DNA from: Streptomyces sp. V3I7
GTDB lineage: Bacteria; Actinomycetota; Actinomycetes; Streptomycetales; Streptomycetaceae
Direction of reading: 5' to 3'
Assembly: GCF_030817495.1 (NCBI RefSeq)
Contig: NZ_JAUSZK010000001.1
Span: 4,071,001-4,135,000 of the forward strand
DNA: 64,000 nucleotides
Positions 1-64,000 of the stretch are shown one piece after another; within the stretch, counting starts at the first letter, position 1; each line of letters starts with the position of its first letter. The notes under the pieces are model-generated. The model was given only the letters and a program-made list of their open reading frames with translations. It ran no database searches and was not told the DNA's origin. The position numbers were made by a program, and so were the translations under genes.

Positions 1-561
1 CCGGACGTCGTCGAGTCCGGCGGCGGCACCGGCACCGCGAACATCAAGTCGCACCACAACGTCGGCGGCCTCCCCGAGGACCTCGAGTTCCAGCTCATCG
101 AGCCCCTGCGGAAGCTGTTCAAGGACGAGGTCCGGATGGTCGGCCAGGAGCTGGGCCTGCCCGAGGAGATCGTCCAGCGCCAGCCGTTCCCGGGCCCGGG
201 CCTCGGCATCCGCATCGTCGGCGAGGTCACCAAGGAGCGCCTGGACCTGCTGCGCGACGCCGACGCCATCGCCCGCGAGGAGCTGACCGCGGCCGGCCTC
301 GACCGCGCCATCTGGCAGTGCCCGGTGGTCCTGCTCGCGGACGTCCGCTCCGTCGGCGTCCAGGGCGACGGCCGCACCTACGGCCACCCGATCGTCCTGC
401 GTCCGGTCTCCTCCGAGGACGCGATGACCGCCGACTGGACGCGTCTGCCGTACGACGTCCTGGCCCGCATCTCGACCCGGATCACCAACGAGGTCCGCGA
501 CGTCAACCGCGTCGTCCTCGACGTCACCTCGAAGCCCCCGGGCACCATCGAGTGGGAGTAG
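1..561 (+). CDS. guaA: GMP synthase (glutamine-hydrolysing), C-terminal part
   Basis: The reading frame is already open at base 1, so this is the last 186 residues of GuaA, which converts XMP to GMP with glutamine and ATP in purine synthesis. Upstream of the first internal Met the frame reads [19 protein letters not shown], followed by the VGGLPEDL segment. The C-terminal dimerisation domain is recognisable from [19 protein letters not shown] and ends in KPPGTIEWE, the canonical GuaA tail that contacts XMP. The N-terminal amidotransferase and ATP-pyrophosphatase domains lie outside the window. A strong hairpin follows 34 bases after the stop, so this ends its transcription unit. Confidence 0.97.
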
Positions 562-595
562 TCCCGGCCCCCATCGGGTCGGTGAGGTCGGTCTG

Positions 596-631
596 AAAGA
601 GGTGGAACGGTCACGGCCGTTCCACCTCTTT
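596..631 (+). terminator. Hairpin terminator after guaA
   Basis: A perfect 15-bp inverted repeat (AAAGAGGTGGAACGG and its complement) surrounds a 6-base loop, 34 bases after the guaA stop. There is no long T tract, as is usual in high-GC actinomycetes. The stem ends in three A/T pairs and could work in either direction. Confidence 0.85.
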
Positions 632-741
632 CGCGTACGCCCGTTGTGCTGCGTGCGTCACCTTTGTGCAATAGCGCTGTCCTGTCGTCCGGACCGGCGG
701 TAACTTCCGCCCCGTACAGGAGATCCAGTGCTGGAGGACCT

Positions 742-1545
742 ATGCACGGGCCCAGCTGGCCCCCGCCACCCCCGCCCCTGCCCACCGATCAGCTGCGGTT
801 CGCGATGCCGCCGCGGTACGAGTCGCTCGACGACGAACGACGCCACCGCAAGGAACGTCTCGCCGGTGCGCTGCGGATCTTCGGCCGGGCCGGATTCGAG
901 GACGGGGTGTCCGGACACATCACCGCACGCGACCCGGAGTACAGCGACTGCTTCTGGGTGAACCCCTTCGGGATGCCCTTCCGGCACGTCACCGTCGGCG
1001 ATCTCGTACTGGCCAACCAGGACGGCCAGGTGATCGAGGGCCGCTACCACGTCAACCAGGCCGCGTTCACCGTCCACGCGGCGGTCCACGCCGCCCGCCC
1101 CGACGTCGTCGCCGTCGCCCACTGCCACTCCGTGCACGGCCGCGCGCTCGCCGCCCTCGGCGAACTCCTCGAACCCATCACCCAGGAGAGCTGCGCCTTC
1201 TACGAGGACCAGGCCCTCTACGACACCTACACCGGGGTCAACGTCGACGCCGAGGAGGGCCGTCGGACAGCCGCCGCGCTCGGCTCCGGCAAGGCGCTCG
1301 TCCTGCGCAACCACGGGCTGCTGACGGTCGGCGACTCGGTGGACGCCGCGGCCTGGTGGTTCCTGTCGATGGAGCGGTCCTGCCAGGTACAGCTGGCGGC
1401 GCGGGCGGCCGGACGCCCGGTCCTCATCGACCACAAGCTGGCCGAGGCCACCCGCGAACAGCTCGGCGGCGACCTCGTGGCGTGGATCAACTACCAGCCC
1501 TTGTGGCGGGACATCAGCCGCAGCGAGCCCGAACTGCTCAGCTAG
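742..1545 (+). CDS. Class II aldolase/adducin family protein
   Basis: A 267-residue cytoplasmic protein of the class II aldolase/adducin fold, the zinc-dependent family of fuculose- and ribulose-phosphate aldolases. Metal ligands are visible at AHCHS (His127, His129) and LRNHG (His191). The C-terminal part (VAWINYQPLWRDI) resembles the actinobacterial subgroup often annotated only as class II aldolase/adducin domain protein, so the substrate is unknown. I chose the ATG at 742 because GGAGG at 733-737 precedes it. An upstream ATG at 646 would add 32 low-complexity residues and lacks a ribosome site. It is a single gene between guaA and a membrane protein. Confidence 0.85.
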   Translation: MHGPSWPPPPPPLPTDQLRFAMPPRYESLDDERRHRKERLAGALRIFGRAGFEDGVSGHITARDPEYSDCFWVNPFGMPFRHVTVGDLVLANQDGQVIEGRYHVNQAAFTVHAAVHAARPDVVAVAHCHSVHGRALAALGELLEPITQESCAFYEDQALYDTYTGVNVDAEEGRRTAAALGSGKALVLRNHGLLTVGDSVDAAAWWFLSMERSCQVQLAARAAGRPVLIDHKLAEATREQLGGDLVAWINYQPLWRDISRSEPELLS

Positions 1546-1573
1546 CCGGAGCGGAGGTGTTCGAGGGGCCGGA

Positions 1574-1604
1574 CGGGGTGCGTGCGCGTCAACGCGGCAC
1601 CCCG
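1574..1604 (+). terminator. Possible terminator after the class II aldolase
   Basis: Arms CGGGGTGC and GCACCCCG flank 15 bases that contain a second small GCGCG stem, 28 bases after the aldolase stop. This is a plausible rho-independent type hairpin without a T run. Confidence 0.45.
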
Positions 1605-1647
1605 GCTTCACCCGGGGTGACCACCTACCGAACGCGAGCGGTACGCC

Positions 1648-2991
1648 ATGGGGCACAATTCGCTTTCATCACACGGGAGTTGCGCGGGGGCGTACGGAAG
1701 GCGGGCGGCGGGCGTGGCGGTGCAGGAAGCAGGACAGGGTGCGCGGGCGCGCGCCCACGAGGGCGGCTGCACCTGCGGGGACTGCCCGCACGGCGCACGC
1801 GAGGGACACCGGCGGGCGGTTGCCGAATTCCTGCGCAAGCGCGACGAGTTCGCGGCCGGACAGGGCCTCCCGGCGGCGGTGGCACACTCGGCCTCCGCCT
1901 CCCGGCAGTGGGTCTCCGCCGAACTGACGCAGACCGCCGGCACCGTCACCGCGCACGGCCGCGCCGAGGGCGACGCCTGGCTCGCCCGTCTCTGGCAGCG
2001 CACGCTGTACGTCGTGTGGGCGGCCGTCGTCCTCCTGCTGCTGGGACAGGCGCTGACCGCGATCGGCGCGGGCTGGAGCAGCGCGCGCACCGCGGGTCTG
2101 CTCGCCGCGCTGGTGACGGCCGGCGCGCTGACCGCCGCCTCGTGGTTCCACCGCGCCCGCGGCGGGGCACTCGCCCCCGTCATCGGCGAGGACAACCGCA
2201 TGTCCACCTCCCGTACTGTCGCGGCGGCCTGGGTGCTGTTCGTGGCCTACGCGGTGCTGCTCCTGGCCGGCCGCCTCGCCGCCGCCTCCGGCCACCGCGA
2301 ACGCGACGCGCTGATCTCCGGCCTCGACCTCGCCCGCGGCGCAGGCATCGTCACCGTGCTCGCCGTGGTCTGCGGCATCGCGGTCCTCGTCCGACGCGTG
2401 GTCGCCGTACGGGTCCTCGGCCAGCGGCTGCAGAAGGTACGCGCCCACCGGCCACGCGCGGCCGACCTGCTGACCGACGACTCCGGCCGCGGCACCTTCA
2501 CCGACATCCAGTACGTCGTGATCGGCGCCGTCGCCCTGGTCTTCGCCGCGGTCCGGCTGGCCCGCCGCCCCGACCAACTGCCCGACCTGCCCTGGGGGCT
2601 CGCGCTGCTGGTCCTCGTCTCGGCCGCGACCTACCTGGCCGGCAAGTACGCGGAGGGCGGCCGCCCCGTGATCCTGTCCGTCGTCCGCGCCCGCGAGGCC
2701 GGTGACCTCGACGGCCCGATCCGCACCGGCGACGACATCGAGATCCGCGGCGCCGGCTTCGTCCCGCCCGGCGCCCAGAGCGCCGACCACCTCTCCCGCC
2801 TGGTCGTCCGCATCGGCGCGGTCGACGTCCACGTCCCCCTGATCCCCGTCACCGGCGGCTTCAGCAACCCAACCGACGCCGTCCTCACCGTCCCCGTCCC
2901 GGCCGACGTCGACCCCGGCCGGGTCGAGGTGCAGGTGGTCACGGCGGCCGGCATCGCCACCGAACGGTGCGCGATCGAGGTGACCGAATAG
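1648..2991 (+). CDS. Multi-pass membrane protein with C-terminal beta-sandwich-like domain
   Basis: A 447-residue protein I cannot assign to a named family. The N-terminal region has a Cys-rich knot (CTCGDCPHG, about residues 43-51) that could bind a metal. About six membrane helices follow: roughly 115-140, 148-165, 188-210, 230-250, 285-303 and 311-330. The last 100 residues (EIRGAGFVPPGAQSADH onward) look like an IPT/TIG-type beta domain, probably extracytoplasmic. The start is uncertain: ATG 1648 is the first in frame, and a GTG at 1714 (VAVQEAG) is an alternative. It is a monocistron by spacing. Confidence 0.7.
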   Translation: MGHNSLSSHGSCAGAYGRRAAGVAVQEAGQGARARAHEGGCTCGDCPHGAREGHRRAVAEFLRKRDEFAAGQGLPAAVAHSASASRQWVSAELTQTAGTVTAHGRAEGDAWLARLWQRTLYVVWAAVVLLLLGQALTAIGAGWSSARTAGLLAALVTAGALTAASWFHRARGGALAPVIGEDNRMSTSRTVAAAWVLFVAYAVLLLAGRLAAASGHRERDALISGLDLARGAGIVTVLAVVCGIAVLVRRVVAVRVLGQRLQKVRAHRPRAADLLTDDSGRGTFTDIQYVVIGAVALVFAAVRLARRPDQLPDLPWGLALLVLVSAATYLAGKYAEGGRPVILSVVRAREAGDLDGPIRTGDDIEIRGAGFVPPGAQSADHLSRLVVRIGAVDVHVPLIPVTGGFSNPTDAVLTVPVPADVDPGRVEVQVVTAAGIATERCAIEVTE

Positions 2992-3127
2992 CCCTCGCGC
3001 GCGGGTCAGCACCTGCCCCTCGCCGATCTCGGCGAATTCGGACCGGGAAAGGATTGAGCCGAATCCGTCTGTCGTACGTATGAACTGTTGAGGGGTCACG
3101 GGACGCGGTGAGAGGTGGCAGGGAGCG

Positions 3128-3661
3128 ATGACTCACAGCATTCGTACGGACACGCACACCCCCTACCTGGACGGCGACCGGCGGGACTGGCGTGACAACC
3201 TCGCCCGCTACGCCCTTCTCCCGCTGCGGATCTTCCTCGGCGTCACCTTCGTCTACGCCGGGCTGGACAAGCTCACCGACAGCGCCTTCATGAAGGCCTC
3301 CGGCGCCGGTTCGATCGGCGAGACCATGCGCTCGGTCCGGGACTCCTCGGCCATCCCGGCCCTGGTCGACCTGGCCCTGAAGAGCCCCGTCAACTTCGGC
3401 TACGCCATCGCCTTCGGCGAACTCGCCGTCGGCATCGGCATCCTGATCGGCCTGCTCGGCCGCCTCGCCGCGCTCGGCGGCGCGCTGATCTCGCTCAGCC
3501 TGTGGCTGACGGTGAGCTGGGCCTCCGACCCCTACTACTACGGCAACGACCTCGCCTACCTGATGGCCTGGCTACCCCTCGTCCTCGCCGGCACCCCCTA
3601 CCTCTCCCTTGACTCGGCCCTGCGTGGCAGGCGCCGCCGTCGCTCGGGCGACTACCGATAG
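3128..3661 (+). CDS. DoxX family membrane protein
   Basis: A 177-residue integral membrane protein with four hydrophobic segments. The DoxX signature is visible in PLRIFLGVTFVYAGLDKLTD (about residues 32-51) and in the loop carrying GELAVGIGILIGLLGRLAALGG. DoxX proteins are quinone- or thiol-linked membrane proteins; in actinobacteria some partner with SseA/SodA for redox control, but no such partner is adjacent here. The start ATG follows GGCAGGGAGCG. The gene ends 31 bases from the convergent small membrane protein gene. Confidence 0.85.
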   Translation: MTHSIRTDTHTPYLDGDRRDWRDNLARYALLPLRIFLGVTFVYAGLDKLTDSAFMKASGAGSIGETMRSVRDSSAIPALVDLALKSPVNFGYAIAFGELAVGIGILIGLLGRLAALGGALISLSLWLTVSWASDPYYYGNDLAYLMAWLPLVLAGTPYLSLDSALRGRRRRRSGDYR

Positions 3662-3692
3662 CTTCCGGCCGCCGTCGGCGGCGACCGGCGGG

Positions 3693-3956
3693 TCAGCCGG
3701 GCGCGTCGGCCCCGGTGGCGTCCCCGGCAGTGTCCCCGGCCGCGTCCGTACGCCCCGCCCCGCGCCGTCCCCTGCGTATGCCCCGGGCCACGAGACCCGT
3801 CGCGCCCGCGAGGAACAGGCCGCCCACGACCAGAGGGACCGCGGTGAACCAGGGCACGTCCCACAGCCCGCTCGCCGCACCGGCGTAGAGGGCGCCGGTT
3901 CCGGTGAGGCTCAGGCCGGCGACGAGCCGGCCCGGCTGGAACTCATGACGCAGCAC
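3693..3956 (-). CDS. Small membrane protein downstream of the PspC-LiaF gene
   Basis: An 87-residue protein with two predicted membrane helices (about 12-30 and 35-57: SLTGTGALYAGAASGLW and FTAVPLVVGGLFLAGATGL) and a basic then acidic low-complexity tail. Its start overlaps the 3' end of the PspC gene by 14 bases, which suggests translational coupling and a shared role in envelope-stress sensing. No specific function is recognised. Confidence 0.75.
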   Translation of the reverse strand: MLRHEFQPGRLVAGLSLTGTGALYAGAASGLWDVPWFTAVPLVVGGLFLAGATGLVARGIRRGRRGAGRTDAAGDTAGDATGADAPG

Positions 3957-5427
3957 GGCTCACCTCGACCTGCCCCATGCCGACCCGTATGCCGAGGTCG
4001 AGCGTCCCGGCGCGCCGTCCGCCCGTCGTCGGAGCAAGCGTCACCTCCTCGTGTCTCCCAGGCTTCACGTCCACGTCCTTCCCGTTGTCCCCCGGCAACC
4101 GGACGTCGCCCACGCCGACGTCGATGCTCATCCGCACGGCCACGTCGGGCGGCACGATCACCCGCAGCCGGCCCACACCCACCTCGGCCCCGGACCGTAC
4201 GGTCTGCCCCCGTCCGACACGCACCCCGGTCAGGTCCAGGGTGCCGACGCCGGTCCCGAGGTCGTACTTCCCGTGCACGTCGCTCGCCGCCGCCGGATGC
4301 CATGTCGTGCGTATCCAGTGCGTGCTGATGTCCTGGGGCACGGCCGCCGTGGCCGCCAGCAGGGCCGCCGTGAGCATCGCCAGGAAAACCGACCCGGCTC
4401 CGGTCCGGCCCAGGAACGCGCTGACGGCTATACCGAGGCCGAAGACGGCCAGCGCGCAGGCCAGGCCGATCTGCATGCTCGTGCCCACCGGATGCGTGTC
4501 CCACGCCAGGCGCGTGCCCAGGCCGCCCGCCGCGAGGGCGAGCAGGAAGACCCACCCGCCTATCCAGCGCGGGCCGCGCGCCCTCCGCGGCGCGGGGTGA
4601 GGACTCGGCGGGCGCTCTTCGCGGCGGCCGGTTCTGCCGAGACCGATGTTGACGGCCGCCGCGATGTCCCGGTCACGGGGATTCTGGGGGCCCCACAGAT
4701 AACCGGTGCCACCGACATGGGTGCCGTCCTTGACGATGGGGTCGCGCCACCAGGAGGGGTAGGACGCCGGGACCGGCGGAGCCTGCGCCTCGGGCGGGGC
4801 GTCGGCCGCGGCCTGGGCGGCTATGGGGTTGCCCCGGTTCACTCGGTTCGAGCGCGGACCGGAGGGCGCGGAGGGGTCGGTGTCGGGAGCGTCGCGCCGC
4901 TGCGACCAGTAGCCCGCGCCCGCGAGCAGCAGAGAGAGGACGGCACCGAATGTGAGCACGCCGCCGTTTCTCAGCATCGTCAGGAACACCCAGCAGCCGA
5001 CCAGGGCGAACAGGACGCCCGCGAGCGCCTGCCCGTCCACCCGGCCGGTCAGCAGCTTGCGGACCTCGTTCTCTTCCTCGTCCTCGTACGGCACGAAGAG
5101 CCAGGCGAACCCGTAGAAGATGAGGCCGATCCCGCCCGTCGCGGCGAGCACGGCCAGGGTGATGCGGAAGATCACGGGGTCCATGTCGGTGTGCCGCCCG
5201 AGCCCCGCGCACACGCCCGCGACCATCTTGTGGCGCCGGTCGCGGCGGAACCTGCGCAGGGCCGGGGCGTCGCCCGCCGCGTCACCGGAATCCCCGGCCG
5301 GGGAGGCCGGTGAGCCCGGGGAGCCCGGTGCCGCGGCGCCCGCGGCATCCGCCGGCCCGGCGCCCGAGGCGGGGCGCGGGCCGGAGCCGGGTCCCGGACC
5401 CGTCGCGGCGCGGTCGTGATCTGTCAT
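3943..5427 (-). CDS. PspC domain protein with LiaF-like C-terminal domain
   Basis: A 494-residue membrane protein. After an Ala/Gly/Pro-rich leader, a PspC domain spans about residues 58-118 (MVAGVCAGLGRHTDMDPVIFR, ending FVPYEDEEE). Several further membrane helices follow (about 130-165 and 300-380). The last 100 residues (YDLGTGVGTLDLTGVRVGRG, then VPPDVAVRMSIDVGVGDVRLPG) match the cell-wall-active antibiotics response LiaF-type beta domain. LiaF proteins restrain a partner histidine kinase until the envelope is damaged. It is divergent from a PspC-histidine kinase and LuxR regulator, giving a LiaFSR-like set. ATG 5427 was chosen; an upstream extension to 5649 overlaps the divergent kinase gene. 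Confidence 0.85.
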   Translation of the reverse strand: MTDHDRAATGPGPGSGPRPASGAGPADAAGAAAPGSPGSPASPAGDSGDAAGDAPALRRFRRDRRHKMVAGVCAGLGRHTDMDPVIFRITLAVLAATGGIGLIFYGFAWLFVPYEDEEENEVRKLLTGRVDGQALAGVLFALVGCWVFLTMLRNGGVLTFGAVLSLLLAGAGYWSQRRDAPDTDPSAPSGPRSNRVNRGNPIAAQAAADAPPEAQAPPVPASYPSWWRDPIVKDGTHVGGTGYLWGPQNPRDRDIAAAVNIGLGRTGRREERPPSPHPAPRRARGPRWIGGWVFLLALAAGGLGTRLAWDTHPVGTSMQIGLACALAVFGLGIAVSAFLGRTGAGSVFLAMLTAALLAATAAVPQDISTHWIRTTWHPAAASDVHGKYDLGTGVGTLDLTGVRVGRGQTVRSGAEVGVGRLRVIVPPDVAVRMSIDVGVGDVRLPGDNGKDVDVKPGRHEEVTLAPTTGGRRAGTLDLGIRVGMGQVEVSRAAS

Positions 5428-5482
5428 GCGTCCATGGTGACGGGCGAGGCGCCGCGACGGGAGCCGGTACGACCCTGGCCGA

Positions 5483-5571
5483 ACCCTGATTTCGGCCCTG
5501 AGACGGCGCGGGGGAGGCGTTCGACGGCCCGTTACCCGAAGATCAGGGGAGTCTCGGGGATACACCCTGAT
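5483..5571. promoter_or_regulatory. Candidate autoregulatory sites between divergent PspC genes
   Basis: In the 179-base divergent spacer, ATCAGGG (5542-5548) and CCCTGAT (5565-5571) form an inverted repeat with 16 bases between the arms. A further CCCTGAT lies near 5484-5490. Repeated copies in the only shared promoter region are consistent with binding by the adjacent LuxR-type regulator, but this is inferred from placement only. Confidence 0.4.
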
Positions 5572-5606
5572 GCCCCCGTCGCGCCCGCCGTGTGACCATC
5601 GTGGAC

Positions 5607-6896
5607 ATGCCGGAAGCCGCAGCAGCACCCCTCGACGACCCGCGGCCACCGCGCAAGCTCTACCGCAGTAGCGACGGTCGCTGGCTCGGCGGAGTGGCGC
5701 GGGGCCTCGCCGGGCATCTCGGGCTGCCCGTGGTCTGGGTGCGGCTCGCGTTCGTCGGCCTGTTCATGGCCCATGGCCTCGGCGCGCTGCTGTACGCCGC
5801 GTTCTGGTTCTTCGTGCCCCTCGGAGTCGGCGGCGTCGGCGACCAGAAGCCCCCGTCCTTCGTCGGCACCGAGACGCTGCCCGACGGCCGCCGCAGACTC
5901 GTCACCCGCAAACCGGACAAGGGCCAGATCGTCGCCCTGCTCCTCATGGTCGTCGTCGCCGTGGTCTTCGTCGGCAGCGTCAACCTGAGCGGCGCGGCCA
6001 AGGCCTACCTCGTCCCGGCCGTCCTCGTCGCCGCGGGCGTCGCCCTCGTCTGGCGCCAGGCGGACAACGCCCGCCGGGCCCGCTGGGTCGAGGCCGGGCG
6101 CCGGCGCCGCACCCTCACGTTCCTGCGCGCGGGCGCGGGCGTCCTGCTCGTCACCGCCGGCGTCTCCGGCATCGTCGTCCTCCAGGGCACCGCCCAGCTC
6201 GGCGCGGTCCTCCAGGCCGCCCTCGCCGTCCTCGTCGGCATAACGCTCCTCGCCGGCCCCTACTTGGTCCGCATGTCCCAGGACCTGTCCCAGGAACGCC
6301 TGATGCGCATCCGCGCCCAGGAGCGCGCCGAGGTCGCCGCCCACGTCCACGACTCCGTGCTGCACACCCTGACCCTGATCCAGCGCAACGCGGAGAACGC
6401 GAACGAGGTGCGCCGCCTCGCCCGCGCCCAGGAGCGCGACCTGCGCACCTGGCTCTACCGGCCCGAGGGCACCGGCAAGGAGGAAGAGGACGAGCCGGCC
6501 ACCCTCGCCGACGCGGTACGGCGCACGGCCGCCGAGGTCGAGGACAAACACGGCGTCCCCATCGAGGTCGTCGTGGTCGGCGACTGCCCGCTCGACGAGA
6601 GGACCAGCGCACAGATGCAGGCCGCGCGCGAGGCGATGGTGAACGCCGCCAAGTACGGTGGCGAGGGCGGTGCCGTGCAGGTCTACGCCGAGGTCGAGGA
6701 CAGGACGGTCTTCGTGTCCGTCCGCGACCGCGGACCGGGCTTCGACCTCGACGCGATACCCGCCGACCGCATGGGGGTCAGAGAATCGATCATCGGCCGC
6801 ATGGAGCGCAACGGTGGTACGGCGCGGCTGCGTGCCGTACCAGGCGGTGGCACCGAGGTCGAACTGGAGATGGAGAGAGCGGAGAAGACGGCATGA
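5607..6896 (+). CDS. PspC-domain sensor histidine kinase (LiaS-like)
   Basis: A 429-residue membrane kinase. A PspC domain occupies about residues 18-75 (LYRSSDGRWLGGVARGLAGH), followed by four more hydrophobic segments between about 107 and 222. The HisKA_3 dimerisation helix is ERAEVAAHVHDSVLHTLTL, with the phospho-acceptor probably His248. The HATPase domain shows NAAKYGG (N box) and DRGPGFD (G box). It would autophosphorylate on envelope stress and pass phosphate to the regulator whose start overlaps its stop (ATGA). A GTG at 5592 could add five residues; neither start has a strong ribosome site. Confidence 0.9.
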   Translation: MPEAAAAPLDDPRPPRKLYRSSDGRWLGGVARGLAGHLGLPVVWVRLAFVGLFMAHGLGALLYAAFWFFVPLGVGGVGDQKPPSFVGTETLPDGRRRLVTRKPDKGQIVALLLMVVVAVVFVGSVNLSGAAKAYLVPAVLVAAGVALVWRQADNARRARWVEAGRRRRTLTFLRAGAGVLLVTAGVSGIVVLQGTAQLGAVLQAALAVLVGITLLAGPYLVRMSQDLSQERLMRIRAQERAEVAAHVHDSVLHTLTLIQRNAENANEVRRLARAQERDLRTWLYRPEGTGKEEEDEPATLADAVRRTAAEVEDKHGVPIEVVVVGDCPLDERTSAQMQAAREAMVNAAKYGGEGGAVQVYAEVEDRTVFVSVRDRGPGFDLDAIPADRMGVRESIIGRMERNGGTARLRAVPGGGTEVELEMERAEKTA

Positions 6897-7624
6897 GCGA
6901 CGCGACCGAGGCGAACGGCACGGTGGGAGCGGCGGAGGCGGCCGGGACCGGCGCGTCAGGGGAGCGGCACGTACGCGTGGTCCTCGTCGATGACCACCGT
7001 ATGTTCCGTACGGGCGTCCAGGCCGAGATCGGCCAGACCGAGCAGACCGGAGTCGAGGTCATCGGCGAGGCCGCGGACGTCGACCAGGCGGTCACGGTGA
7101 TCACCGCGACCCGCCCCGAGGTGGTGCTCCTCGACGTGCACCTCCCCGGCGGCGGTGGTGTCGAAGTGCTGCGCCGCTGCGCCCCGTTGAGCGCCGACAC
7201 CGAGCGGCCCGTCCGTTTCCTCGCCCTGTCCGTCTCGGACGCCGCGGAGGATGTGATCGGCGTGATCCGCGGCGGCGCCCGCGGCTACGTCACCAAGACC
7301 ATCACCGGCACCGACCTGGTCGACTCGATCTTCCGTGTCCAGGAGGGCGACGCCGTCTTCTCCCCGCGCCTGGCCGGCTTCGTCCTCGACGCCTTCGCCT
7401 CCACCGACGCCCCGCCGGTCGACGAGGACCTGGACCGCCTCACCCAGCGCGAACGCGAGGTCCTCCGCCTCATCGCCCGCGGCTACGCCTACAAGGAGAT
7501 CGCCAAGCAGCTCTACATCTCCGTCAAGACGGTCGAGTCCCACGTCTCGGCGGTCCTCAGAAAGCTCCAGCTCTCCAACCGGCACGAGCTGACGCGGTGG
7601 GCCACGGCTCGGCGGCTGGTGTGA
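6893..7624 (+). CDS. LuxR/NarL-family response regulator (LiaR-like)
   Basis: A 243-residue cytoplasmic transcription factor. The receiver domain has the acidic pair in LVDDHRMF (Asp33, Asp34), the phospho-acceptor Asp81 in VVLLDVHLPG, and the conserved Lys in YVTKT. A short linker leads to a LuxR-type helix-turn-helix at about 175-235 (LTQREREVLRLIARGYAYKE, then KTVESHVS). It overlaps the kinase gene by four bases and is its cognate regulator. The divergent PspC-LiaF gene is the likeliest target. Confidence 0.93.
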   Translation: MSDATEANGTVGAAEAAGTGASGERHVRVVLVDDHRMFRTGVQAEIGQTEQTGVEVIGEAADVDQAVTVITATRPEVVLLDVHLPGGGGVEVLRRCAPLSADTERPVRFLALSVSDAAEDVIGVIRGGARGYVTKTITGTDLVDSIFRVQEGDAVFSPRLAGFVLDAFASTDAPPVDEDLDRLTQREREVLRLIARGYAYKEIAKQLYISVKTVESHVSAVLRKLQLSNRHELTRWATARRLV

Positions 7625-7631
7625 GCGTCCG

Positions 7632-7645
7632 GTAGGCGCGCCTAC
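7632..7645. repeat. 14-bp perfect palindrome after the response regulator
   Basis: GTAGGCGCGCCTAC is perfectly self-complementary and sits seven bases after the regulator stop. It has no loop, so it is a weak terminator candidate. The rest of 7625-7916, between two convergent genes, holds no gene I can support. Confidence 0.4.
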
Positions 7646-7916
7646 AGTCAGCTGAGTCGCCCTGCGCCCCAGTGCCATCCACGTCCGGGACTCGAAGCTC
7701 GGCCCCCAACGATCCCGGTTCACCGTTGCTGAGGACGCCTGGGCCGCCTGGTGTCGTCACGTTCCGCGGAACCCCGATTCCGGCTCGGTGCCGGTCGCGC
7801 GGGCTCCCGTGTCCGGCGCGGAGTTGAGCTGTCAGGTTGCCCTCGATCTCGCCCGCGATGCTCTCGCCGGTCGAATGCGGCGGCCGGTGTACGGCTTCTG
7901 AGCGCTCGGGCAGCTC

Positions 7917-8990
7917 TCACGCCACCCGCGCGGCCCCGGCGAACGGCATCTGGTCGATCGGGGCCAGGCGGACCGGGGCCGACGGGTTCGGGGCGTGGAT
8001 CATCTGGCCGTTGCCGACGTAGATGCCGACGTGGCTGATGCCGGAGTAGAAGAAGACCAGGTCGCCCGGGGCGAGTTCGGAACGCGAGACGCGGTGGCCC
8101 GCGTTGATCTGGGCGTAGGTCGTGCGGGGGAGGGAGATGCCGGCGGAGCGGTAGGCGGCCTGGACGAGGCCCGAGCAGTCGAAGGCGTTGGGGCCCGTTG
8201 CGCCCCACACGTAGGGGCTGCCGAGCTTCTGGTGCGCGTAGGAAACGGCCGCCGCGGCACGGGAGTTGGCGGCCGGTGCCGGACCGGGGGCGGTCAGGGC
8301 GCCGCGGGCGTCCGAGGCCGAGCGCGAGGCGTGTCCGATGCCGTCCGCCGTCGCCAGCGTCCGTTCCTGTGCCGTGAGGCGGGACAGGAGCTTGCGTGCC
8401 TCGTCCAGCTTGCCGGTGATGGTCTTCTTCTGGCGCTTCAGCTCGGCCTGCCGGGACCTGAGCGAGGCCAGTTCGACGCGGGTGGCGCCGCGCAGGCGCT
8501 CGATCTCGCCGAGCTGTCCGCGTACGAGCGTGACGGCCTGGGACTGGCGGTCGCCCGCGCGCTCGGCGAACTCGGCGCCCTCCAGGTACTGGCGGGGGTC
8601 GTTGGAGAGCGCGAGCTGGAGCGCGGGGTCGAGGCCGCCGCTGCGGTACTGGGCGGTGGCGATCGAGCCGAGGGCGTTGCGGGCCGAGCCGAGCTTCCGC
8701 TCCGTGCGGGCCGACCGGTCGCGCAGGGTGCTCAGCCGCCGTTCGGCGGCGTCCGCCTTCTCCTTCGCCCCGTTGTACTTCTCCGTGGCGATCTCCGCCT
8801 CCTGGTACAGCTTGTCCACCCGGGCCTTGACCTGGGTCGGCGTCAGTTGTGGCTCGGCGTTGCCGGTGCCGTCGAAACCCGTCGCGGTCGCCGCGCTCGC
8901 CAGAGCGAGCGTCGCCGCCGTACGGACCGCGGTATGGCCGCCGAGCGAGCGTTCTCGGGGCTTGCGGGGCTTGCTGTGCTGCGCTGCCAC
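7917..8990 (-). CDS. Secreted NlpC/P60 (C40) peptidoglycan endopeptidase
   Basis: A 357-residue exported hydrolase. The N-terminus has a basic stretch and a hydrophobic signal segment (VRTAATLALASAATATG, about 22-38). Residues 48-215 form a long alpha-helical coiled coil, typical of actinobacterial RipA/P60 proteins. The C-terminal NlpC/P60 domain carries Cys272 in FDCSGL, His320 in ISHVGIY and His332 in MIHAP, the C40 catalytic set. These enzymes cut peptidoglycan stems during growth or sporulation. I chose GTG 8990 (VAAQHSKPRK), which follows GAAAGGACGG, over an ATG at 9038. It is monocistronic. Unlike the paralogue at 10822 I see no c-di-AMP riboswitch in its leader. Confidence 0.93.
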   Translation of the reverse strand: MAAQHSKPRKPRERSLGGHTAVRTAATLALASAATATGFDGTGNAEPQLTPTQVKARVDKLYQEAEIATEKYNGAKEKADAAERRLSTLRDRSARTERKLGSARNALGSIATAQYRSGGLDPALQLALSNDPRQYLEGAEFAERAGDRQSQAVTLVRGQLGEIERLRGATRVELASLRSRQAELKRQKKTITGKLDEARKLLSRLTAQERTLATADGIGHASRSASDARGALTAPGPAPAANSRAAAAVSYAHQKLGSPYVWGATGPNAFDCSGLVQAAYRSAGISLPRTTYAQINAGHRVSRSELAPGDLVFFYSGISHVGIYVGNGQMIHAPNPSAPVRLAPIDQMPFAGAARVA

Positions 8991-9455
8991 CTGGACCGTC
9001 CGTCCTTTCGTCGAAACCGCGGAGGTGCGCGGGCGCACGACCGGCGGCGGCCGGCACAGGGGGAGCGGACCGCCGCCGGTCTTTCTCTGCGGTGGTGTCC
9101 GGCTGCCGCCCGAGGCCCGGGCGGCGGTGGGGACCGGTCACCTGGTCGAGGACGCTAAACCTGGCGGTGTCGTCCTGGTAACGCATGTACGGAAAAGGCG
9201 GCACACGACCGCGCGGTGACCACATGTGACAGGAATTCGGATTCGGAGCGGTCTCCTTCGCGCGGCGCGCTGACCGAAGCGGCGGTTCCAGGGCGCGCGA
9301 GGGCGCGGGGGTGCTATGCGGGCGATGCATATATGCGACCGCGACTGCCGCACCACCGCGACTGCCGCACCACCGCCACCGCCACCGTGGCCGCGACTCC
9401 GGGAAGCGGGGGTGAAGAGCGGCACCGGCCGCGGGGCTCATTAGGCTCCGGAACC
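8991..9455. other. Divergent intergenic region with small direct repeats
   Basis: This 465-base spacer separates the C40 gene from the small membrane protein gene. It holds the palindrome GCATATATGC at 9327-9336, an unusual AT patch, and two adjacent copies of the 17-mer GCGACTGCCGCACCACC at 9341-9374. No ORF with coding character and no recognisable riboswitch was seen. Confidence 0.4.
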
Positions 9456-9809
9456 ATGGACGTACTCATCCAGGTCTTCGTCGGCCTGCACATCATCGGC
9501 ATCGCCTCCCTCCTGGGCGGCTTTCTCACCCAGATGAAGGCGATGGGCCGGGGCACCGCCCGCTTCGTCCCCGCGATGCTGCACGGCGCGCTGACCATGC
9601 TGGTCACGGGCGTGATCCTGGTCGGGCTCAACGAGGCCGACGGTCATCACGTCAACAACATCAAGATCGGCGTGAAGCTGGCGCTGCTGATCGTGATCCT
9701 CGCGCTGGTCTACGTGCAGCGGGACGAGGAGACGGTGGACAAGCGGTTCTTCGGCCTGGTGGGCCTGCTGACCGTGGCGAACATCTTCATCGCGCTGCTC
9801 TGGACCTGA
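9456..9809 (+). CDS. Small four-helix integral membrane protein
   Basis: A 117-residue membrane protein, nearly all hydrophobic, with about four helices (3-24, 41-60, 68-86 and 96-115). It begins MDVLIQVFVGLHIIGIASL, a start seen in a widespread Streptomyces family of unknown function. I used ATG 9456 because the upstream in-frame extension is low-complexity and non-hydrophobic. Its end overlaps the convergent transporter gene by 23 bases. Confidence 0.75.
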   Translation: MDVLIQVFVGLHIIGIASLLGGFLTQMKAMGRGTARFVPAMLHGALTMLVTGVILVGLNEADGHHVNNIKIGVKLALLIVILALVYVQRDEETVDKRFFGLVGLLTVANIFIALLWT

Positions 9810-10794
9810 TCCGCGCGCGGGTCGCCGCGACCGCGCCGGCCACCACCGCGATCCACACCGCGACGGCGACCCACACCAGCACCTGACCGGTGCCCGTCAG
9901 CCACGGGACCCCGACGGCGGCGGCGACCACGAGCGTCGCCGCCGCCGTCAGTCCCATCGGGTACACCGTCGCCCAGCGGCGTACGTCGTAGCGCAGCCGG
10001 GGCCGGAGCAGCTCGGCGCCCAGCAGGACGACGTAGCTCGCCAGGGCGAGGGCGATCAGCGCGATCGTCGAGGAGCGCAGGACGTCGCTGTCGTCGTCGT
10101 TCCACAGATACAGGCGGGGGCTGTCGGCGGCGATCAGTTTCGCCCCGGTCAGCGCCGCGAGGGCGAGCGCGCCGCCCGCGATCCAGTGGTCCCCGGCGCC
10201 CTCGACCAGCTGCCGTGCGTCGAACCGGCCCAGTGCGAGGGCGTAGAGCGCGAGCCCCAGCCAGAACAGCACCAGTCCGGTGTGCGCGAGCCAGGCGGTC
10301 GCCTCGGCCCCGGCCAGCGTGGCGCACAGCAGGGCGACGCCCTCCGTGGCCACGCACGGCAGGAACACCTCCCCGGACGTGGGCCGGTCCTCCGCCCGCT
10401 GTCGTACGACCCGCTGCCGTACGACGAGAATCAGCAGCACCGCCCAGAGCGCGGCTGCCAGAGCGAGCAGCGCCTCGGCGAGGGCATGCCAGGAGAGCGC
10501 CGAGAAACGGGTCCCGAGAACCGTGGTGGCGGTCGCGGAGGTGAGTGCGTCTGCCGTACGCGCGCCGGTCGCCCAGCGCCCCCGCTCGCGCGCCGGCCCC
10601 ACGGCCAGGTCCATGGCCAGGCCCGCGGCGAGCACCAGCCAGGCGATACAGGCCACCACGAGGACGACCTCGGACAGGACCTCGTGGCCCGTCAGGTGCA
10701 GCCCCACCGACACGATGCCGGTCGCCATGACGGCGGCTCCGGCCACCGGCGGATGCCGTGTCCACCAGGGGCGGGGGAGGGGAGTGCCGGGCAT
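9787..10794 (-). CDS. TDT-family (tellurite-resistance/C4-dicarboxylate) membrane transporter
   Basis: A 335-residue protein with about ten membrane helices. The N-terminal GAAVMATGIVSVGLHLTGHE resembles the MATGI signature of the TDT family (TehA, Mae1, SLAC1-like anion channels). The pattern of short loops and paired helices also fits. The substrate cannot be told from sequence. It lies downstream of, and in the same direction as, the riboswitch-controlled C40 gene but 27 bases apart, so read-through expression is possible. Confidence 0.75.
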   Translation of the reverse strand: MPGTPLPRPWWTRHPPVAGAAVMATGIVSVGLHLTGHEVLSEVVLVVACIAWLVLAAGLAMDLAVGPARERGRWATGARTADALTSATATTVLGTRFSALSWHALAEALLALAAALWAVLLILVVRQRVVRQRAEDRPTSGEVFLPCVATEGVALLCATLAGAEATAWLAHTGLVLFWLGLALYALALGRFDARQLVEGAGDHWIAGGALALAALTGAKLIAADSPRLYLWNDDDSDVLRSSTIALIALALASYVVLLGAELLRPRLRYDVRRWATVYPMGLTAAATLVVAAAVGVPWLTGTGQVLVWVAVAVWIAVVAGAVAATRARIRSRAAR

Positions 10795-10821
10795 GGACCG
10801 ATGCTAAGGACGAAAACCCGC

Positions 10822-11997
10822 TCAGACCGGGCGCACCACGCTGTGGATGATCGACGAGCCGGCGTAGTAGATCGACTCCTCGCGGACGTACGCGCCGGGC
10901 TTCGGGGCGTGGATCATCATGCCGTCGCCGATGTAGAGGCCGACGTGGCTGATGTCGTCGTAGAAGAAGATCAGGTCGCCGGGCTGGGCGTCGGCCAGGG
11001 AGACCGTGGTTCCGACGTTGACCTGGTCCCAGGTGGTGCGCGGCAGGGAGACGCCCGCGGCCTTCCAGGCGGCCTGGGTCAGGCCCGAGCAGTCGTAGGA
11101 GCCGGGGCCGGTCGCGCCCCAGACGTAGGGCTTGCCGATCTGGGCGCGGGCGAAGGCGAGCGCCTTGGCGGCCTGGGTGGCGTACGAGGAGGACGTGCTG
11201 GAGGAGGACGTGCCGGACGAGGAGGTGCCCGTCGTCGGGCTCGGTGACGCGGAGCTCTCCTGCTGGGCCGCCTTCTCGGCGGCGGCCTGGCGCGCGGCTT
11301 GCTCCCGGGCGAGCTCGGCCGCCTGGCGCGCGGCCTCCTCCTGCTTGCGCTTCTCGATCGCCGCGAGCCGCGCCTTCTCCTCCGCCGTCAGCTTGGACAG
11401 CAGTTCCCGCGCGGTGGACAGCTTCGTCTGGACGGTGGACTTGGCGGAGCGCAGCTCGTCCTGCGACTCGGTGAGCGACTCCAGGCTCCTGGTGGCCTCC
11501 TGCCGCTTCTTCATCGTCGCCGACTGCTCGGTGACGTAGTCGTCGACCGCGACCTTCTGACGCGAGGTCAGACGGTGCATCAGCTGGTTCTGGTCGAAGT
11601 AGTCCTGCGGGGAGTCCGCGAGCAGGAGGCTGGCGGTGCTGGGGGCGGCGGCGCCGGTCCGGTACTGCGCCGCGGCGAACGTGCCCAGCTCCTCACGGGC
11701 CTTGTTGAGTTCCTGCGTGCGCTTCGCCACGTCGTCGAGGAGGCCGTCGACCTGCTTGCGCTGCGCGCCGGTCCGCTCCTTCGCGGCGTTGTACTTCTCG
11801 GTCGCCGACTCCGCCTGGCGGTAGAGGTCGTCGACCTTCTTCTGCACTTCCTCGACGCTCGGCCGGTCGGCCGACGGGGCGGCCTGGGCCGACTGGGACA
11901 GCAGGGCCACGGAGGTGAGGGCGGCGGTGGCCAGAGCGGGGGTGCGTATGCCGGCGAGGCGAGTACCCGTGGGGCGCGACTTGCGGTGCGACGCCAA
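10822..11997 (-). CDS. Secreted NlpC/P60 (C40) endopeptidase under a c-di-AMP riboswitch
   Basis: A 391-residue exported peptidoglycan hydrolase. It has a Sec signal (LATAALTSVALLSQSAQAA, about 22-40), then a coiled coil from about 48 to 245 rich in Glu, Lys and Ala, a Ser/Thr linker (250-271) and the C40 domain. Catalytic residues are Cys303 (YDCSGL), His351 (ISHVGLY) and His363 (MIHAP). The start is TTG 11997 (MASHRKSRP), with AAGGAG seven bases upstream. The leader contains a ydaO aptamer, so expression should respond to c-di-AMP, as known for resuscitation and wall-lytic genes of actinobacteria. It shares its upstream region with divergent pcrA. Confidence 0.94.
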   Translation of the reverse strand: MASHRKSRPTGTRLAGIRTPALATAALTSVALLSQSAQAAPSADRPSVEEVQKKVDDLYRQAESATEKYNAAKERTGAQRKQVDGLLDDVAKRTQELNKAREELGTFAAAQYRTGAAAPSTASLLLADSPQDYFDQNQLMHRLTSRQKVAVDDYVTEQSATMKKRQEATRSLESLTESQDELRSAKSTVQTKLSTARELLSKLTAEEKARLAAIEKRKQEEAARQAAELAREQAARQAAAEKAAQQESSASPSPTTGTSSSGTSSSSTSSSYATQAAKALAFARAQIGKPYVWGATGPGSYDCSGLTQAAWKAAGVSLPRTTWDQVNVGTTVSLADAQPGDLIFFYDDISHVGLYIGDGMMIHAPKPGAYVREESIYYAGSSIIHSVVRPV

Positions 11998-12017
11998 GAG
12001 GGGGCTCCTTCCAGGAT

Positions 12018-12220
12018 CCGCCTACCGAGTTAGCTGTCGGGTTCGGGCGGGTGGTTCGGAAGGCTGCCCTACGGTCCCTCCGCAAGGGGAGGGGGCCGAT
12101 TCACCCCAAGATCGGGTGGGTCCCCGGCTCCGGCACCACAGGGGGCCGGACTCAGCGGGGGCCGCGGGTCCCGGCGACGTTCGCCGGTGAAGGTCCTGCG
12201 GCCCGCCCGGCACGGTAGCC
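12018..12220 (-). ncRNA. c-di-AMP riboswitch (ydaO/yuaA type)
   Basis: Read on the minus strand, the leader shows the conserved blocks of this class in order: GCCGGAGCCGGGGACCCAC, then GGGGTGAATCGGCC, then GTAGGGCAGCCTTCCGAAC, and finally GAACCCGACAGCTAACTCGG running into TAGGC. The 5' CTACCG (12218-12213) can pair with the 3' CGGTAG to close P1. The element ends 20 bases before the TTG start of the C40 gene, close to its ribosome site. In this class c-di-AMP usually turns expression off. Confidence 0.9.
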
Positions 12221-12469
12221 AACTCGTGTGGCCCGTGTGAAGGTTGGTGGGTGATATGCCCGATACATTTTCGTGACCTTGGGAGGGAAGGTCTCCGGCG
12301 GCGGTCAATTGGGGGCGGTGTGGGGTGACTTGTCCATGTGAGGGATCGGTGCGCTCGGCCGCGCTGAGGGCGAGTGCGTACCGTAATGGCATGATTCTGG
12401 AGAGTTAAGAGGGGAGGGTGGGGTAGCCCACGTCGTCCGTGACCGGGATGTTTTCCGGGCGGCGACGGA

Positions 12470-12492
12470 TTGTCGGTGGGGCGCCCTAGACT
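12470..12492 (+). promoter_or_regulatory. PafBC-type DNA-damage promoter of pcrA
   Basis: TTGTCGGTG (12470-12478), exactly eight bases, then TAGACT (12487-12492): this matches the RecA-NDp/PafBC promoter consensus of actinobacteria (TTGTCRGTG-N8-TANNNT). The -10 ends nine bases before the pcrA ATG, so the leader would be almost absent. Expression is predicted to rise on DNA damage independently of LexA. Confidence 0.85.
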
Positions 12493-12501
12493 CGGAGAGC
12501 G

Positions 12502-15000
12502 ATGAGCAGCCTCTTTGACGACAGCTTCCTGGCGGACCTCCAGGCCCCCCGCGGCCGTGCGGAGGAACCGCCGCCGCCCGAGGACGACCACGCTCCGGAG
12601 CCGATTCCGGACGATCTGTTCGGCGGGAAGTTCGACCTGCCTCCGGACGGCGCCGGCGCCGGCCGTGACGCCTACTACCGCGACGGCGCCCCGCGCCCCG
12701 TCGTCGACCCCGCCGCGCTCCTGGAGGGGCTGAACGACAACCAGCGCGCGGCCGTTGTCCACTCCGGCTCGCCGCTGCTCATCGTGGCCGGTGCGGGCTC
12801 CGGCAAGACCCGTGTGCTCACCCACCGCATCGCCCACCTGCTCGGCGGGCGGCATGTGCACCCGGGGCAGATCCTCGCGATCACCTTCACCAACAAGGCC
12901 GCGGGCGAGATGAAGGAGCGCGTCGAGCAGCTCGTCGGCCCGCGCGCGAACGCCATGTGGGTCATGACCTTCCACAGCGCGTGCGTGCGCATCCTGCGCC
13001 GCGAGAGCAAGCGGCTCGGCTTCACGTCGTCGTTCTCGATCTACGACGCCGCCGACTCCAAGCGCCTGATGTCCCTGGTCTGCCGTGACCTGGACCTCGA
13101 CCCCAAGCGCTTCCCGCCGAAGTCCTTCAGCGCCAAGATCAGCAACCTCAAGAACGAGCTGATCGACGAGGAGGACTTCGCCGCCCAGGCCACCGACGGC
13201 TTCGAGAAGACCCTCGCCCAGGCCTACGCGCTGTACCAGTCGCGGCTGCGTGAGGCGAACGCCCTCGACTTCGACGACCTGATCATGACGACGGTCAACC
13301 TGCTCCGCGCCTTCCCGGACGTCGCCGAGCACTACCGCCGCCGCTTCCGCCACGTCCTCGTCGACGAGTACCAGGACACCAACCACGCCCAGTACGCTCT
13401 GGTGCGCGAACTGGTCGGCACCGGCGAGCATGCCTCCGGGGACGCCGACGTCCCGCCGGGCGGGTCCGACCTGCCGCCCGCCGAGCTGTGCGTCGTGGGT
13501 GACGCCGACCAGTCGATCTACGCCTTCCGCGGCGCGACCATCCGCAACATCCTCCAGTTCGAGGAGGACTACCCGGACGCGACGACGATCCTGCTGGAGC
13601 AGAACTACCGCTCCACGCAGACGATCCTCTCCGCCGCCAACGCGGTCATCGAGCGCAACGAGTCCCGCCGCCCCAAGAACCTGTGGACCAACGCGGGTAC
13701 GGGTGCGGCGATCACCGGCTACGTCGCCGACACCGAGCACGACGAGGCCCAGTTCGTCGCCGAGGAGATAGACCGCCTCACGGACGCGGGCGAGGCGAAG
13801 GCCGGCGACGTCGCCGTCTTCTACCGCACCAACGCCCAGTCCCGTGTCTTCGAAGAGATCTTCATCCGCGTCGGCCTGCCCTATAAGGTCGTCGGCGGTG
13901 TCCGCTTCTACGAGCGCAAGGAGGTCCGGGACGTCCTGTCGTACCTGCGGGTCCTGGCCAACCCCGAGGACTCCGTCCCGCTGCGCCGCATCCTCAACGT
14001 CCCCAAGCGTGGCATCGGCGACCGCGCGGAGGCGATGGTCGACGCGCTCGCCCAGCGCGAGAAGATCAGCTTCGCGCAGGCGCTGCGCCGGGTCGACGAG
14101 GCGTACGGCATGGCCGCGCGCTCGACCAACGCTGTCAAGCGCTTCAACGTGCTGATGGAGGAGCTCCGTACGGTCGTCGAGTCCGGCGCGGGACCGGCGA
14201 CCGTCCTGGAGGCGGTGCTGGAGCGCACCGGCTATCTCGCCGAACTCCAGGCGTCCACCGACCCGCAGGACGAGACGCGGATCGAGAACCTCCAGGAACT
14301 CGCCGCCGTGGCGCTGGAGTTCGAGCAGGAGCACGAGGAGGGGGAGCAGCCCTCGCTGTCCGACTTCCTCGAGAAGGTCGCCCTGGTCGCCGACTCCGAC
14401 CAGATCCCCGACGAGGAGGACGGCGACGGCGTCATCACGCTGATGACGCTGCACACCGCCAAGGGCCTGGAGTTCCCGGTCGTCTTCCTGACCGGCATGG
14501 AGGACGGCGTCTTCCCGCACATGCGCGCCCTCGGCCAGACCAAGGAACTGGAGGAGGAGCGGCGCCTGGCGTACGTCGGCATCACGCGCGCGCGGGAGCG
14601 GCTGTACCTCACGCGCTCGGCGATGCGCAGCGCCTGGGGCCAGCCGTCGTACAACCCGCCCTCCCGTTTCCTGGAGGAGGTGCCGGAGTCCTACCTGGAG
14701 TGGAAGCGGACGGGACCCGTCGCCAAGTCCGCCGGACCGGCGTCCGGCATCGCGGCCTCGCTGTCCTCGTCCCGCTCGCGCTCGTCGGCGGCAGGCGCCT
14801 CCGGGTTCGCCACGCGCAGGACGTCGGACAAGCCGGTGGTGGCCCTGACCGTCGGCGACCGTGTCACGCACGACCAGTTCGGGCTCGGCACCGTCGTCGC
14901 GGTGGCGGGCGTGGAGGACAAGGCCCAGGCGACGATCGACTTCGGCGACGGCAAGCCGAAGCGGCTGCTGCTGCGGTACGCGCCGGTGGAGAAGCTCTAG
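12502..15000 (+). CDS. pcrA: ATP-dependent DNA helicase PcrA/UvrD
   Basis: An 832-residue superfamily 1A 3'-5' helicase acting in nucleotide excision repair and removal of RecA or stalled polymerase from DNA. After an acidic/Pro-rich leader (1-75), motif I is VAGAGSGKTRV (about 95-105), motif II is VLVDEYQDTN (about 286-295), motif III is VVGDADQSIYAFRGA, and motifs V/VI are TLHTAKGLEFPVVF and VGITRARERLYL. The last 50 residues (VGDRVTHDQFGLGTVVAVAG onward) are the Tudor-like PcrA C-terminal domain that binds RNA polymerase. It is a single gene with a PafBC-type promoter upstream and a GC hairpin after the stop. Confidence 0.97.
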   Translation: MSSLFDDSFLADLQAPRGRAEEPPPPEDDHAPEPIPDDLFGGKFDLPPDGAGAGRDAYYRDGAPRPVVDPAALLEGLNDNQRAAVVHSGSPLLIVAGAGSGKTRVLTHRIAHLLGGRHVHPGQILAITFTNKAAGEMKERVEQLVGPRANAMWVMTFHSACVRILRRESKRLGFTSSFSIYDAADSKRLMSLVCRDLDLDPKRFPPKSFSAKISNLKNELIDEEDFAAQATDGFEKTLAQAYALYQSRLREANALDFDDLIMTTVNLLRAFPDVAEHYRRRFRHVLVDEYQDTNHAQYALVRELVGTGEHASGDADVPPGGSDLPPAELCVVGDADQSIYAFRGATIRNILQFEEDYPDATTILLEQNYRSTQTILSAANAVIERNESRRPKNLWTNAGTGAAITGYVADTEHDEAQFVAEEIDRLTDAGEAKAGDVAVFYRTNAQSRVFEEIFIRVGLPYKVVGGVRFYERKEVRDVLSYLRVLANPEDSVPLRRILNVPKRGIGDRAEAMVDALAQREKISFAQALRRVDEAYGMAARSTNAVKRFNVLMEELRTVVESGAGPATVLEAVLERTGYLAELQASTDPQDETRIENLQELAAVALEFEQEHEEGEQPSLSDFLEKVALVADSDQIPDEEDGDGVITLMTLHTAKGLEFPVVFLTGMEDGVFPHMRALGQTKELEEERRLAYVGITRARERLYLTRSAMRSAWGQPSYNPPSRFLEEVPESYLEWKRTGPVAKSAGPASGIAASLSSSRSRSSAAGASGFATRRTSDKPVVALTVGDRVTHDQFGLGTVVAVAGVEDKAQATIDFGDGKPKRLLLRYAPVEKL

Positions 15001-15011
15001 CCAGCGGGTTG

Positions 15012-15032
15012 CCCCGGCTGTTCCGGCCGGGG
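15012..15032 (+). terminator. Hairpin after pcrA
   Basis: CCCCGGC and GCCGGGG form a 7-bp GC stem with a 7-base loop, 12 bases after the pcrA stop. It is short but well placed. Confidence 0.5.
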
Positions 15033-15052
15033 TTCCTGGTGTGACGGCGAGG

Positions 15053-15278
15053 CTAGGGCCTGTCGTTTGGATCATCCCGGCGTCGCGGGGCCTGGCACGC
15101 ACATCTGCCGCGTTGTCGTCGGTTGCCAACTCCCCCACGCTCGGCTCCGCTCGCGCGGGGGGACCCCCATCGCGTTGACGCCCTCCTCCGTCTTGCAGCT
15201 GCACGCACCAGACCCCGCTCGGGTCGGTCGAGAAGTACCGCACCTCACAGCCGGCCTGATCCAAACGACAGACCCTAG
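15053..15278. mobile_element. MITE-like element with 22-bp terminal inverted repeats
   Basis: The 22-bp ends at 15053-15074 and 15257-15278 are inverted copies with one mismatch (left CTAGGGCCTGTCGTTTGGAT, right ATCCAAACGACAGACCCTAG). The 226-bp element carries no transposase. Inside is a GC hairpin (CCCCCACGCTCGGCTCCGCT then CGCGCGGGGGG), a motif common between Streptomyces genes. Both ends carry CTAG, compatible with a CTAG or TAG target duplication such as some IS5-group elements make. The right end supplies the TAG stop of the M23 peptidase gene. Confidence 0.75.
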
Positions 15279-16852
15279 TTCGGGTCGAGTCCGTGGCTGC
15301 GCAGCCACGGGAGCGGGTCGATGGCCGAGCCGCCGGCGGGGCGTACCTCGAAGTGCAGGTGCGGGCCGGTGGAGTTGCCGGAGTTGCCGGAGAACGCGAT
15401 GGGATCGCCGGCCTTGACGGGCGTGCCGGAGGAGACGCGGTAGCTGGAGAGGTGGCAGTACCAGGTCTCCGTGCCGTCCTTCGCGGTCAGGACCAGCATG
15501 TTGCCGTAGGCGCTGTTCCACTTCGTGCTGACGGTGCCGTCGGTCGCGGCCATCACCGACGTGCCGTACGAGACGGGGAAGTCGATGCCCGTATGCAGCG
15601 ACATCCAGTTGACGCCGGACTGGCCGTACAGGGCGCTGAGTCCGTGCTGGGCCACCGGGAGCGCGAACTTCGGGCGCAGCCGCTCCTTGCGGGCCGCCTC
15701 CTCCGCCGCCCTCTTCTGCTCGGCGACCTGCTGGGCCTTGAGGTCGATGCGCTCCTGCGTCCGGCTGGCCCGGTCGGCGAAGTCGTCGACGCCCGCGGAG
15801 ATGCCCTCCAGCTGGCTGTCCAGCCTGTTGTTGGCCGCGGAGGGCTTCACCTCGTGCACGTCCGGGGCGGCGGCCGCCGTCTCCGACGTGTCGTCGGTCA
15901 TGCCGCCCACGGAGGCGGCGGCGATCCCGGCGACGCCCATCACGCACGCCGAGGGCACGGCCACGGTCAGCAGCGCGGAGCGCTTGGCGGGCGTACGACG
16001 CCGGGCGCGGGACGCCCCGCGTGCGCCGGCGCGGGTGCTCGGAACCGGGGTGACCTCTTCCTGGTCCTCCAGCAAGGGGGTCACGGCCGGCATCGCACTG
16101 GTGGCGCCGACCTCACCGGCCCCGGGTGCGCCGTCGGCGAAGGAGTCCTGCTCGTACGGGGTCTGCTCGTACGGGGTCTGTTCGGAGGAGTGTTCCTCGT
16201 ACGGGTGGTGCTCGAAGGGGGCTTCGTGGTGCGGGAGTTGCTCGAAGGCGCCGGTCGACTGCGGGTCGAAGGGCTCCGTCCGCTGCTCGGGGAGAGTCCC
16301 GTCGGAGTTCCACTGCGTGGCGTCGTACGCGCCGGTGTCGAAGGTCTGCGTGCCCCAGTCCCACGACTGCTGCGGGGCCGGCTCGGCGAGGGCGGACGGG
16401 TCGGGCTGGAGCCAGGCGCTCGCGTCCCACTGGCCGGTCGCATCGGCCCCGGCCGCCTGCGGCGGGACCGTCCAGGCGCCGGTGTCGTAGCCGCCGCCGT
16501 GATAGACGGTCTGCTGCTGGGTGGCGTAGGGGTCGTAGTCCGCGGTCGGATGGGCGCCCGTCGTCCAGGCGCCGGTGTCGTACGTGCCGGTGTCGTACGC
16601 ACTGGTGTCATACGTGCCGGTGCCGTACGCGCCGGTGGCGTGCCCGTCGCCCGCGGGCGTGCCGAACAGGGGGTCGTTCCCGTAGGCCGTGGCGTGGGGG
16701 TCGGTCGTATAGGTGCCGGTGTCGTAGGCGCCGTAGCCGGTGAAGTCGCCGTAGTGGGCTTCCTGCCCGCCGTGCGACGCGTAGTGCGCCGAGTCGGCCT
16801 CGGAAGCCGGTGCCGGGGTGGTCATGGTCCCCGACGCGTGACGGTCGTTCAC
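15275..16852 (-). CDS. LytM/M23-family peptidoglycan peptidase, membrane-anchored
   Basis: A 525-residue protein. The first 270 residues are low-complexity with repeated DTG and Tyr units (YDTSAYDTGTYDTGAW), probably cytoplasmic. After an Arg/Lys-rich stretch (SRARRRTPAKRS) one membrane helix follows (about 308-332, LLTVAVPSACVMGVAGIAAAS), then a coiled coil (about 360-415) and a C-terminal LytM domain. Zinc ligands are seen in HTGIDF, and in PHLHFEV near the end. The type II topology resembles wall endopeptidases tied to division or sporulation. GTG 16852 (VNDRHASGTM) was chosen, preceded by AAAGAGAAG. The stop codon lies within the end of the MITE-like element. Confidence 0.9.
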   Translation of the reverse strand: MNDRHASGTMTTPAPASEADSAHYASHGGQEAHYGDFTGYGAYDTGTYTTDPHATAYGNDPLFGTPAGDGHATGAYGTGTYDTSAYDTGTYDTGAWTTGAHPTADYDPYATQQQTVYHGGGYDTGAWTVPPQAAGADATGQWDASAWLQPDPSALAEPAPQQSWDWGTQTFDTGAYDATQWNSDGTLPEQRTEPFDPQSTGAFEQLPHHEAPFEHHPYEEHSSEQTPYEQTPYEQDSFADGAPGAGEVGATSAMPAVTPLLEDQEEVTPVPSTRAGARGASRARRRTPAKRSALLTVAVPSACVMGVAGIAAASVGGMTDDTSETAAAAPDVHEVKPSAANNRLDSQLEGISAGVDDFADRASRTQERIDLKAQQVAEQKRAAEEAARKERLRPKFALPVAQHGLSALYGQSGVNWMSLHTGIDFPVSYGTSVMAATDGTVSTKWNSAYGNMLVLTAKDGTETWYCHLSSYRVSSGTPVKAGDPIAFSGNSGNSTGPHLHFEVRPAGGSAIDPLPWLRSHGLDPN

Positions 16853-17101
16853 CAACTTCTCTTTCGCCTCGACAACAGGGGCTGCCAGAGCAGTGCGGCG
16901 ACTGTACCCGGCGGTACGCGGGCGCGACAATCTTCCGCCGGTTTCGCGCCCGCCGGAAACGGGCATTCGGCCGTGTTTCGGGGGGTGGTGGACGTGGCTT
17001 GGCTTTGCGTTCGAAAAATGTTCGATGTTCGTTGGCTCCGTCGTACCGGCGCGCCGCCCGAGATCAGCGCGTTCGGCGCACCTGCCGCGGTCAGGCGACG
17101 G

Positions 17102-17968
17102 TCAGGCCACCGTCAGCCCGTCGGGCAGGACGGCGGTCCGCGCGGGTGGCTCCTCGGCGTCGAGGGCCTGCCGTATCCCGGCCGCGACCGCGGGATGGAC
17201 GGGCAGCGCGAGATGGCCGATCCCGCTCACCCGCACATTGAGCGTCATCAGGTCGGGGTGGTCGAGCCGCGCGGCCTCCAGCGGCTCCATCACCGAGTCG
17301 AGGTCGCTCCAGAAGCTGACGAAGTGCGTACGGCAGCCGGGGGCCGGTCCGGCCAGTTCCTCGAGCACGTCCGAGCCGGGGCGCATCTGGCGCACGATCG
17401 GGTGGGCGTTCGCCAGGGGTGCCACCCGGGTGCCGGAGTGCGGGGTGCCGAGCGTCACCAGCGTGCGTACCCGCGCGTCACCGCCCAGGCGCTGTGCGTA
17501 ATAGCGTGCGATCAGACCGCCGAGGCTGTGCCCGACGATGTCGACGCGAGTGCTGCCCGTGCGCTCGCATATTTCCTCTATGTGGCGGCCGAGCAGCTCC
17601 GCCGCGGCGCGGATGTCGCAGGTCAGCGGCGAGTAGTTGAGCGACTCGACGCGCTGGCCGCTGTGCTGCGCGAGGCTGCGGCGCAGCAGGACGAAGACCG
17701 AGCGGTTGTCGATGAAACCGTGCAGCAGGACGACCGGCGGTGCGCCCTGGACCGGCAGCTGAGCGGTGCCGTCCGCCGGGAGTGGCGGCGGGGTGGGGGA
17801 GCGGCGTTCCTGGATGATGCCGGTCGGATACAGGACGAGATGCCCCGCGAGGATCGTGACCTCCAGGGCGGACGCCTTGAGGAGGGTCAGGGAGAGCCCT
17901 GCCAGTTTGCCCGGCAGCAGGGCCTGACAGAGAGGGAGAAGGGGGTTCAGCGCCTTGGTGACCCTCAT
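17102..17968 (-). CDS. Alpha/beta-hydrolase, lipase-like
   Basis: A 288-residue protein of the alpha/beta-hydrolase fold. PVVLLHGFIDNRS holds the oxyanion-hole HG, and the nucleophile elbow is VGHSLGGLIARYYAQ. A later Asp (SDLDSVMEP) and His (VSGIGHLAL) complete a plausible triad. The N-terminal stretch (about 15-40) is hydrophobic and may be an anchor. It resembles the secreted or membrane triacylglycerol lipases of Streptomyces but lacks a clear signal cleavage site. ATG 17968 is preceded by GGAGG six bases upstream; an upstream start at 18076 is unlikely. Confidence 0.85.
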   Translation of the reverse strand: MRVTKALNPLLPLCQALLPGKLAGLSLTLLKASALEVTILAGHLVLYPTGIIQERRSPTPPPLPADGTAQLPVQGAPPVVLLHGFIDNRSVFVLLRRSLAQHSGQRVESLNYSPLTCDIRAAAELLGRHIEEICERTGSTRVDIVGHSLGGLIARYYAQRLGGDARVRTLVTLGTPHSGTRVAPLANAHPIVRQMRPGSDVLEELAGPAPGCRTHFVSFWSDLDSVMEPLEAARLDHPDLMTLNVRVSGIGHLALPVHPAVAAGIRQALDAEEPPARTAVLPDGLTVA

Positions 17969-18268
17969 GGCCGGCCTCCAGTCAGCACACCGGAGGACTA
18001 CACCGTCCCCCGTGTGCTCTCGTGGGAAACCGCACGAGGTGGCCGGCGGTACGCGCACCCTTCCTTGCGCGTCCATCGTGTCCGCGGACCACGTTGCGGC
18101 TCCCGAACGTGTCCCACTGTGTGATTTCCCCCTCGGTACGCTCCGCGAAACTGCCGGTGGCGGGATGCTGGAGATAACGTTCGTTCACTTCGCGACGGGT
18201 GACGGACCGCGCGGACTGTGCGGTACTTGTCGTTACGAATGGGATGCAGTCGCTTCATGGAGGCAGTG
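17969..18268. other. Divergent promoter region, hydrolase / icmB
   Basis: Three hundred bases between divergent starts. No ORF with coding character, no riboswitch and no long inverted repeat was found. Both promoters must lie here, but no convincing -35/-10 pair stands out. Confidence 0.4.
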
Positions 18269-18685
<417 letters not shown>

Positions 18686-18691
<6 letters not shown>

Positions 18692-19375
18692 GCGGTCGGG
18701 GTCGTGCGGGGTGGTCTGGGGCGGTCGTCCCTGGGGGCTGCGCCCCGCAGACCCCCCTGTTCGGCCCGACCGGCCTCGTCCTCCAGCTTTGGGGCGGGTC
18801 GGCGTCGCCGGGCGGCGACGGCGCTGTGTCCGGCGCTCGGTGCTGCCTTCGGTGGTTGAGTCGGCAGGATCGTGCGGGTGTCTGGGGCGGTCCGCTCCTG
18901 GGGGCTGCGCCCCCGGGCGGCCCCGTCCGGCCCGACCGGCCTCGTCCTCAAGTCCCGGTACGGGGCGACGTGACGGGCCGGCGTCCGTGCTGCCTTCGGT
19001 GGTTGAGTCGGCAGGATCGTGCGGGTGTCTGGGGCGGCTGCCCCTGAGGGCTGCGCCGCCGGGCGCCCTGTTCGGCGCGACCGGCTTCGCCCTCAAGCTC
19101 TGAGACGGGGGCGATGTCACCGGTCGGCGCCCAGTGCTGCGTCCGGTGGTTGAGCCGGCAGGATCGTGCGGGTGTCTGGGGCGGCTGCCCCTGAGGGCTG
19201 CGCCCCCAGACGCCCGTTCGGCCCGACCGGCTTCGTCCTCCAGCTTCGGGACGGGGCGAGGGCAGCGGTCGGCGTCAGTCCTGCGTCCGGCGGCTGAGCC
19301 GACAGGATCGTCCCCAGCCCCCGTCCGGCCTCGTCCTCAAGCCCCGTACGGGGCGGCGTCGCCGGTCGGCGTCAG
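18686..19375. repeat. Tandem array of ~147-bp units filling a convergent intergenic region
   Basis: Units start at 18686 (168 bp), 18854 (147), 19001 (147) and 19148 (144), with a partial unit from 19292. Each begins with a GGTTGAG-like stretch that in unit 1 is the icmB stop, carries a GTGCGGGTGTCTGGGGCGG core and a GGGGGCTGCGCCCCC-type hairpin, and ends with a sequence resembling the reversed 3' end of the DUF5691 gene. The array thus looks like repeated copies of the whole spacer including both stop codons. It is very GC-rich and open in several frames, but I see no gene in it. Confidence 0.85.
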
Positions 19376-21004
19376 CTCGGTGGCCATCGTCGCGCGTAGG
19401 CGTAGCGTCGTTACGAGGCGTTGGAATGCTTCCGACCAGTATCCGCCGGCCCCCGGCGACGCGTCCTCGTGTTCGTCCGGTATCGCCAGCAGTCCCTCCA
19501 GGCGGGCCGCCTCCGTCGGGTCCAGGCAGCGTTCGGCCAGGCCCATCACCCCGCTGAAACTCCAGGGATAACTTCCCGCGTCCCGCGCGATGTTGAGGGC
19601 GTCCACCACGGCCCGTCCGAGTGGCGGGGCCCAGGGCAGGCCGCACACGCCGAGCAGTTGGAACGCCTCGGACAGGCCGTGTGCCGCGATGAACCCGGCC
19701 ACCCACTCGGCCCGTTCCTCGGCCGTCAGCGTGCCCAGCAGTTTCGCCCGCTCGGCCAGGGAGACCGCTCCCGGGCCGCCCGCCTCGGGCGTCGAGGGCG
19801 CGCCGAGAAGGGCCCGAGACCATCGCGGGTCCCGCTGCCGTACGGCCGCCCGGCACCATGCCGCGTGCAGCTCGCCCTGCCAGCCGTCCGCCACCGGCAG
19901 CGCCACGATCTCCTCCGGCGACCGGCCGCCGAGCCGGCGCGGCCAGATACCGAGCGGCGCGGCCTCCACCAACTGCCCGAGCCACCACGACCGTTCCCCG
20001 CGGCCGGCCGGCGGCCTGGCCACGACGCCGTCCTTCTCCATCGCCGCGTCGCACTCGGGCGGAGCCTCCACCGCGATCGTCGGCGTGTCCTGCGTGTGGT
20101 CGATCGCCACGCACGCCTCGGCCCGTACGGCCATCCGCGCGGCGAGCGCCGAACCGGGCAGCGCGGACAGCAACTCGGCAGCCGTCGCCCGCACGTTGCG
20201 GCTGCGGTCGGCCAACGCCTGTTCCAGGAGCGGCTCGTCCTCGGCCGAGAGTGCCGCGCGCAGGGAGTCGAGGAACATCAGCCGGTCCTCGGCCCGCTCG
20301 GTCGCCCAGGTCGCCGTGAGCAGTTCGCGCGCGTCGGAGGGTCTGCGCGCCCGGAGCGTCGAGAGCAGGGCGACCCGCTCGGCGAACAGGCCCTCCTCCC
20401 ACAGCCGTCGCACTTCGTCGGCGTCGTCGAGGTCCGGCAGTGCCGAGCCGCCGCTCGGTGCCGCGCGCAGGGCGAACCGCCAGTCCGCGTTCAGCCGTGC
20501 CAGCCACAGGGCGCGCGGACCGGCGAACGCCAGCGCGGCGGGCCGGAGATCGGTCCGCGCCCGGGCCGCGTCCAGCAGCGCGGGCAGGGCGTGCGGCGGG
20601 GCGGCGAAACCGCGCGCGTTCGCCGCCGCGAGCCACTGGGGCAGCAGCTCCGTCAGATCCGGCGAGGTGCCACGGCGCCCGCCTCCCGTGCCGGGGCGGT
20701 CGGCGAGCAGCAGGGTGAGCCGCCGCGCCGCCGCGGGCGGCAGGGCGGGACGCGGGTCCCCGGCGGCTGGCTCGGGGCGTTGTGCCGCCGGTGCCGGACG
20801 CAGCCCGGCCCGCCGTCGTACTGTCTCCAGGGCCGCCGCGTCCAGCAGTGCGACCGGCGCCTCCCGGCCCGCCCCGCCCCGTGGCGCGCGCCGGTCCGTG
20901 CCGAGCAGGGCCGTGGTGACGAGGTTCTCCCAGGTCGTCCCTGCGGTGGCTTCGTCCTCCGTGATCCCGTCGGCAGCCGGGGTCGTGCTCGTCGTCGCGG
21001 TCAT
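19337..21004 (-). CDS. DUF5691 family protein
   Basis: A 555-residue predicted cytoplasmic protein, Ala/Leu/Arg-rich and probably all-helical. The opening TWENLVTTALLGTDRRAPRG is the hallmark of DUF5691. The middle (SRNVRATAAELLSALPGSAL, around residue 270) looks HEAT-like. The family has no known biochemical role, but in actinobacteria it is routinely encoded with a SWIM zinc-finger protein and a MoxR/VWA pair, as here. It starts 52 bases after the SWIM gene stop and so is its operon partner. Its last 12 codons fall in the final unit of the tandem array. Confidence 0.82.
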   Translation of the reverse strand: MTATTSTTPAADGITEDEATAGTTWENLVTTALLGTDRRAPRGGAGREAPVALLDAAALETVRRRAGLRPAPAAQRPEPAAGDPRPALPPAAARRLTLLLADRPGTGGGRRGTSPDLTELLPQWLAAANARGFAAPPHALPALLDAARARTDLRPAALAFAGPRALWLARLNADWRFALRAAPSGGSALPDLDDADEVRRLWEEGLFAERVALLSTLRARRPSDARELLTATWATERAEDRLMFLDSLRAALSAEDEPLLEQALADRSRNVRATAAELLSALPGSALAARMAVRAEACVAIDHTQDTPTIAVEAPPECDAAMEKDGVVARPPAGRGERSWWLGQLVEAAPLGIWPRRLGGRSPEEIVALPVADGWQGELHAAWCRAAVRQRDPRWSRALLGAPSTPEAGGPGAVSLAERAKLLGTLTAEERAEWVAGFIAAHGLSEAFQLLGVCGLPWAPPLGRAVVDALNIARDAGSYPWSFSGVMGLAERCLDPTEAARLEGLLAIPDEHEDASPGAGGYWSEAFQRLVTTLRLRATMATELTPTGDAAPYGA

Positions 21005-21056
21005 CGCGTTCCCTTCCCTCTCGCGTCCCTCGGGCGTACCGCGGTGTCCGGTCCGC

Positions 21057-22415
21057 TCAGCACAGGGCCACCGCCTCCCCCGTCCCCTCCGGCCAGGCCG
21101 TCAGCGGAGTGAAGCCCCGGTGGCCGCACTCGCCGAAGACCGTGACGGGGGCGCCGCCGGACAGCGCGACCAGCCGCCACAGGCCCGGGCGGTTGCGGGC
21201 GGCCGGGCTGAGCGGCAGCGCCGTGTCCCCTTCCGCGTCCGCCAGTTGCCAGGAGCCGCCGTCGGGGACCGGCACGACCCGGCCGAGCGTCACCGGTACC
21301 GCGTCCAGCCAGGGATCGTCCCGCAGCGCGTCGCCGTAACGGGCCGCCGCCTGGGACGTCGTGACTCCCGGCGGGCGTATCGCCGCGGGCGCCGCCGGGC
21401 CGATTCGCTCGCCCAGGGACGCGCGCGGCTGTCCGGCGCCGGGATGGACGGACACCTCCGCCTCCAGGGCCAGCCCGACCGGCAGCGCCAGTTCGGGGGC
21501 GCGGCCTCCGGCGCCGTAGGACAGGAGCAGGCAGGTGCGGTCCGAATCGGCGCCGTACAGCCAGATCCTGCGGGTCGTCAGCTTCGTGTCCGCCGTGTCG
21601 TACTGGGCGAGGACCAGCCAGCGGTCGCGCACCGGCGGACCGTCCGCCGCGGTGGGCAGGCCGACGCGGGAGCGGACCGTCGCCGAGAGGGCGTCCGGGA
21701 GCCGGTCGCGGCGCAGCCAGCCCTGGTCGAGGAGGTGCAACAGGGCGCACTCCTCCAGCAGCCGCACCGGCCAGCCGGGGCCGGACCCCGGTATCGCCCC
21801 CAACTCCCGCACGCGCGCGGCCAGTCCGGGCGCCTGCGCGTCCACCATGCGGGCGGCGGTCTCCTCCCACAGTCCGTACCCCGCCCGCTCCGCCGAGGCC
21901 AGGCCGCCGCGCAGCAGGTCGGCGAGGCGCTGCTCCAGCTCCGTGGCGCCCGCGGTGACCCGCTCGGCCCGGCGCTCCGCCCTGCGCCGCGCCGCCTCGG
22001 GATCAGCGGACCCGGACGCCGGACTCCCGGCGTCCGCCGCCCGCTTCTCCTGCGCCCGCTGCCGCCGGCCCGCCAGCCACTGCCCGGCCCAGTCCGGCGC
22101 TCCGCCCGCCGCCGGCACCGCCCCGTCCCCCTCCGCCCACAGCAACAGCAGGCCGAGCGCGTGCTTGCACGGGAACTTCCGGCTCGGGCAACTGCACTTG
22201 TACGCGGGCCCGGGCGCCCCCGCGATGTCGACGACCGTCTGGTACGGCTTGCTGCCGCTGCCCTTGCACAGTCCCCATACCGCCCCCTCCTGCGAACAAC
22301 CCGCCTCGGACCACGGCCCTGCCGTGCCGAGTTTGCTTCCCGCTTTGCGTGACAAGGCGTCAGGCGCCAGTGCCAGCACCTGGTCCGCGGTCCAGCGCAC
22401 CCCCTGCTGAGTCAT
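21057..22415 (-). CDS. SWIM zinc-finger family protein
   Basis: A 452-residue protein with an N-terminal SWIM zinc finger: Cys74, Cys76, Cys83 and His85 in KCSCPSRKFPCKHALGLLLL, the CxCxnCxH pattern. Two further Cys (40, 50) precede it. SWIM domains bind DNA or protein. The remaining 350 residues are Arg/Ala-rich without a recognised domain. It is first in the SWIM-DUF5691 operon and divergent from MoxR-DUF5682-VWA. I chose ATG 22415 over 22445 because the -10 TACCTT of a PafBC-type promoter ends only seven bases upstream, giving a leaderless or near-leaderless mRNA. Confidence 0.88.
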   Translation of the reverse strand: MTQQGVRWTADQVLALAPDALSRKAGSKLGTAGPWSEAGCSQEGAVWGLCKGSGSKPYQTVVDIAGAPGPAYKCSCPSRKFPCKHALGLLLLWAEGDGAVPAAGGAPDWAGQWLAGRRQRAQEKRAADAGSPASGSADPEAARRRAERRAERVTAGATELEQRLADLLRGGLASAERAGYGLWEETAARMVDAQAPGLAARVRELGAIPGSGPGWPVRLLEECALLHLLDQGWLRRDRLPDALSATVRSRVGLPTAADGPPVRDRWLVLAQYDTADTKLTTRRIWLYGADSDRTCLLLSYGAGGRAPELALPVGLALEAEVSVHPGAGQPRASLGERIGPAAPAAIRPPGVTTSQAAARYGDALRDDPWLDAVPVTLGRVVPVPDGGSWQLADAEGDTALPLSPAARNRPGLWRLVALSGGAPVTVFGECGHRGFTPLTAWPEGTGEAVALC

Positions 22416-22422
22416 GTCATCG

Positions 22423-22445
22423 AAGGTAGATCCCGCCACTGACAA
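22423..22445 (-). promoter_or_regulatory. PafBC-type DNA-damage promoter of the SWIM-DUF5691 operon
   Basis: On the minus strand: TTGTCAGTG (22445-22437), eight bases, then TACCTT (22428-22423), a full match to TTGTCRGTG-N8-TANNNT. Transcription would start at or one base before the ATG at 22415. Confidence 0.85.
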
Positions 22446-22493
22446 TCGGTCCGGCGGGCACGTTTGTGCAGGTCAGAGCGATTGTCAGTGGCG
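22434..22493. promoter_or_regulatory. Perfect 15-bp inverted repeat of back-to-back damage promoters
   Basis: CGCCACTGACAATCG (22434-22448) and its exact complement (22479-22493) are separated by 30 bases. Each arm contains one TTGTCAGTG upstream element pointing outward, so the same activator could drive both operons from one region. Confidence 0.85.
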
Positions 22494-22504
22494 TGGTGCA
22501 CGGT
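22482..22504 (+). promoter_or_regulatory. PafBC-type promoter of the MoxR-DUF5682-VWA operon (weaker -10)
   Basis: TTGTCAGTG (22482-22490), eight bases, then CACGGT (22499-22504). The upstream element is perfect but the -10 has C in place of the first T. The MoxR ATG is 44 bases further on, with a GGAGGGGG ribosome site. Confidence 0.65.
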
Positions 22505-22547
22505 GGACACCAGATCCGAACCGGCCGAGCTGGAGGGGGCCTCAGCC

Positions 22548-23747
22548 ATGTCCGTCACCGCTGCACCGACGACGACCGAACCGAGCCGCGACCATTCCTC
22601 ACCCGCGAACGCGACGCCCGCGAGGGAGACACCCGTGAGCGAGACACCTGCGAGCGAGACACCTGCGAGCGAGGCGCTGCGCCCGCACGCCGAGGAGGCC
22701 TTCGCCGCCGAACTCGCCGCGCTGGCGGCCCAGGACGACCGGCCGCGCCCGGCCCGCTGGAAGCTGTCGCCGTGGGCCGTCGCCACCTACCTGCTCGGCG
22801 GCACCCTGCCGGACGGCACGGTGATCACACCGAAGTACGTGGGCCCGCGCCGCATCGTCGAGGTCGCGGTCACCACGCTCGCCACCGACCGCGCCCTGCT
22901 CCTGCTCGGCGTGCCCGGCACCGCGAAGACCTGGGTGTCCGAGCACCTGGCGGCCGCGGTCAGCGGCGACTCGACCCTGCTCGTGCAGGGCACGGCGGGT
23001 ACGCCGGAGGAGGCCATCCGCTACGGCTGGAACTACGCGCGGCTGCTCGCCCACGGCCCGAGCCGCGACGCCCTCGTGCCCAGCCCCGTCATGCGCGCCA
23101 TGTCCGAGGGCATGACCGCCCGGGTGGAGGAGCTGACCCGCATCCCCGCCGACGTGCAGGACACGCTGATCACGATCCTGTCCGAGAAGACGCTGCCGAT
23201 ACCCGAGTTGGGGCAGGAGGTGCAGGCCGTGCGCGGCTTCAACCTCATCGCCACCGCCAACGACCGCGACCGCGGGGTCAACGACCTGTCCAGCGCCCTG
23301 CGCCGCCGCTTCAACACGGTGGTGCTGCCGCTGCCGGAGAGCGCCGACGCCGAGGTCGACATCGTCTCGCGCCGCGTCGACCAGATCGGCCGCTCCCTCG
23401 ACCTGCCGGCCGCACCCGACGGCATCGACGAGATCCGCCGTGTCGTCACCGTCTTCCGCGAACTGCGCGACGGCATCACCGCCGACGGCCGCACGAAGCT
23501 GAAGTCGCCCAGCGGCACGCTGTCCACGGCCGAGGCGATCTCCGTCGTCACAGGCGGCCTCGCTCTGGCCGCCCACTTCGGCGACGGGGTGCTGCGGCCG
23601 GGCGACGTCGCCGCGGGCATCCTCGGGGCCGTCGTGCGCGACCCGGCGGCCGACCGCGTCATCTGGCAGGAGTACCTGGAGGCCGTCGTCCGCGAGCGCG
23701 ACGGCTGGAAGGACTTCTACCGCGCCTGCCGGGAGGTGAGCGCGTGA
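22548..23747 (+). CDS. MoxR-family AAA+ ATPase
   Basis: A 399-residue AAA+ ATPase. After a Thr/Glu/Pro-rich leader with repeated SETPA units (about 30-42), Walker A is GVPGTAKTW (121-129). The helix-2 insert region precedes VEELTRIPADVQDTLITILS, the Walker B/ring-contact segment, where the usual LDE is VEE. Sensor 1 is FNLIATANDRDRGVNDLS and the arginine-finger region is SALRRRF. MoxR proteins act as chaperones with VWA proteins to insert metals or remodel complexes, and a VWA partner is two genes downstream. Its stop overlaps the next start. Confidence 0.92.
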   Translation: MSVTAAPTTTEPSRDHSSPANATPARETPVSETPASETPASEALRPHAEEAFAAELAALAAQDDRPRPARWKLSPWAVATYLLGGTLPDGTVITPKYVGPRRIVEVAVTTLATDRALLLLGVPGTAKTWVSEHLAAAVSGDSTLLVQGTAGTPEEAIRYGWNYARLLAHGPSRDALVPSPVMRAMSEGMTARVEELTRIPADVQDTLITILSEKTLPIPELGQEVQAVRGFNLIATANDRDRGVNDLSSALRRRFNTVVLPLPESADAEVDIVSRRVDQIGRSLDLPAAPDGIDEIRRVVTVFRELRDGITADGRTKLKSPSGTLSTAEAISVVTGGLALAAHFGDGVLRPGDVAAGILGAVVRDPAADRVIWQEYLEAVVRERDGWKDFYRACREVSA

Positions 23748-26143
23748 GCGCATCCGCAGAGGGGACGGCCTTCGCCTCCGGACCGCTGCTGCTCGGCGTA
23801 CGGCACCACGGGCCGGGCTCGGCGCGAGCGGTGCGGGCCGCGCTGGAGGCCGCCGCGCCGCGGACGGTGCTCATCGAGGGGCCGCCCGAGGCCGACGCGC
23901 TGATCCCGCTGGCCGCCGATCCGGAGATGAAGCCGCCGGTCGCCCTGCTCGCCCACGCCGTGGACGAACCCGGCCGCTCGGCCTTCTGGCCGCTCGCCGA
24001 GTTCTCCCCGGAGTGGGTGGCGATCCGCTGGGCCCTGGAACACGGGATCCCGGCCCGCTTCATCGACCTCCCGGCCACGCACTCGCTGGCACTCCGCGCG
24101 GCGGAGGAGGCGGAGGCGGCAGCCGAGGATTCCGGTGATTTGGCCGACGCGGACGCCCCGGAGCGAGACGTCCGCGTCGACCCCCTCGGGGCGCTCGCCG
24201 GGGCCGGGGGGTACGACGATCCCGAGCGCTGGTGGGAGGACGTGATCGAGCACCGTGGCGCGGGGGCGCAGGAGGGTGCCGCGTTCGCGCCCTTCGCGGC
24301 GCTCGAAGAGGCCATGGAAGCGCTCCGGGAGACGTACGGGACCGGCGGACACGATCGGGACCTCGTGCGGGAGGCTTACATGCGCCTCCAACTGCGAGCC
24401 GCCCGGCGTGAGTTCGGGGACGCCGTCGCCGTGGTGTGCGGGGCGTGGCACGTGCCGGCGCTGCGGAAGAAGGTCACCGTCGCCGCCGACCGGGCGCTGC
24501 TGAAGGGGCTGCCCAAGGTCAGGACGGACATGACGTGGGTGCCGTGGACGCACCGCCGGCTGTCCCGGTTCAGCGGGTACGGGGCGGGCATCGACTCGCC
24601 GGGCTGGTACGGGCACCTGTTCGCGGCGCCGGACCGGCCGGTCGAGCGGTGGCTGACCAAGGTGGCGGGGCTGCTGCGTGAGGAGGACCGGATCGTCTCC
24701 TCCGCGCACGTCATCGAGGCGGTGCGGCTGGCCGGGACGCTCGCCGCGATGCGCGGCCGCCCGCTGCCCGGCCTGAGCGAGACGACCGACGCCGTGCGCG
24801 CGGTGATGTGCGAGGGCTCGGACGTGCCGCTGGCCCTGGTGCACGACCGGCTGGTGGTGGGCGACGTGCTGGGGGAGGTGCCCGAGTCGGCGCCCGCGGT
24901 GCCGTTGCAGCGGGATCTGACCCGCCTCCAGCGCGGGCTGCGGCTCAAACCCGAGGCGCTGGAGCGGGAGCTGGAGCTCGACCTGCGCAAGGACACCGAC
25001 GCCGGGCGCAGCCGGCTGCTGCACCGGCTTCGGCTGCTCGGCGTCGGATGGGGCGAGCCGGTGCGGTCGCGGGGGAGCACGGGGACGTTCCGGGAGACCT
25101 GGCGGCTGCGCTGGGAGCCGGAGCTCGCGGTGCGGGTCGCCGAGGCCGGGGTGTGGGGCACGACCGTGCTCGCCGCGGCGACGGCCAGGGCGGAGGCCGA
25201 CGCCGTGGCCGCGCCGTCCCTCGCCGAGGTCACCGGGCTTGCCGAGCGCTGCCTTCTGGCCGGACTCCAGGACGCGCTGCCCGTGGTGATGCGGGTACTC
25301 GCCGACCGGGCCGCGCTCGACGCCGACGTCGGTCATCTCGCCCAGGCCCTGCCGGCCCTGGTCCGTTCCCTGCGCTACGGCGACGTCCGCGGCACGGACA
25401 CGCGCACCCTGACCGAGGTCGCCGTCGGTCTCGCAGAGCGGATCTTCGTCGGGCTGCCGCCGGCCTGCGCCGCTCTGGACGCGGACGCCGCCGCGGAGAT
25501 GCGCCGCCATGTCGACGCCGTGCACACGGCCGTGGGTCTCCTGCCGGACGCTTCCGCTGCTCACGGGCCTCGGGTTCGCTGGAGTTCGGTGCTGTGCGGG
25601 CTGTCCGAGCGGGACACGGTGCCCGGCCTCATCCGTGGGCGGGTCGTGCGGATCCTGCTCGACGAAGGGGAGCTGGCGCAGGACGACGCGGCCCGGCTGA
25701 TGGGGCTGGTGCTGTCGCCGGGGACACCACCGGCCGAGGCGGCCGCCTGGATCGAGGGCTTCGTCGGCGGAGGCGGGGGCGGGCTACTCCTGGTGCACGA
25801 CGAGCGGCTGCTCGGACTCGTCGACGCCTGGTTGACCGGCGTACCGGCCGAGGCGTTCACGGACGTCCTGCCGCTGCTGCGGCGCACGTTCTCGGCGTAC
25901 GAACCGGGCGTGCGCAGAACCCTCGGCGAACTGGTGCGGCGCGGACCGGCGGAGCGGGCGGGCGCGACCGTTGGCGGGGGCACTGGCCTGCCCGGCTTCG
26001 CCGCGGAACCGGACCGCGAGCGCGCGGACGCCGTGGTGCCGCTGGTGCGGCTGCTGCTCGGCCTCGACGAGATCGAAGCCGACGTCGGTGCCGGCGCCGA
26101 CGCCGACGCCGATGACAACGAGTATGCGGGGGTGGGGACATGA
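23744..26143 (+). CDS. DUF5682 family protein
   Basis: A 799-residue protein of unknown function. The N-terminus (LLLGVRHHGPGSARAVRAAL, then LIEGPPEADALIPLA) is diagnostic of DUF5682 and resembles a TraB/PrgY-like or esterase-like core with paired His. A second block (VVCGAWHVPAL) adds another conserved His. The second half is helical and probably repeat-like. I chose GTG 23744, which overlaps the MoxR stop (GTGA) and has GGAGG seven bases upstream; a longer frame reaching back to 22466 is only the antisense-like shadow of MoxR. It overlaps the VWA gene at ATGA, so the three are translationally coupled. Confidence 0.87.
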   Translation: MSASAEGTAFASGPLLLGVRHHGPGSARAVRAALEAAAPRTVLIEGPPEADALIPLAADPEMKPPVALLAHAVDEPGRSAFWPLAEFSPEWVAIRWALEHGIPARFIDLPATHSLALRAAEEAEAAAEDSGDLADADAPERDVRVDPLGALAGAGGYDDPERWWEDVIEHRGAGAQEGAAFAPFAALEEAMEALRETYGTGGHDRDLVREAYMRLQLRAARREFGDAVAVVCGAWHVPALRKKVTVAADRALLKGLPKVRTDMTWVPWTHRRLSRFSGYGAGIDSPGWYGHLFAAPDRPVERWLTKVAGLLREEDRIVSSAHVIEAVRLAGTLAAMRGRPLPGLSETTDAVRAVMCEGSDVPLALVHDRLVVGDVLGEVPESAPAVPLQRDLTRLQRGLRLKPEALERELELDLRKDTDAGRSRLLHRLRLLGVGWGEPVRSRGSTGTFRETWRLRWEPELAVRVAEAGVWGTTVLAAATARAEADAVAAPSLAEVTGLAERCLLAGLQDALPVVMRVLADRAALDADVGHLAQALPALVRSLRYGDVRGTDTRTLTEVAVGLAERIFVGLPPACAALDADAAAEMRRHVDAVHTAVGLLPDASAAHGPRVRWSSVLCGLSERDTVPGLIRGRVVRILLDEGELAQDDAARLMGLVLSPGTPPAEAAAWIEGFVGGGGGGLLLVHDERLLGLVDAWLTGVPAEAFTDVLPLLRRTFSAYEPGVRRTLGELVRRGPAERAGATVGGGTGLPGFAAEPDRERADAVVPLVRLLLGLDEIEADVGAGADADADDNEYAGVGT

Positions 26144-27318
26144 CGGGCTCGGCACGGTCGGAGCAGGCGTCGCGCGCGGACCAGGAGCGGCTGCGGCGCT
26201 GGCGGCTGGTGCTCGGCGGGGACGCCGCCGACGGCACCGGATACGCGCTGTCGGGGCGGGACGCCGCGATGGACGGGGCGCTCGGCGCGCTCTACGGGAA
26301 GGGGGACAAGGGGCAGGCGGGGCGGGAACGTACGGCCGGGCTCGGGGCGTCGGCGCCGTCGGTGGCCCGCTGGCTCGGGGACATCCGGACGTACTTCCCC
26401 TCCTCCGTCGTCCAGGTCATGCAGCGGGACGCCATCGACCGGCTCGGGCTGGCCTCCCTGCTCCTGGAGCCGGAGATGCTGGAGGCGGTGGAGGCGGACG
26501 TGCACCTCGTCGGCACGCTGCTCTCGCTCAACAAGGCCATGCCGGAGACCACCAAGGAGACGGCGCGGGCCGTCGTGCGCAAGGTCGTCGAGGACCTGGA
26601 GAAGCGGATCGCCACCCGCACCCGGGCCACCCTCACCGGCGCGCTCGACCGCAGCGCCCGGATCAGCCGGCCGCGCCACCACGACATCGACTGGAACCGC
26701 ACCATCGCGGCCAACCTCAAGCACTACCTGCCCGAGTACCGCACGGTCGTGCCGGAGCGGCTCATCGGGTACGGGCGCGCCGCCCAGTCGGTGAAGAAGG
26801 AGGTCGTCCTCTGCATCGACCAGTCGGGATCGATGGCCGCCTCGGTCGTCTACGCCTCCGTGTTCGGGGCCGTGCTGGCGTCCATGCGGTCCCTCAGCAC
26901 CCGGCTCGTCGTCTTCGACACGGCCGTAGTCGACCTCACCGACCAGCTGGACGACCCCGTGGATGTCCTCTTCGGCACCCAGCTCGGCGGCGGGACGGAC
27001 ATCAACCGGGCGCTCGCCTACTGCCAGTCCCGGATCACCCGGCCCCCGGAGACCGTGGTCGTGCTGATCAGCGACCTGTACGAGGGCGGCATCCGCGACG
27101 AGATGCTGAAGCGGGTCACCGCCATGAAGGCGTCCGGGGTGCAGTTCGTGACCCTGCTCGCGCTGTCCGACGAGGGCGCGCCGGCGTACGACCGGGAGCA
27201 CGCGGCCGCGCTCGCCGCGCTGGGGGCACCGGCCTTCGCCTGCACACCCGATCTGTTCCCCGAGGTCATGGCCGCGGCGATCGAGAAGCGACCGCTTCCG
27301 ATACCGGACGGAATGTGA
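26140..27318 (+). CDS. VWA domain-containing protein, MoxR partner
   Basis: A 392-residue cytoplasmic protein with a C-terminal von Willebrand A domain. The MIDAS metal site is complete: DQSGS at 227-231, Thr286 in GGGTDIN and Asp312 in LISDLYEGG. The N-terminal half is helical and charged. VWA proteins of this kind bind MoxR hexamers and deliver them to substrates. It starts on the DUF5682 stop (ATGA) and ends the operon. No terminator hairpin is obvious before sucC, 243 bases downstream. Confidence 0.92.
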   Translation: MTGSARSEQASRADQERLRRWRLVLGGDAADGTGYALSGRDAAMDGALGALYGKGDKGQAGRERTAGLGASAPSVARWLGDIRTYFPSSVVQVMQRDAIDRLGLASLLLEPEMLEAVEADVHLVGTLLSLNKAMPETTKETARAVVRKVVEDLEKRIATRTRATLTGALDRSARISRPRHHDIDWNRTIAANLKHYLPEYRTVVPERLIGYGRAAQSVKKEVVLCIDQSGSMAASVVYASVFGAVLASMRSLSTRLVVFDTAVVDLTDQLDDPVDVLFGTQLGGGTDINRALAYCQSRITRPPETVVVLISDLYEGGIRDEMLKRVTAMKASGVQFVTLLALSDEGAPAYDREHAAALAALGAPAFACTPDLFPEVMAAAIEKRPLPIPDGM

Positions 27319-27561
27319 CGGTCAAAAGGCGCATGTCGGCACGGTGTGCCACTCGGCGCGGCATCATGTGACAGGTATCACCGCCTGGGTGTGACCCGCG
27401 ATTTAGGGGCCTCAAGCAAGCAGCGATAACCTGCGAGACGGACATGCCGCGCGCTCGGACACCGTGTGCGCACCCCTTGTGACAAGCGGACGTCACGTTG
27501 CCCTTCGCGGCACGCCCACGCATCCAACGAACCGCGAGATCACTGATAGGGACGGAAGCGC

Positions 27562-28743
27562 GTGGACCTGTTCGAGTACCAGGCGAGGGACCTCTTCGCC
27601 AAGCACGATGTACCGGTGCTGGCCGGTGAAGTCATCGACACGCCTGAGGCGGCGCGCGCGATCACGGAGCGTCTGGGCGGCAAGTCCGTCGTCAAGGCGC
27701 AGGTGAAGGTCGGTGGCCGCGGCAAGGCCGGTGGCGTCAAGCTGGCCGCCACCCCGGACGAGGCCGTCGCCCGCGCGACGGACATCCTCGGCATGGACAT
27801 CAAGGGCCACACGGTCCACAAGGTCATGATCGCCGAGACCGCTCCGGAGATCGTCGAGGAGTACTACGTCTCCTTCCTCCTCGACCGCGCCAACCGCACC
27901 TTCCTCTCCATCGCCTCCGTCGAGGGCGGTATGGAGATCGAGGAGGTGGCCGCCACCCGTCCGGAGGCCGTCGCCAAGATCGCGATCGACGCCATCGACG
28001 GCGTGGACGAGGCCAAGGCCCGCGAGATCGTCGAGGCCGCCAAGTTCCCGGCCGAGGTCGCGGACAAGGTCGTGAACGTCCTCATCAAGCTGTGGGACAC
28101 CTTCATCAAGTCGGACGCCCTCCTGGTCGAGGTCAACCCGCTCGCGAAGGTCGCCTCGGGCGAGGTCCTCGCCCTCGACGGCAAGGTGTCGCTCGACGAG
28201 AACGCCGAGTTCCGCCACCCCGAGTACGAGGAGCTCCACGACAAGGAGGCCGCCAACCCGCTGGAGGCGGCCGCCAAGGCGAAGGGCCTCAACTACGTCA
28301 AGCTCGACGGCGAGGTCGGCATCATCGGCAACGGCGCGGGTCTCGTCATGAGCACCCTGGACGTCGTCGCGTACGCCGGTGAGAAGCACGGCGATGTGAA
28401 GCCCGCCAACTTCCTGGACATCGGCGGTGGCGCCTCCGCCCAGGTCATGGCGAACGGCCTGGAGATCATCCTGGGCGACCCGGACGTCAAGTCCGTGTTC
28501 GTCAACGTCTTCGGCGGCATCACCGCCTGCGACGAGGTCGCCAACGGCATCGTCCAGGCGCTGAAGCTCCTGGAGGACCGCGGCGAGAAGGTCGAGAAGC
28601 CGCTCGTCGTCCGCCTCGACGGCAACAACGCCGAGCTGGGCCGCAAGATCCTCACCGACGCCAACCACCCGCTGGTCCAGCGCGTCGACACCATGGACGG
28701 CGCGGCCGACAAGGCCGCCGAGCTGGCCCACGCCGCCAAGTAA
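27562..28743 (+). CDS. sucC: Succinyl-CoA ligase (ADP-forming) beta subunit
   Basis: A 393-residue ATP-grasp subunit of the TCA-cycle enzyme that makes ATP (or GTP) from succinyl-CoA. Recognisable segments are [20 protein letters not shown] at the N-terminus, [20 protein letters not shown], the metal/nucleotide region [13 protein letters not shown], and the C-terminal [18 protein letters not shown]. The length is standard. The start is GTG with GGACGG upstream. sucD follows 27 bases after the stop. Confidence 0.97.
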
Positions 28744-28770
28744 GCACTCAGGACGAGGACACAACACACC

Positions 28771-29655
28771 ATGGCTATCTGGCTCAACAAGGACAGCAAG
28801 GTCATCGTCCAGGGCATGACCGGCGCCACGGGCATGAAGCACACCAAGCTCATGCTCGGCGACGGCACCAACGTCGTGGGCGGCGTCAACCCGCGCAAGG
28901 CGGGGCAGACCGTGGACTTCGACGGCACCGAGGTGCCCGTCTTCGGCACCGTCAAGGAGGCCATCGAAGCCACCGGCGCCAACGTTTCCGTCATCTTCGT
29001 GCCGGAGAAGTTCACCAAGGACGCGGTCGTCGAGGCCATCGACGCCGAGATCCCCCTGGCCGTCGTGATCACCGAGGGCATCGCCGTGCACGACACGGCC
29101 GCCTTCTGGGCGTACGCCGGCAAGAAGGGCAACAAGACCCGCATCATCGGCCCCAACTGCCCCGGCATCATCACCCCGGGCCAGTCGAACGTCGGCATCA
29201 TCCCGGGCGACATCACGAAGCCGGGCCGCATCGGCCTGGTCTCGAAGTCCGGCACGCTGACGTACCAGATGATGTACGAGCTGCGTGACATCGGCTTCTC
29301 GACCGCCGTCGGCATCGGTGGCGACCCGATCATCGGCACCACGCACATCGACGCCCTGGCCGCGTTCCAGGACGACCCCGACACCGACCTGATCGTGATG
29401 ATCGGTGAGATCGGTGGCGACGCCGAGGAGCGCGCGGCCGCGTTCATCAAGGACAACGTGACCAAGCCGGTCGTCGGCTACGTCGCGGGCTTCACCGCGC
29501 CCGAGGGCAAGACCATGGGCCACGCCGGTGCCATCGTCTCCGGTTCGTCCGGCACCGCCCAGGCGAAGAAGGAGGCCCTCGAGGCCGCCGGCGTCAAGGT
29601 CGGCAAGACGCCGACCGAAACCGCCAAGCTGGCGCGCGAGATCCTCAACGGCTGA
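28771..29655 (+). CDS. sucD: Succinyl-CoA ligase (ADP-forming) alpha subunit
   Basis: A 294-residue CoA-binding subunit. The Rossmann glycine motif is [13 protein letters not shown], the CoA region [12 protein letters not shown], and the active-site phosphohistidine lies in [10 protein letters not shown] near residue 252. It forms the SucCD heterotetramer with the preceding gene, and the two are an operon. A strong terminator follows 22 bases after the stop. Confidence 0.97.
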
Positions 29656-29677
29656 ACCCGAAGCCGCAGGCAGCGGA

Positions 29678-29712
29678 AGGGCCCGCATCCCCGGTTGGGG
29701 GATGCGGGCCCT
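29678..29712 (+). terminator. Terminator after sucCD
   Basis: AGGGCCCGCATCCCC and its exact complement form a 15-bp stem with a 5-base loop. It lies between sucD and the convergent sigma-like gene and could serve both. Confidence 0.85.
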
Positions 29713-29733
29713 CCCGCGTTGTGTGACACACGC

Positions 29734-30672
29734 TCACCGGGGCACCGGCAGGAGCCTCTCCGGTCCGCTCGCCGCCCGCTGCCGCAGCTTCGCGCGCAGC
29801 TGGAGCTGCTGCGGCGACAGCGGACCCAGCGCCGTCTTCGGCGGAACGCCCCGCACCGCCTGGGCCGGGGCGAGCGGCGCCTCGTAGTGGGTGGGGGCCG
29901 TCTGGAGCGTGAGCGCCGTCGCGCCGATGATGGCGACCGTGAAGGCGATGGCCGCCTGGGTCCAGAAGCGGGTCCGGCGTTCGCAGTCCGTGCGTACGGG
30001 CTCCGGCTTCGACGCGCGCAGCCGTTCCGCGGAGGCCAGTTCGGTCAGCCGCCGGTGGAGGGTGGCCGGGTCCGACAGGGCGGGGTCGCACGTGGCCATC
30101 GCGGCCCGCGCGTGTGTCACCCGGCTGGCCGCGGCCGGGGTGCTCGCCTCGGTCTCCGCCGCGGTCTCGGGCAGCCCGAGACCGACGCCGTCGTACAGCA
30201 CGAGGGTGCGACGGTAGGACGGCGGCAGCTTGAGGAGGGCCTGGAGCAGCGCGCGGTCGGCGGCGTCCGCGGGCGGGGGTTCGGGGTGCCGGTAGCGGGG
30301 GCGGAAGCGGTGCCAGGGGGAGAGCGCCCACTCGTACGCCGTCGCGCGCACCCAGCCCGCCGGGTCGCGGTCCCGGGCCACGCGCGGCCACTGCTGCCAG
30401 GCCAGATGGAAGGCCCGCTCCACCGACTCGCGGGCCAGCTCGTGCCGCCCGGTCAGTAGATACGTCTGCCGTACGAGGGCCGGGGCGCAGAACGCGTAGA
30501 GCGCGTCGAAGGCCTGACCAGGGGTCAGGGGTGCCGGGGGCGGTGGAGGAGCGGCGGGAGGCGCGAGAGGCGGCTGGCGGGCCGTCACCCGCACGTCAGT
30601 CGAACCGGCCTGACGTCCTTTCGCCTCGGTCGCCTCGGGCCGCGGCTGCGGATTCTCCGTTTTCTGCTTCAC
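29734..30672 (-). CDS. Sigma-70-like protein with a C-terminal membrane helix
   Basis: A 312-residue protein. Residues about 47-120 resemble ECF sigma region 2 (AFDALYAFCAPALVRQTYLL, then WVRATAYEWALSPW) and about 135-185 resemble region 4 (LLQALLKLPPSYRRTLVLYD, GLPETAAETE). The region 4 recognition helix is degenerate. One membrane segment follows (about 235-255, QAAIAFTVAIIGATALTL), which is unusual for a sigma factor, with a short outer tail. It may be a membrane-tethered regulator rather than an active sigma. GTG 30672 (VKQKTENPQ) has GGAAGGGCGAG upstream. It is divergent from the DUF6350 gene. Confidence 0.75.
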   Translation of the reverse strand: MKQKTENPQPRPEATEAKGRQAGSTDVRVTARQPPLAPPAAPPPPPAPLTPGQAFDALYAFCAPALVRQTYLLTGRHELARESVERAFHLAWQQWPRVARDRDPAGWVRATAYEWALSPWHRFRPRYRHPEPPPADAADRALLQALLKLPPSYRRTLVLYDGVGLGLPETAAETEASTPAAASRVTHARAAMATCDPALSDPATLHRRLTELASAERLRASKPEPVRTDCERRTRFWTQAAIAFTVAIIGATALTLQTAPTHYEAPLAPAQAVRGVPPKTALGPLSPQQLQLRAKLRQRAASGPERLLPVPR

Positions 30673-30780
30673 AACTCGCCCTTCCGTACGGCCCTTCGTG
30701 CGAAAAAGTACATAAACATATATTGAGCGACACAGCGGAGGTTCGCCTGTTACGACGGGAAAGCGCGTGTCGTTGGGAGC
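30673..30780. promoter_or_regulatory. AT-rich divergent promoter region
   Basis: The stretch 30706-30725 (AAGTACATAAACATATATTG) is strikingly AT-rich for this genome and lies between divergent starts. The adjacent minus-strand 13-mer TGTCGCTCAATAT recurs upstream of the PAP2 gene at 62072. Promoter function is inferred. Confidence 0.45.
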
Positions 30781-32406
30781 ATGGCCGTCGTGATCCGGAT
30801 GACCGCTCGCCGACCGTCGCTGCCACCCCTGCTCGACCGGCTGCGCCACCCCTCGCCCGGACTCGGCGCGAGCCTGCTGGGCGGCGCGCTCGCGGCCGTG
30901 CTCGGACTCGCCTCGTTCGCCGTGCTAGTGATGGTGCTGTGGATCAGCTCGCCCTATCCCGACAGTGGACCGGGCGGCGCCCTGCACGTCGCCGCCGCGC
31001 TGTGGCTGCTCGCGCACGGGGTCGAACTGGTCCGCACCGACACGCTCTCGGGCGCCCCCGCCCCCGTCGGCGTCACCCCGCTGCTCCTCCTCCTGCTGCC
31101 CGTCTGGGTGCTGTACCGCGCCGCACGCGACGCCGTGGAAGCTCCCGAGGACAGCGACGGCCCGCCCCCGGTCGCCGCACGCACCGCGTGGACGGGCGTC
31201 GCCCTCGGCTATCTCGCCGTCGGCGGCACCGCCGCGTGCTACGCCTCGGGGAGTGAACTGCGGCCCGCGTGGGGGTGGGTGGTGGTGTGCCTCCCGCTCC
31301 TCACCGTGGGCGCGTCCGGCATCGGCGTGTGGACGGCGTACGGCCGACCCCGCTGGGGCGACCTGTCGGCGCGGACGGGGCCGGGAGCCCCGGCGCCGCT
31401 GCCCGGCGGACTGCTCCGGTACGCCCCCGGGGCGGACGCCTGGGCGTCCCTCACCGCCGCCGCCCGGGCCGCCGGCGCGGGGACGGCGACGCTCCTCGGC
31501 GGCGGCGCGCTGCTGCTGATGGTGTCGCTGATGGGGCACGGGGGCGCGGCGCGCGGCTCGTTCCTCGAACTGACCGAGGGCTGGTCGGGGCGGTTCGCGG
31601 TCCTGCTGCTGTGCGCCGCCCTCGTGCCCAACGCGGCGGTGTGGTCGGCGGCGTACGGGCTCGGGCCCGGGTTCGCCCTCGGCAGCGGTCACATGGTGCA
31701 CCCGCTCGCCTCGGACCCCGCCCCGCTGCTGCCGCCGTTCCCGCTGCTGGCGGCGGTGCCGGACGCGGGGCCCGGCGGACCGCTCAACTGGGCCGCGGCC
31801 GGGGCGATGCCGGTGATCGCGGGGGCGACGGTGGCCTGGTTCGTGGTCGGGGCCGGTGTGCGGCAGCGGGGTGCGGAGCGGGGGCCCGGCTGGTCGGCGG
31901 GGCGGACCGCCTGCGTGGTGCTGGGGGCGGCCGGGATGAGCGCGGCGGTCTGCGCGGTGCTCGCCGGGCTGGCGGGCGGCCCGCTCGGCGGCGCCGCCCT
32001 GAACCGCTTCGGACCGGTGTGGTGGCAGACGGGGCCCGCGACGGCGGGCTGGTTCGCGGCCGTGGGACTCCCGGTGGCGCTCGTGCTGCGCGCCTGGCGG
32101 CTGCGGGGACCCGCGCGCCTGAAGAAGCCGCAGCCCACGCCCGCGCCGAAGACGCCGACGCCCGCCTCCGGGACGACGTTCGGCGCGGACGCCCCCTACG
32201 ACATCGAGGCCGTCGAGGCCGCCGAGGAGCCGTACGACCTGCTGCCCGCCGACGACCCGGAGCCGTCCGCCTGGCACGACGACGCGTCCCGCGAGACCCG
32301 CTGGGCGGCGCTGCGGGAGGCCTCGACGCTGCCCGGCGGCGAACCGGACCCGCTCCTCGGCCTCGGCGAGCCGCCGATCCCGTCGGCGCCGCTGGACGAG
32401 AGGTGA
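30781..32406 (+). CDS. DUF6350 family integral membrane protein (PerM-like)
   Basis: A 541-residue membrane protein with about ten to twelve helices in residues 30-440 and a charged cytoplasmic tail of about 90 residues ([20 protein letters not shown]). [20 protein letters not shown] near the N-terminus is typical of the DUF6350/PerM family found beside purN in actinobacteria; in mycobacteria PerM supports cell division under stress. ATG 30781 is taken as the start; ATG 30799 (MTARRPS) is possible. Confidence 0.8.
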
Positions 32407-32431
32407 GGGCGCGATCAGGCCCTCACCCTGC

Positions 32432-33241
32432 TCAGTTGTTGTTCGCGCCCAGCACCCCGCGCAGCTCCTTCGGCAGGAGCTGCTGGCAGGACTGCTTGGC
32501 CTTGCCCGTCAGGGCGTCGTCCACGCACGTGTAGTAGTCGCGGTAGACCAGTTGGGCCGTGAAGGTCGTGGCGACCAGGGCCAGCGCCAGCAGCGCGGTG
32601 ACCAGGCCGCCGACGGCCGCCGTGGTCTGCGGGCGGCCGGTCTGCGCGGGGCGCGGGGAGTCCGGGTCCGGCTTGCGGGGCTTGGCGCGCAGGGCGCTGA
32701 CACCCCAGTACAGGGACAGCCCGCCGAGCAGCAGGGCGACGTACGGCCAGCTGAAGAGGGCGAAGAAGAAGGCCCACATGCCGGACAGCAGCGCGTAGCG
32801 CGCCCGGCGCTGCGCCGGGTCGGTGGGGTCCCAGCGCATGTTCGTGCCCGGGCCGCCGCTCTGGCCCTCGGGCCCGCCGCCCGGGCGCTCGCCGAAGCCG
32901 CCGGAGGAGCGGCCCGGCTGGCGGTCGCTCCACTGACTGCCCCAGGGGCTGTGCTCCGAGGGCCCGGACGACTCCGGGGAACCGTCCTTGCCGTCCTTGC
33001 CGCCCTCGGGGCGGCGCGGCTGCCACGGCCGGTCCGGCGTGCCCTCCGGGGGCGCGGCGAACGGGTTGTCGTCCTGCGGGGAGTGGTCGTGCGGGGAGTC
33101 GTCCTGCCGCGGCTCGTCGCCGCCGGGCCTCTCGGTGTTCTGCGGCGAGGCCGGCGACTCCCGCAGCAGCACGGCGCCACGCTCCCCTCCCTGCACCGAG
33201 TGCGGCGGGAACGTGAGGAGTCGCAGGCTGCGGTCCGGCAT
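32432..33241 (-). CDS. Membrane protein with disordered Pro/Gly-rich N-terminus
   Basis: A 269-residue protein. Residues 1-140 are polar and low-complexity (Pro, Gly, Asp, Arg). Three hydrophobic segments follow (about 150-170, 172-188 and 210-230), and the C-terminal tail has two Cys ([20 protein letters not shown]) that could form an extracytoplasmic disulfide. No named family is recognised. The start at 33241 lacks a strong ribosome site; later Val codons are possible. It is convergent with DUF6350 and divergent from purN. Confidence 0.65.
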
Positions 33242-33400
33242 CAAATGAGCGTCTTCCCTTGGGTGACTACGGCTGTCTGGCATGAGCTGCCACTGCGGGA
33301 ACGCGCCGCGCGACGTCCGCGTTCCCGAGCCCGCTCCTCCCAGACGCTACCTGCCGGCCGCGCCCCCGTCCCATGAGGGCCGTCCTGTATGCCGGTATCG

Positions 33401-33428
33401 TTGCTGACGGTCGGCCGCTTCGTAGACT
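33401..33428 (+). promoter_or_regulatory. Vegetative-type promoter of purNH
   Basis: TTGCTG (33401-33406), a 16-base spacer, then TAGACT (33423-33428) resembles an HrdB-type promoter about 97 bases before the purN start. The leader between them shows no recognised riboswitch. Confidence 0.6.
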
Positions 33429-33524
33429 TCCCCGTATCCCGGGGCGTGAAGCACTCGTACGAATGTACAAACACCCGCACGAGCCCGGCCGCCGAAGCGA
33501 AACTCCCCGAGAAAGGGCCCCACC

Positions 33525-34154
33525 GTGGCCGCCAACCCCGTGGCCAAGCGCCTCGTCGTGCTGGTCTCCGGATCCGGCAGCAATCTCCAGGCGCTCCTCG
33601 ACGAGATCGCGCGCACCGGCCCCGAGGCCTACGGCGCCGAGATCGTGGCCGTCGGCGCCGACCGCGAGGGCATCGAGGGACTCGCGCGTGCCGAGCGCGC
33701 CGGGGTGCCCGTCTTCGTCCGGAAGGTCAAGGACTACGAGACCCGGGACGAGTGGGACGCGGCCCTCGCCGAGGCCGTCGCGGCCCACGAGCCCGACCTC
33801 GTCGTCTCCGCCGGGTTCATGAGGATCGTGGGCAAGGAGTTCCTCGCGCGGTTCGGCGGGCGGTTCGTGAACACGCACCCGGCGCTGCTGCCCAGCTTCC
33901 CGGGGGCGCACGGGGTGCGGGACGCGCTCGCGTACGGCGCGAAGGTCACCGGCTGCACCGTCCACTTCGTCGACGACGGCGTCGACACCGGGCCGATCAT
34001 CGCGCAGGGCGTGGTCGAGGTCCGGGACGAGGACGACGAGAGCGCTCTGCACGAGCGCATCAAGGAAGTCGAGCGAAGGCTGCTCGTCGAGGTCGTGGGG
34101 CGGATCGCCCGCAACGGCTATCGCATTGAGGGACGAAAGGTAGTTATCCAGTGA
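33525..34154 (+). CDS. purN: Phosphoribosylglycinamide formyltransferase
   Basis: A 209-residue enzyme that formylates GAR with 10-formyl-THF in purine synthesis. The substrate-binding start is [18 protein letters not shown]. The catalytic core [15 protein letters not shown] holds the conserved Asn-His pair, and the Asp of [17 protein letters not shown] completes the site. Length and motifs are standard. Its stop overlaps the purH start (GTGA), giving a purNH operon. Confidence 0.96.
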
Positions 34155-35725
34155 CCGCCGAGAGCAACGACAGCACCAAGCGGCCGATCCGTCGCGCGCT
34201 GGTCAGCGTCTACGACAAGACCGGGCTCGAGGAACTCGCGCGCGGGCTGCACGAGGCCGGTGTCGAGCTCGTCTCCACCGGGTCGACCGCCGGGCGCATC
34301 GCCGACGCCGGGGTCCCCGTCACCAAGGTCGAGGAGCTCACCGGCTTCCCCGAGTGCCTGGACGGCCGGGTCAAGACCCTGCACCCCAAGGTCCACGCGG
34401 GCATCCTCGCCGACCTGCGCCTGGAGGACCACCAGCGGCAGCTCGCCGAGCTGGGCGTCGAGCCGTTCGACCTCGTCGTCGTCAACCTCTACCCGTTCCG
34501 CGAGACCGTCGCCTCCGGCGCCTCGCCCGACGAGTGCGTCGAGCAGATCGACATCGGCGGCCCGTCCATGGTGCGCGCCGCCGCCAAGAACCACCCGTCC
34601 GTGGCCGTCGTCACCAGCCCCGAGCGGTACGCCGACGTCCTCGCCGCGGTCGCCGGCGGCGGCTTCGACCTGGCCACCCGCAAGCGGCTCGCCGCCGAGG
34701 CCTTCCAGCACACGGCCGCCTACGACGTCGCCGTCGCCTCCTGGTTCGCCTCCGAGTACGCCCCCGTCGACGCCTCGTCGTTCCCCGACTTCCTCGGCGC
34801 CACCTTCGAGCGCGAGCGCACCCTGCGCTACGGCGAGAACCCGCACCAGCCCGCCGCCCTCTACGTCGACGGCAGCGGCACCGGCCTCGCCGAGGCCGAG
34901 CAGCTGCACGGCAAGGAGATGTCGTACAACAACTACACGGACACGGACGCCGCCCGCCGTGCCGCGTACGACCACGACGAGCCCTGCGTCGCGATCATCA
35001 AGCACGCCAACCCGTGCGGCATCGCCATCGGCGCGGACGTCGCCGAGGCGCACCGCAAGGCGCACGCCTGCGACCCGCTGTCCGCGTTCGGCGGCGTCAT
35101 CGCCGTGAACCGGCCGGTCAGCAAGGAGATGGCCGAGCAGGTCGCGGAGATCTTCACCGAGGTCATCGTCGCGCCCGACTACGAGGAGGGGGCCGTGGAG
35201 GCCCTCGCCAAGAAGAAGAACATCCGCGTCCTCAAGGCCGCCGGTGCCCCGGGCAACCCCGTCGAGGTCACCGCCATCGACGGCGGCGCGCTGCTCCAGG
35301 AGACCGACCGGCTCCAGGCCGCCGGCGACAACCCGGCGAACTGGACGCTGGCCAGCGGTGAGCCGCTGAGCGAGGCGGAGCTGGCCGAACTCGCCTTCGC
35401 CTGGAAGGCGTGCCGCGCGGTGAAGTCCAACGCGATCCTGCTCGCCAAGGACGGCGCCTCGGTCGGCGTCGGCATGGGCCAGGTCAACCGCGTCGACTCC
35501 TGCAAGCTCGCCGTCGAGCGTGCGGGCGAGGAGCGGGCCCGCGGCTCCTACGCCGCCTCGGACGCCTTCTTCCCCTTCCCCGACGGCCCGCAGATCCTCA
35601 TCGACGCCGGCGTCCGCGCCATCGTCCAGCCGGGCGGCTCGGTCCGCGACGAGCTGGTCGTGGAGGCGGCGAAGAAGGCCGGCGTGACGATGTACTTCAC
35701 GGGGACGCGGCACTTCTTCCACTGA
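34151..35725 (+). CDS. purH: Bifunctional AICAR transformylase / IMP cyclohydrolase
   Basis: A 524-residue bifunctional enzyme performing the last two steps to IMP. The N-terminal MGS-like cyclohydrolase domain (1-150) shows [20 protein letters not shown] and [15 protein letters not shown]. The transformylase domain contains [13 protein letters not shown], the KHANPCGIA segment with catalytic Lys-His, and [11 protein letters not shown] near the end. The start is GTG 34151, overlapping the purN stop. A 20-bp hairpin terminates the operon. Confidence 0.97.
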
Positions 35726-35741
35726 TCCCGGACGTCCTGTG

Positions 35742-35793
35742 ACAGCCGAGGGCCGTGTCCCCCCAGTACGGGTGGGACACGGCCCTCGGCTGT
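35742..35793 (+). terminator. Terminator after purNH
   Basis: A perfect 20-bp stem (ACAGCCGAGGGCCGTGTCCC and its complement) with a 12-base loop lies 17 bases after the purH stop, before the convergent RDD gene. Confidence 0.88.
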
Positions 35794-35844
35794 GTGCTCG
35801 CGGTCGGCGGGACGCCGTACGCCCACGTCCTGCGGGACGAGTGG

Positions 35845-36654
35845 TCAGCCCTTGCGTATGACCATCGTGGTCGCGACCTTGTCGTGCCAGCCCTGCTGGC
35901 GGCCCGAGTTGTCCCAGAAGGGGGAGAGGAAGACGACGATCTGGCCGATGCCGCAGGAGACCCAGCCGGCGCCGGCGGGAATGATCCAGCGGAGGAAGGA
36001 CTTGAGCAGGCCGGGCTTGTCGCCGGTGTCCGCGCGGACGACGCGGACGCCCACGGCCATCTTGCCCAGGGTCGCGCCCACCAGGCCGATCATCAGCCAC
36101 TCGTAGAGCAGGGTCGCGAGGGCGAACAGCAGCCATACGCCGATGAACTTGCCCATCATCCCCGAGCTGGCGTCGTTCATGCAGGTGTCGTAGTCGACGG
36201 CGGACGGGTCGCAGTTCTGCGCGTCGTTCATGAAGCTCGCGGCGCCGGCGAAGGCCAGGACGAAGTAGACGACGCCGATGATCGCGCCGTCGATCAGGCG
36301 GGCGCCGAGGCGGCGGCCCATCGAGGCGAGCTGGGGGCCGGGCCCGCCCGGGTAGCCGTAGCCGTAGGCGGGCTGGCCGGGCTGCTGCGGGTAGCCGTAC
36401 GCCTGCTGCGGCGGGATGCCCGGGGCCTGCGGGTAGCCGTAGGCCGGCTGACCGGGCTGACCCGGCTGGCCCGGCTGCGCGGCGTAGCCGGGCTGGGGCG
36501 TGGGCTGGCCGGGCGGCGGGGGGTAGCCGGGCTGGCCGGACTGCTGCGGGTAGCCCGGCTGACCGGACTGCTGCGGGTAACCGTAGCCGGGCCGGCCTGG
36601 CTGCTGAGGCTGCTGCGGCTGCTCATAGGGGTTCTGGGGCGAGCCGTAACTCAT
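35845..36654 (-). CDS. RDD family membrane protein with QPG-rich N-terminus
   Basis: A 269-residue protein. The first 110 residues are a Pro/Gln/Gly/Tyr-rich disordered segment built from [16 protein letters not shown] repeats. The RDD domain follows (about 115-265): the signature Arg-Asp-type start is [20 protein letters not shown], with further helices at about 165-190 and 225-245. RDD proteins are small transporter-like proteins; some act in Na+/H+ exchange, but no substrate can be given. A Cys-bearing loop ([15 protein letters not shown]) lies between helices. ATG 36654 has GGAGGA upstream. Confidence 0.87.
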
Positions 36655-36916
36655 GTCGTCTGTTCCTCCGTTGCTTGCGGGGACGCGGATGGCGCGGAGG
36701 AACGACGGAGCACGAGCGGTTTTGCCCCCCAACACGGACCGCGATACTGCGCCGTTCATCGTCGTTGGCCGGGCAAGTCCTGTCCAGCCGCTTTCCGCGG
36801 GTGTTGTGCAAGTGCAACATCGGTGATCGCGGGCGAAACGGACGGAACCGGACACGCCCCGGGCCGGCCCGGACCCGGATTGGAACCGGGGGGCGGTCAT
36901 CCGGGAGGATGGGTGC

Positions 36917-37771
36917 ATGACCGCCCAGATTCTCGATGGCAAGGCCACCGCAGCCGCGATCAAGTCCGACCTGACCGCCCGCGTGGCGGCGCTGAAGGAG
37001 AAGGGGATCACGCCCGGCCTCGGCACGATCCTGGTCGGGGACGACCCCGGCAGCCGCAAGTACGTCGCTGGAAAGCACCGGGACTGCGCGGAGGTCGGCA
37101 TCGCCTCCATCCAGCGCGAGCTGCCCGCCACGGCGACGCAGGAGGAGATCGAGGCGGCCGTACGGGAGCTGAACGAGGACCCGTCCTGCACCGGCTACAT
37201 CGTCCAGCTGCCGCTGCCCCGCGGCATCGACGAGAACCGCATCCTGGAGCTGATGGACCCGGCCAAGGACGCCGACGGTCTGCACCCGATGAACCTGGGC
37301 CGCCTGGTCCTGAACGAGCCCGCTCCGCTGCCCTGCACCCCCAACGGCATCCTCACGCTGCTGCGCCGCTACGGCGTCGAGATCAAGGGCGCCGAGGTCG
37401 TCGTGGTCGGCCGCGGGGTGACCATCGGCCGTCCGATGCCGCTGCTGCTCACCCGCCGCAGCGAGAACGCCACGGTCACCCAGTGCCACACCGGTACCCG
37501 TGACCTGTCCGCCCACCTCAAGCGCGCGGACATCGTCGTCGCGGCCGCCGGTTCGGCGCACCTGATCCGGCCCGAGGACATCAAGCCGGGCGCCGCCGTC
37601 CTGGACGTCGGTGTCTCCCGCAGCGCCGAGGGCAAGATCGTCGGCGACGTCCACCCCGGTGTCGCCGAGGTCGCCGGCTGGATCTCCCCGAACCCGGGCG
37701 GCGTGGGCCCGATGACCCGCGCCCAGCTGCTCGTCAACGTGGTCGAGGCGGCGGAGCGCAGTGCCGGCTGA
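36917..37771 (+). CDS. folD: Methylenetetrahydrofolate dehydrogenase/cyclohydrolase
   Basis: A 284-residue bifunctional NADP enzyme converting 5,10-methylene-THF to 10-formyl-THF, the formyl donor used by PurN and PurH nearby. Signatures are [20 protein letters not shown] (with the catalytic Lys), [12 protein letters not shown], and the dinucleotide-binding [17 protein letters not shown], ending in [13 protein letters not shown]. Length is normal. The downstream DUF3017 gene may overlap its 3' end by 11 bases. Confidence 0.96.
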
Positions 37772-38330
37772 GGACAGGCTCCCGAACCCCGCCCAGGTCC
37801 GGTCCGAACCGGAGGAACCGGAGGCCGACGGCATGACCCACGCGAACGGCGCCGAGGCGCGCACCGGCCGGGTGTCCCGGCTCGCGGCCGCGCTCGCGCC
37901 GGGCGCCGGCCCGGCGCGCCGCTTCCCCCGCGGGGGGTCTGCAGGGTCTCCCCCCAGTAAGTGGCGTACCAAGGACACCGCGCGCCCCGAGGGCGGCGGC
38001 CGGGCCGCGTCCGGCGACTTTCCGGCGCCCGCCCGCCAGTGGCCGGTGCTCGTCGTCCTGTCGGCGGTCGCGCTCGGTCTGCTGCTGACCGCGTTCGACC
38101 TGTTCCGGCTCGGCACGCTGGTGATCGGCATCGCCCTGCTCGCGGGTGCGGTCATGCGCTGGATGCTGCCCAGCGTCGGCATGCTCGCCGTGCGCTCGCG
38201 CTTCACGGACATCGTGACGTACGGCCTCCTCGGGCTGGCGATCGTCCTGCTGGCGCTGATGGTCCAGCCCCATCCCTGGCTCGTGATCCCGTTCCTGAAG
38301 GACACCCTGCACTTCACGCTGAGCCATTGA
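37761..38330 (+). CDS. DUF3017 domain membrane protein
   Basis: A 189-residue protein with a disordered N-terminal half and a C-terminal DUF3017 region of three helices (about 95-115, 118-140 and 160-178; [20 protein letters not shown] onward). The family regularly follows folD in actinobacteria, with no known role. GTG 37761 overlaps folD; ATG 37833 (MTHANGAEA) is an alternative start. The N-terminal part includes a GC-rich hairpin-forming stretch near 37922-37962 (CCCCCGCGGGGGGTC) that looks like an inserted intergenic-type repeat. Confidence 0.8.
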
Positions 38331-39791
<1,461 letters not shown>

Positions 39792-39825
39792 GCCGACGCC
39801 GCGACGGCGGATTCGTCGTACACCC

Positions 39826-39868
39826 GCGCGGGCCCCGCTCCGGATTCCCTCCGGAGCGGGGCCCGCGC
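39826..39868 (+). terminator. Terminator after mdh
   Basis: A perfect 19-bp stem (GCGCGGGCCCCGCTCCGGA and its complement) closes a 5-base loop, 34 bases after the mdh stop. Confidence 0.88.
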
Positions 39869-39937
39869 ACATGTCCCACACATTCGCCGTCCCCGTTTTC
39901 GGTTTCACCGGCCACCGGGGCCCCTCTATGCTGATGG

Positions 39938-39961
39938 TTTGTCAAGTGACGTCTTGACAAA
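39938..39961 (+). promoter_or_regulatory. Operator-like inverted repeat upstream of the three-gene membrane module
   Basis: Arms TTTGTCAAG (39938-39946) and CTTGACAAA (39953-39961) are exact complements around TGACGT. The site ends 26 bases before the ATG at 39988 and is AT-richer than its surroundings, consistent with a repressor or activator site over the promoter. The regulator is unknown. Confidence 0.6.
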
Positions 39962-39987
39962 GCCTTTTCATGCATCGGGGGAGTGGC

Positions 39988-41757
39988 ATGAGCACCGCTC
40001 ACGTGCCGCAGCAGTCACAGCCGCCACAGCCATCACAGTCGGCCTCGGCCTCGGAGGCGCCGCCGCCCACTCCGCCGCACGCCAGTGAGGCGACCCGGCT
40101 GCTGTGCGCGGGCGCCTATCTGGACTCCGGTTACCGCGACCGCGTCATCGGGGAACTCCACCTCAACGAGCAGCGGATCGTGGCCCCTTCGCTCGGCTTC
40201 GACGCCGCGCGCGTCCTTGCCCACGCCCTGCGGGCGCGCCGGCAGGAGCTGTTGTGGGCAGGGACGATCATCGGCCTGTGGATGGTCGGGACGCCGCTCA
40301 GCGGCGGGCTGCTGGGCGTCCTCCTGTGGGCCAGCATCTGGCTCGCGCTCGCGCCCTGGATCCGCGGCCGTGCCGCACAGCCGCCGCTGTACCGGCTGCT
40401 GCCCGCGTTCCTCGCCCGCTGGTGGGGCCGCCTGCTGTTCGCGGTGATGCTGGTCGTCACGCTCGTCGTCGCGTTCGGCGGCGGCCCGGACACCGGTTCC
40501 TCCGCGAGTTCGTACGACTCCTACGACCCGTCCTCCGGCTACGGCTCCTCCGCCCCGGACGACTTCGACTTCACCGACGTGCTGCTGCCGACCGGCAAGC
40601 CGTGGCAGGCCTGGGTCACCCTCGTCGTGCTGGTGCTCATCGGGCTCTGCGTGCACGCCCAGCGCAGCCAGGTCAGCCGCGCGCTCGCCGCCGAACTCTC
40701 CCCCGAGCGCTTCCCGGACGCCGCCGGCGACCCCGCCGAGCAGGCCGAGAACCCGCGCTTCCAGCGGCTCAAGCAGCGCATCCGCCTCGAACAGCACGCA
40801 CCGCTGATCATGTACAACGAGGCCCATCCCTTCTGTGGGGCGGGCGCGGCGTACGACACCTGGGTGCTGGCCGTGGAGCTCAAGCCGGACGAGCTGAAGA
40901 AGAAGCAGCAGCTGAGCAACCGCACGATCCTGGAGAAGGTCCGGCCGCTGCTCGAACAGCTGCGGATTCCCGCCGAGTTCGCCGGGAACGGCGTACGGGA
41001 CCGGCTGCGCTGGCTGGAGGTCGACGAGTGCGTGTTCCTGCCGGCCGAGGGGCTGCTCCGCCGCGACCAGGCGCCGTACACCCCGCAGGCGTTCGAGGAG
41101 CACCGGGCCCGCGCGGTCGAGGAAGGCGCCGAGAAGCGGCGGCACTTCCTGCGCATCCGCGTCGGCGGCTGGGAGGAGGAGCTGGTCGTCACGGTCTTCG
41201 TGCGCGTCCACACCCAGGGCCGGATGCTGATGCTGGAGATCGCCCCGCACGTGCTGACGCCGGTGCGCCCGGACTTCAAGGAGGCCGACCGCATGGCGCA
41301 CCGGTTCCGCCACAACACCGCGCTCGGCAAGGCCGCTGCCGCGGCCGTCCTGGTGCCGGGCTCCCTGGGCCGCGCGCTCGGTCAGCTCGGCCGGGGCCTG
41401 GTGTACGTGTGGCGGGTGGCGACCGGCGGTTACGCGGGCGCGCTGCCCGACGGCCCGGCCCTGTCCGTGCGGGAGCTGGGCTCCGCGCCCACCGGGTCGC
41501 TGTTCCAGGAGATGGACGTGGCCCGCTACCTCAAGAATGTGCAGGACCGCGTGGCGAACGGCGTGCGGGCGGCGCTCGCCGAATCCGGTTACGAGACCGG
41601 CGAGTTCGTCCAGAAGGTCGTGAACATCAGCAACGGCGACGTGAACATCGGCCGCGTCGAGGGCAGCACCTTCGCCGTCGGCAGCCACGCCTCCGCAGCC
41701 TCCTCCACCGTCGGCGGCGCAGCGCCGCAGAAGGGAGCCGACAGCGATGTCCGGTGA
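39988..41757 (+). CDS. Large membrane protein of unknown function with C-terminal STFAVGSHA motif
   Basis: A 589-residue protein I cannot assign. A Ser/Gln/Pro-rich leader is followed by a soluble block (ASEATRLLCAGAYLDSGYRD), then three or four helices (about 85-120, 140-158 and 205-222), then a 340-residue cytoplasmic region with charged segments. The last 45 residues (NISNGDVNIGRVEGSTFAVG onward) hold a beta-prone GSTFAVGSHASAAS motif that recurs in the next protein. ATG 39988 is preceded by GGGGGAG. It overlaps the next gene by 11 bases. Confidence 0.75.
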   Translation: MSTAHVPQQSQPPQPSQSASASEAPPPTPPHASEATRLLCAGAYLDSGYRDRVIGELHLNEQRIVAPSLGFDAARVLAHALRARRQELLWAGTIIGLWMVGTPLSGGLLGVLLWASIWLALAPWIRGRAAQPPLYRLLPAFLARWWGRLLFAVMLVVTLVVAFGGGPDTGSSASSYDSYDPSSGYGSSAPDDFDFTDVLLPTGKPWQAWVTLVVLVLIGLCVHAQRSQVSRALAAELSPERFPDAAGDPAEQAENPRFQRLKQRIRLEQHAPLIMYNEAHPFCGAGAAYDTWVLAVELKPDELKKKQQLSNRTILEKVRPLLEQLRIPAEFAGNGVRDRLRWLEVDECVFLPAEGLLRRDQAPYTPQAFEEHRARAVEEGAEKRRHFLRIRVGGWEEELVVTVFVRVHTQGRMLMLEIAPHVLTPVRPDFKEADRMAHRFRHNTALGKAAAAAVLVPGSLGRALGQLGRGLVYVWRVATGGYAGALPDGPALSVRELGSAPTGSLFQEMDVARYLKNVQDRVANGVRAALAESGYETGEFVQKVVNISNGDVNIGRVEGSTFAVGSHASAASSTVGGAAPQKGADSDVR

Positions 41758-42112
41758 CGAGCCGCGCGTCAGCTTCGGTGACGTGTCCAAGAGCACCTTC
41801 GCCGTGGGCAGCCACGCGCACGCCGAGAGCCACCACCAGTACGTCGGCGGCGCGGGCGCCGAGCGCGACGAGGCCGCCGAGGAGCTGCTGCGGGCGGTGC
41901 GCGAACTGCGCGCGGACCTGGAGCGGGTCCGCGGCAGTGAGCAGACGGCCGCGCTGGACACGGCGCTCGCCGAGACCGAGGACGAGATCACGCGCACCGG
42001 TCAGGCGGGCACCACCCGCCGCGAGCGCCTGCGCGAGCTGCTCACCGACTCCCAGGCCCTGCTGAGCGTGCTCGCCTCGGCGGGCGCCGTGGCCGGGCTG
42101 CTCGGAATGTGA
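41747..42112 (+). CDS. Small coiled-coil protein sharing the STFAVGSHA motif
   Basis: A 121-residue protein. Residues 15-26 (KSTFAVGSHAHA) repeat the motif at the end of the upstream membrane protein. Residues 38-95 are a highly charged probable coiled coil (EELLRAVRELRADLERVRGS), and the C-terminal 18 residues (QALLSVLASAGAVAGLLGM) form a hydrophobic helix. It overlaps both neighbours, so all three genes are co-translated. Function unknown; the shared motif suggests direct pairing with the upstream protein. Confidence 0.75.
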   Translation: MSGDEPRVSFGDVSKSTFAVGSHAHAESHHQYVGGAGAERDEAAEELLRAVRELRADLERVRGSEQTAALDTALAETEDEITRTGQAGTTRRERLRELLTDSQALLSVLASAGAVAGLLGM

Positions 42113-42135
42113 CCGACGAGACGAGGGGGGCCGCG

Positions 42136-43083
42136 ATGAGCGGGGGACAGCGGTACTGGAACGAGGACACCCAGCGCTGGGAGGACGGCACCGGGGCGAC
42201 CGGCGCCGCCGCCGCGCCCACGCAACCGCCCCCGGCCCGGCCCGACTTCGCGCCCGAGGTGGCGCCCGACGCCCCGCCGGAGACCGCCGCGCCCAGCGGG
42301 GCCTGGCCCGGCACCGGCGCCTGGCCGCCCGTCGAGCAGCCTGCGGCGCCCACCTCGGCCGGTGGGTTCACCCCGGCCCGCGGGCTCAACCGCCGCCTGG
42401 TGTGGTCGGTGCTCGTCGGCGCCGCGGCCGCCGGTGTGGCGGTGAGCCTGGTGCTGACCCTGGTCGTCGGCAAGGGGCACGACGCTCCGGACGACCGGAA
42501 GGGCACGGCCGGCCGCTCGGGCTCGCCCACGCCCACGGCGTCGACGCAGGAGCCCGTGACGTCCTCGCCGCCCGCGCCCGGCCCCACGCTCCCCGCGGGG
42601 TACGAGTCGTACGACGACAAGGAGGGCTTCCGGATCGCGATGCCCACGGGGTGGAAGCGCGGCACGACCGACTCGGTGTACGGCATGCCGGTGATCAACT
42701 ACCGCAGTCCGAACCGTGATCACCGGCTCCAGATCTACCAGGTGTCGGAGGAGTCGCCGGACGCCTCCTTCGAGCTGTACCTGTCCGGCGAGACGCCCAA
42801 GCCGAAGGGCTTCGAGAAGCTCGGCCTGCTGAACATGGACCAGGGCGAGTTCGTCGGCTCGCGTCTGGAGTACCTGGCGGACTCCCTCAGGGGCGAGCCC
42901 GACCTCGGCACCTGGCACGTCTACGACGAGCGCTTCGTCGGCGCGGACGGCAAGATCTACGCCATCGCCGCGTACGGAGCCGACTCCGACGGCCGTGACG
43001 ACGAGCTGGAGCTCGTCACCACCGCGCTGGACTGGTTCTGCCCGCCGCACACCTCGTGCGAGGGCGATCCGGGGCAGGACTGA
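42136..43083 (+). CDS. Single-pass membrane protein, third gene of the module
   Basis: A 315-residue protein. It opens with MSGGQRYWNEDTQRWEDGTG, a W-bearing tag-like start common to Streptomyces membrane proteins. A Pro-rich cytoplasmic stretch precedes one membrane helix (about 90-112, LVWSVLVGAAAAGVAVSLVL), a Ser/Thr/Pro linker and a 160-residue external domain (GYESYDDKEGFRIAMPTGWK onward) of the kind seen in lipoprotein-like serine/threonine-kinase-associated proteins. I prefer ATG 42136, with a GAGGGGGG ribosome site, over GTG 42109. A terminator hairpin follows. Confidence 0.78.
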   Translation: MSGGQRYWNEDTQRWEDGTGATGAAAAPTQPPPARPDFAPEVAPDAPPETAAPSGAWPGTGAWPPVEQPAAPTSAGGFTPARGLNRRLVWSVLVGAAAAGVAVSLVLTLVVGKGHDAPDDRKGTAGRSGSPTPTASTQEPVTSSPPAPGPTLPAGYESYDDKEGFRIAMPTGWKRGTTDSVYGMPVINYRSPNRDHRLQIYQVSEESPDASFELYLSGETPKPKGFEKLGLLNMDQGEFVGSRLEYLADSLRGEPDLGTWHVYDERFVGADGKIYAIAAYGADSDGRDDELELVTTALDWFCPPHTSCEGDPGQD

Positions 43084-43107
43084 CCCCGCCCGCGTCCGCA
43101 CCCGCAT

Positions 43108-43136
43108 CGAAGGCCGCCCGATTCGGGCGGCCTTCG
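43108..43136 (+). terminator. Terminator after the three-gene membrane module
   Basis: CGAAGGCCGCCCG and its exact complement form a 13-bp stem with a 3-base loop, 24 bases after the stop. Confidence 0.8.
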
Positions 43137-43312
43137 TCGTCCTCCGCGTCCTCCGCGTCCGCCAACTCGCCCTGGCGCCCGATCTCGTGACCCACGTCAC
43201 GATGGAATGCACCTTTCGTGCCTGTAAGTCCGTAATTTCGGTGACGCGGCGCACTTTCCGCGGCGGATCGCGCATGCAATCCAAAGCTCGGGGCAGACGG
43301 TCACGATCCTCG

Positions 43313-43334
43313 TGGGTCACACCTGTGTGACCCA
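43313..43334 (+). promoter_or_regulatory. 22-bp near-perfect palindrome upstream of the betaine operon
   Basis: TGGGTCACAC and GTGTGACCCA are exact complements with two bases between. The centre is 47 bases before the ATG at 43370. Placement fits an operator for a choline- or betaine-responsive regulator (none is encoded next to it). A related GTGAC-CCAC-GTCAC repeat lies upstream near 43187-43200. Confidence 0.65.
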
Positions 43335-43369
43335 GGGGAACTGAACAGGAACGGAAGGCAACACCGATC

Positions 43370-44890
43370 ATGGCGGACAGAACCGAACGGCAGACGACGG
43401 CCACGATTCACGTGGGCGGGACATGGCGGGACGCGCTCACCGGCGCGACGCGCGAGATCCTCGACCCCGCGGACGCCCGTCCGTTCGCCGTGGTCGCGGA
43501 GGGTGACGAGAAGGACGCGGAGCTGGCGGTGGCCGCCGCCCGCGCCGCCTTCGACGACGGCGACTGGCCTCGCACCCCCGTCGCCGAGCGCGCCGCCCTG
43601 CTGCGCCGGGTCGCCGACCTGCTCGTGCGGGACCGGGAGGAACTCGGCCTGCTGGAGAGCCGCGACGCGGGCAAGACGCTGGAGGAGGGCCGCATCGACA
43701 TCGACTGTGTCGCCGACGCCTTCCGCTACTTCGCCGATCTCGTCGCCGCCGAGGCCCCCGGCCGGGTCGTCGACGCGGGCACGCCCGACGTGCACAGCGT
43801 CGTCGTCCACGAGCCCGTCGGCGTGTGCGCGCTGATCACGCCCTGGAACTACCCGCTGCTCCAGGCCAGTTGGAAGATCGCACCCGCGCTCGCCGCCGGC
43901 AACACCTTTGTGATCAAGCCCAGCGAGATCACGCCGCTGACCACCGTCGCGCTGATCGAGCTGCTCGTCGAGGCCGGGCTGCCGGCCGGCGTCGCCAACA
44001 TCGTGACCGGGTCCGGCCCTTCGGTCGGTGCCCGGCTCGCCGACCACCCCGACGTCGACCTGGTGTCCTTCACCGGCGGCCTGCTCAGCGGCACCAAGGT
44101 CGCCGAGGCCGCCGCCCCGACCGTCAAGAAGGTCGCCCTCGAACTCGGCGGCAAGAACCCCAACGTCGTCTTCGCCGACGCCTGCGCCACCGAGGAGGGC
44201 TTCGACACCGCCGTCGACCAGGCCCTCAACGCCGCCTTCATCCACAGCGGCCAGGTCTGCTCGGCAGGCGGCCGCCTCATCATCGAGGAGTCCGTCCGCG
44301 AGCGCTTCGTCGCCGAACTCGCCCGCCGCGCCGCGCGGATCCGCCTCGGCCGCGGCACCGAGCAGGGCGTGGAGTGCGGCCCGCTCGTCTCCGAGCAGCA
44401 GCGCGCCAAGACCGAGGCGTACGTAGCCTCGGCGCTCGAGGAGGGCGCGGTGCTCCGCTCCGGCGGCAAGCGCCCCGAGCCGTCCCCCGAGCGGCCCGCC
44501 ACCGGCTACTTCTACGAGCCCACCGTCCTCGACCAGTGCCACCGGGAGATGAAGGTCGTCCGGGAGGAGGTCTTCGGACCCGTGCTCACCGTCGAGACCT
44601 TCCGCACCGAGGACGAGGCCGTGTTCCTCGCCAACGACACCGAGTACGGCCTCGCCGGCGCCGTGTGGACCGCCGACGCGAGCCGCGCCCGGCGCGTCGC
44701 CGCCCGGCTGCGCCACGGCACCGTGTGGATCAACGACTTCCACCCCTACCTGCCGCAGGCGGAATGGGGCGGCTTCGGCAAGAGCGGCGTCGGCCGCGAA
44801 CTGGGCCCCGCCGGGCTCGCGGAGTACCGCGAGACCAAGCACGTCTACCAGAACCTGACGCCCAGGCCGGTGCGCTGGTTCGCCGGCTGA
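43370..44890 (+). CDS. betB: Betaine-aldehyde-type NAD(P)+ aldehyde dehydrogenase
   Basis: A 506-residue aldehyde dehydrogenase. Visible are the coenzyme segment VCALITPWNYPLLQASWKIA with catalytic Asn, the general-base Glu in VALELGGKNPNVV and the nucleophile Cys in SGQVCSAGGR. Context with a GMC choline-dehydrogenase-like gene and betaine transporter genes argues for oxidation of betaine aldehyde to glycine betaine, an osmoprotectant. Symbol assigned on family and context, not proof of substrate. It is first in the operon behind a 22-bp palindrome. Confidence 0.85.
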   Translation: MADRTERQTTATIHVGGTWRDALTGATREILDPADARPFAVVAEGDEKDAELAVAAARAAFDDGDWPRTPVAERAALLRRVADLLVRDREELGLLESRDAGKTLEEGRIDIDCVADAFRYFADLVAAEAPGRVVDAGTPDVHSVVVHEPVGVCALITPWNYPLLQASWKIAPALAAGNTFVIKPSEITPLTTVALIELLVEAGLPAGVANIVTGSGPSVGARLADHPDVDLVSFTGGLLSGTKVAEAAAPTVKKVALELGGKNPNVVFADACATEEGFDTAVDQALNAAFIHSGQVCSAGGRLIIEESVRERFVAELARRAARIRLGRGTEQGVECGPLVSEQQRAKTEAYVASALEEGAVLRSGGKRPEPSPERPATGYFYEPTVLDQCHREMKVVREEVFGPVLTVETFRTEDEAVFLANDTEYGLAGAVWTADASRARRVAARLRHGTVWINDFHPYLPQAEWGGFGKSGVGRELGPAGLAEYRETKHVYQNLTPRPVRWFAG

Positions 44891-44941
44891 CCACCGCCCC
44901 GTCCCACCTCCGCTCACTGCCTGGACTTCAGGAGAACGACC

Positions 44942-46497
44942 ATGTCCACCACCCCCCACCTCTACGACTACGTCGTCGTCGGCGGCGGCACCGCGGGCTC
45001 CGTCATCGCCTCCCGGCTGACCGAGAACGCGGACGTCACCGTCGCCGTCATCGAAGGCGGCCCGAGCGACGTCGACCGCGACGACGTCCTCACCCTGCGC
45101 CGCTGGATGGGCCTGCTCGGCGGCGAACTCGACTACGAGTACACGACCACCGAGCAGCCGATGGGCAACTCCCACATCCTGCACAGCCGCGCCAAGGTGC
45201 TCGGCGGCTGCTCCTCGCACAACACCCTGATCGCCTTCAAGCCGCTGCCGTCCGACTGGGACGAGTGGGAGGACGCGGGCGCCGCCGGCTGGGGCGCCGT
45301 GCAGATGGAGGCGTACTTCGCCCGGCTGCGCAACAACATCGTGCGCGTCGCCGACGAGGACCAGAACCCCATCGCCAAGGACTGGATCGAGGCGACGAGG
45401 ACCGCCACCGGCGTCCCCGAGGTGACCGGCTTCAACGCCAAGCCCTTCCACGAGGGCGTCGGCTTCCTCGACCTCGCCTACCACCCGGAGAACAACAAGC
45501 GCTCCTCCGCCTCCGTCGCCTACCACTCCACCCGCACATGGAGGCCGGCGACCGCCCCAACCTCACGCTGCTGCTGGAGACCTGGGCGTACAAGCTGGAG
45601 ATGGAGGGCAAGCGGGCCACCGGTGTGCGGGTGCGCACCAAGGACGGCGAGGAGCAGCTGATACGCGCCCGCCGCGAGGTCGTGGTCTGCGCCGGCGCGG
45701 TCGACTCCCCGCGCCTGCTGATGCTCTCCGGCATCGGACCGAAGAAGGACCTTCAGGACCTGGGCATCCCGGTCGTGCACGACCTGCCGGGCGTCGGTGA
45801 GAACCTCCAGGACCACCCCGAGTCGGTGATCGTGTGGGAGACGAACCGGCCCCTGCCGGAGAACTCGGCGATGGACTCCGACGCCGCGCTGTTCGTCCGC
45901 CGCGACGACGGTCAGGACCTGCCCGACCTGATGTTCCACTTCTACCAGATCCCGTTCACCGACAACCCCGAGCGCCTCGGCTACGAACGCCCCGCGCACG
46001 GCGTGTCGATGACCCCCAACATCCCCAAGTCCCGCGCCCGCGGCCGGCTCTACCTCACCTCCGCCGACCCCGAGGTCAAACCCGCCCTCGACTTCCGGTA
46101 CTTCACCGACGAGGACGGCTACGACGCGCAGACGCTCGTCGACGGCGTACGCATCGCCCGCGACATCGCGAAGACCGAACCGTTCGCCGGGTGGCTGAAG
46201 CGGGAAGTCTTCCCAGGAGCCCACGTCGACGACGACGAGACGCTGAGCGAGCTGCTGCGCAAGGCGCACCACACCGTGTACCACCCCGCGGGGACCTGCC
46301 GCATGGGCGCCGCGGATGACGAACTCGCCGTCGTCGACCCGGAACTGAGGATCCGCGGTCTCGAGGGCGTCCGAGTCGTCGACGCGTCCGTCTTCCCGAC
46401 CCTGCCCGCCGTGAACCCGATGATCGGCGTACTGATGGTCGGGGAGAAGGCGGCGGAACTGCTGGCTGACACCACCGAAGGGAACCAGGCCCGATGA
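44942..46497 (+). pseudogene. betA: GMC oxidoreductase (choline dehydrogenase-like), frameshifted
   Basis: An FAD flavoprotein of about 517 residues if repaired. The N-terminal part (YDYVVVGGGTAGSVIASRLT, FAD-binding) runs in one frame to about 45523. The rest (HPHMEAGDRPNLTLLLETWA through HPAGTCRMG and the ending NPMIGVLMVGEKAAEL) continues in another. At 45521-45531 the sequence TAC-CA-CTC-CAC has two extra bases; removing CA gives AYLHPHM, as expected for the family. This is either a recent inactivating indel or a sequencing error. The downstream frame overlaps the ATPase start (ATGA), so the operon is otherwise intact. Confidence 0.85.
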
Positions 46498-47645
46498 GCG
46501 CCATCACCTCCCCTGACACCCCGCAGAAGCACGAGCCCGGCAAGGAGACCGAGGCCGATGCCGCGGCACCGGAGGGGCGCTCGCGCGTCTTCGGCGTCCG
46601 CAACCTGTGGAAGGTCTTCGGCCCCAAGGCCGACCGCATACCCGGCGACACCGAGCTCGCCGGGCTCTCCCAGACCGAGCTGCGCACCCGCACCGGCTGC
46701 ACCGCCGCCGTCCGCGACGTCTCCTTCGACGTACTCAAGGGCGAGGTCTTCGTCGTCATGGGCCTGTCCGGCTCCGGCAAGTCCACGCTGGTGCGCTGCC
46801 TGACCCGGCTCATCGAGCCGACCTCCGGCACGCTGGAGATCGACGGCGAGGACGTCCTCGCCATGGACCGGAACCGGCTGCGCGAACTGCGCCGCCACCG
46901 CGCCTCCATGGTCTTCCAGCACTTCGGTCTGCTGCCCCACCGCTCCGTCCTCGACAACGTCGCCTACGGCCTGGAGATCCAGGGCATGGGCAAGGAGGAG
47001 CGCCGCGAGCGCGCCGCCGAGATGGTCGCCAAGGTCGGTCTGGAAGGACTGGAGCAGCGCCGGCCGGGCCAGCTCTCCGGCGGTCAGCAGCAGCGCGTCG
47101 GCCTCGCCCGCGCGCTGGCCACCGACCCCGAAGTACTGCTCTTCGACGAGCCGTTCAGCGCCCTCGACCCGCTGATCCGGCGCGACATGCAGGAGGAGGT
47201 CATCCGCCTGCACAGCGAGGAGGGCCGCACCATGGTCTTCATCACCCACGACCTCAGCGAGGCCCTGCGCGTCGGCGACCGCATCGCGCTGATGCGCGAC
47301 GGCGAGATCGTGCAGCTCGGCACCCCCGAGGAGATCGTCGGCGCGCCCGCCGACGACTACGTCCGCGACTTCGTGCGCGACGTACCCCGCGAGCAGGTCA
47401 TCACGGTGCGCACCGCCATGCGCGCCGGGGACTGCGGCGGCACCGAGCACCCCGGGGCGCTCGCCCCCGACACGGTCGTCGCCGACGCCATCGAGACCGC
47501 CGCCCGCAGCGGCCGTCCCGTCTGTGTGACGGAGGCCGGCAAGTGCCTGGGCCAGGTGGACCACCTCGCGCTGCTGCGCGTCGTCGCCGGTCTCGACCGT
47601 GAGGGTCACGAGGTCCGCGAGGTCCGCGAGGAGGTGGCCGCGTGA
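46494..47645 (+). CDS. Glycine betaine/proline ABC transporter ATP-binding protein
   Basis: A 383-residue ProV/OpuAA-type ATPase. It has a long N-terminal extension, Walker [10 protein letters not shown] (about 87-95), the Q-loop [12 protein letters not shown], signature [15 protein letters not shown] and Walker [15 protein letters not shown]. The C-terminal 100 residues contain one CBS-like half ([20 protein letters not shown]), the regulatory region by which OpuA senses ionic strength; only part of a CBS pair is evident. It overlaps the upstream oxidoreductase by four bases and precedes the permease by 67 bases. Confidence 0.93.
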
Positions 47646-47712
47646 TCCGCACCGTCACGAGAACACCGGCCACGCCCGCCGTGCGTGCCAGCCATAGCCG
47701 GGGGTGGGCCGC

Positions 47713-49737
47713 ATGAGTGCCGTTCTCACCCCTACTCCGCCGCCGGTGACCACCGGCCAGGACGACCCCAAGGCCTCGTCGGCGTCCCGTTCGCCGCTGC
47801 GCCATCCGTTGGTGCGCCGGCTCTGGCCGCTGGCCGCCGCCGCGATCGTGCTCGTCCCGCTGGCCGCCGTGATCTGGGGCAGCGGCGGCTGGCCGCACGA
47901 GCTGACCGTCGACGTCAAGACACCCCTGGACGACGCCTACACCTGGGTCGTCGAGAACCGGGACACCAGTCCCGTCTTCCTCTACTTCCTGCTGTGGATC
48001 AGCAACTGGGCGGACGGTTCGGTGAGCTGGATGACCGACCTGCTGGAGAACCTCGGCTGGTTCCCCGTCGGCGCCGGTGCCGTCCTGCTGGCCTGGCGGA
48101 TCGGCGGTCTGCGCGAGCGGCGCGGGCTGCGGCTCGCCGCCGTCACGCTCGTCACCTTCGCCCTGTGCGGTGTGCTCGGCATGTGGGAAGCCACGATGGA
48201 GACCATCGCCCTGATGGCGGTCTCGGTCGCCGTCGCCGCCCTGGTCGGCGCGCTCCTCGGACTCGCCGCGGGCCTCTCGGACACCTTCGAGCGGATCCTG
48301 CGCCCGGTCCTGGACACCATGCAGATCATGCCGGCGTTCGCCTATCTGCTGCCGCTGGTCCTGCTGTTCGACATCGGTGTGCCGTCCGCCCTGATCGCGA
48401 CGATCATCTACGCCGCCCCGCCGATGGCCCGCCTCACCGCGCTCGGCCTGCGCGGCGCCGACCCGGGCGTCATGGAGGCCGCCGAGTCCCTGGGCGCGAG
48501 CCCGCTCCAGCGGCTGGTGACCGCACGGCTGCCGCTGGCCCGCAAGGAGATCCTGCTCGGCCTCAACCAAACGATCATGATGGCCCTGTCGATGGTCACC
48601 ATCGCCTCGGTGATCGGCGCCGGCGGCCTCGGTGAAGAGGTGTTCAGCGCGCTGTCCACGGTCGACGTCGGCTCGGCGCTCGCCGCCGGTATCCCGATCG
48701 TGCTCCTCGCCGTCTGGCTGGACCGGCTGACCTCCGCCGCGGGCGAGCGGCTCGGCGAGGGCACCACCCCGGCCGGCCCCGCGTGGCTGCACGGCTGGCG
48801 TGCCTGGACCCTGGTCGCCGCCGCGTTCGCCGCGCTGACCGCGGGCGGCCGGACGCTGCTGATCTCCGAGTGGCCCGACCCGTGGACCGTCGACTTCGCC
48901 CAGCCCGTCAACCAGGCCGTCGAGTGGTTCACCGGCCACATGGCCGAGGGCGTCCCGGTGTTCGGCGGCACCCGTACCTGGGCCGACGGCTTCACCACCT
49001 GGGTGCTCGACCCGATCCGCACCGGACTGACCGTCATGCCGTGGTGGGCGCTGGTGCTGCTGGCCGCCGGCTTCGCCCTGCTCGCCGGAGGCTGGGGCGC
49101 CATGTGCACGGCCGCGCTGGCCATGGCCGGCATCGGTGTCATCGGCGTCTGGAGCCACTCCCTGGACACCCTGTCCCAGGCCATCGCGGGCGTCGTCGTC
49201 ACGCTCGCCCTCGGCTTCGCGATCGGCGTGGCGGCCGCCCGGGTACCGCTCCTGGAACGCATGCTGCGCCCGGTCCTGGACACCATGCAGACGCTGCCGC
49301 AGTTCATCTACCTGATCCCGGTGGTCGCCCTGTTCAACGTGGGCCGTGCCGCCGCCGTCGCCGCGGCCGTGCTGTACGCGCTGCCCGCCGTCGTCCGGAT
49401 CACCGTGCAGGGCCTGCGCGGTGTCGACAGCGCGACGCTGGAGGCCGCCCGCTCCATGGGCGCCGGCACCTTCCAGCAGATCCGCCAGGTGCAGATCCCG
49501 CTCGCCCGGCCCGCGCTGATGCTCGCCCTCAACCAGGGCGTGGTGCTGGTCCTGGCCATGGTGATCGTCGGCGGCTTCGTCGGCTCCGGCGCGCTCGGCT
49601 ACGACGTCGTCTTCGGCCTCCAGAAGAGCCAGCTCGGCGTCGGCCTCACCGCCGGTGTCGCCATCGTGCTGCTCGGCCTGGTCCTGGACCGCACCACGCA
49701 GCGCTCGGCCCGGGGAGCGGCGACCGCCTCCCACTGA
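47713..49737 (+). CDS. Fused double-permease of the glycine betaine ABC transporter
   Basis: A 674-residue membrane protein made of two ProW/OpuAB-type halves. Each half has a periplasmic loop region, five to six helices and its own EAA loop: EAAESLGASPLQRLVTARLP in the first half and EAARSMGAGTFQQIRQVQIP in the second. Both halves also contain the RPVLDTMQ segment before the core helices. The family is usually a single-domain homodimer, so this is a tandem fusion giving one polypeptide per transporter. ATG 47713 is preceded by GGGGGTGGG; GTG 47704 is an alternative. Confidence 0.92.
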   Translation: MSAVLTPTPPPVTTGQDDPKASSASRSPLRHPLVRRLWPLAAAAIVLVPLAAVIWGSGGWPHELTVDVKTPLDDAYTWVVENRDTSPVFLYFLLWISNWADGSVSWMTDLLENLGWFPVGAGAVLLAWRIGGLRERRGLRLAAVTLVTFALCGVLGMWEATMETIALMAVSVAVAALVGALLGLAAGLSDTFERILRPVLDTMQIMPAFAYLLPLVLLFDIGVPSALIATIIYAAPPMARLTALGLRGADPGVMEAAESLGASPLQRLVTARLPLARKEILLGLNQTIMMALSMVTIASVIGAGGLGEEVFSALSTVDVGSALAAGIPIVLLAVWLDRLTSAAGERLGEGTTPAGPAWLHGWRAWTLVAAAFAALTAGGRTLLISEWPDPWTVDFAQPVNQAVEWFTGHMAEGVPVFGGTRTWADGFTTWVLDPIRTGLTVMPWWALVLLAAGFALLAGGWGAMCTAALAMAGIGVIGVWSHSLDTLSQAIAGVVVTLALGFAIGVAAARVPLLERMLRPVLDTMQTLPQFIYLIPVVALFNVGRAAAVAAAVLYALPAVVRITVQGLRGVDSATLEAARSMGAGTFQQIRQVQIPLARPALMLALNQGVVLVLAMVIVGGFVGSGALGYDVVFGLQKSQLGVGLTAGVAIVLLGLVLDRTTQRSARGAATASH

Positions 49738-49807
49738 TCCGCCTCCCCTCACACCCCGCCCCTCACGGCAGGAAGACCTGCCCGACCGAAACGAGAGACA
49801 CGCTCAC

Positions 49808-50764
49808 ATGATGAACAGAAAGCACGTCCGCCGTGCCGCTGCCGCCGGCGCCGTCCTCCTCGGTGTCACCGGCATGAGCGCCTGTGCGGCCGCCAAGACC
49901 TCGTCGTCGGGCAGCTCCGACCAGGTGACCATCGCGGTGCCGTCCTGGGTCGGCGCCGAGGCCAACGCGGCCGTGGCGAAGTACCTCCTGGAGAACGAGC
50001 TCGACACCAAGGTCAAGACGACGCAGCTCGACGAGTCGGTCGCCTTCGACGCGCTCAACAGCGGCAAGGCCGACGCGATCCTGGAGGACTGGGGCGGGGC
50101 CCCGCAGAAGGTCAAGCTGTACGTCGACAACAAGAAGTCGGTCGTCGAGGGCGGCGACCTCGGCGTGGTCGGGCACATCGGCTGGTACATACCGAAGTAC
50201 CTGGCCGACAAGCACCCGGACATCACGGACGCCAAGAACCTCAACAAGTACGCGTCCCTGTTCAAGACCGCGGAGAGCGGCAACAAGGGCCAGCTGCTGG
50301 AGGGTTCGCCGTCGTACACCACCAACGACGACGCCCTCATCAAGAACCTGAAGCTGAACCTCAAGACGGTCTACGCGGGTTCCGAGGCCGCCCAGATCAC
50401 CCAGATCCGGGAGAACTACAAGGCCAAGAAGCCGTTCATCAGCTACTGGTGGACGCCGCAGTGGCTCAACAACCAGCTCGACCTGGTCGAGGTGAAGCTG
50501 CCCCCGTACAAGGAGGGCTGCGACGCCGACGCCAAGAAGGTCTCCTGCGGCTACGCCAAGACCCCGCTGCAGAAGTACCTGAGCGCCGACTTCGCCAAGA
50601 ACAACAAGAAGGCGGCCCAGTTCCTGAAGAACTTCAAGTGGACCTCCGAGCAGCAGAACGAGGTGGCCGCGCTCATCGCCGACAAGAAGATGAGCCCGGA
50701 GAAGGCCGCCGAGAAGTGGGTCAAGGACAACCCTGACGTCTGGAAGCAGTGGCTGCCCAAGTAA
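49808..50764 (+). CDS. Glycine betaine-binding lipoprotein of the ABC transporter
   Basis: A 318-residue OpuAC/ProX-type solute-binding protein. A signal peptide with lipobox VTGMSAC (Cys26) anchors it outside the membrane. The mature part begins VTIAVPSWVGAEANAAVAKY, whose Trp is typical of the aromatic cage for quaternary amines; further Trp in DWGGAPQ, GHIGWYI and SYWWTPQW fit. ATG 49808 is followed by a second ATG. It is last in the betaine operon and is followed by a terminator. Confidence 0.93.
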   Translation: MMNRKHVRRAAAAGAVLLGVTGMSACAAAKTSSSGSSDQVTIAVPSWVGAEANAAVAKYLLENELDTKVKTTQLDESVAFDALNSGKADAILEDWGGAPQKVKLYVDNKKSVVEGGDLGVVGHIGWYIPKYLADKHPDITDAKNLNKYASLFKTAESGNKGQLLEGSPSYTTNDDALIKNLKLNLKTVYAGSEAAQITQIRENYKAKKPFISYWWTPQWLNNQLDLVEVKLPPYKEGCDADAKKVSCGYAKTPLQKYLSADFAKNNKKAAQFLKNFKWTSEQQNEVAALIADKKMSPEKAAEKWVKDNPDVWKQWLPK

Positions 50765-50782
50765 AGCGCCACAGGCCGGAAT

Positions 50783-50818
50783 CGGAGGCCGCCCGGGGTG
50801 ACTCCCGGGCGGCCTCCG
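50783..50818 (+). terminator. Terminator after the betaine operon
   Basis: CGGAGGCCGCCCGGG and its complement make a 15-bp stem with a 6-base loop. The operon ends 19 bases upstream, and the hairpin also faces the convergent AhpD-like gene. Confidence 0.85.
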
Positions 50819-50830
50819 GCCGTTGTGTGG

Positions 50831-51328
50831 TCAGCGGTGGTGGCCCGCCTCGTAGTGGCCCGGCGTCATCCGGGTGGTCACCCCGAACCGGTTCCACGCG
50901 TTGATCACCGCGATGGCCCCGATCAGCCGGGCCAGTCCGGCCTCGTCGAAGTGCTGGGCGGCCCGCTCGTACACCTCGTCCGGCACGAAGCCGTCGGTGA
51001 GGACCGTGACGGCCTCGGTGAGCTCGATCGCCGCCAGCTCCTTCTCCGTGTAGAAGTGCCGCGACTCCTCCCAGGCGCTCAGCTGCACGATCCGCTCGAC
51101 GCGCTCCCCGGCCGCGAGCGCGTCCTTGGTGTGCATGTCGAGGCAGAACGCGCAGCGGTTGAGCTGCGAGGCGCGGATCTTCACCAGTTCGTACAGGGCG
51201 GGGTCAAGGCCCTGCCGGGCGGCGGCGTCCACCCGGACCATCGCCTTGTAGACGTCGGGCGCGTGCTCGGTCCAGTGCAGGCGGGGAGGGGTCTCGGGGG
51301 CGTACCGGGCGGTGTCTTCCGTGGTCAT
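50831..51328 (-). CDS. Carboxymuconolactone decarboxylase/AhpD-like family protein
   Basis: A 165-residue protein of the alkylhydroperoxidase-like fold. NRCAFCLDMHTKDALAAG has the redox CxxC followed by the conserved His. Such proteins act as small peroxidases or decarboxylases. It is divergent from a MocR regulator with only 47 bases between the starts, a common pairing in which the regulator controls the enzyme. Confidence 0.9.
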   Translation of the reverse strand: MTTEDTARYAPETPPRLHWTEHAPDVYKAMVRVDAAARQGLDPALYELVKIRASQLNRCAFCLDMHTKDALAAGERVERIVQLSAWEESRHFYTEKELAAIELTEAVTVLTDGFVPDEVYERAAQHFDEAGLARLIGAIAVINAWNRFGVTTRMTPGHYEAGHHR

Positions 51329-51375
51329 GTCCTCGACCCTAGGAGCGGGGCGGCCCAGGGGTATGGTCCATTTCC
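51329..51375. promoter_or_regulatory. Shared promoter region of AhpD-like gene and MocR regulator
   Basis: TATGGT at 51362-51367 is a good -10 for the regulator and ends eight bases before its ATG, implying a leaderless transcript. The same stretch has ATGG repeated at 51364 and 51376 around CC-ATTT-CC, a possible autoregulatory site. Confidence 0.5.
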
Positions 51376-52788
51376 ATGGGGAATTCCCGGGCCACTCTCG
51401 GAGTCGACCTGCACGTGGAGCCGTCCGCCGCGGGCGGTCTGCGCCGCGGTCTGACCGACGCGCTGCGCGACGCCGTCCGCACCGGCCGGCTCGCCGCCGG
51501 CACCCGGCTGCCCTCCTCGCGCTCGCTGGCCGCCGACCTCGGCATCGCGCGCAACACGGTCGCCGAGGCGTACGCCGACCTGGTCGCCGAGGGCTGGCTC
51601 ACCGCCCGGCAGGGCTCGGGCACCCGCGTGGCGACCGGCGTGGCCACCGCGCCCACCGGGCGGCGCGAGAAGGCCGCCCCACCGCGCCGCCGCGTTTCCG
51701 ACCGCCCCGCCTACGACCTCAAGCCCGGCACGCCCGACCTCGCGGCCTTCCCCCGCGCCGAGTGGCTCAAGGCCGCCCGCCGCGCCCTCGGCGCCGCCCC
51801 CTCCGAGGCCCTCGGCTACGGCGACCCGTGCGGCCGCCCCGAGCTGCGCACCGCCCTCGCCGGCTACCTCTCCCGCTCCCGGGGCGTACGCGCCGACCCG
51901 GACAACATCCTTGTCTGCGCGGGCATTTCGCACGGTCTGCGGATCCTCGCCACGGTGCTGCGCGCCCGGGGCGCCGGAAGCGTCGCCGTCGAGTCGTACG
52001 GCCTCGACGTCCACTGGCGGATCCTGGCCGCGGCCGGCCTTGCCACGCACCCGCTGCCGTACGACGAACTCGGCACGGACACCGGCGACTTGGCCGGGAC
52101 CGATGCGGGAGCGGTGCTGCTCACGCCCGCCCACCAGTTCCCGATGGGCACCTCCCTGCGCCCCGACCGGCGCGCCGCCGCCGTGGACTGGGCGCGCCGC
52201 ACCGGCGGCTTCGTCCTGGAGGACGACTACGACGGCGAGTTCCGCTACGACCGCCGCCAACCGGTCGGCGCCCTGCAGGGGTTGGCACCCGAGCACGTGG
52301 TCTACCTGGGCACCGCCAGCAAGTCCCTCGCCCCCGGGCTCCGGCTGGCGTGGATGGTGCTGCCGCCGTCCCTCGCGCGGGAGTGCGCGGCGGCCAAGGG
52401 CGACAGCGACACCTGCGGAGTGCTGGAACAGCTCACCCTGGCGGAGTTCCTCACCTCCGGCGCGTACGACCGGCACGTCCGCGCCGCCCGGCTGCGCTAC
52501 CGGCGCCGCCGCGACGCGCTCGTCGCGGCCCTCGCCGCCCGCGCGCCCGAGGTGCGCGTCACCGGGATCGCGGCCGGACTGCACGCCGTCCTGCGCCTGC
52601 CGCAGGGCAGCGAACCCCCGGTCGTCCAGGCCGCCGCCTGGCAGGGACTGGCGCTGCACGGGCTCTCCTTCTACCGCCATGAACAGGCCCGCGCCGAGCG
52701 GCCGGACGCCCTGGTCGTCGGCTACGGCACCCCGCCGGACCACGCGTGGGCGGGGGCACTGGAAGCGCTGTGCCGGGTGCTGCCCTGA
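51376..52788 (+). CDS. MocR-family regulator (GntR HTH fused to aminotransferase-like domain)
   Basis: A 470-residue transcription factor. The N-terminal GntR winged helix (about 15-80) is GLRRGLTDALRDAVRTGRLA then LPSSRSLAADLGIARNTVAE. A linker leads to a fold-type I aminotransferase domain with the PLP Lys in GTASKSLAPGLRLAW and Asp/Tyr in LEDDYDGEFRYD. MocR proteins use PLP to sense amino compounds. The likely target is the divergent AhpD-like gene and its own promoter. Confidence 0.92.
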   Translation: MGNSRATLGVDLHVEPSAAGGLRRGLTDALRDAVRTGRLAAGTRLPSSRSLAADLGIARNTVAEAYADLVAEGWLTARQGSGTRVATGVATAPTGRREKAAPPRRRVSDRPAYDLKPGTPDLAAFPRAEWLKAARRALGAAPSEALGYGDPCGRPELRTALAGYLSRSRGVRADPDNILVCAGISHGLRILATVLRARGAGSVAVESYGLDVHWRILAAAGLATHPLPYDELGTDTGDLAGTDAGAVLLTPAHQFPMGTSLRPDRRAAAVDWARRTGGFVLEDDYDGEFRYDRRQPVGALQGLAPEHVVYLGTASKSLAPGLRLAWMVLPPSLARECAAAKGDSDTCGVLEQLTLAEFLTSGAYDRHVRAARLRYRRRRDALVAALAARAPEVRVTGIAAGLHAVLRLPQGSEPPVVQAAAWQGLALHGLSFYRHEQARAERPDALVVGYGTPPDHAWAGALEALCRVLP

Positions 52789-52911
52789 GGCGGAGACGTC
52801 AGGCGAACCGAGGGGTGCCGACGGCTTCACTCACCCCGGTCACTAGGCTGACAATCGCATGCATCCGGCCCATCGTGCGCCGGACACCGAACAGCGACGG
52901 GGGAAACAGAC

Positions 52912-53280
52912 ATGGCGAACGCACACAGGCAACTCCGTTCCACCACGGTCGTCCTCGGCGGCATGGGGCTGCTCGCGGCCGCCCTCACCTCCTGCTCCTC
53001 CGCCCCCGACAAGCGCTGCGTCGACCGCGACAGCTACCAGCTCGGCCGGGGCTACCAGATCGTCGCCGACAAGAACTGCACCTCCACCAAGAGCTCCATC
53101 AACGGGGCCTGGTATTACGGCGGGAAGAAGAAGAGCGACTGGGTGTCCGGGGGCTCCTTCACCCGGCCCAGCAAGGGCTCCGGCCGCTCAGGCCGCTCCG
53201 GCGGTCACTCCTACGGCGACCACGACGGCGTGCACCGCGGCGGCTTCGGCAGCAAGGGCGGTGGCAGCCACGGCGGCTGA
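52912..53280 (+). CDS. Small lipoprotein, Gly/Ser-rich
   Basis: A 122-residue protein with a lipoprotein signal: hydrophobic VVLGGMGLLAAA and lipobox ALTSC (Cys28). The mature region has two Cys (KRCVDRDSYQLGRGYQ, KNCTSTKSS) and a Gly/Ser/His-rich tail. The family commonly precedes a glutathionylspermidine synthase-like gene, as here (32 bases upstream of it), with no known role. A TAGGCT at 52845-52850 may be its -10. Confidence 0.78.
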   Translation: MANAHRQLRSTTVVLGGMGLLAAALTSCSSAPDKRCVDRDSYQLGRGYQIVADKNCTSTKSSINGAWYYGGKKKSDWVSGGSFTRPSKGSGRSGRSGGHSYGDHDGVHRGGFGSKGGGSHGG

Positions 53281-53312
53281 CCGGTCGACGTAACGAGACG
53301 TAAGAACACGAG

Positions 53313-54497
53313 ATGGAACGCCGCAGGATCGACCCCCGCCCCGGCTGGCAGCAGACCGTCGAGGGACAGGGCCTCGTCTACCCGCTCACCCGCCTCCCCG
53401 ACGACACTCTGAGCCCCTACTGGGACGAGAGCGCGTACTACGTCTTCTCCCTCGACGAGGTCGAGGCGCTGGAGGACGTCGTCGAGGAGCTGCACCGCAT
53501 GTGTCTGGTCGCGGCCGAGCACATCGTCACCGAGGACCGCTTCGCCGACCTCGGCATCACCGACCCGCGCATCGCACGGGCGGTCGCCGAGGCCTGGCAC
53601 CGTCGCGCCGAACTGCCGTCCGTCTACGGCCGGTTCGACCTCCGCTACGACGGCACGGGCCCGGCGAAGCTCCTGGAGTACAACGCCGACACACCCACCT
53701 CTCTGGTCGAGGCCGCCTCGCCCCAGTGGTTCTGGATGGAGGACCGCTTCCCCGGCGCCGACCAGTGGAACTCCCTGCACGAACGCCTCGTCGCCGCCTG
53801 GAAGAAGCAGTCCGCGCTCCTCCCGCCGGGCAGCCCTTTGTACTTCGCGCACTCCTGCGACGACGAACTCGGCGAAGACCTGATGACCGTCGCCTATCTG
53901 AAGGAGACGGCCGAACAGGCGGGCGTGGACACCGACTGGATCTCCATGGAGGAGATCGGCTGGGACCCGCTCTCCGGCCGCTTCGTCGACAACAGCCTGC
54001 GTTTCATCCGCAGCTGCTTCAAGCTCTACCCCTGGGAGTGGCTCGCCACCGACGACTTCGGCGGCCATGTCCTCGACACCCTCGACAACGGCGGCGGCAC
54101 CGGCTCCACCCTGTGGATCGAACCCGCCTGGAAGATGCTGCTGAGCAACAAGGCGCTGCTCGCGATCCTCTGGGAGCTGTACCCCGGCCACCCCAACCTG
54201 CTGCCCGCCTACCTCGACGGCCCGCGCGAGCTCGCGGAGACCACCGGCTGGGTCGCCAAGCCGCTCCTCGGCCGCGAGGGCGCCGGTGTCACGCTCCACC
54301 AGCCCGGCGAGACCCCGGCCGTGCCGGAAGAGGCCTGCTGCTACCAGGAGTTGGCGCTCCTGCCCGCCTTCGACGGCAACCACGTCGTCCTCGGCGCCTG
54401 GGTCGTCGAGAACGAGTCGGCGGGCCTCGGCATCCGCGAGTCGTCGGGCCTGGTCACGGACGCCTACGCCCGCTTCCTGCCCCACGTGATCCTCTGA
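53313..54497 (+). CDS. Glutathionylspermidine synthase-like ATP-grasp protein
   Basis: A 394-residue C-terminal-type glutathionylspermidine synthase domain protein with an ATP-grasp ligase fold. Recognisable are the start RRIDPRPGWQQTVEGQGLVY, YGRFDLRYDGTGPAKLLEYN and the metal-binding PLLGREGAGV region. Streptomyces make mycothiol, not trypanothione, so the amide product is unknown. It forms an operon with the upstream lipoprotein. The last codons and stop (VIL-stop) are duplicated once immediately downstream. Confidence 0.88.
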   Translation: MERRRIDPRPGWQQTVEGQGLVYPLTRLPDDTLSPYWDESAYYVFSLDEVEALEDVVEELHRMCLVAAEHIVTEDRFADLGITDPRIARAVAEAWHRRAELPSVYGRFDLRYDGTGPAKLLEYNADTPTSLVEAASPQWFWMEDRFPGADQWNSLHERLVAAWKKQSALLPPGSPLYFAHSCDDELGEDLMTVAYLKETAEQAGVDTDWISMEEIGWDPLSGRFVDNSLRFIRSCFKLYPWEWLATDDFGGHVLDTLDNGGGTGSTLWIEPAWKMLLSNKALLAILWELYPGHPNLLPAYLDGPRELAETTGWVAKPLLGREGAGVTLHQPGETPAVPEEACCYQELALLPAFDGNHVVLGAWVVENESAGLGIRESSGLVTDAYARFLPHVIL

Positions 54498-54519
54498 GGG
54501 CCCCGTGATCCTCTGAGGG
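54485..54519 (+). repeat. Stop-codon-spanning 16-bp direct repeat
   Basis: CGTGATCCTCTGAGGG occurs at 54485-54500, where it encodes the VIL-stop end of the synthase gene, and again at 54504-54519, a 19-base period. The second copy is non-coding. Confidence 0.85.
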
Positions 54520-54524
54520 GGGTG

Positions 54525-55730
54525 CTAGACGCCCAGGACCGCCCGCAGCTGGTCGAGGCCCCAGTCCAGGTCCTCCTCGCTGATCATCAGGGGCGGCGCG
54601 ATCCGGATCGTCCGGCCGTGGGTGTCCTTGGCCAGGACACCCCGGTCCATCAGCCGCTCCGACACCTGCCGGCCCGTACCGACCGCGGGGGAGACGTCCA
54701 CTCCGGCCCACAGGCCCCGCCCGCGCACCGCCGTTACCTTTCCGGTGCCGAGCAGCGCCTGCAGCTCGCGGTGCAGATGCTCGCCCAGCCGCGCGGAGCG
54801 CTCCTGGTACTCGCCCGAGCGCAGCATCGCCATCACCTCCAGCGCCACCGCGCACGCCAGCGGATTCCCGCCGAACGTCGACCCGTGCTCGCCCGGCTGG
54901 AACACCCCGAGCACGTCCGCGCTCGCCACCACCGCCGACACTGGCAGGATCCCGCCGCCCAGCGCCTTCCCCAGTACATACACATCCGGCTCGACGCCCT
55001 CGTCCTCGCACGCGAAGGTCCGCCCGGTCCTGCCGAGGCCCGACTGGATCTCGTCCGCCATGAACAGCACGTTCCGCTCCCGGGTCAGCTCCCGCACCGC
55101 CCGCAGATAGCCCTCCGGCGGCACGATCACCCCCGCCTCGCCCTGGATCGGCTCGATCAGCACCGCGACCGTGTTCTCGGTCATCGCCGACTCCATCGCG
55201 GTCAGGTCCCCGTACGGCACGATCTGGAAGCCCGGCGTGTACGGCCCGAAGTCCGCCCGCGCCTCCGGATCGGTGGAGAAGCTGATCACCGTCGTCGTCC
55301 GGCCATGGAAGTTGCCCCCGGCCACCACGATCTTCGCCATCTCCCCGGGCACCCCCTTGACCCGGTACCCCCACTTCCGGGCCGTCTTCACCGCGGTCTC
55401 CACCGCCTCCACGCCCGTGTTCATCGGCAGCACCATCTCCATGCCGCACAGCTGCGCCAGTTCCTCGCAGAACCGGGCGAAGAGGTCGTGGTGGAAGGCC
55501 CGGGAGGTCAGCGTCACCCGCTCCAGCTGCGCCTTGGCCGCGTCCACCAGCCGCGGGTTGCGGTGCCCGAAGTTCAGCGCCGAGTACCCGGCGAGCAGAT
55601 CGAGGTAGCGGCGGCCCTCGACATCCGTCACCCAGGCGCCGTCCGCGGTGGCCACGACCACCGGCAGCGGGTGGTAGTTGTGCGCGCTGCGGGCGTCGGC
55701 AGCGGCGATGAGCGTCTCCGTAGCGTTCAC
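54525..55730 (-). CDS. rocD: Ornithine aminotransferase
   Basis: A 401-residue class III aminotransferase converting ornithine and 2-oxoglutarate to glutamate semialdehyde. Signatures are NYHPLPVVVATADGAWVTDV at the N-terminus, MNTGVEAVETAVKTARKWGY, the PLP region LFMADEIQSGLGRTGRTFAC and Lys in VLGKALGGG, then HGSTFGGNPLACAVA. The GTG start at 55730 follows CTGGAGATCCC; the longer frame upstream is a shadow of glyA. It is divergent from glyA. Confidence 0.93.
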   Translation of the reverse strand: MNATETLIAAADARSAHNYHPLPVVVATADGAWVTDVEGRRYLDLLAGYSALNFGHRNPRLVDAAKAQLERVTLTSRAFHHDLFARFCEELAQLCGMEMVLPMNTGVEAVETAVKTARKWGYRVKGVPGEMAKIVVAGGNFHGRTTTVISFSTDPEARADFGPYTPGFQIVPYGDLTAMESAMTENTVAVLIEPIQGEAGVIVPPEGYLRAVRELTRERNVLFMADEIQSGLGRTGRTFACEDEGVEPDVYVLGKALGGGILPVSAVVASADVLGVFQPGEHGSTFGGNPLACAVALEVMAMLRSGEYQERSARLGEHLHRELQALLGTGKVTAVRGRGLWAGVDVSPAVGTGRQVSERLMDRGVLAKDTHGRTIRIAPPLMISEEDLDWGLDQLRAVLGV

Positions 55731-55823
55731 GGGATCTCCAGGGAGCCAGAGAGTCGAGGTCAGTCCCCTTCCTACCGTCGCTCGCGCGGCCGACGCGGGA
55801 ACCGCACCGTCCGGCGCGCCCGG

Positions 55824-55916
55824 TAGGCTGGCCAGCGGGCCGTGACTGGCGCGCTGGGATGGGACCGACCATCGGGGAGCGGCCCGAGCGAACAACGAGT
55901 GCCGTGCGCCTGGGCC
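55824..55916 (+). ncRNA. ZTP riboswitch (pfl motif) upstream of glyA
   Basis: A -10-like TAGGCT (55824-55829) is followed by the conserved ZTP aptamer blocks: GGGCCGTGACTGGCG (about 55837-55851), CCATCGGGGAGCGG (near 55869-55882) and GCCGTGCGCCTGGGC (55901-55915). Spacing between the P1/P2 part and the P3 part is normal. It ends 40 bases before glyA. ZTP/ZMP accumulates when 10-formyl-THF is low, so it should activate glyA, which supplies one-carbon units. Confidence 0.9.
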
Positions 55917-57375
55917 GAACCGAGCACGCCGACACGCCCTGTCCGGAGGTCCCCGATGCCCGAGAATTCCGCCCCCCTCTCCACCGAGTCCACCGCCTTC
56001 CGCGCCGCCCTCGGCGTGATCCGCACCGTCGAGCCGCGCGTGGCCGACGCCATCGGCCAGGAGCTGCACGACCAGCGCGAGATGCTCAAGCTGATCGCCT
56101 CCGAGAACTACGCGTCCCCGGCCACCCTCCTCGCGATGGGCAACTGGTTCAGCGACAAGTACGCCGAGGGCACCGTCGGCCGCCGCTTCTACGCCGGCTG
56201 CCGCAACGTCGACACCGTCGAGTCCCTCGCCGCCGAGCACGCGCGCGAGCTGTTCGGCGCCCGGCACGCCTACGTCCAGCCACACTCCGGCATCGACGCC
56301 AACCTCGTCGCCTTCTGGTCGGTCCTCGCCGACCGGGTCGAGGTCCCGTTCCTGGAGAAGGCGGGCGCCCGCCAGGTCAACGACCTCACCGAGGCCGACT
56401 GGGCCGAGCTGCGCCAGGCCTTCGGCAACCAGCGCATGCTCGGCATGTCCCTGGACGCCGGCGGCCACCTCACCCACGGCTTCCGCCCGAACATCAGCGG
56501 CAAGATGTTCGACCAGCGCTCCTACGGCACCGACCCCGCCACCGGCCTCATCGACTACGAGGCCCTGCGCGCCCAGGCCCGCGAGTTCAAGCCGCTGATC
56601 CTCGTCGCGGGCTACTCGGCGTACCCCCGTCTGGTGAACTTCCGGATCATGCGGGAGATCGCGGACGAGGTCGGCGCGACGCTCATGGTCGACATGGCGC
56701 ACTTCGCGGGCCTGGTCGCGGGCAAGGTCCTCACCGGCGACTTCGACCCGGTCCCGCACGCCCAGATCGTCACCACCACGACCCACAAGTCGCTGCGCGG
56801 CCCGCGCGGCGGCATGGTCCTGTGCGACGACTCCCTGAAGGACCAGGTCGACCGCGGCTGCCCGATGGTCCTCGGCGGCCCGCTCCCGCACGTCATGGCC
56901 GCCAAGGCCGTCGCCCTCGCCGAGGCCCGGCAGCCCTCCTTCCAGGACTACGCCCAGCGCATCGTCGACAACTCCCGCGCGCTGGCCGACGGCCTGATGC
57001 GGCGCGGCGCCACCCTGGTCACCGGCGGGCACCGACAACCACCTCAACCTGATCGACGTCGCCGGCTCCTACGGCCTCACCGGCCGCCAGGCCGAGTCCG
57101 CCCTGCTGGACTCCGGCATCGTCACCAACCGCAACGCCATCCCGGCCGACCCCAACGGCGCCTGGTACACCTCCGGCATCCGCATCGGCACCCCGGCCCT
57201 GACCACCCGTGGCCTCGGCACCGCCGAGATGGACGAGGTCGCCGGCCTCATCGACCGCGTCCTGACCACCACCGAACCCGGCACCACCAAGTCCGGCGCC
57301 CCCTCCAAGGCCCAGCACGTCCTGGACCCGAAGACCGCCGACGAGATCTCCCACCGCGCCACCGACCTCGTGGCC

Positions 57376-58978
<1,603 letters not shown>

Positions 58979-59128
58979 ACCGGCCCCTCGGACACACGTT
59001 CCCCTGGGCAGAGCGCCGCACATCACTCCGGTTGCGCCTGCCCAGGGCACATCCGTGGCCGTACAGTCGATAGCCGGACGGCTGAGCACGAACCCGGCAA
59101 CCCAGCCGACACGACGACAGGAGACGAC

Positions 59129-59710
59129 GTGGGGACCGTAACGATCGGCGTGTCGATCGCGGTCCCGGAGCCTCACGGCAGCCTGCTCCAGGAGCGGCGC
59201 ACGGGCTTCGGCGACGCCGCGGCTCACGGCATCCCCACGCACGTCACGCTGCTGCCGCCGACCGAGATCGACCACGCCGACCTGCCCGCCGTCGAGGCGT
59301 ACCTGACCGAGGTCGCCGCCACCGGGCGCCCCTTCCGGATGCGGCTGTCCGGCACGGGCACCTTCCGGCCCCTGTCGCCGGTCGTGTTCGTCCAGGTGGC
59401 CGAGGGCGCCGAGGAGTGCACCCGGCTCCAGCGGCAGGTCCGCGACGCGTCGGGCCCCATGGCGCGCGAGCTGCAGTTCCCGTACCACCCGCACGTCACC
59501 GTGGCCCACGGCATCGACGAGGCGGCGATGGACCGCGCGTTCCGCGAGCTCGCCGGCTTCGAGGCCGAGTGGCCCTGCACCGGCTTCGCGCTCTACGAGC
59601 AGGGCCCGGACGATGTGTGGCGCAAGCTGCGGGAGTTCACCTTCGGCGGCGGCTCCGTGGTGCCGCCCCAGGCGGGTCCCGCCGAGCGCGGCACGATCGC
59701 CAGCCGCTGA
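59129..59710 (+). CDS. 2H phosphoesterase superfamily (2'-5' RNA ligase-like) protein
   Basis: A 193-residue protein with two HxT motifs, THVTLLPP (about 38-45) and HPHVTVAHG (about 120-128), defining the 2H phosphoesterase/LigT fold. Such enzymes open cyclic phosphates on RNA or nucleotides. The start is GTG 59129 with AGGAGA upstream. The last codons (IASR-stop) begin a 32-bp tandem repeat. Confidence 0.88.
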   Translation: MGTVTIGVSIAVPEPHGSLLQERRTGFGDAAAHGIPTHVTLLPPTEIDHADLPAVEAYLTEVAATGRPFRMRLSGTGTFRPLSPVVFVQVAEGAEECTRLQRQVRDASGPMARELQFPYHPHVTVAHGIDEAAMDRAFRELAGFEAEWPCTGFALYEQGPDDVWRKLREFTFGGGSVVPPQAGPAERGTIASR

Positions 59711-59838
59711 CCCGGGCGCTCCGCTGGATCGCCAGCCGCTGACCCGGGCGCTCCGCTGGATCGCCAGCCGCTGACCCGGGCGCCACGCTGGATCGTCAGC
59801 CGCTGACCCGGGCGCCACGCTGGATCGCCAGCCGCTGA
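59698..59838 (+). repeat. 32-bp tandem repeat, 4.4 copies, spanning a stop codon
   Basis: Units at 59698, 59730, 59762 and 59794 plus a partial copy at 59826 read CGCCAGCCGCTGACCCGGGC followed by a GCTCCGCTGGAT or GCCACGCTGGAT end. The first unit encodes the end of the phosphoesterase. The rest fill the gap to the convergent DprE2 gene. Confidence 0.92.
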
Positions 59839-59854
59839 TCGTCCGGAACGTCGG

Positions 59855-60610
59855 TCAGATCGGCAGCCGGCGGAACAGCGCGCGCGGGGCGTGCCGCAGC
59901 GCCGCCATCACCAACCGCAGCGTCCCCGGCACCCACACCGTCTCCGAGCGCCGCCGCACGCCGAGTTCGATCGCCGTGGCCACCGCCTCCGGCGTGGTCG
60001 CCAGCGGGGCCTCCTCCAGGCCGGCCGTCATCTTCGACCGCACGAACCCGGGGCGTACGACCATCACGTGCACGCCGGTGCCGTAGAGCGCGTCGCCGAG
60101 GCCCTGGGCGAAGACGTCCAGGCCCGCCTTGCTGGAGCCGTAGATGAAGTTCGAGCGGCGGGCCCGCTCGCCGGCGACCGAGGAGAGCACCACCAGGGAG
60201 CCGTGCCCCTGGGCCTGCAGGGCGGCCGCGCTGACCAGGCCCGCCGACACCGCTCCCGTGTAGTTGGTCTGGGCGACCCGCACCGCGCTCACCGGCTCGC
60301 GCTCGTCGTGGGCCTGGTCGCCGAGGATGCCGAAGGCGAGCAGCACCATGTCGACGTCGCCCTCGGCGAAGACCTTGCCCAGCACCTCCTCGTGGGAGTC
60401 GGGGTCGAGCGCGTCGAAGGCGACGGTACGGACGTCCGCCCCGAGCGTGCGCAGCTTCTTCGCGGCCGTCTCCAGGCCGGGCGAGGGGCGGCCGGCCAGC
60501 CACACCGTGCGGGTGCGGCGGGCGATCATCCGGCGCGCGGTGGCCAGGGCGATCTCCGACGTACCGCCGAGGACGAGCAGGGACTGGGGGATTCCGAAGG
60601 CGTCCTTCAC
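59855..60610 (-). CDS. dprE2: Decaprenylphospho-ribose-2-ulose reductase (DprE2-like SDR)
   Basis: A 251-residue short-chain dehydrogenase. NAD binding is at VLGGTSEIALATARRM, the catalytic Ser in VVLSSVAGERA and Tyr-Lys in FIYGSSKAG. Paired with DprE1, DprE2 completes epimerisation of decaprenylphosphoryl ribose to arabinose. The GTG start at 60610 has AAGGAGC upstream, 23 bases after the DprE1 stop. A longer upstream frame is a shadow of DprE1. Confidence 0.88.
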   Translation of the reverse strand: MKDAFGIPQSLLVLGGTSEIALATARRMIARRTRTVWLAGRPSPGLETAAKKLRTLGADVRTVAFDALDPDSHEEVLGKVFAEGDVDMVLLAFGILGDQAHDEREPVSAVRVAQTNYTGAVSAGLVSAAALQAQGHGSLVVLSSVAGERARRSNFIYGSSKAGLDVFAQGLGDALYGTGVHVMVVRPGFVRSKMTAGLEEAPLATTPEAVATAIELGVRRRSETVWVPGTLRLVMAALRHAPRALFRRLPI

Positions 60611-60633
60611 GACAGCTCCTTGGGGCAGGGGCC

Positions 60634-61989
60634 TCACAGGGCGAGGCGGCGGGCGAGGTCCGAGACGAACACCCCGCGCGGGTCCAGCTCCGCGCGCAGG
60701 GCGCGGAAGTCGGCGAGCCGGGGGTACATCGAGGCGAGCAGCTCCGGCCGCAGCCGGGAGTCCTTGGCGAGGTAGACGCGCCCGCCGGCCGCGGCCACCT
60801 CCTCGTCCAGGCCGTCGAGGAAGGCGCCGAGCCCGGGCAGGGACGCCGGGATGTCCAGAGCGAGCGTCCAGCCGGGGACCGGGAAGGAGAGCCAGCCGGG
60901 GTCGGCGTCGCCGAAGCGCTTGAGGACGGCGAGGAAGGACGGGCACCGGTGCTCGCAGATGCGGCGCACGATGCGGCGCAGGGCGTCCTCCTGGCCGTAC
61001 CCGACGACGAACTGGTACTGCACGAAGCCGCCGCGGCCGTAGATCCGGTTCCACTCGGGCAGCCCGTCCAGGGGGTGGAAGAAGGCGGAGATGCGCTGGA
61101 GTTCGCCGGTCCGCACGCGGGGGGCCTTGCGGTACCAGAGCTCGTTGAACAGACCCACGGTGGTGCGGCCGAGCAGGCCGTCCGGGACGACGGCGGGGGC
61201 GGCCGGGAGGTGGCGGGGCCGGAAGGACAGCGGGTGCCGCCGGGCGCGCGAGCCGGCGCGCAGCGCGTCCAGGGGAGCGTGGTCGCCGCGGGTCAGCACC
61301 GCGCGGCCCATCGCCGCGCCCCGGGCCAGCAGGTCGATCCAGGCGACCGAGTAGCGGTAGCGGTGGTCGGTGGCGGTCAGCCGGGCCATCAGGTCGTCGA
61401 GGTCGGCGGCGCGTTCGGTGTCGACCGACATGTACGCGGTCTCCACCGGCAGCAGGCTCACCGTGGCCGTGAGGATCACCCCGGTCAGGCCCATGCCGCC
61501 GGTGGTCGCGTCGAACAGGGGTGTGCCGCGGCCGACCGTGCGCACCTGGCCGTCGGCGGTGAGGAGTTCGAAGGCGAGCACATGGCGTGAGAAGGAGCCG
61601 GAGACGTGGTGGTTCTTGCCGTGGATGTCGGCGCCGATCGCCCCGCCGACGGTCACCTGGCGGGTGCCCGGGGTCACCGGCACGAACCAGCCGAGCGGCA
61701 GCAGGACCTCCATCAGCCGCTGGAGGGAGACGCCCGCGTCGCACAGCAGGGTGCCGCCGTCGGCGTCGATCGCGTGGATGCGGTCCAGGGCGGTCATGTC
61801 GAGCACGGCGCCGCCGGCGTTCTGCGCCGCGTCCCCGTACGCCCGGCCCAGCCCGCGGGCGATGCCGCCGCGGCTTCCGCAGTCACGGACGGCGGCCACG
61901 GCCTCCTCGTACGTCCGCGGGCGGACCAGTCGGGCGGAGGTGGGGGCGGTGCGGCCCCATCCGGTGACGGAAACCGTGTCTCCAGGCAT
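60634..61989 (-). CDS. dprE1: Decaprenylphospho-ribose 2-oxidase (DprE1-like)
   Basis: A 451-residue FAD (PCMH-type) oxidoreductase. FAD binding is in GIARGLGRAYGDAAQNAGGA and GAIGADIHGKNHHVSGSFSR; a substrate part is FVQYQFVVGYG. It oxidises the 2'-OH of decaprenyl-phosphoribose. From memory the mycobacterial benzothiazinone-binding Cys lies in a WNICVDFP-type segment; here the matching stretch is GWTLALDIP with Ala. It forms an operon with dprE2. ATG 61989. Confidence 0.88.
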   Translation of the reverse strand: MPGDTVSVTGWGRTAPTSARLVRPRTYEEAVAAVRDCGSRGGIARGLGRAYGDAAQNAGGAVLDMTALDRIHAIDADGGTLLCDAGVSLQRLMEVLLPLGWFVPVTPGTRQVTVGGAIGADIHGKNHHVSGSFSRHVLAFELLTADGQVRTVGRGTPLFDATTGGMGLTGVILTATVSLLPVETAYMSVDTERAADLDDLMARLTATDHRYRYSVAWIDLLARGAAMGRAVLTRGDHAPLDALRAGSRARRHPLSFRPRHLPAAPAVVPDGLLGRTTVGLFNELWYRKAPRVRTGELQRISAFFHPLDGLPEWNRIYGRGGFVQYQFVVGYGQEDALRRIVRRICEHRCPSFLAVLKRFGDADPGWLSFPVPGWTLALDIPASLPGLGAFLDGLDEEVAAAGGRVYLAKDSRLRPELLASMYPRLADFRALRAELDPRGVFVSDLARRLAL

Positions 61990-62122
61990 GCCGGAGACCG
62001 TATCGCCCCTATATCGGCGATTGATTCAGAAACCTCACATCTTTCCCCGAAATGGGTGATTAATGGGATGTCGCTCAATATTGCCGTAGGTCTGGCGGTG
62101 CCGGGGTGAACAGTGAGTCCAC
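61990..62122. promoter_or_regulatory. Divergent promoter region of dprE1 and the PAP2 gene
   Basis: This is a 133-base spacer, AT-rich in its centre (about 62010-62085), with CCTATATCGG and TGTCGCTCAATATTGCC. The 13-mer TGTCGCTCAATAT (62072) matches one upstream of the sigma-like gene. No regulator site is identified with confidence. Confidence 0.4.
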
Positions 62123-62620
62123 ATGGACGACATGGACCAGCGCATCGTTTCCGCACTGCGCGCCCGCGGTGCGGATCCGCGCGTCGCCGCCGCCGCGCGC
62201 GGCCTGTCCCTGGCCGGGGAGCACGGCGCGCTGTGGCTCGCCGCCGGCCTCGTCGGAGCCGCCGCGGACGGCCCCCGGCGCGGCGCCTGGCTGCGCGGGA
62301 CGGCGCTCGTCGCGGGCGCGCATCTCACCAGCATGGCCGTGAAGCGCGTCGTGCGCCGGGCGCGGCCCGCCCACGTCGAGCCCCTGGTCCGCACCGCGGG
62401 CCGGCACTCCTTCCCGAGCTCCCACGCCGCCTCGGCCACCGCCGCGGCCGTCGCCTTCGGGGCGCTGGGCACCTACGGGATCCGGCCGCTGGCCGCCGCC
62501 ATGTGCGTCTCCCGCCTGGTCGTCGGCGTCCACTACCCGAGCGACGTCGCGGCGGGCGCCGCCCTCGGGGCGCTCACGGCTCGGCTCGGGGCACGCTGGA
62601 TGAGCGGGAGGCGCTCGTGA
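62123..62620 (+). CDS. PAP2-family membrane phosphatase
   Basis: A 165-residue phosphatase with the three PAP2 motifs: KRVVRRARP (about 73-81), SFPSSHAAS (about 95-103) and SRLVVGVHYPSD (about 133-144). Next to a UbiA-type decaprenyl-phosphate phosphoribosyltransferase and DprE1/E2 it probably removes the 5-phosphate from decaprenyl-phosphoribose-5-phosphate, as proposed for the mycobacterial counterpart. It overlaps the next start (GTGA). Confidence 0.9.
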   Translation: MDDMDQRIVSALRARGADPRVAAAARGLSLAGEHGALWLAAGLVGAAADGPRRGAWLRGTALVAGAHLTSMAVKRVVRRARPAHVEPLVRTAGRHSFPSSHAASATAAAVAFGALGTYGIRPLAAAMCVSRLVVGVHYPSDVAAGAALGALTARLGARWMSGRRS

Positions 62621-63582
62621 CGGAGACGGCGCACCTCGGCCGGGCGACCCTGCTGGAGCAGCGCGGGCCCTCCGGACCGCCGCGCACGACGCCTCCCCGG
62701 GGAGGCGTCCTCAGCGGCCTGCTGAAGACCGCCCGCCCCAAGCAGTGGGTCAAGAACGTCCTCGTCGTCGCGGCCCCGGCCGCCGCGGGACAGCTCTTCT
62801 CCCGGCACGCGCTCACCCAAGTCGCCCTGGTCTTCGCCCTGTTCACTGCCTGCTCCGCCGCCGTCTACCTGGTCAACGACGCCCGCGACGCCGCGGCCGA
62901 CCGGGCCCACCCCACCAAGTGCCGCCGCCCGGTCGCCGCCGGACAGGTCCCGGTGCGCGTGGCGTACGCCGTCGGGGGCGCGCTCGGGGTGCTCGCGCCG
63001 GCTCTCGCGCTCCGGCTGACCTCGCCGGCGGTCGCGGCGCTCCTGACGGCGTACATCGGCATGCAACTGGCGTACTGCGTCAGCCTCAAGCACGTCCTCG
63101 TCGTCGACCTCGTCGTCGTCACCACCGGCTTCCTGATGCGCGCGGTGATCGGCGGGGTCGCGCTCGGCATCCCGCTGTCGCGCTGGTTCCTGATCACCAC
63201 CGGCTTCGGGGCGCTGTTCATGGTGGCGGCCAAGCGCTACTCCGAGGCCGTCCAGATGGCCGGAAAAGCGGGCGCCACGCGCGCGTTGCTCACCGAGTAC
63301 ACCAGCGGCTACCTCCGCTTCGTCTGGCAGCTGGCCGCCGGCGTCGCCGTCCTCGCCTACTGCATGTGGGCCCTCGGGGAGGGCGGCGTACCGCACGCGA
63401 GCGTGCTGCCCTGGCGGCAGCTGTCGGTGATCGCCTTCATCCTGGCGATCCTGCGGTACGCCGTCTTCGCCGACCGCGGCACCGCGGGCGAGCCCGAGGA
63501 GGTCGTCCTGCGCGACCGCGCCCTGGCCCTGATCGGCCTCGTATGGCTCGCCATGTACGGCCTGGCGGTGGCCAATTGGTGA
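62617..63582 (+). CDS. Decaprenyl-phosphate phosphoribosyltransferase (UbiA family)
   Basis: A 321-residue membrane enzyme with about nine helices. The first Asp-rich motif is NDARDAAADRAHPTK (about 87-101), followed by CRRPVAAGQVP, the pattern of mycobacterial UbiA/Rv3806c that transfers phosphoribose from PRPP to polyprenyl phosphate. The second motif region is AAKRYSEAV. GTG 62617 overlaps the PAP2 stop; the longer frame upstream is a shadow. It is the first committed step for the DprE1/E2 route encoded divergently. Confidence 0.88.
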   Translation: MTETAHLGRATLLEQRGPSGPPRTTPPRGGVLSGLLKTARPKQWVKNVLVVAAPAAAGQLFSRHALTQVALVFALFTACSAAVYLVNDARDAAADRAHPTKCRRPVAAGQVPVRVAYAVGGALGVLAPALALRLTSPAVAALLTAYIGMQLAYCVSLKHVLVVDLVVVTTGFLMRAVIGGVALGIPLSRWFLITTGFGALFMVAAKRYSEAVQMAGKAGATRALLTEYTSGYLRFVWQLAAGVAVLAYCMWALGEGGVPHASVLPWRQLSVIAFILAILRYAVFADRGTAGEPEEVVLRDRALALIGLVWLAMYGLAVANW

Positions 63583-64000
63583 CGGCCCCGCGCCCCGCTG
63601 CTCCGGGATCCGGGCCGCGGCCTGCTGTTCCGGGTGCGTCGCCGCGGCCTGCCGCTCCGGGAGCCCGGCCGCGTCCTGCCGCGTCCGGAGCGCCGCCGCA
63701 GTCTGACGCCCCCGAGGTCCGGCCGCAGTCCGCCGCTTCTGGCGCCGAGCCGCAGTCCGACGCCTTCGGCGCCCTGCCGCAGTCCGCTGCCCCCGAGTCC
63801 CGGCCGCAGCCTGCCGCCCTTGGCGCCGAGCCGCAGTCCGACGCCTTCGGCGCCCTGCCGCAGTCCGCTGCCCCCGAGGTCCGGCTGAAGCCTGCCGCTT
63901 CTGGCGCCGAGCCGCAGTCCCACGCCTCCGGCGCCCTGCCGCAGTCTGACGCCCCCGACGTCCGGCCGCAGCCCGCCGCTCCCGGACCCCCGCTGCGGCC
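63579..64000 (+). CDS. Start of a Pro/Ala-rich protein with 27-residue repeats, partial
   Basis: A GTG at 63579 overlaps the phosphoribosyltransferase stop (GTGA), and the frame stays open to the window end (140 residues seen). It begins with RPAAPG-type repeats, then has three 27-residue repeats. No folded domain is reached, so the function is unknown. Disordered leaders like this are common in Streptomyces before membrane or glycosyltransferase domains. If the overlap is real it is the third gene of the PAP2-UbiA operon. Confidence 0.6.
   Translation, partial: MTAPRPAAPGSGPRPAVPGASPRPAAPGARPRPAASGAPPQSDAPEVRPQSAASGAEPQSDAFGALPQSAAPESRPQPAALGAEPQSDAFGALPQSAAPEVRLKPAASGAEPQSHASGALPQSDAPDVRPQPAAPGPPLR
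63732..63974 (+). repeat. Three in-frame 81-bp tandem repeats
   Basis: Units at 63732, 63813 and 63894, each 81 bp, encode AASGAEPQSDAFGALPQS followed by a variable nine-residue end. The first two units are nearly identical over GGCGCCGAGCCGCAGTCCGA and beyond, indicating recent expansion within a coding frame. Confidence 0.85.

What the first reader, a model, noticed from the sequence alone, without database searches (positions are those of the whole stretch)
22416..22547. Back-to-back LexA-independent (PafBC-type) damage promoters controlling both halves of a divergent cluster
Seen: a perfect 15-bp inverted repeat whose two arms each carry TTGTCAGTG pointing outward; on the minus strand TACCTT follows after exactly eight bases and ends seven bases before the SWIM ATG; on the plus strand CACGGT follows after eight bases. 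Known: TTGTCRGTG-N8-TANNNT is the RecA-NDp promoter activated by PafBC in mycobacteria. Inference: the SWIM-DUF5691 and MoxR-DUF5682-VWA operons form one DNA-damage-inducible regulon unit, giving a physiological context to families of unknown function.
Basis: partly seen in the sequence, partly recalled or inferred. Interest (0 to 1): 0.8.

Follow-up and report, generated by a model that had tools for sequence, protein, structure and literature searches.

The report
Paired DNA-damage promoters, unknown gene cluster
Two back-to-back switches of a known bacterial DNA-damage type face the two halves of a five-gene cluster of unknown function in Streptomyces and relatives, which predicts that the cluster works in the response to damaged DNA.

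Summary
Both arms of the 15-bp inverted repeat carry TTGTCAGTG, the PafBC (RecA-NDp) promoter element. The left promoter ends 7 nt before the SWIM ATG (22415), predicting leaderless mRNA. The strict motif occurs 23 times in this genome (reversed pattern 0), upstream of recA, uvrA, uvrB, ruvC, dnaX, pcrA and others; pafA, pafB and pafC are present. Of 117 orthologous loci in the family, 90 keep the right element, 66 the left, 55 a close pair. All 66 left sites have TANNNT with ATG/GTG 6-7 nt on (63 verified in frame). The right -10 is not TANNNT but a conserved TGCANNGT, part of an extended -10 class that recurs genome-wide and precedes dinB and lhr. In other families SWIM, DUF5691 and MoxR are collinear (16 of 19 stretches), with a PafBC-like leaderless promoter before SWIM in 9 of 18; the divergent layout is probably a later rearrangement. 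Induction was not measured. Published S. coelicolor data (probable orthologues SCO4803-4806 rise with recA and uvrA on TopA depletion) agree, though its authors invoke supercoiling and LexA. What the encoded MoxR/VWA proteins do is unknown.

The parts
22423..22445 (-). Left PafBC/RecA-NDp-type promoter, TTGTCAGTG-N8-TACCTT, reading into SWIM-DUF5691; -10 ends 7 nt before the ATG (predicted leaderless mRNA)
   Evidence: 66 of 66 strict orthologous left sites have TANNNT and an ATG/GTG at 6-7 nt, 63 of 66 shown in frame with SWIM
22482..22504 (+). Right PafBC/RecA-NDp-type promoter, TTGTCAGTG-N6-TG-CACGGT (extended -10, C instead of T at -12), reading into MoxR-DUF5682-VWA
   Evidence: right element strict in 90 of 117 loci with A18 and T22 in 90/90 and C17 in 88/90; class recurs genome-wide
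22434..22448 (-). Left arm of the perfect 15-bp inverted repeat
22479..22493 (+). Right arm of the perfect 15-bp inverted repeat
22468..22476 (+). Upstream element GCAGGTCAG (CAGGTC starts 13 nt upstream of the right TTGTC); in relatives attached to the right or the left promoter by clade
21057..22415 (-). SWIM zinc-finger protein gene (452 aa)
   Evidence: Pfam PF04434, E 1.2e-05
19337..21004 (-). DUF5691 protein gene (555 aa)
   Evidence: Pfam PF18944, E 1.3e-170
22548..23747 (+). MoxR-type AAA+ ATPase gene (399 aa); GGAGGGGG 22532-22539 as likely ribosome site
   Evidence: Pfam AAA_5 PF07728, E 4.4e-37; homologue of E. coli YehL, 39% identity
23744..26143 (+). DUF5682 protein gene (GTG start overlapping the MoxR stop; 799 aa)
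   Evidence: Pfam PF18934, E 7.9e-301; start read; homologue of E. coli YehM
26140..27318 (+). VWA (CoxE-like) protein gene (392 aa)
   Evidence: Pfam PF05762, E 6.5e-61; homologue of E. coli YehP
12470..12492 (+). Internal positive control: strict PafBC-type promoter TTGTCGGTG-N8-TAGACT, 9 nt before the pcrA/uvrD ATG at 12502

Best explanation
The intergenic region holds two back-to-back promoters of the PafBC (RecA-NDp) type. When DNA damage exposes single-stranded DNA, PafBC binds it, joins RNA polymerase carrying the housekeeping sigma factor and lets it use the TTGTCAGTG element (about -29 to -21) in place of a normal -35. The left promoter gives a leaderless SWIM-DUF5691 mRNA; the right gives a MoxR-DUF5682-VWA mRNA with a 5' leader of about 37 nt from an extended -10 (TGCANNGT). 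The five products are thus made together, probably as a damage-inducible AAA+/VWA remodelling complex. Shown by computation: motifs, positions, conservation, regulon company, presence of pafBC, collinear SWIM-DUF5691-MoxR order elsewhere. Known from papers on other organisms or genes: the PafBC mechanism and UV induction of another Streptomyces gene with such a promoter. Inferred: induction of this cluster, dependence on PafBC here, leader lengths, and the joint action of the proteins.
For: Strict motif 23 vs 0 in own genome; 40 of 41 genomes (own and relatives) have it, 14-44 in each of 25 same-genus genomes vs 0-1 reversed. Downstream genes: RecA, UvrA, UvrB, RuvC, MgsA/RarA, DnaX, PcrA, AlkZ-like and UDG glycosylases, ExoIII-type nuclease. 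PafB and PafC in the pafA locus; best solved matches are two chains of 7p5x, one named PafC. 117 orthologous loci: right 90, left 66, reversed-motif control 0; left -10 to ATG/GTG is 7 nt (62) or 6 nt (4), in frame with SWIM in 63 of 66 although N-termini differ in length. 77 named Streptomyces loci: right 76, left 75, both 74. Divergent pair with a 34-62 spacer: once per genome in 10 of 21 genomes, each time at this locus. Extended -10 class: TG in 17 of 22 non-TA TTGTCAGTG sites vs 1 of 23 TA sites, p 3.8e-7; in 20 genomes 204 TGNVANNNT hits vs 8 with TG shifted and 91 TGVANNNT hits vs 0 reversed. Outgroups: collinear SWIM-DUF5691-MoxR in 16 of 19, PafBC-like leaderless promoter before SWIM in 9 of 18. 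No LexA-box-like site with up to 2 mismatches in 22416-22547. Paper passages: PafBC, ssDNA and sigma adaptation PMC11804915; UV-inducible Streptomyces RecA-NDp gene PMC5087735; SCO4803-4806 induction PMC8120823 and recA, uvrA, recX induction on TopA depletion PMC6637917.
Against: No expression data for this genome. The right -10 departs from TANNNT. 27 of 117 loci lack a strict right element and 51 of 117 a strict left one, mostly in genera g2, g3, g5 and g14; SWIM was recognised beside MoxR in only 97 of 117. In one left site the start codon at 7 nt is out of frame and in two no SWIM was recognised. The other 9 of 18 outgroup operons show no leaderless match before SWIM; one of them (L282) has a two-mismatch site 53 nt before the start. 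Eleven of 21 genomes gave no exact divergent pair. PMC9380542 reports that an initial search did not find the M. smegmatis PafBC motif in S. venezuelae. Several motif sites precede genes with no obvious repair role (NuoI-like, isochorismatase, ABC transporter, glyoxalase). The authors of PMC6637917 attribute the repair-gene induction to LexA.
Confidence: 0.87

Rival explanations
1. Only the left arm is a promoter; the right TTGTCAGTG is a symmetric remnant or accessory PafBC site, and MoxR is transcribed from another promoter.
For: The right -10 is CACGGT, not TANNNT; C at -12 in 88 of 90 orthologues.
Against: The right element is kept in more loci (90) than the left (66), including 11 of the 20 loci where no SWIM was recognised nearby; A18, T22 and the TG are conserved while the spacer varies. 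Sites of the same extended -10 class stand 7 nt and 6 nt before start codons of dinB and lhr and occur in 20 of 20 genomes.
Confidence: 0.07
2. The same promoter elements are driven mainly by ClgR, reported to recognise the mycobacterial recA P1 promoter, rather than by PafBC.
For: PMC5656591 passages cite work in which ClgR recognises P1 and a clgR deletion impairs induction.
Against: In vivo binding and structures place PafBC on this element (PMC6789036 and PMC11804915 passages); pafBC is present here. ClgR was not searched for in this genome.
Confidence: 0.06
3. The inverted repeat is one palindromic operator (or hairpin) bound by a symmetric regulator of both operons.
For: Perfect 15-bp arms in the window.
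Against: Beyond the 9-mer the arms are seldom identical in relatives (same 3-nt inner flank in 12 of 55 pairs); the start-to-start distance in those pairs varies from 24 to 180; single arms persist alone; each arm carries its own -10 in its own direction.
Confidence: 0.03
4. The cluster answers to DNA supercoiling (or to LexA) rather than to PafBC, as proposed for SCO4803-4806 and for repair genes in S. coelicolor.
For: About eightfold induction on TopA depletion (PMC8120823); lexA, recA, dnaE2 and uvrA rise too and are ascribed to LexA (PMC6637917).
Against: recA, recX, lexA, dnaE2 and uvrA rise both on TopA depletion and on topA over-expression, which fits a damage or ssDNA signal better than supercoiling as such; no LexA-like box lies in this region; recA and uvrA carry the same promoter type here.
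Confidence: 0.05

Closest known systems
RecA-NDp / PafBC promoters (S. rimosus and mycobacterial recA P1; S. coelicolor SCO6735)
   Same: TTGTCRGTG-N8-TANNNT (left arm), DNA-repair regulon, PafB and PafC in the pafA locus
   Different: Here two face outward from one intergenic region, and the right one belongs to an extended -10 class without TANNNT
E. coli yehL-yehM-yehP(-yehQ)
   Same: MoxR, DUF5682 and VWA proteins homologous (39%, 26%, 36% identity) in the same order; YehQ is annotated as a SWIM protein
   Different: YehQ does not align with this SWIM protein by BLASTP, and DUF5691 had no significant match among the five Yeh proteins compared; promoter not studied here
S. coelicolor SCO4803-SCO4806 (SCO4804, proposed topA activator)
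   Same: Gene order MoxR, DUF5682 protein, VWA, secreted-like protein as in S. parvulus L274; 2551 nt from MoxR stop to SCO4804 stop, computed from the paper's 103 bp and 815 aa, lies inside the range 2321-3243 of 77 named loci
   Different: Match is by order and length, not by sequence; the paper gives 171 bp after sco4804 whereas the genes overlap in L274
MoxR-vWA ternary conflict systems (VMAP, iSTAND, FtsH, beta-propeller)
   Same: MoxR plus VWA plus a third partner
   Different: Third partner is DUF5682; bpMoxR match below cut-off; no PADLOC hit; MoxR orthologue in 117 of 121 family genomes

Membership tests
PafBC / RecA-NDp promoter (left) | TTGTCRGTG-N8-TANNNT | tested here: met
PafBC / RecA-NDp promoter (right) | TTGTCRGTG-N8-TANNNT | tested here: not met
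   TTGTCAGTG met, -10 is CACGGT; conserved as TGCANNGT. Treated as a variant class that should work like a RecA-NDp promoter, not as a strict member
PafBC / RecA-NDp promoter | Genome encodes PafB and PafC | tested here: met
PafBC / RecA-NDp promoter | Element marks a DNA-repair regulon in the genome | tested here: met
PafBC / RecA-NDp promoter | Conserved upstream of orthologous genes | tested here: met
   90 right and 66 left of 117; 76 and 75 of 77; 9 of 18 outside the family
PafBC / RecA-NDp promoter | PafBC- and damage-dependent transcription, independent of RecA/LexA | not testable with these tools
   needs RNA measurements; no LexA-like box found
LexA (SOS) promoter | tCGAAC-N4-GNNCGa box in the promoter | tested here: not met
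   no site with up to 2 mismatches between 22416 and 22547 (consensus from PMC9380542)
MoxR-vWA ternary conflict system | VMAP, iSTAND, FtsH or beta-propeller third component | tested here: not met
   Pfam gives DUF5682 only for the third protein; bpMoxR 23.1 bits, cut-off 27
Known anti-phage defence system | Match to PADLOC-DB models | tested here: not met
   0 of 5 proteins

The most novel reading that the evidence does not exclude
Streptomycetes run a RecA/LexA-independent PafBC regulon with two promoter architectures, a TANNNT class (often leaderless) and an extended -10 class with a non-T first base, and use both back to back to induce a conserved five-protein MoxR-VWA-DUF5682-SWIM-DUF5691 machine. 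That machine is a core, previously unrecognised effector of the response to DNA damage (single-stranded DNA) and feeds back on topoisomerase expression.
Probability: 0.35. Interest if true: 0.8.

Novelty: new variant of a known kind. Interest (0 to 1): 0.62.

Why it matters
It gives a likely physiological setting, the response to damaged or single-stranded DNA, to a cluster of protein families of unknown function whose MoxR gene is kept in 117 of 121 Streptomycetaceae genomes and three of whose members have relatives in E. coli. It also bears on a stated open question: PMC9380542 (passages) says it remains to be shown whether a RecA/LexA-independent damage response exists in Streptomyces and that an initial motif search suggested the PafBC motif is not conserved in S. 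venezuelae. Here the motif is strongly enriched in all 25 same-genus genomes searched. The extended -10 class would add 17 candidate sites to the 23 strict ones in this genome.

Tried and rejected
Switch idea: the CAGGTCAG spacer element lies beside the right promoter in most of genus g1 and beside the left in g7, g13, g16 and a few g1 genomes, as if the spacer had inverted. On a tree of SWIM DNA (168 rows, 112 with the element) right versus left needs only 2 changes, so it is an old fixed change, not a phase switch. Counted loosely, CAGGTC-type words occur in 71 of 117 regions but also 29 times in the reversed sequences; only the fixed 13-14 nt spacing is telling.

LexA control: no box with up to 2 mismatches in the region; this loose pattern is over-abundant in the whole window (163 vs 107 expected), so its hits elsewhere mean little.

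Defence-system reading: no PADLOC hit; NCBIfam gave only matches far below cut-off (MadB, GvpN, ViaA).

First orthologue table anchored right sites on a guessed SWIM position and missed some; replaced by the MoxR-anchored count. The scan within 1.3 kb of MoxR in 40 outgroup regions found no pair and two single TTGTCGGTG, because SWIM lies further upstream there; longer stretches showed this. The extended -10 class was noticed after seeing the sites, then tested on 20 other genomes with a shifted-TG control (5 of the 8 control hits also carry TG at the usual place). The window subtype had only the reversed-pattern control.

DUF5682 fold: an alignment of 42 sequences was made but the structure queue was full each time. 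The thought that DUF5682 resembles TraB/TIKI-type proteins is recall only and untested.

Paper searches: DUF5682/DUF5691 (one search listed 20 of 405 papers, swamped by other terms) gave no listed paper that holds either name; yehLMPQ gave two papers without functional work on the cluster judging by the listing; SCO4801-4806 gave the topA paper alone; the motif search was swamped by my term ClgR (20 of 672 listed). Absence from print is therefore only weakly tested. Supplementary tables were not available.

Full report
WHAT IS THERE. The 132 bp between the SWIM and MoxR genes contain a perfect 15-bp inverted repeat, arms 22434-22448 and 22479-22493. Each arm holds TTGTCAGTG pointing outward. 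On the minus strand TACCTT follows after eight bases and ends seven bases before the SWIM ATG (A at 22415, not 22416). On the plus strand CACGGT follows after eight bases; the MoxR ATG is at 22548 with GGAGGGGG at 22532-22539. Pfam gives SWIM, DUF5691 (minus) and AAA_5/MoxR, DUF5682, VWA_CoxE (plus). The window also holds an independent strict site, 12470-12492, 9 nt before pcrA. The genus is not named; its nearest named relatives are Streptomyces, so I take it for Streptomyces.

NOT CHANCE. TTGTCRGTG occurs 5 times in the window, 0.48 expected. In the whole genome the strict TTGTCRGTG-N8-TANNNT occurs 23 times and its reversed form never; TTGTCAGTG alone 64 times against 3. The only divergent pair within 500 bp among those 64 is this one. 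In 41 genomes (own plus relatives) 40 have the strict motif; the 25 of the same genus have 14-44 each, reversed control 0-1; of the 16 from other families 15 have 0-10 and one 78.

A DNA-REPAIR REGULON. Genes after the 23 strict sites were called by a simple ORF rule; 20 were scanned with Pfam, PcrA and SWIM earlier; one site (L002) gave no usable ORF. Clear DNA-repair or replication products: RecA, UvrA, UvrB, RuvC, MgsA/RarA, DnaX, PcrA, AlkZ-like glycosylase, UDG, ExoIII-type nuclease (10 of 23). There are also ribosomal S6 (followed by a frame that I recognise from memory as single-strand-binding protein), a WGR protein and a mycothiol transferase. The other eight products have no repair link that I can see or no Pfam hit. 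Several start codons lie 6-9 nt after the -10 (recA, uvrB, dnaX, ExoIII-type and SWIM at 7). The genome has pafA and, about 1.7 kb beyond it on the same strand, two neighbouring WYL genes whose best solved matches are the two chains AY and AX of 7p5x, the second named PafC.

CONSERVATION IN THE FAMILY. A MoxR match was found in 118 of 121 Streptomycetaceae genomes; in 117 it is a high-scoring orthologue, and the DNA upstream of all 117 was read. Anchored on MoxR: right element strict in 90, left in 66, pair within 200 bp in 55, reversed motif 0. All 66 left sites have T, A and T of TANNNT and an ATG or GTG 7 nt (62) or 6 nt (4) after it; 63 of these start codons are in frame with SWIM without a stop between, one is not, and for two no SWIM was recognised. 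The N-termini differ in length, so it is the distance to the promoter that is kept, as leaderless transcription requires. SWIM was recognised beside MoxR in 97 of 117; the right element is present in 79 of these 97 and in 11 of the other 20. In 77 named Streptomyces loci with a usable MoxR match (of the 80 nearest) the right element is present in 76, the left in 75, both in 74. A search of 21 genomes for the exact pair with a 34-62 spacer found one in each of 10 and none in 11; all 10 are at this locus. Losses: genera g2 and g5 lack both, g3 and g14 often lack one side.

THE RIGHT PROMOTER IS A VARIANT. Its -10 has C, not T, at the first position in 88 of 90 orthologues and A and T in 90 of 90, preceded by TG (T 82, G 88 of 90): TGCANNGT. 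In the own genome 55 sites have A and T at the right distance, reversed control 1. Of the 22 TTGTCAGTG sites whose -10 does not start with T, 17 have TG one base or no base before it; of 23 TA sites only 1 (Fisher p 3.8e-7), and of 10 TTGTCGGTG sites without T only 1. In 20 other genomes TTGTCAGTG-N5-TGN-VANNNT occurs 204 times, with TG shifted to another place 8 times; the window's subtype without the extra base 91 times with reversed control 0. Genes after such sites include DinB polymerase IV (7 nt), Lhr helicase (6 nt), HolA (an in-frame ATG 7 nt on) and a DnaQ-type exonuclease, but also NuoI-like, methyltransferase, AraC-type and other genes. Only part of the TTGTCAGTG sites without A and T was examined (10 of 21); PriA follows one of them. 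So a weak -10 helped by TG looks like a second class of this promoter. A frequent further element, CAGGTCAG 13-14 nt upstream of TTGTC, is also seen before the AlkZ-like and lhr genes; its role is unknown.

ORIGIN OF THE LAYOUT. Of 345 genomes of the class 74 have a close MoxR match, 42 of them outside Streptomycetaceae. In 19 such stretches reaching upstream of MoxR, SWIM, DUF5691 and MoxR are recognisable and on one strand in 16; in two DUF5691 and in one SWIM (contig end) was not seen. DUF5682 and VWA downstream were covered only in L277, where they follow MoxR. Before SWIM, 9 of 18 have a TTGTC-type element with at most two mismatches over both boxes, TANNNT at N8 and a GTG 7-8 nt on, one of them perfect (L285); reversed-sequence controls were never better than 3 mismatches. 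The simplest reading is an ancestral single damage-inducible operon, split into divergent halves in Streptomycetaceae, each half keeping a PafBC-type promoter.

LITERATURE. PafBC is activated by single-stranded DNA and redirects housekeeping RNA polymerase to promoters with a -26 element (PMC11804915, passages). The consensus tTGTCRgtg-8 nt-TannnT is given in PMC5656591 (passages). A new promoter type was reported for S. rimosus recA (title in the reference list of PMC5087735), and S. coelicolor SCO6735, with a RecA-NDp promoter, rises fivefold after UV (PMC5087735, passages). Against this, PMC9380542 (passages) did not find the M. smegmatis motif in S. venezuelae and calls the existence of this pathway in Streptomyces open. 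PMC8120823 (one section and passages): disruption of SCO4804 (815 aa) lowers topA promoter activity and TopA level; SCO4804 and adjacent genes rise about eightfold on TopA depletion. PMC6637917 (passages): on TopA depletion recA, recX, lexA, dnaE2 and uvrA rise too; its authors think of LexA. By order and size SCO4803-4805 should be the MoxR, DUF5682 and VWA genes (S. parvulus layout; that sucC is SCO4808 is recalled). The reported 171-bp gap after sco4804 does not fit the overlap in L274 unless the annotated VWA start is late. If the match holds, the published supercoiling response may be a PafBC response to ssDNA.

MECHANISM OF THE CLUSTER. MoxR, DUF5682 and VWA are homologous to E. coli YehL, YehM, YehP in the same order. 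MoxR-VWA pairs are known chaperone-like remodellers (general knowledge). I infer, without direct evidence, that the five proteins form one remodelling machine needed when DNA is damaged. Structure prediction could not be run.

VERDICT. The promoter type is known. The back-to-back pair, the extended -10 class and the assignment of this cluster to the damage regulon did not appear in the listings and passages that I saw (searches, most of which list only part of their hits).

Noticed in passing
22468-22476 and orthologous spacers: CAGGTCAG 13-14 nt upstream of TTGTC, attached to the right or left promoter depending on clade; also before AlkZ-like (L011) and lhr (L315) promoters. Possible upstream contact of PafBC or sigma region 4.
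   Followed up: partly
22437-22490, distance between the two TTGTCAGTG elements: In relatives start-to-start distances cluster near 34, 46, 58 and 70, i.e. steps of about 12 bp; unexplained.
   Followed up: no
genome G469 (family f48): 78 strict motif hits, most of those listed close to TTGTCGGTGGTGGCGTCTAGCAT, many times more than its relatives; looks like a dispersed repeat or an expanded promoter family.
   Followed up: no
L302 and L020: Two DrrA-like ABC transporter ATPase genes follow PafBC-type sites (7 nt and about 200 nt), hinting at damage-inducible export.
   Followed up: no
many Streptomycetaceae genomes: A second MoxR gene, 43-49% identical in the matches listed, and second or third DUF5682 genes suggest paralogous clusters; their promoters were not examined.
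   Followed up: no
L361 (E. coli K-12, yehL-yehM-yehP-yehQ): E. coli keeps MoxR, DUF5682 and VWA homologues in the same order, followed by a SWIM protein; the paper search for the gene names listed two papers, neither on its function judging by the listing.
   Followed up: partly
12470-12492: Strict PafBC-type promoter directly before pcrA/uvrD in the same window.
   Followed up: yes
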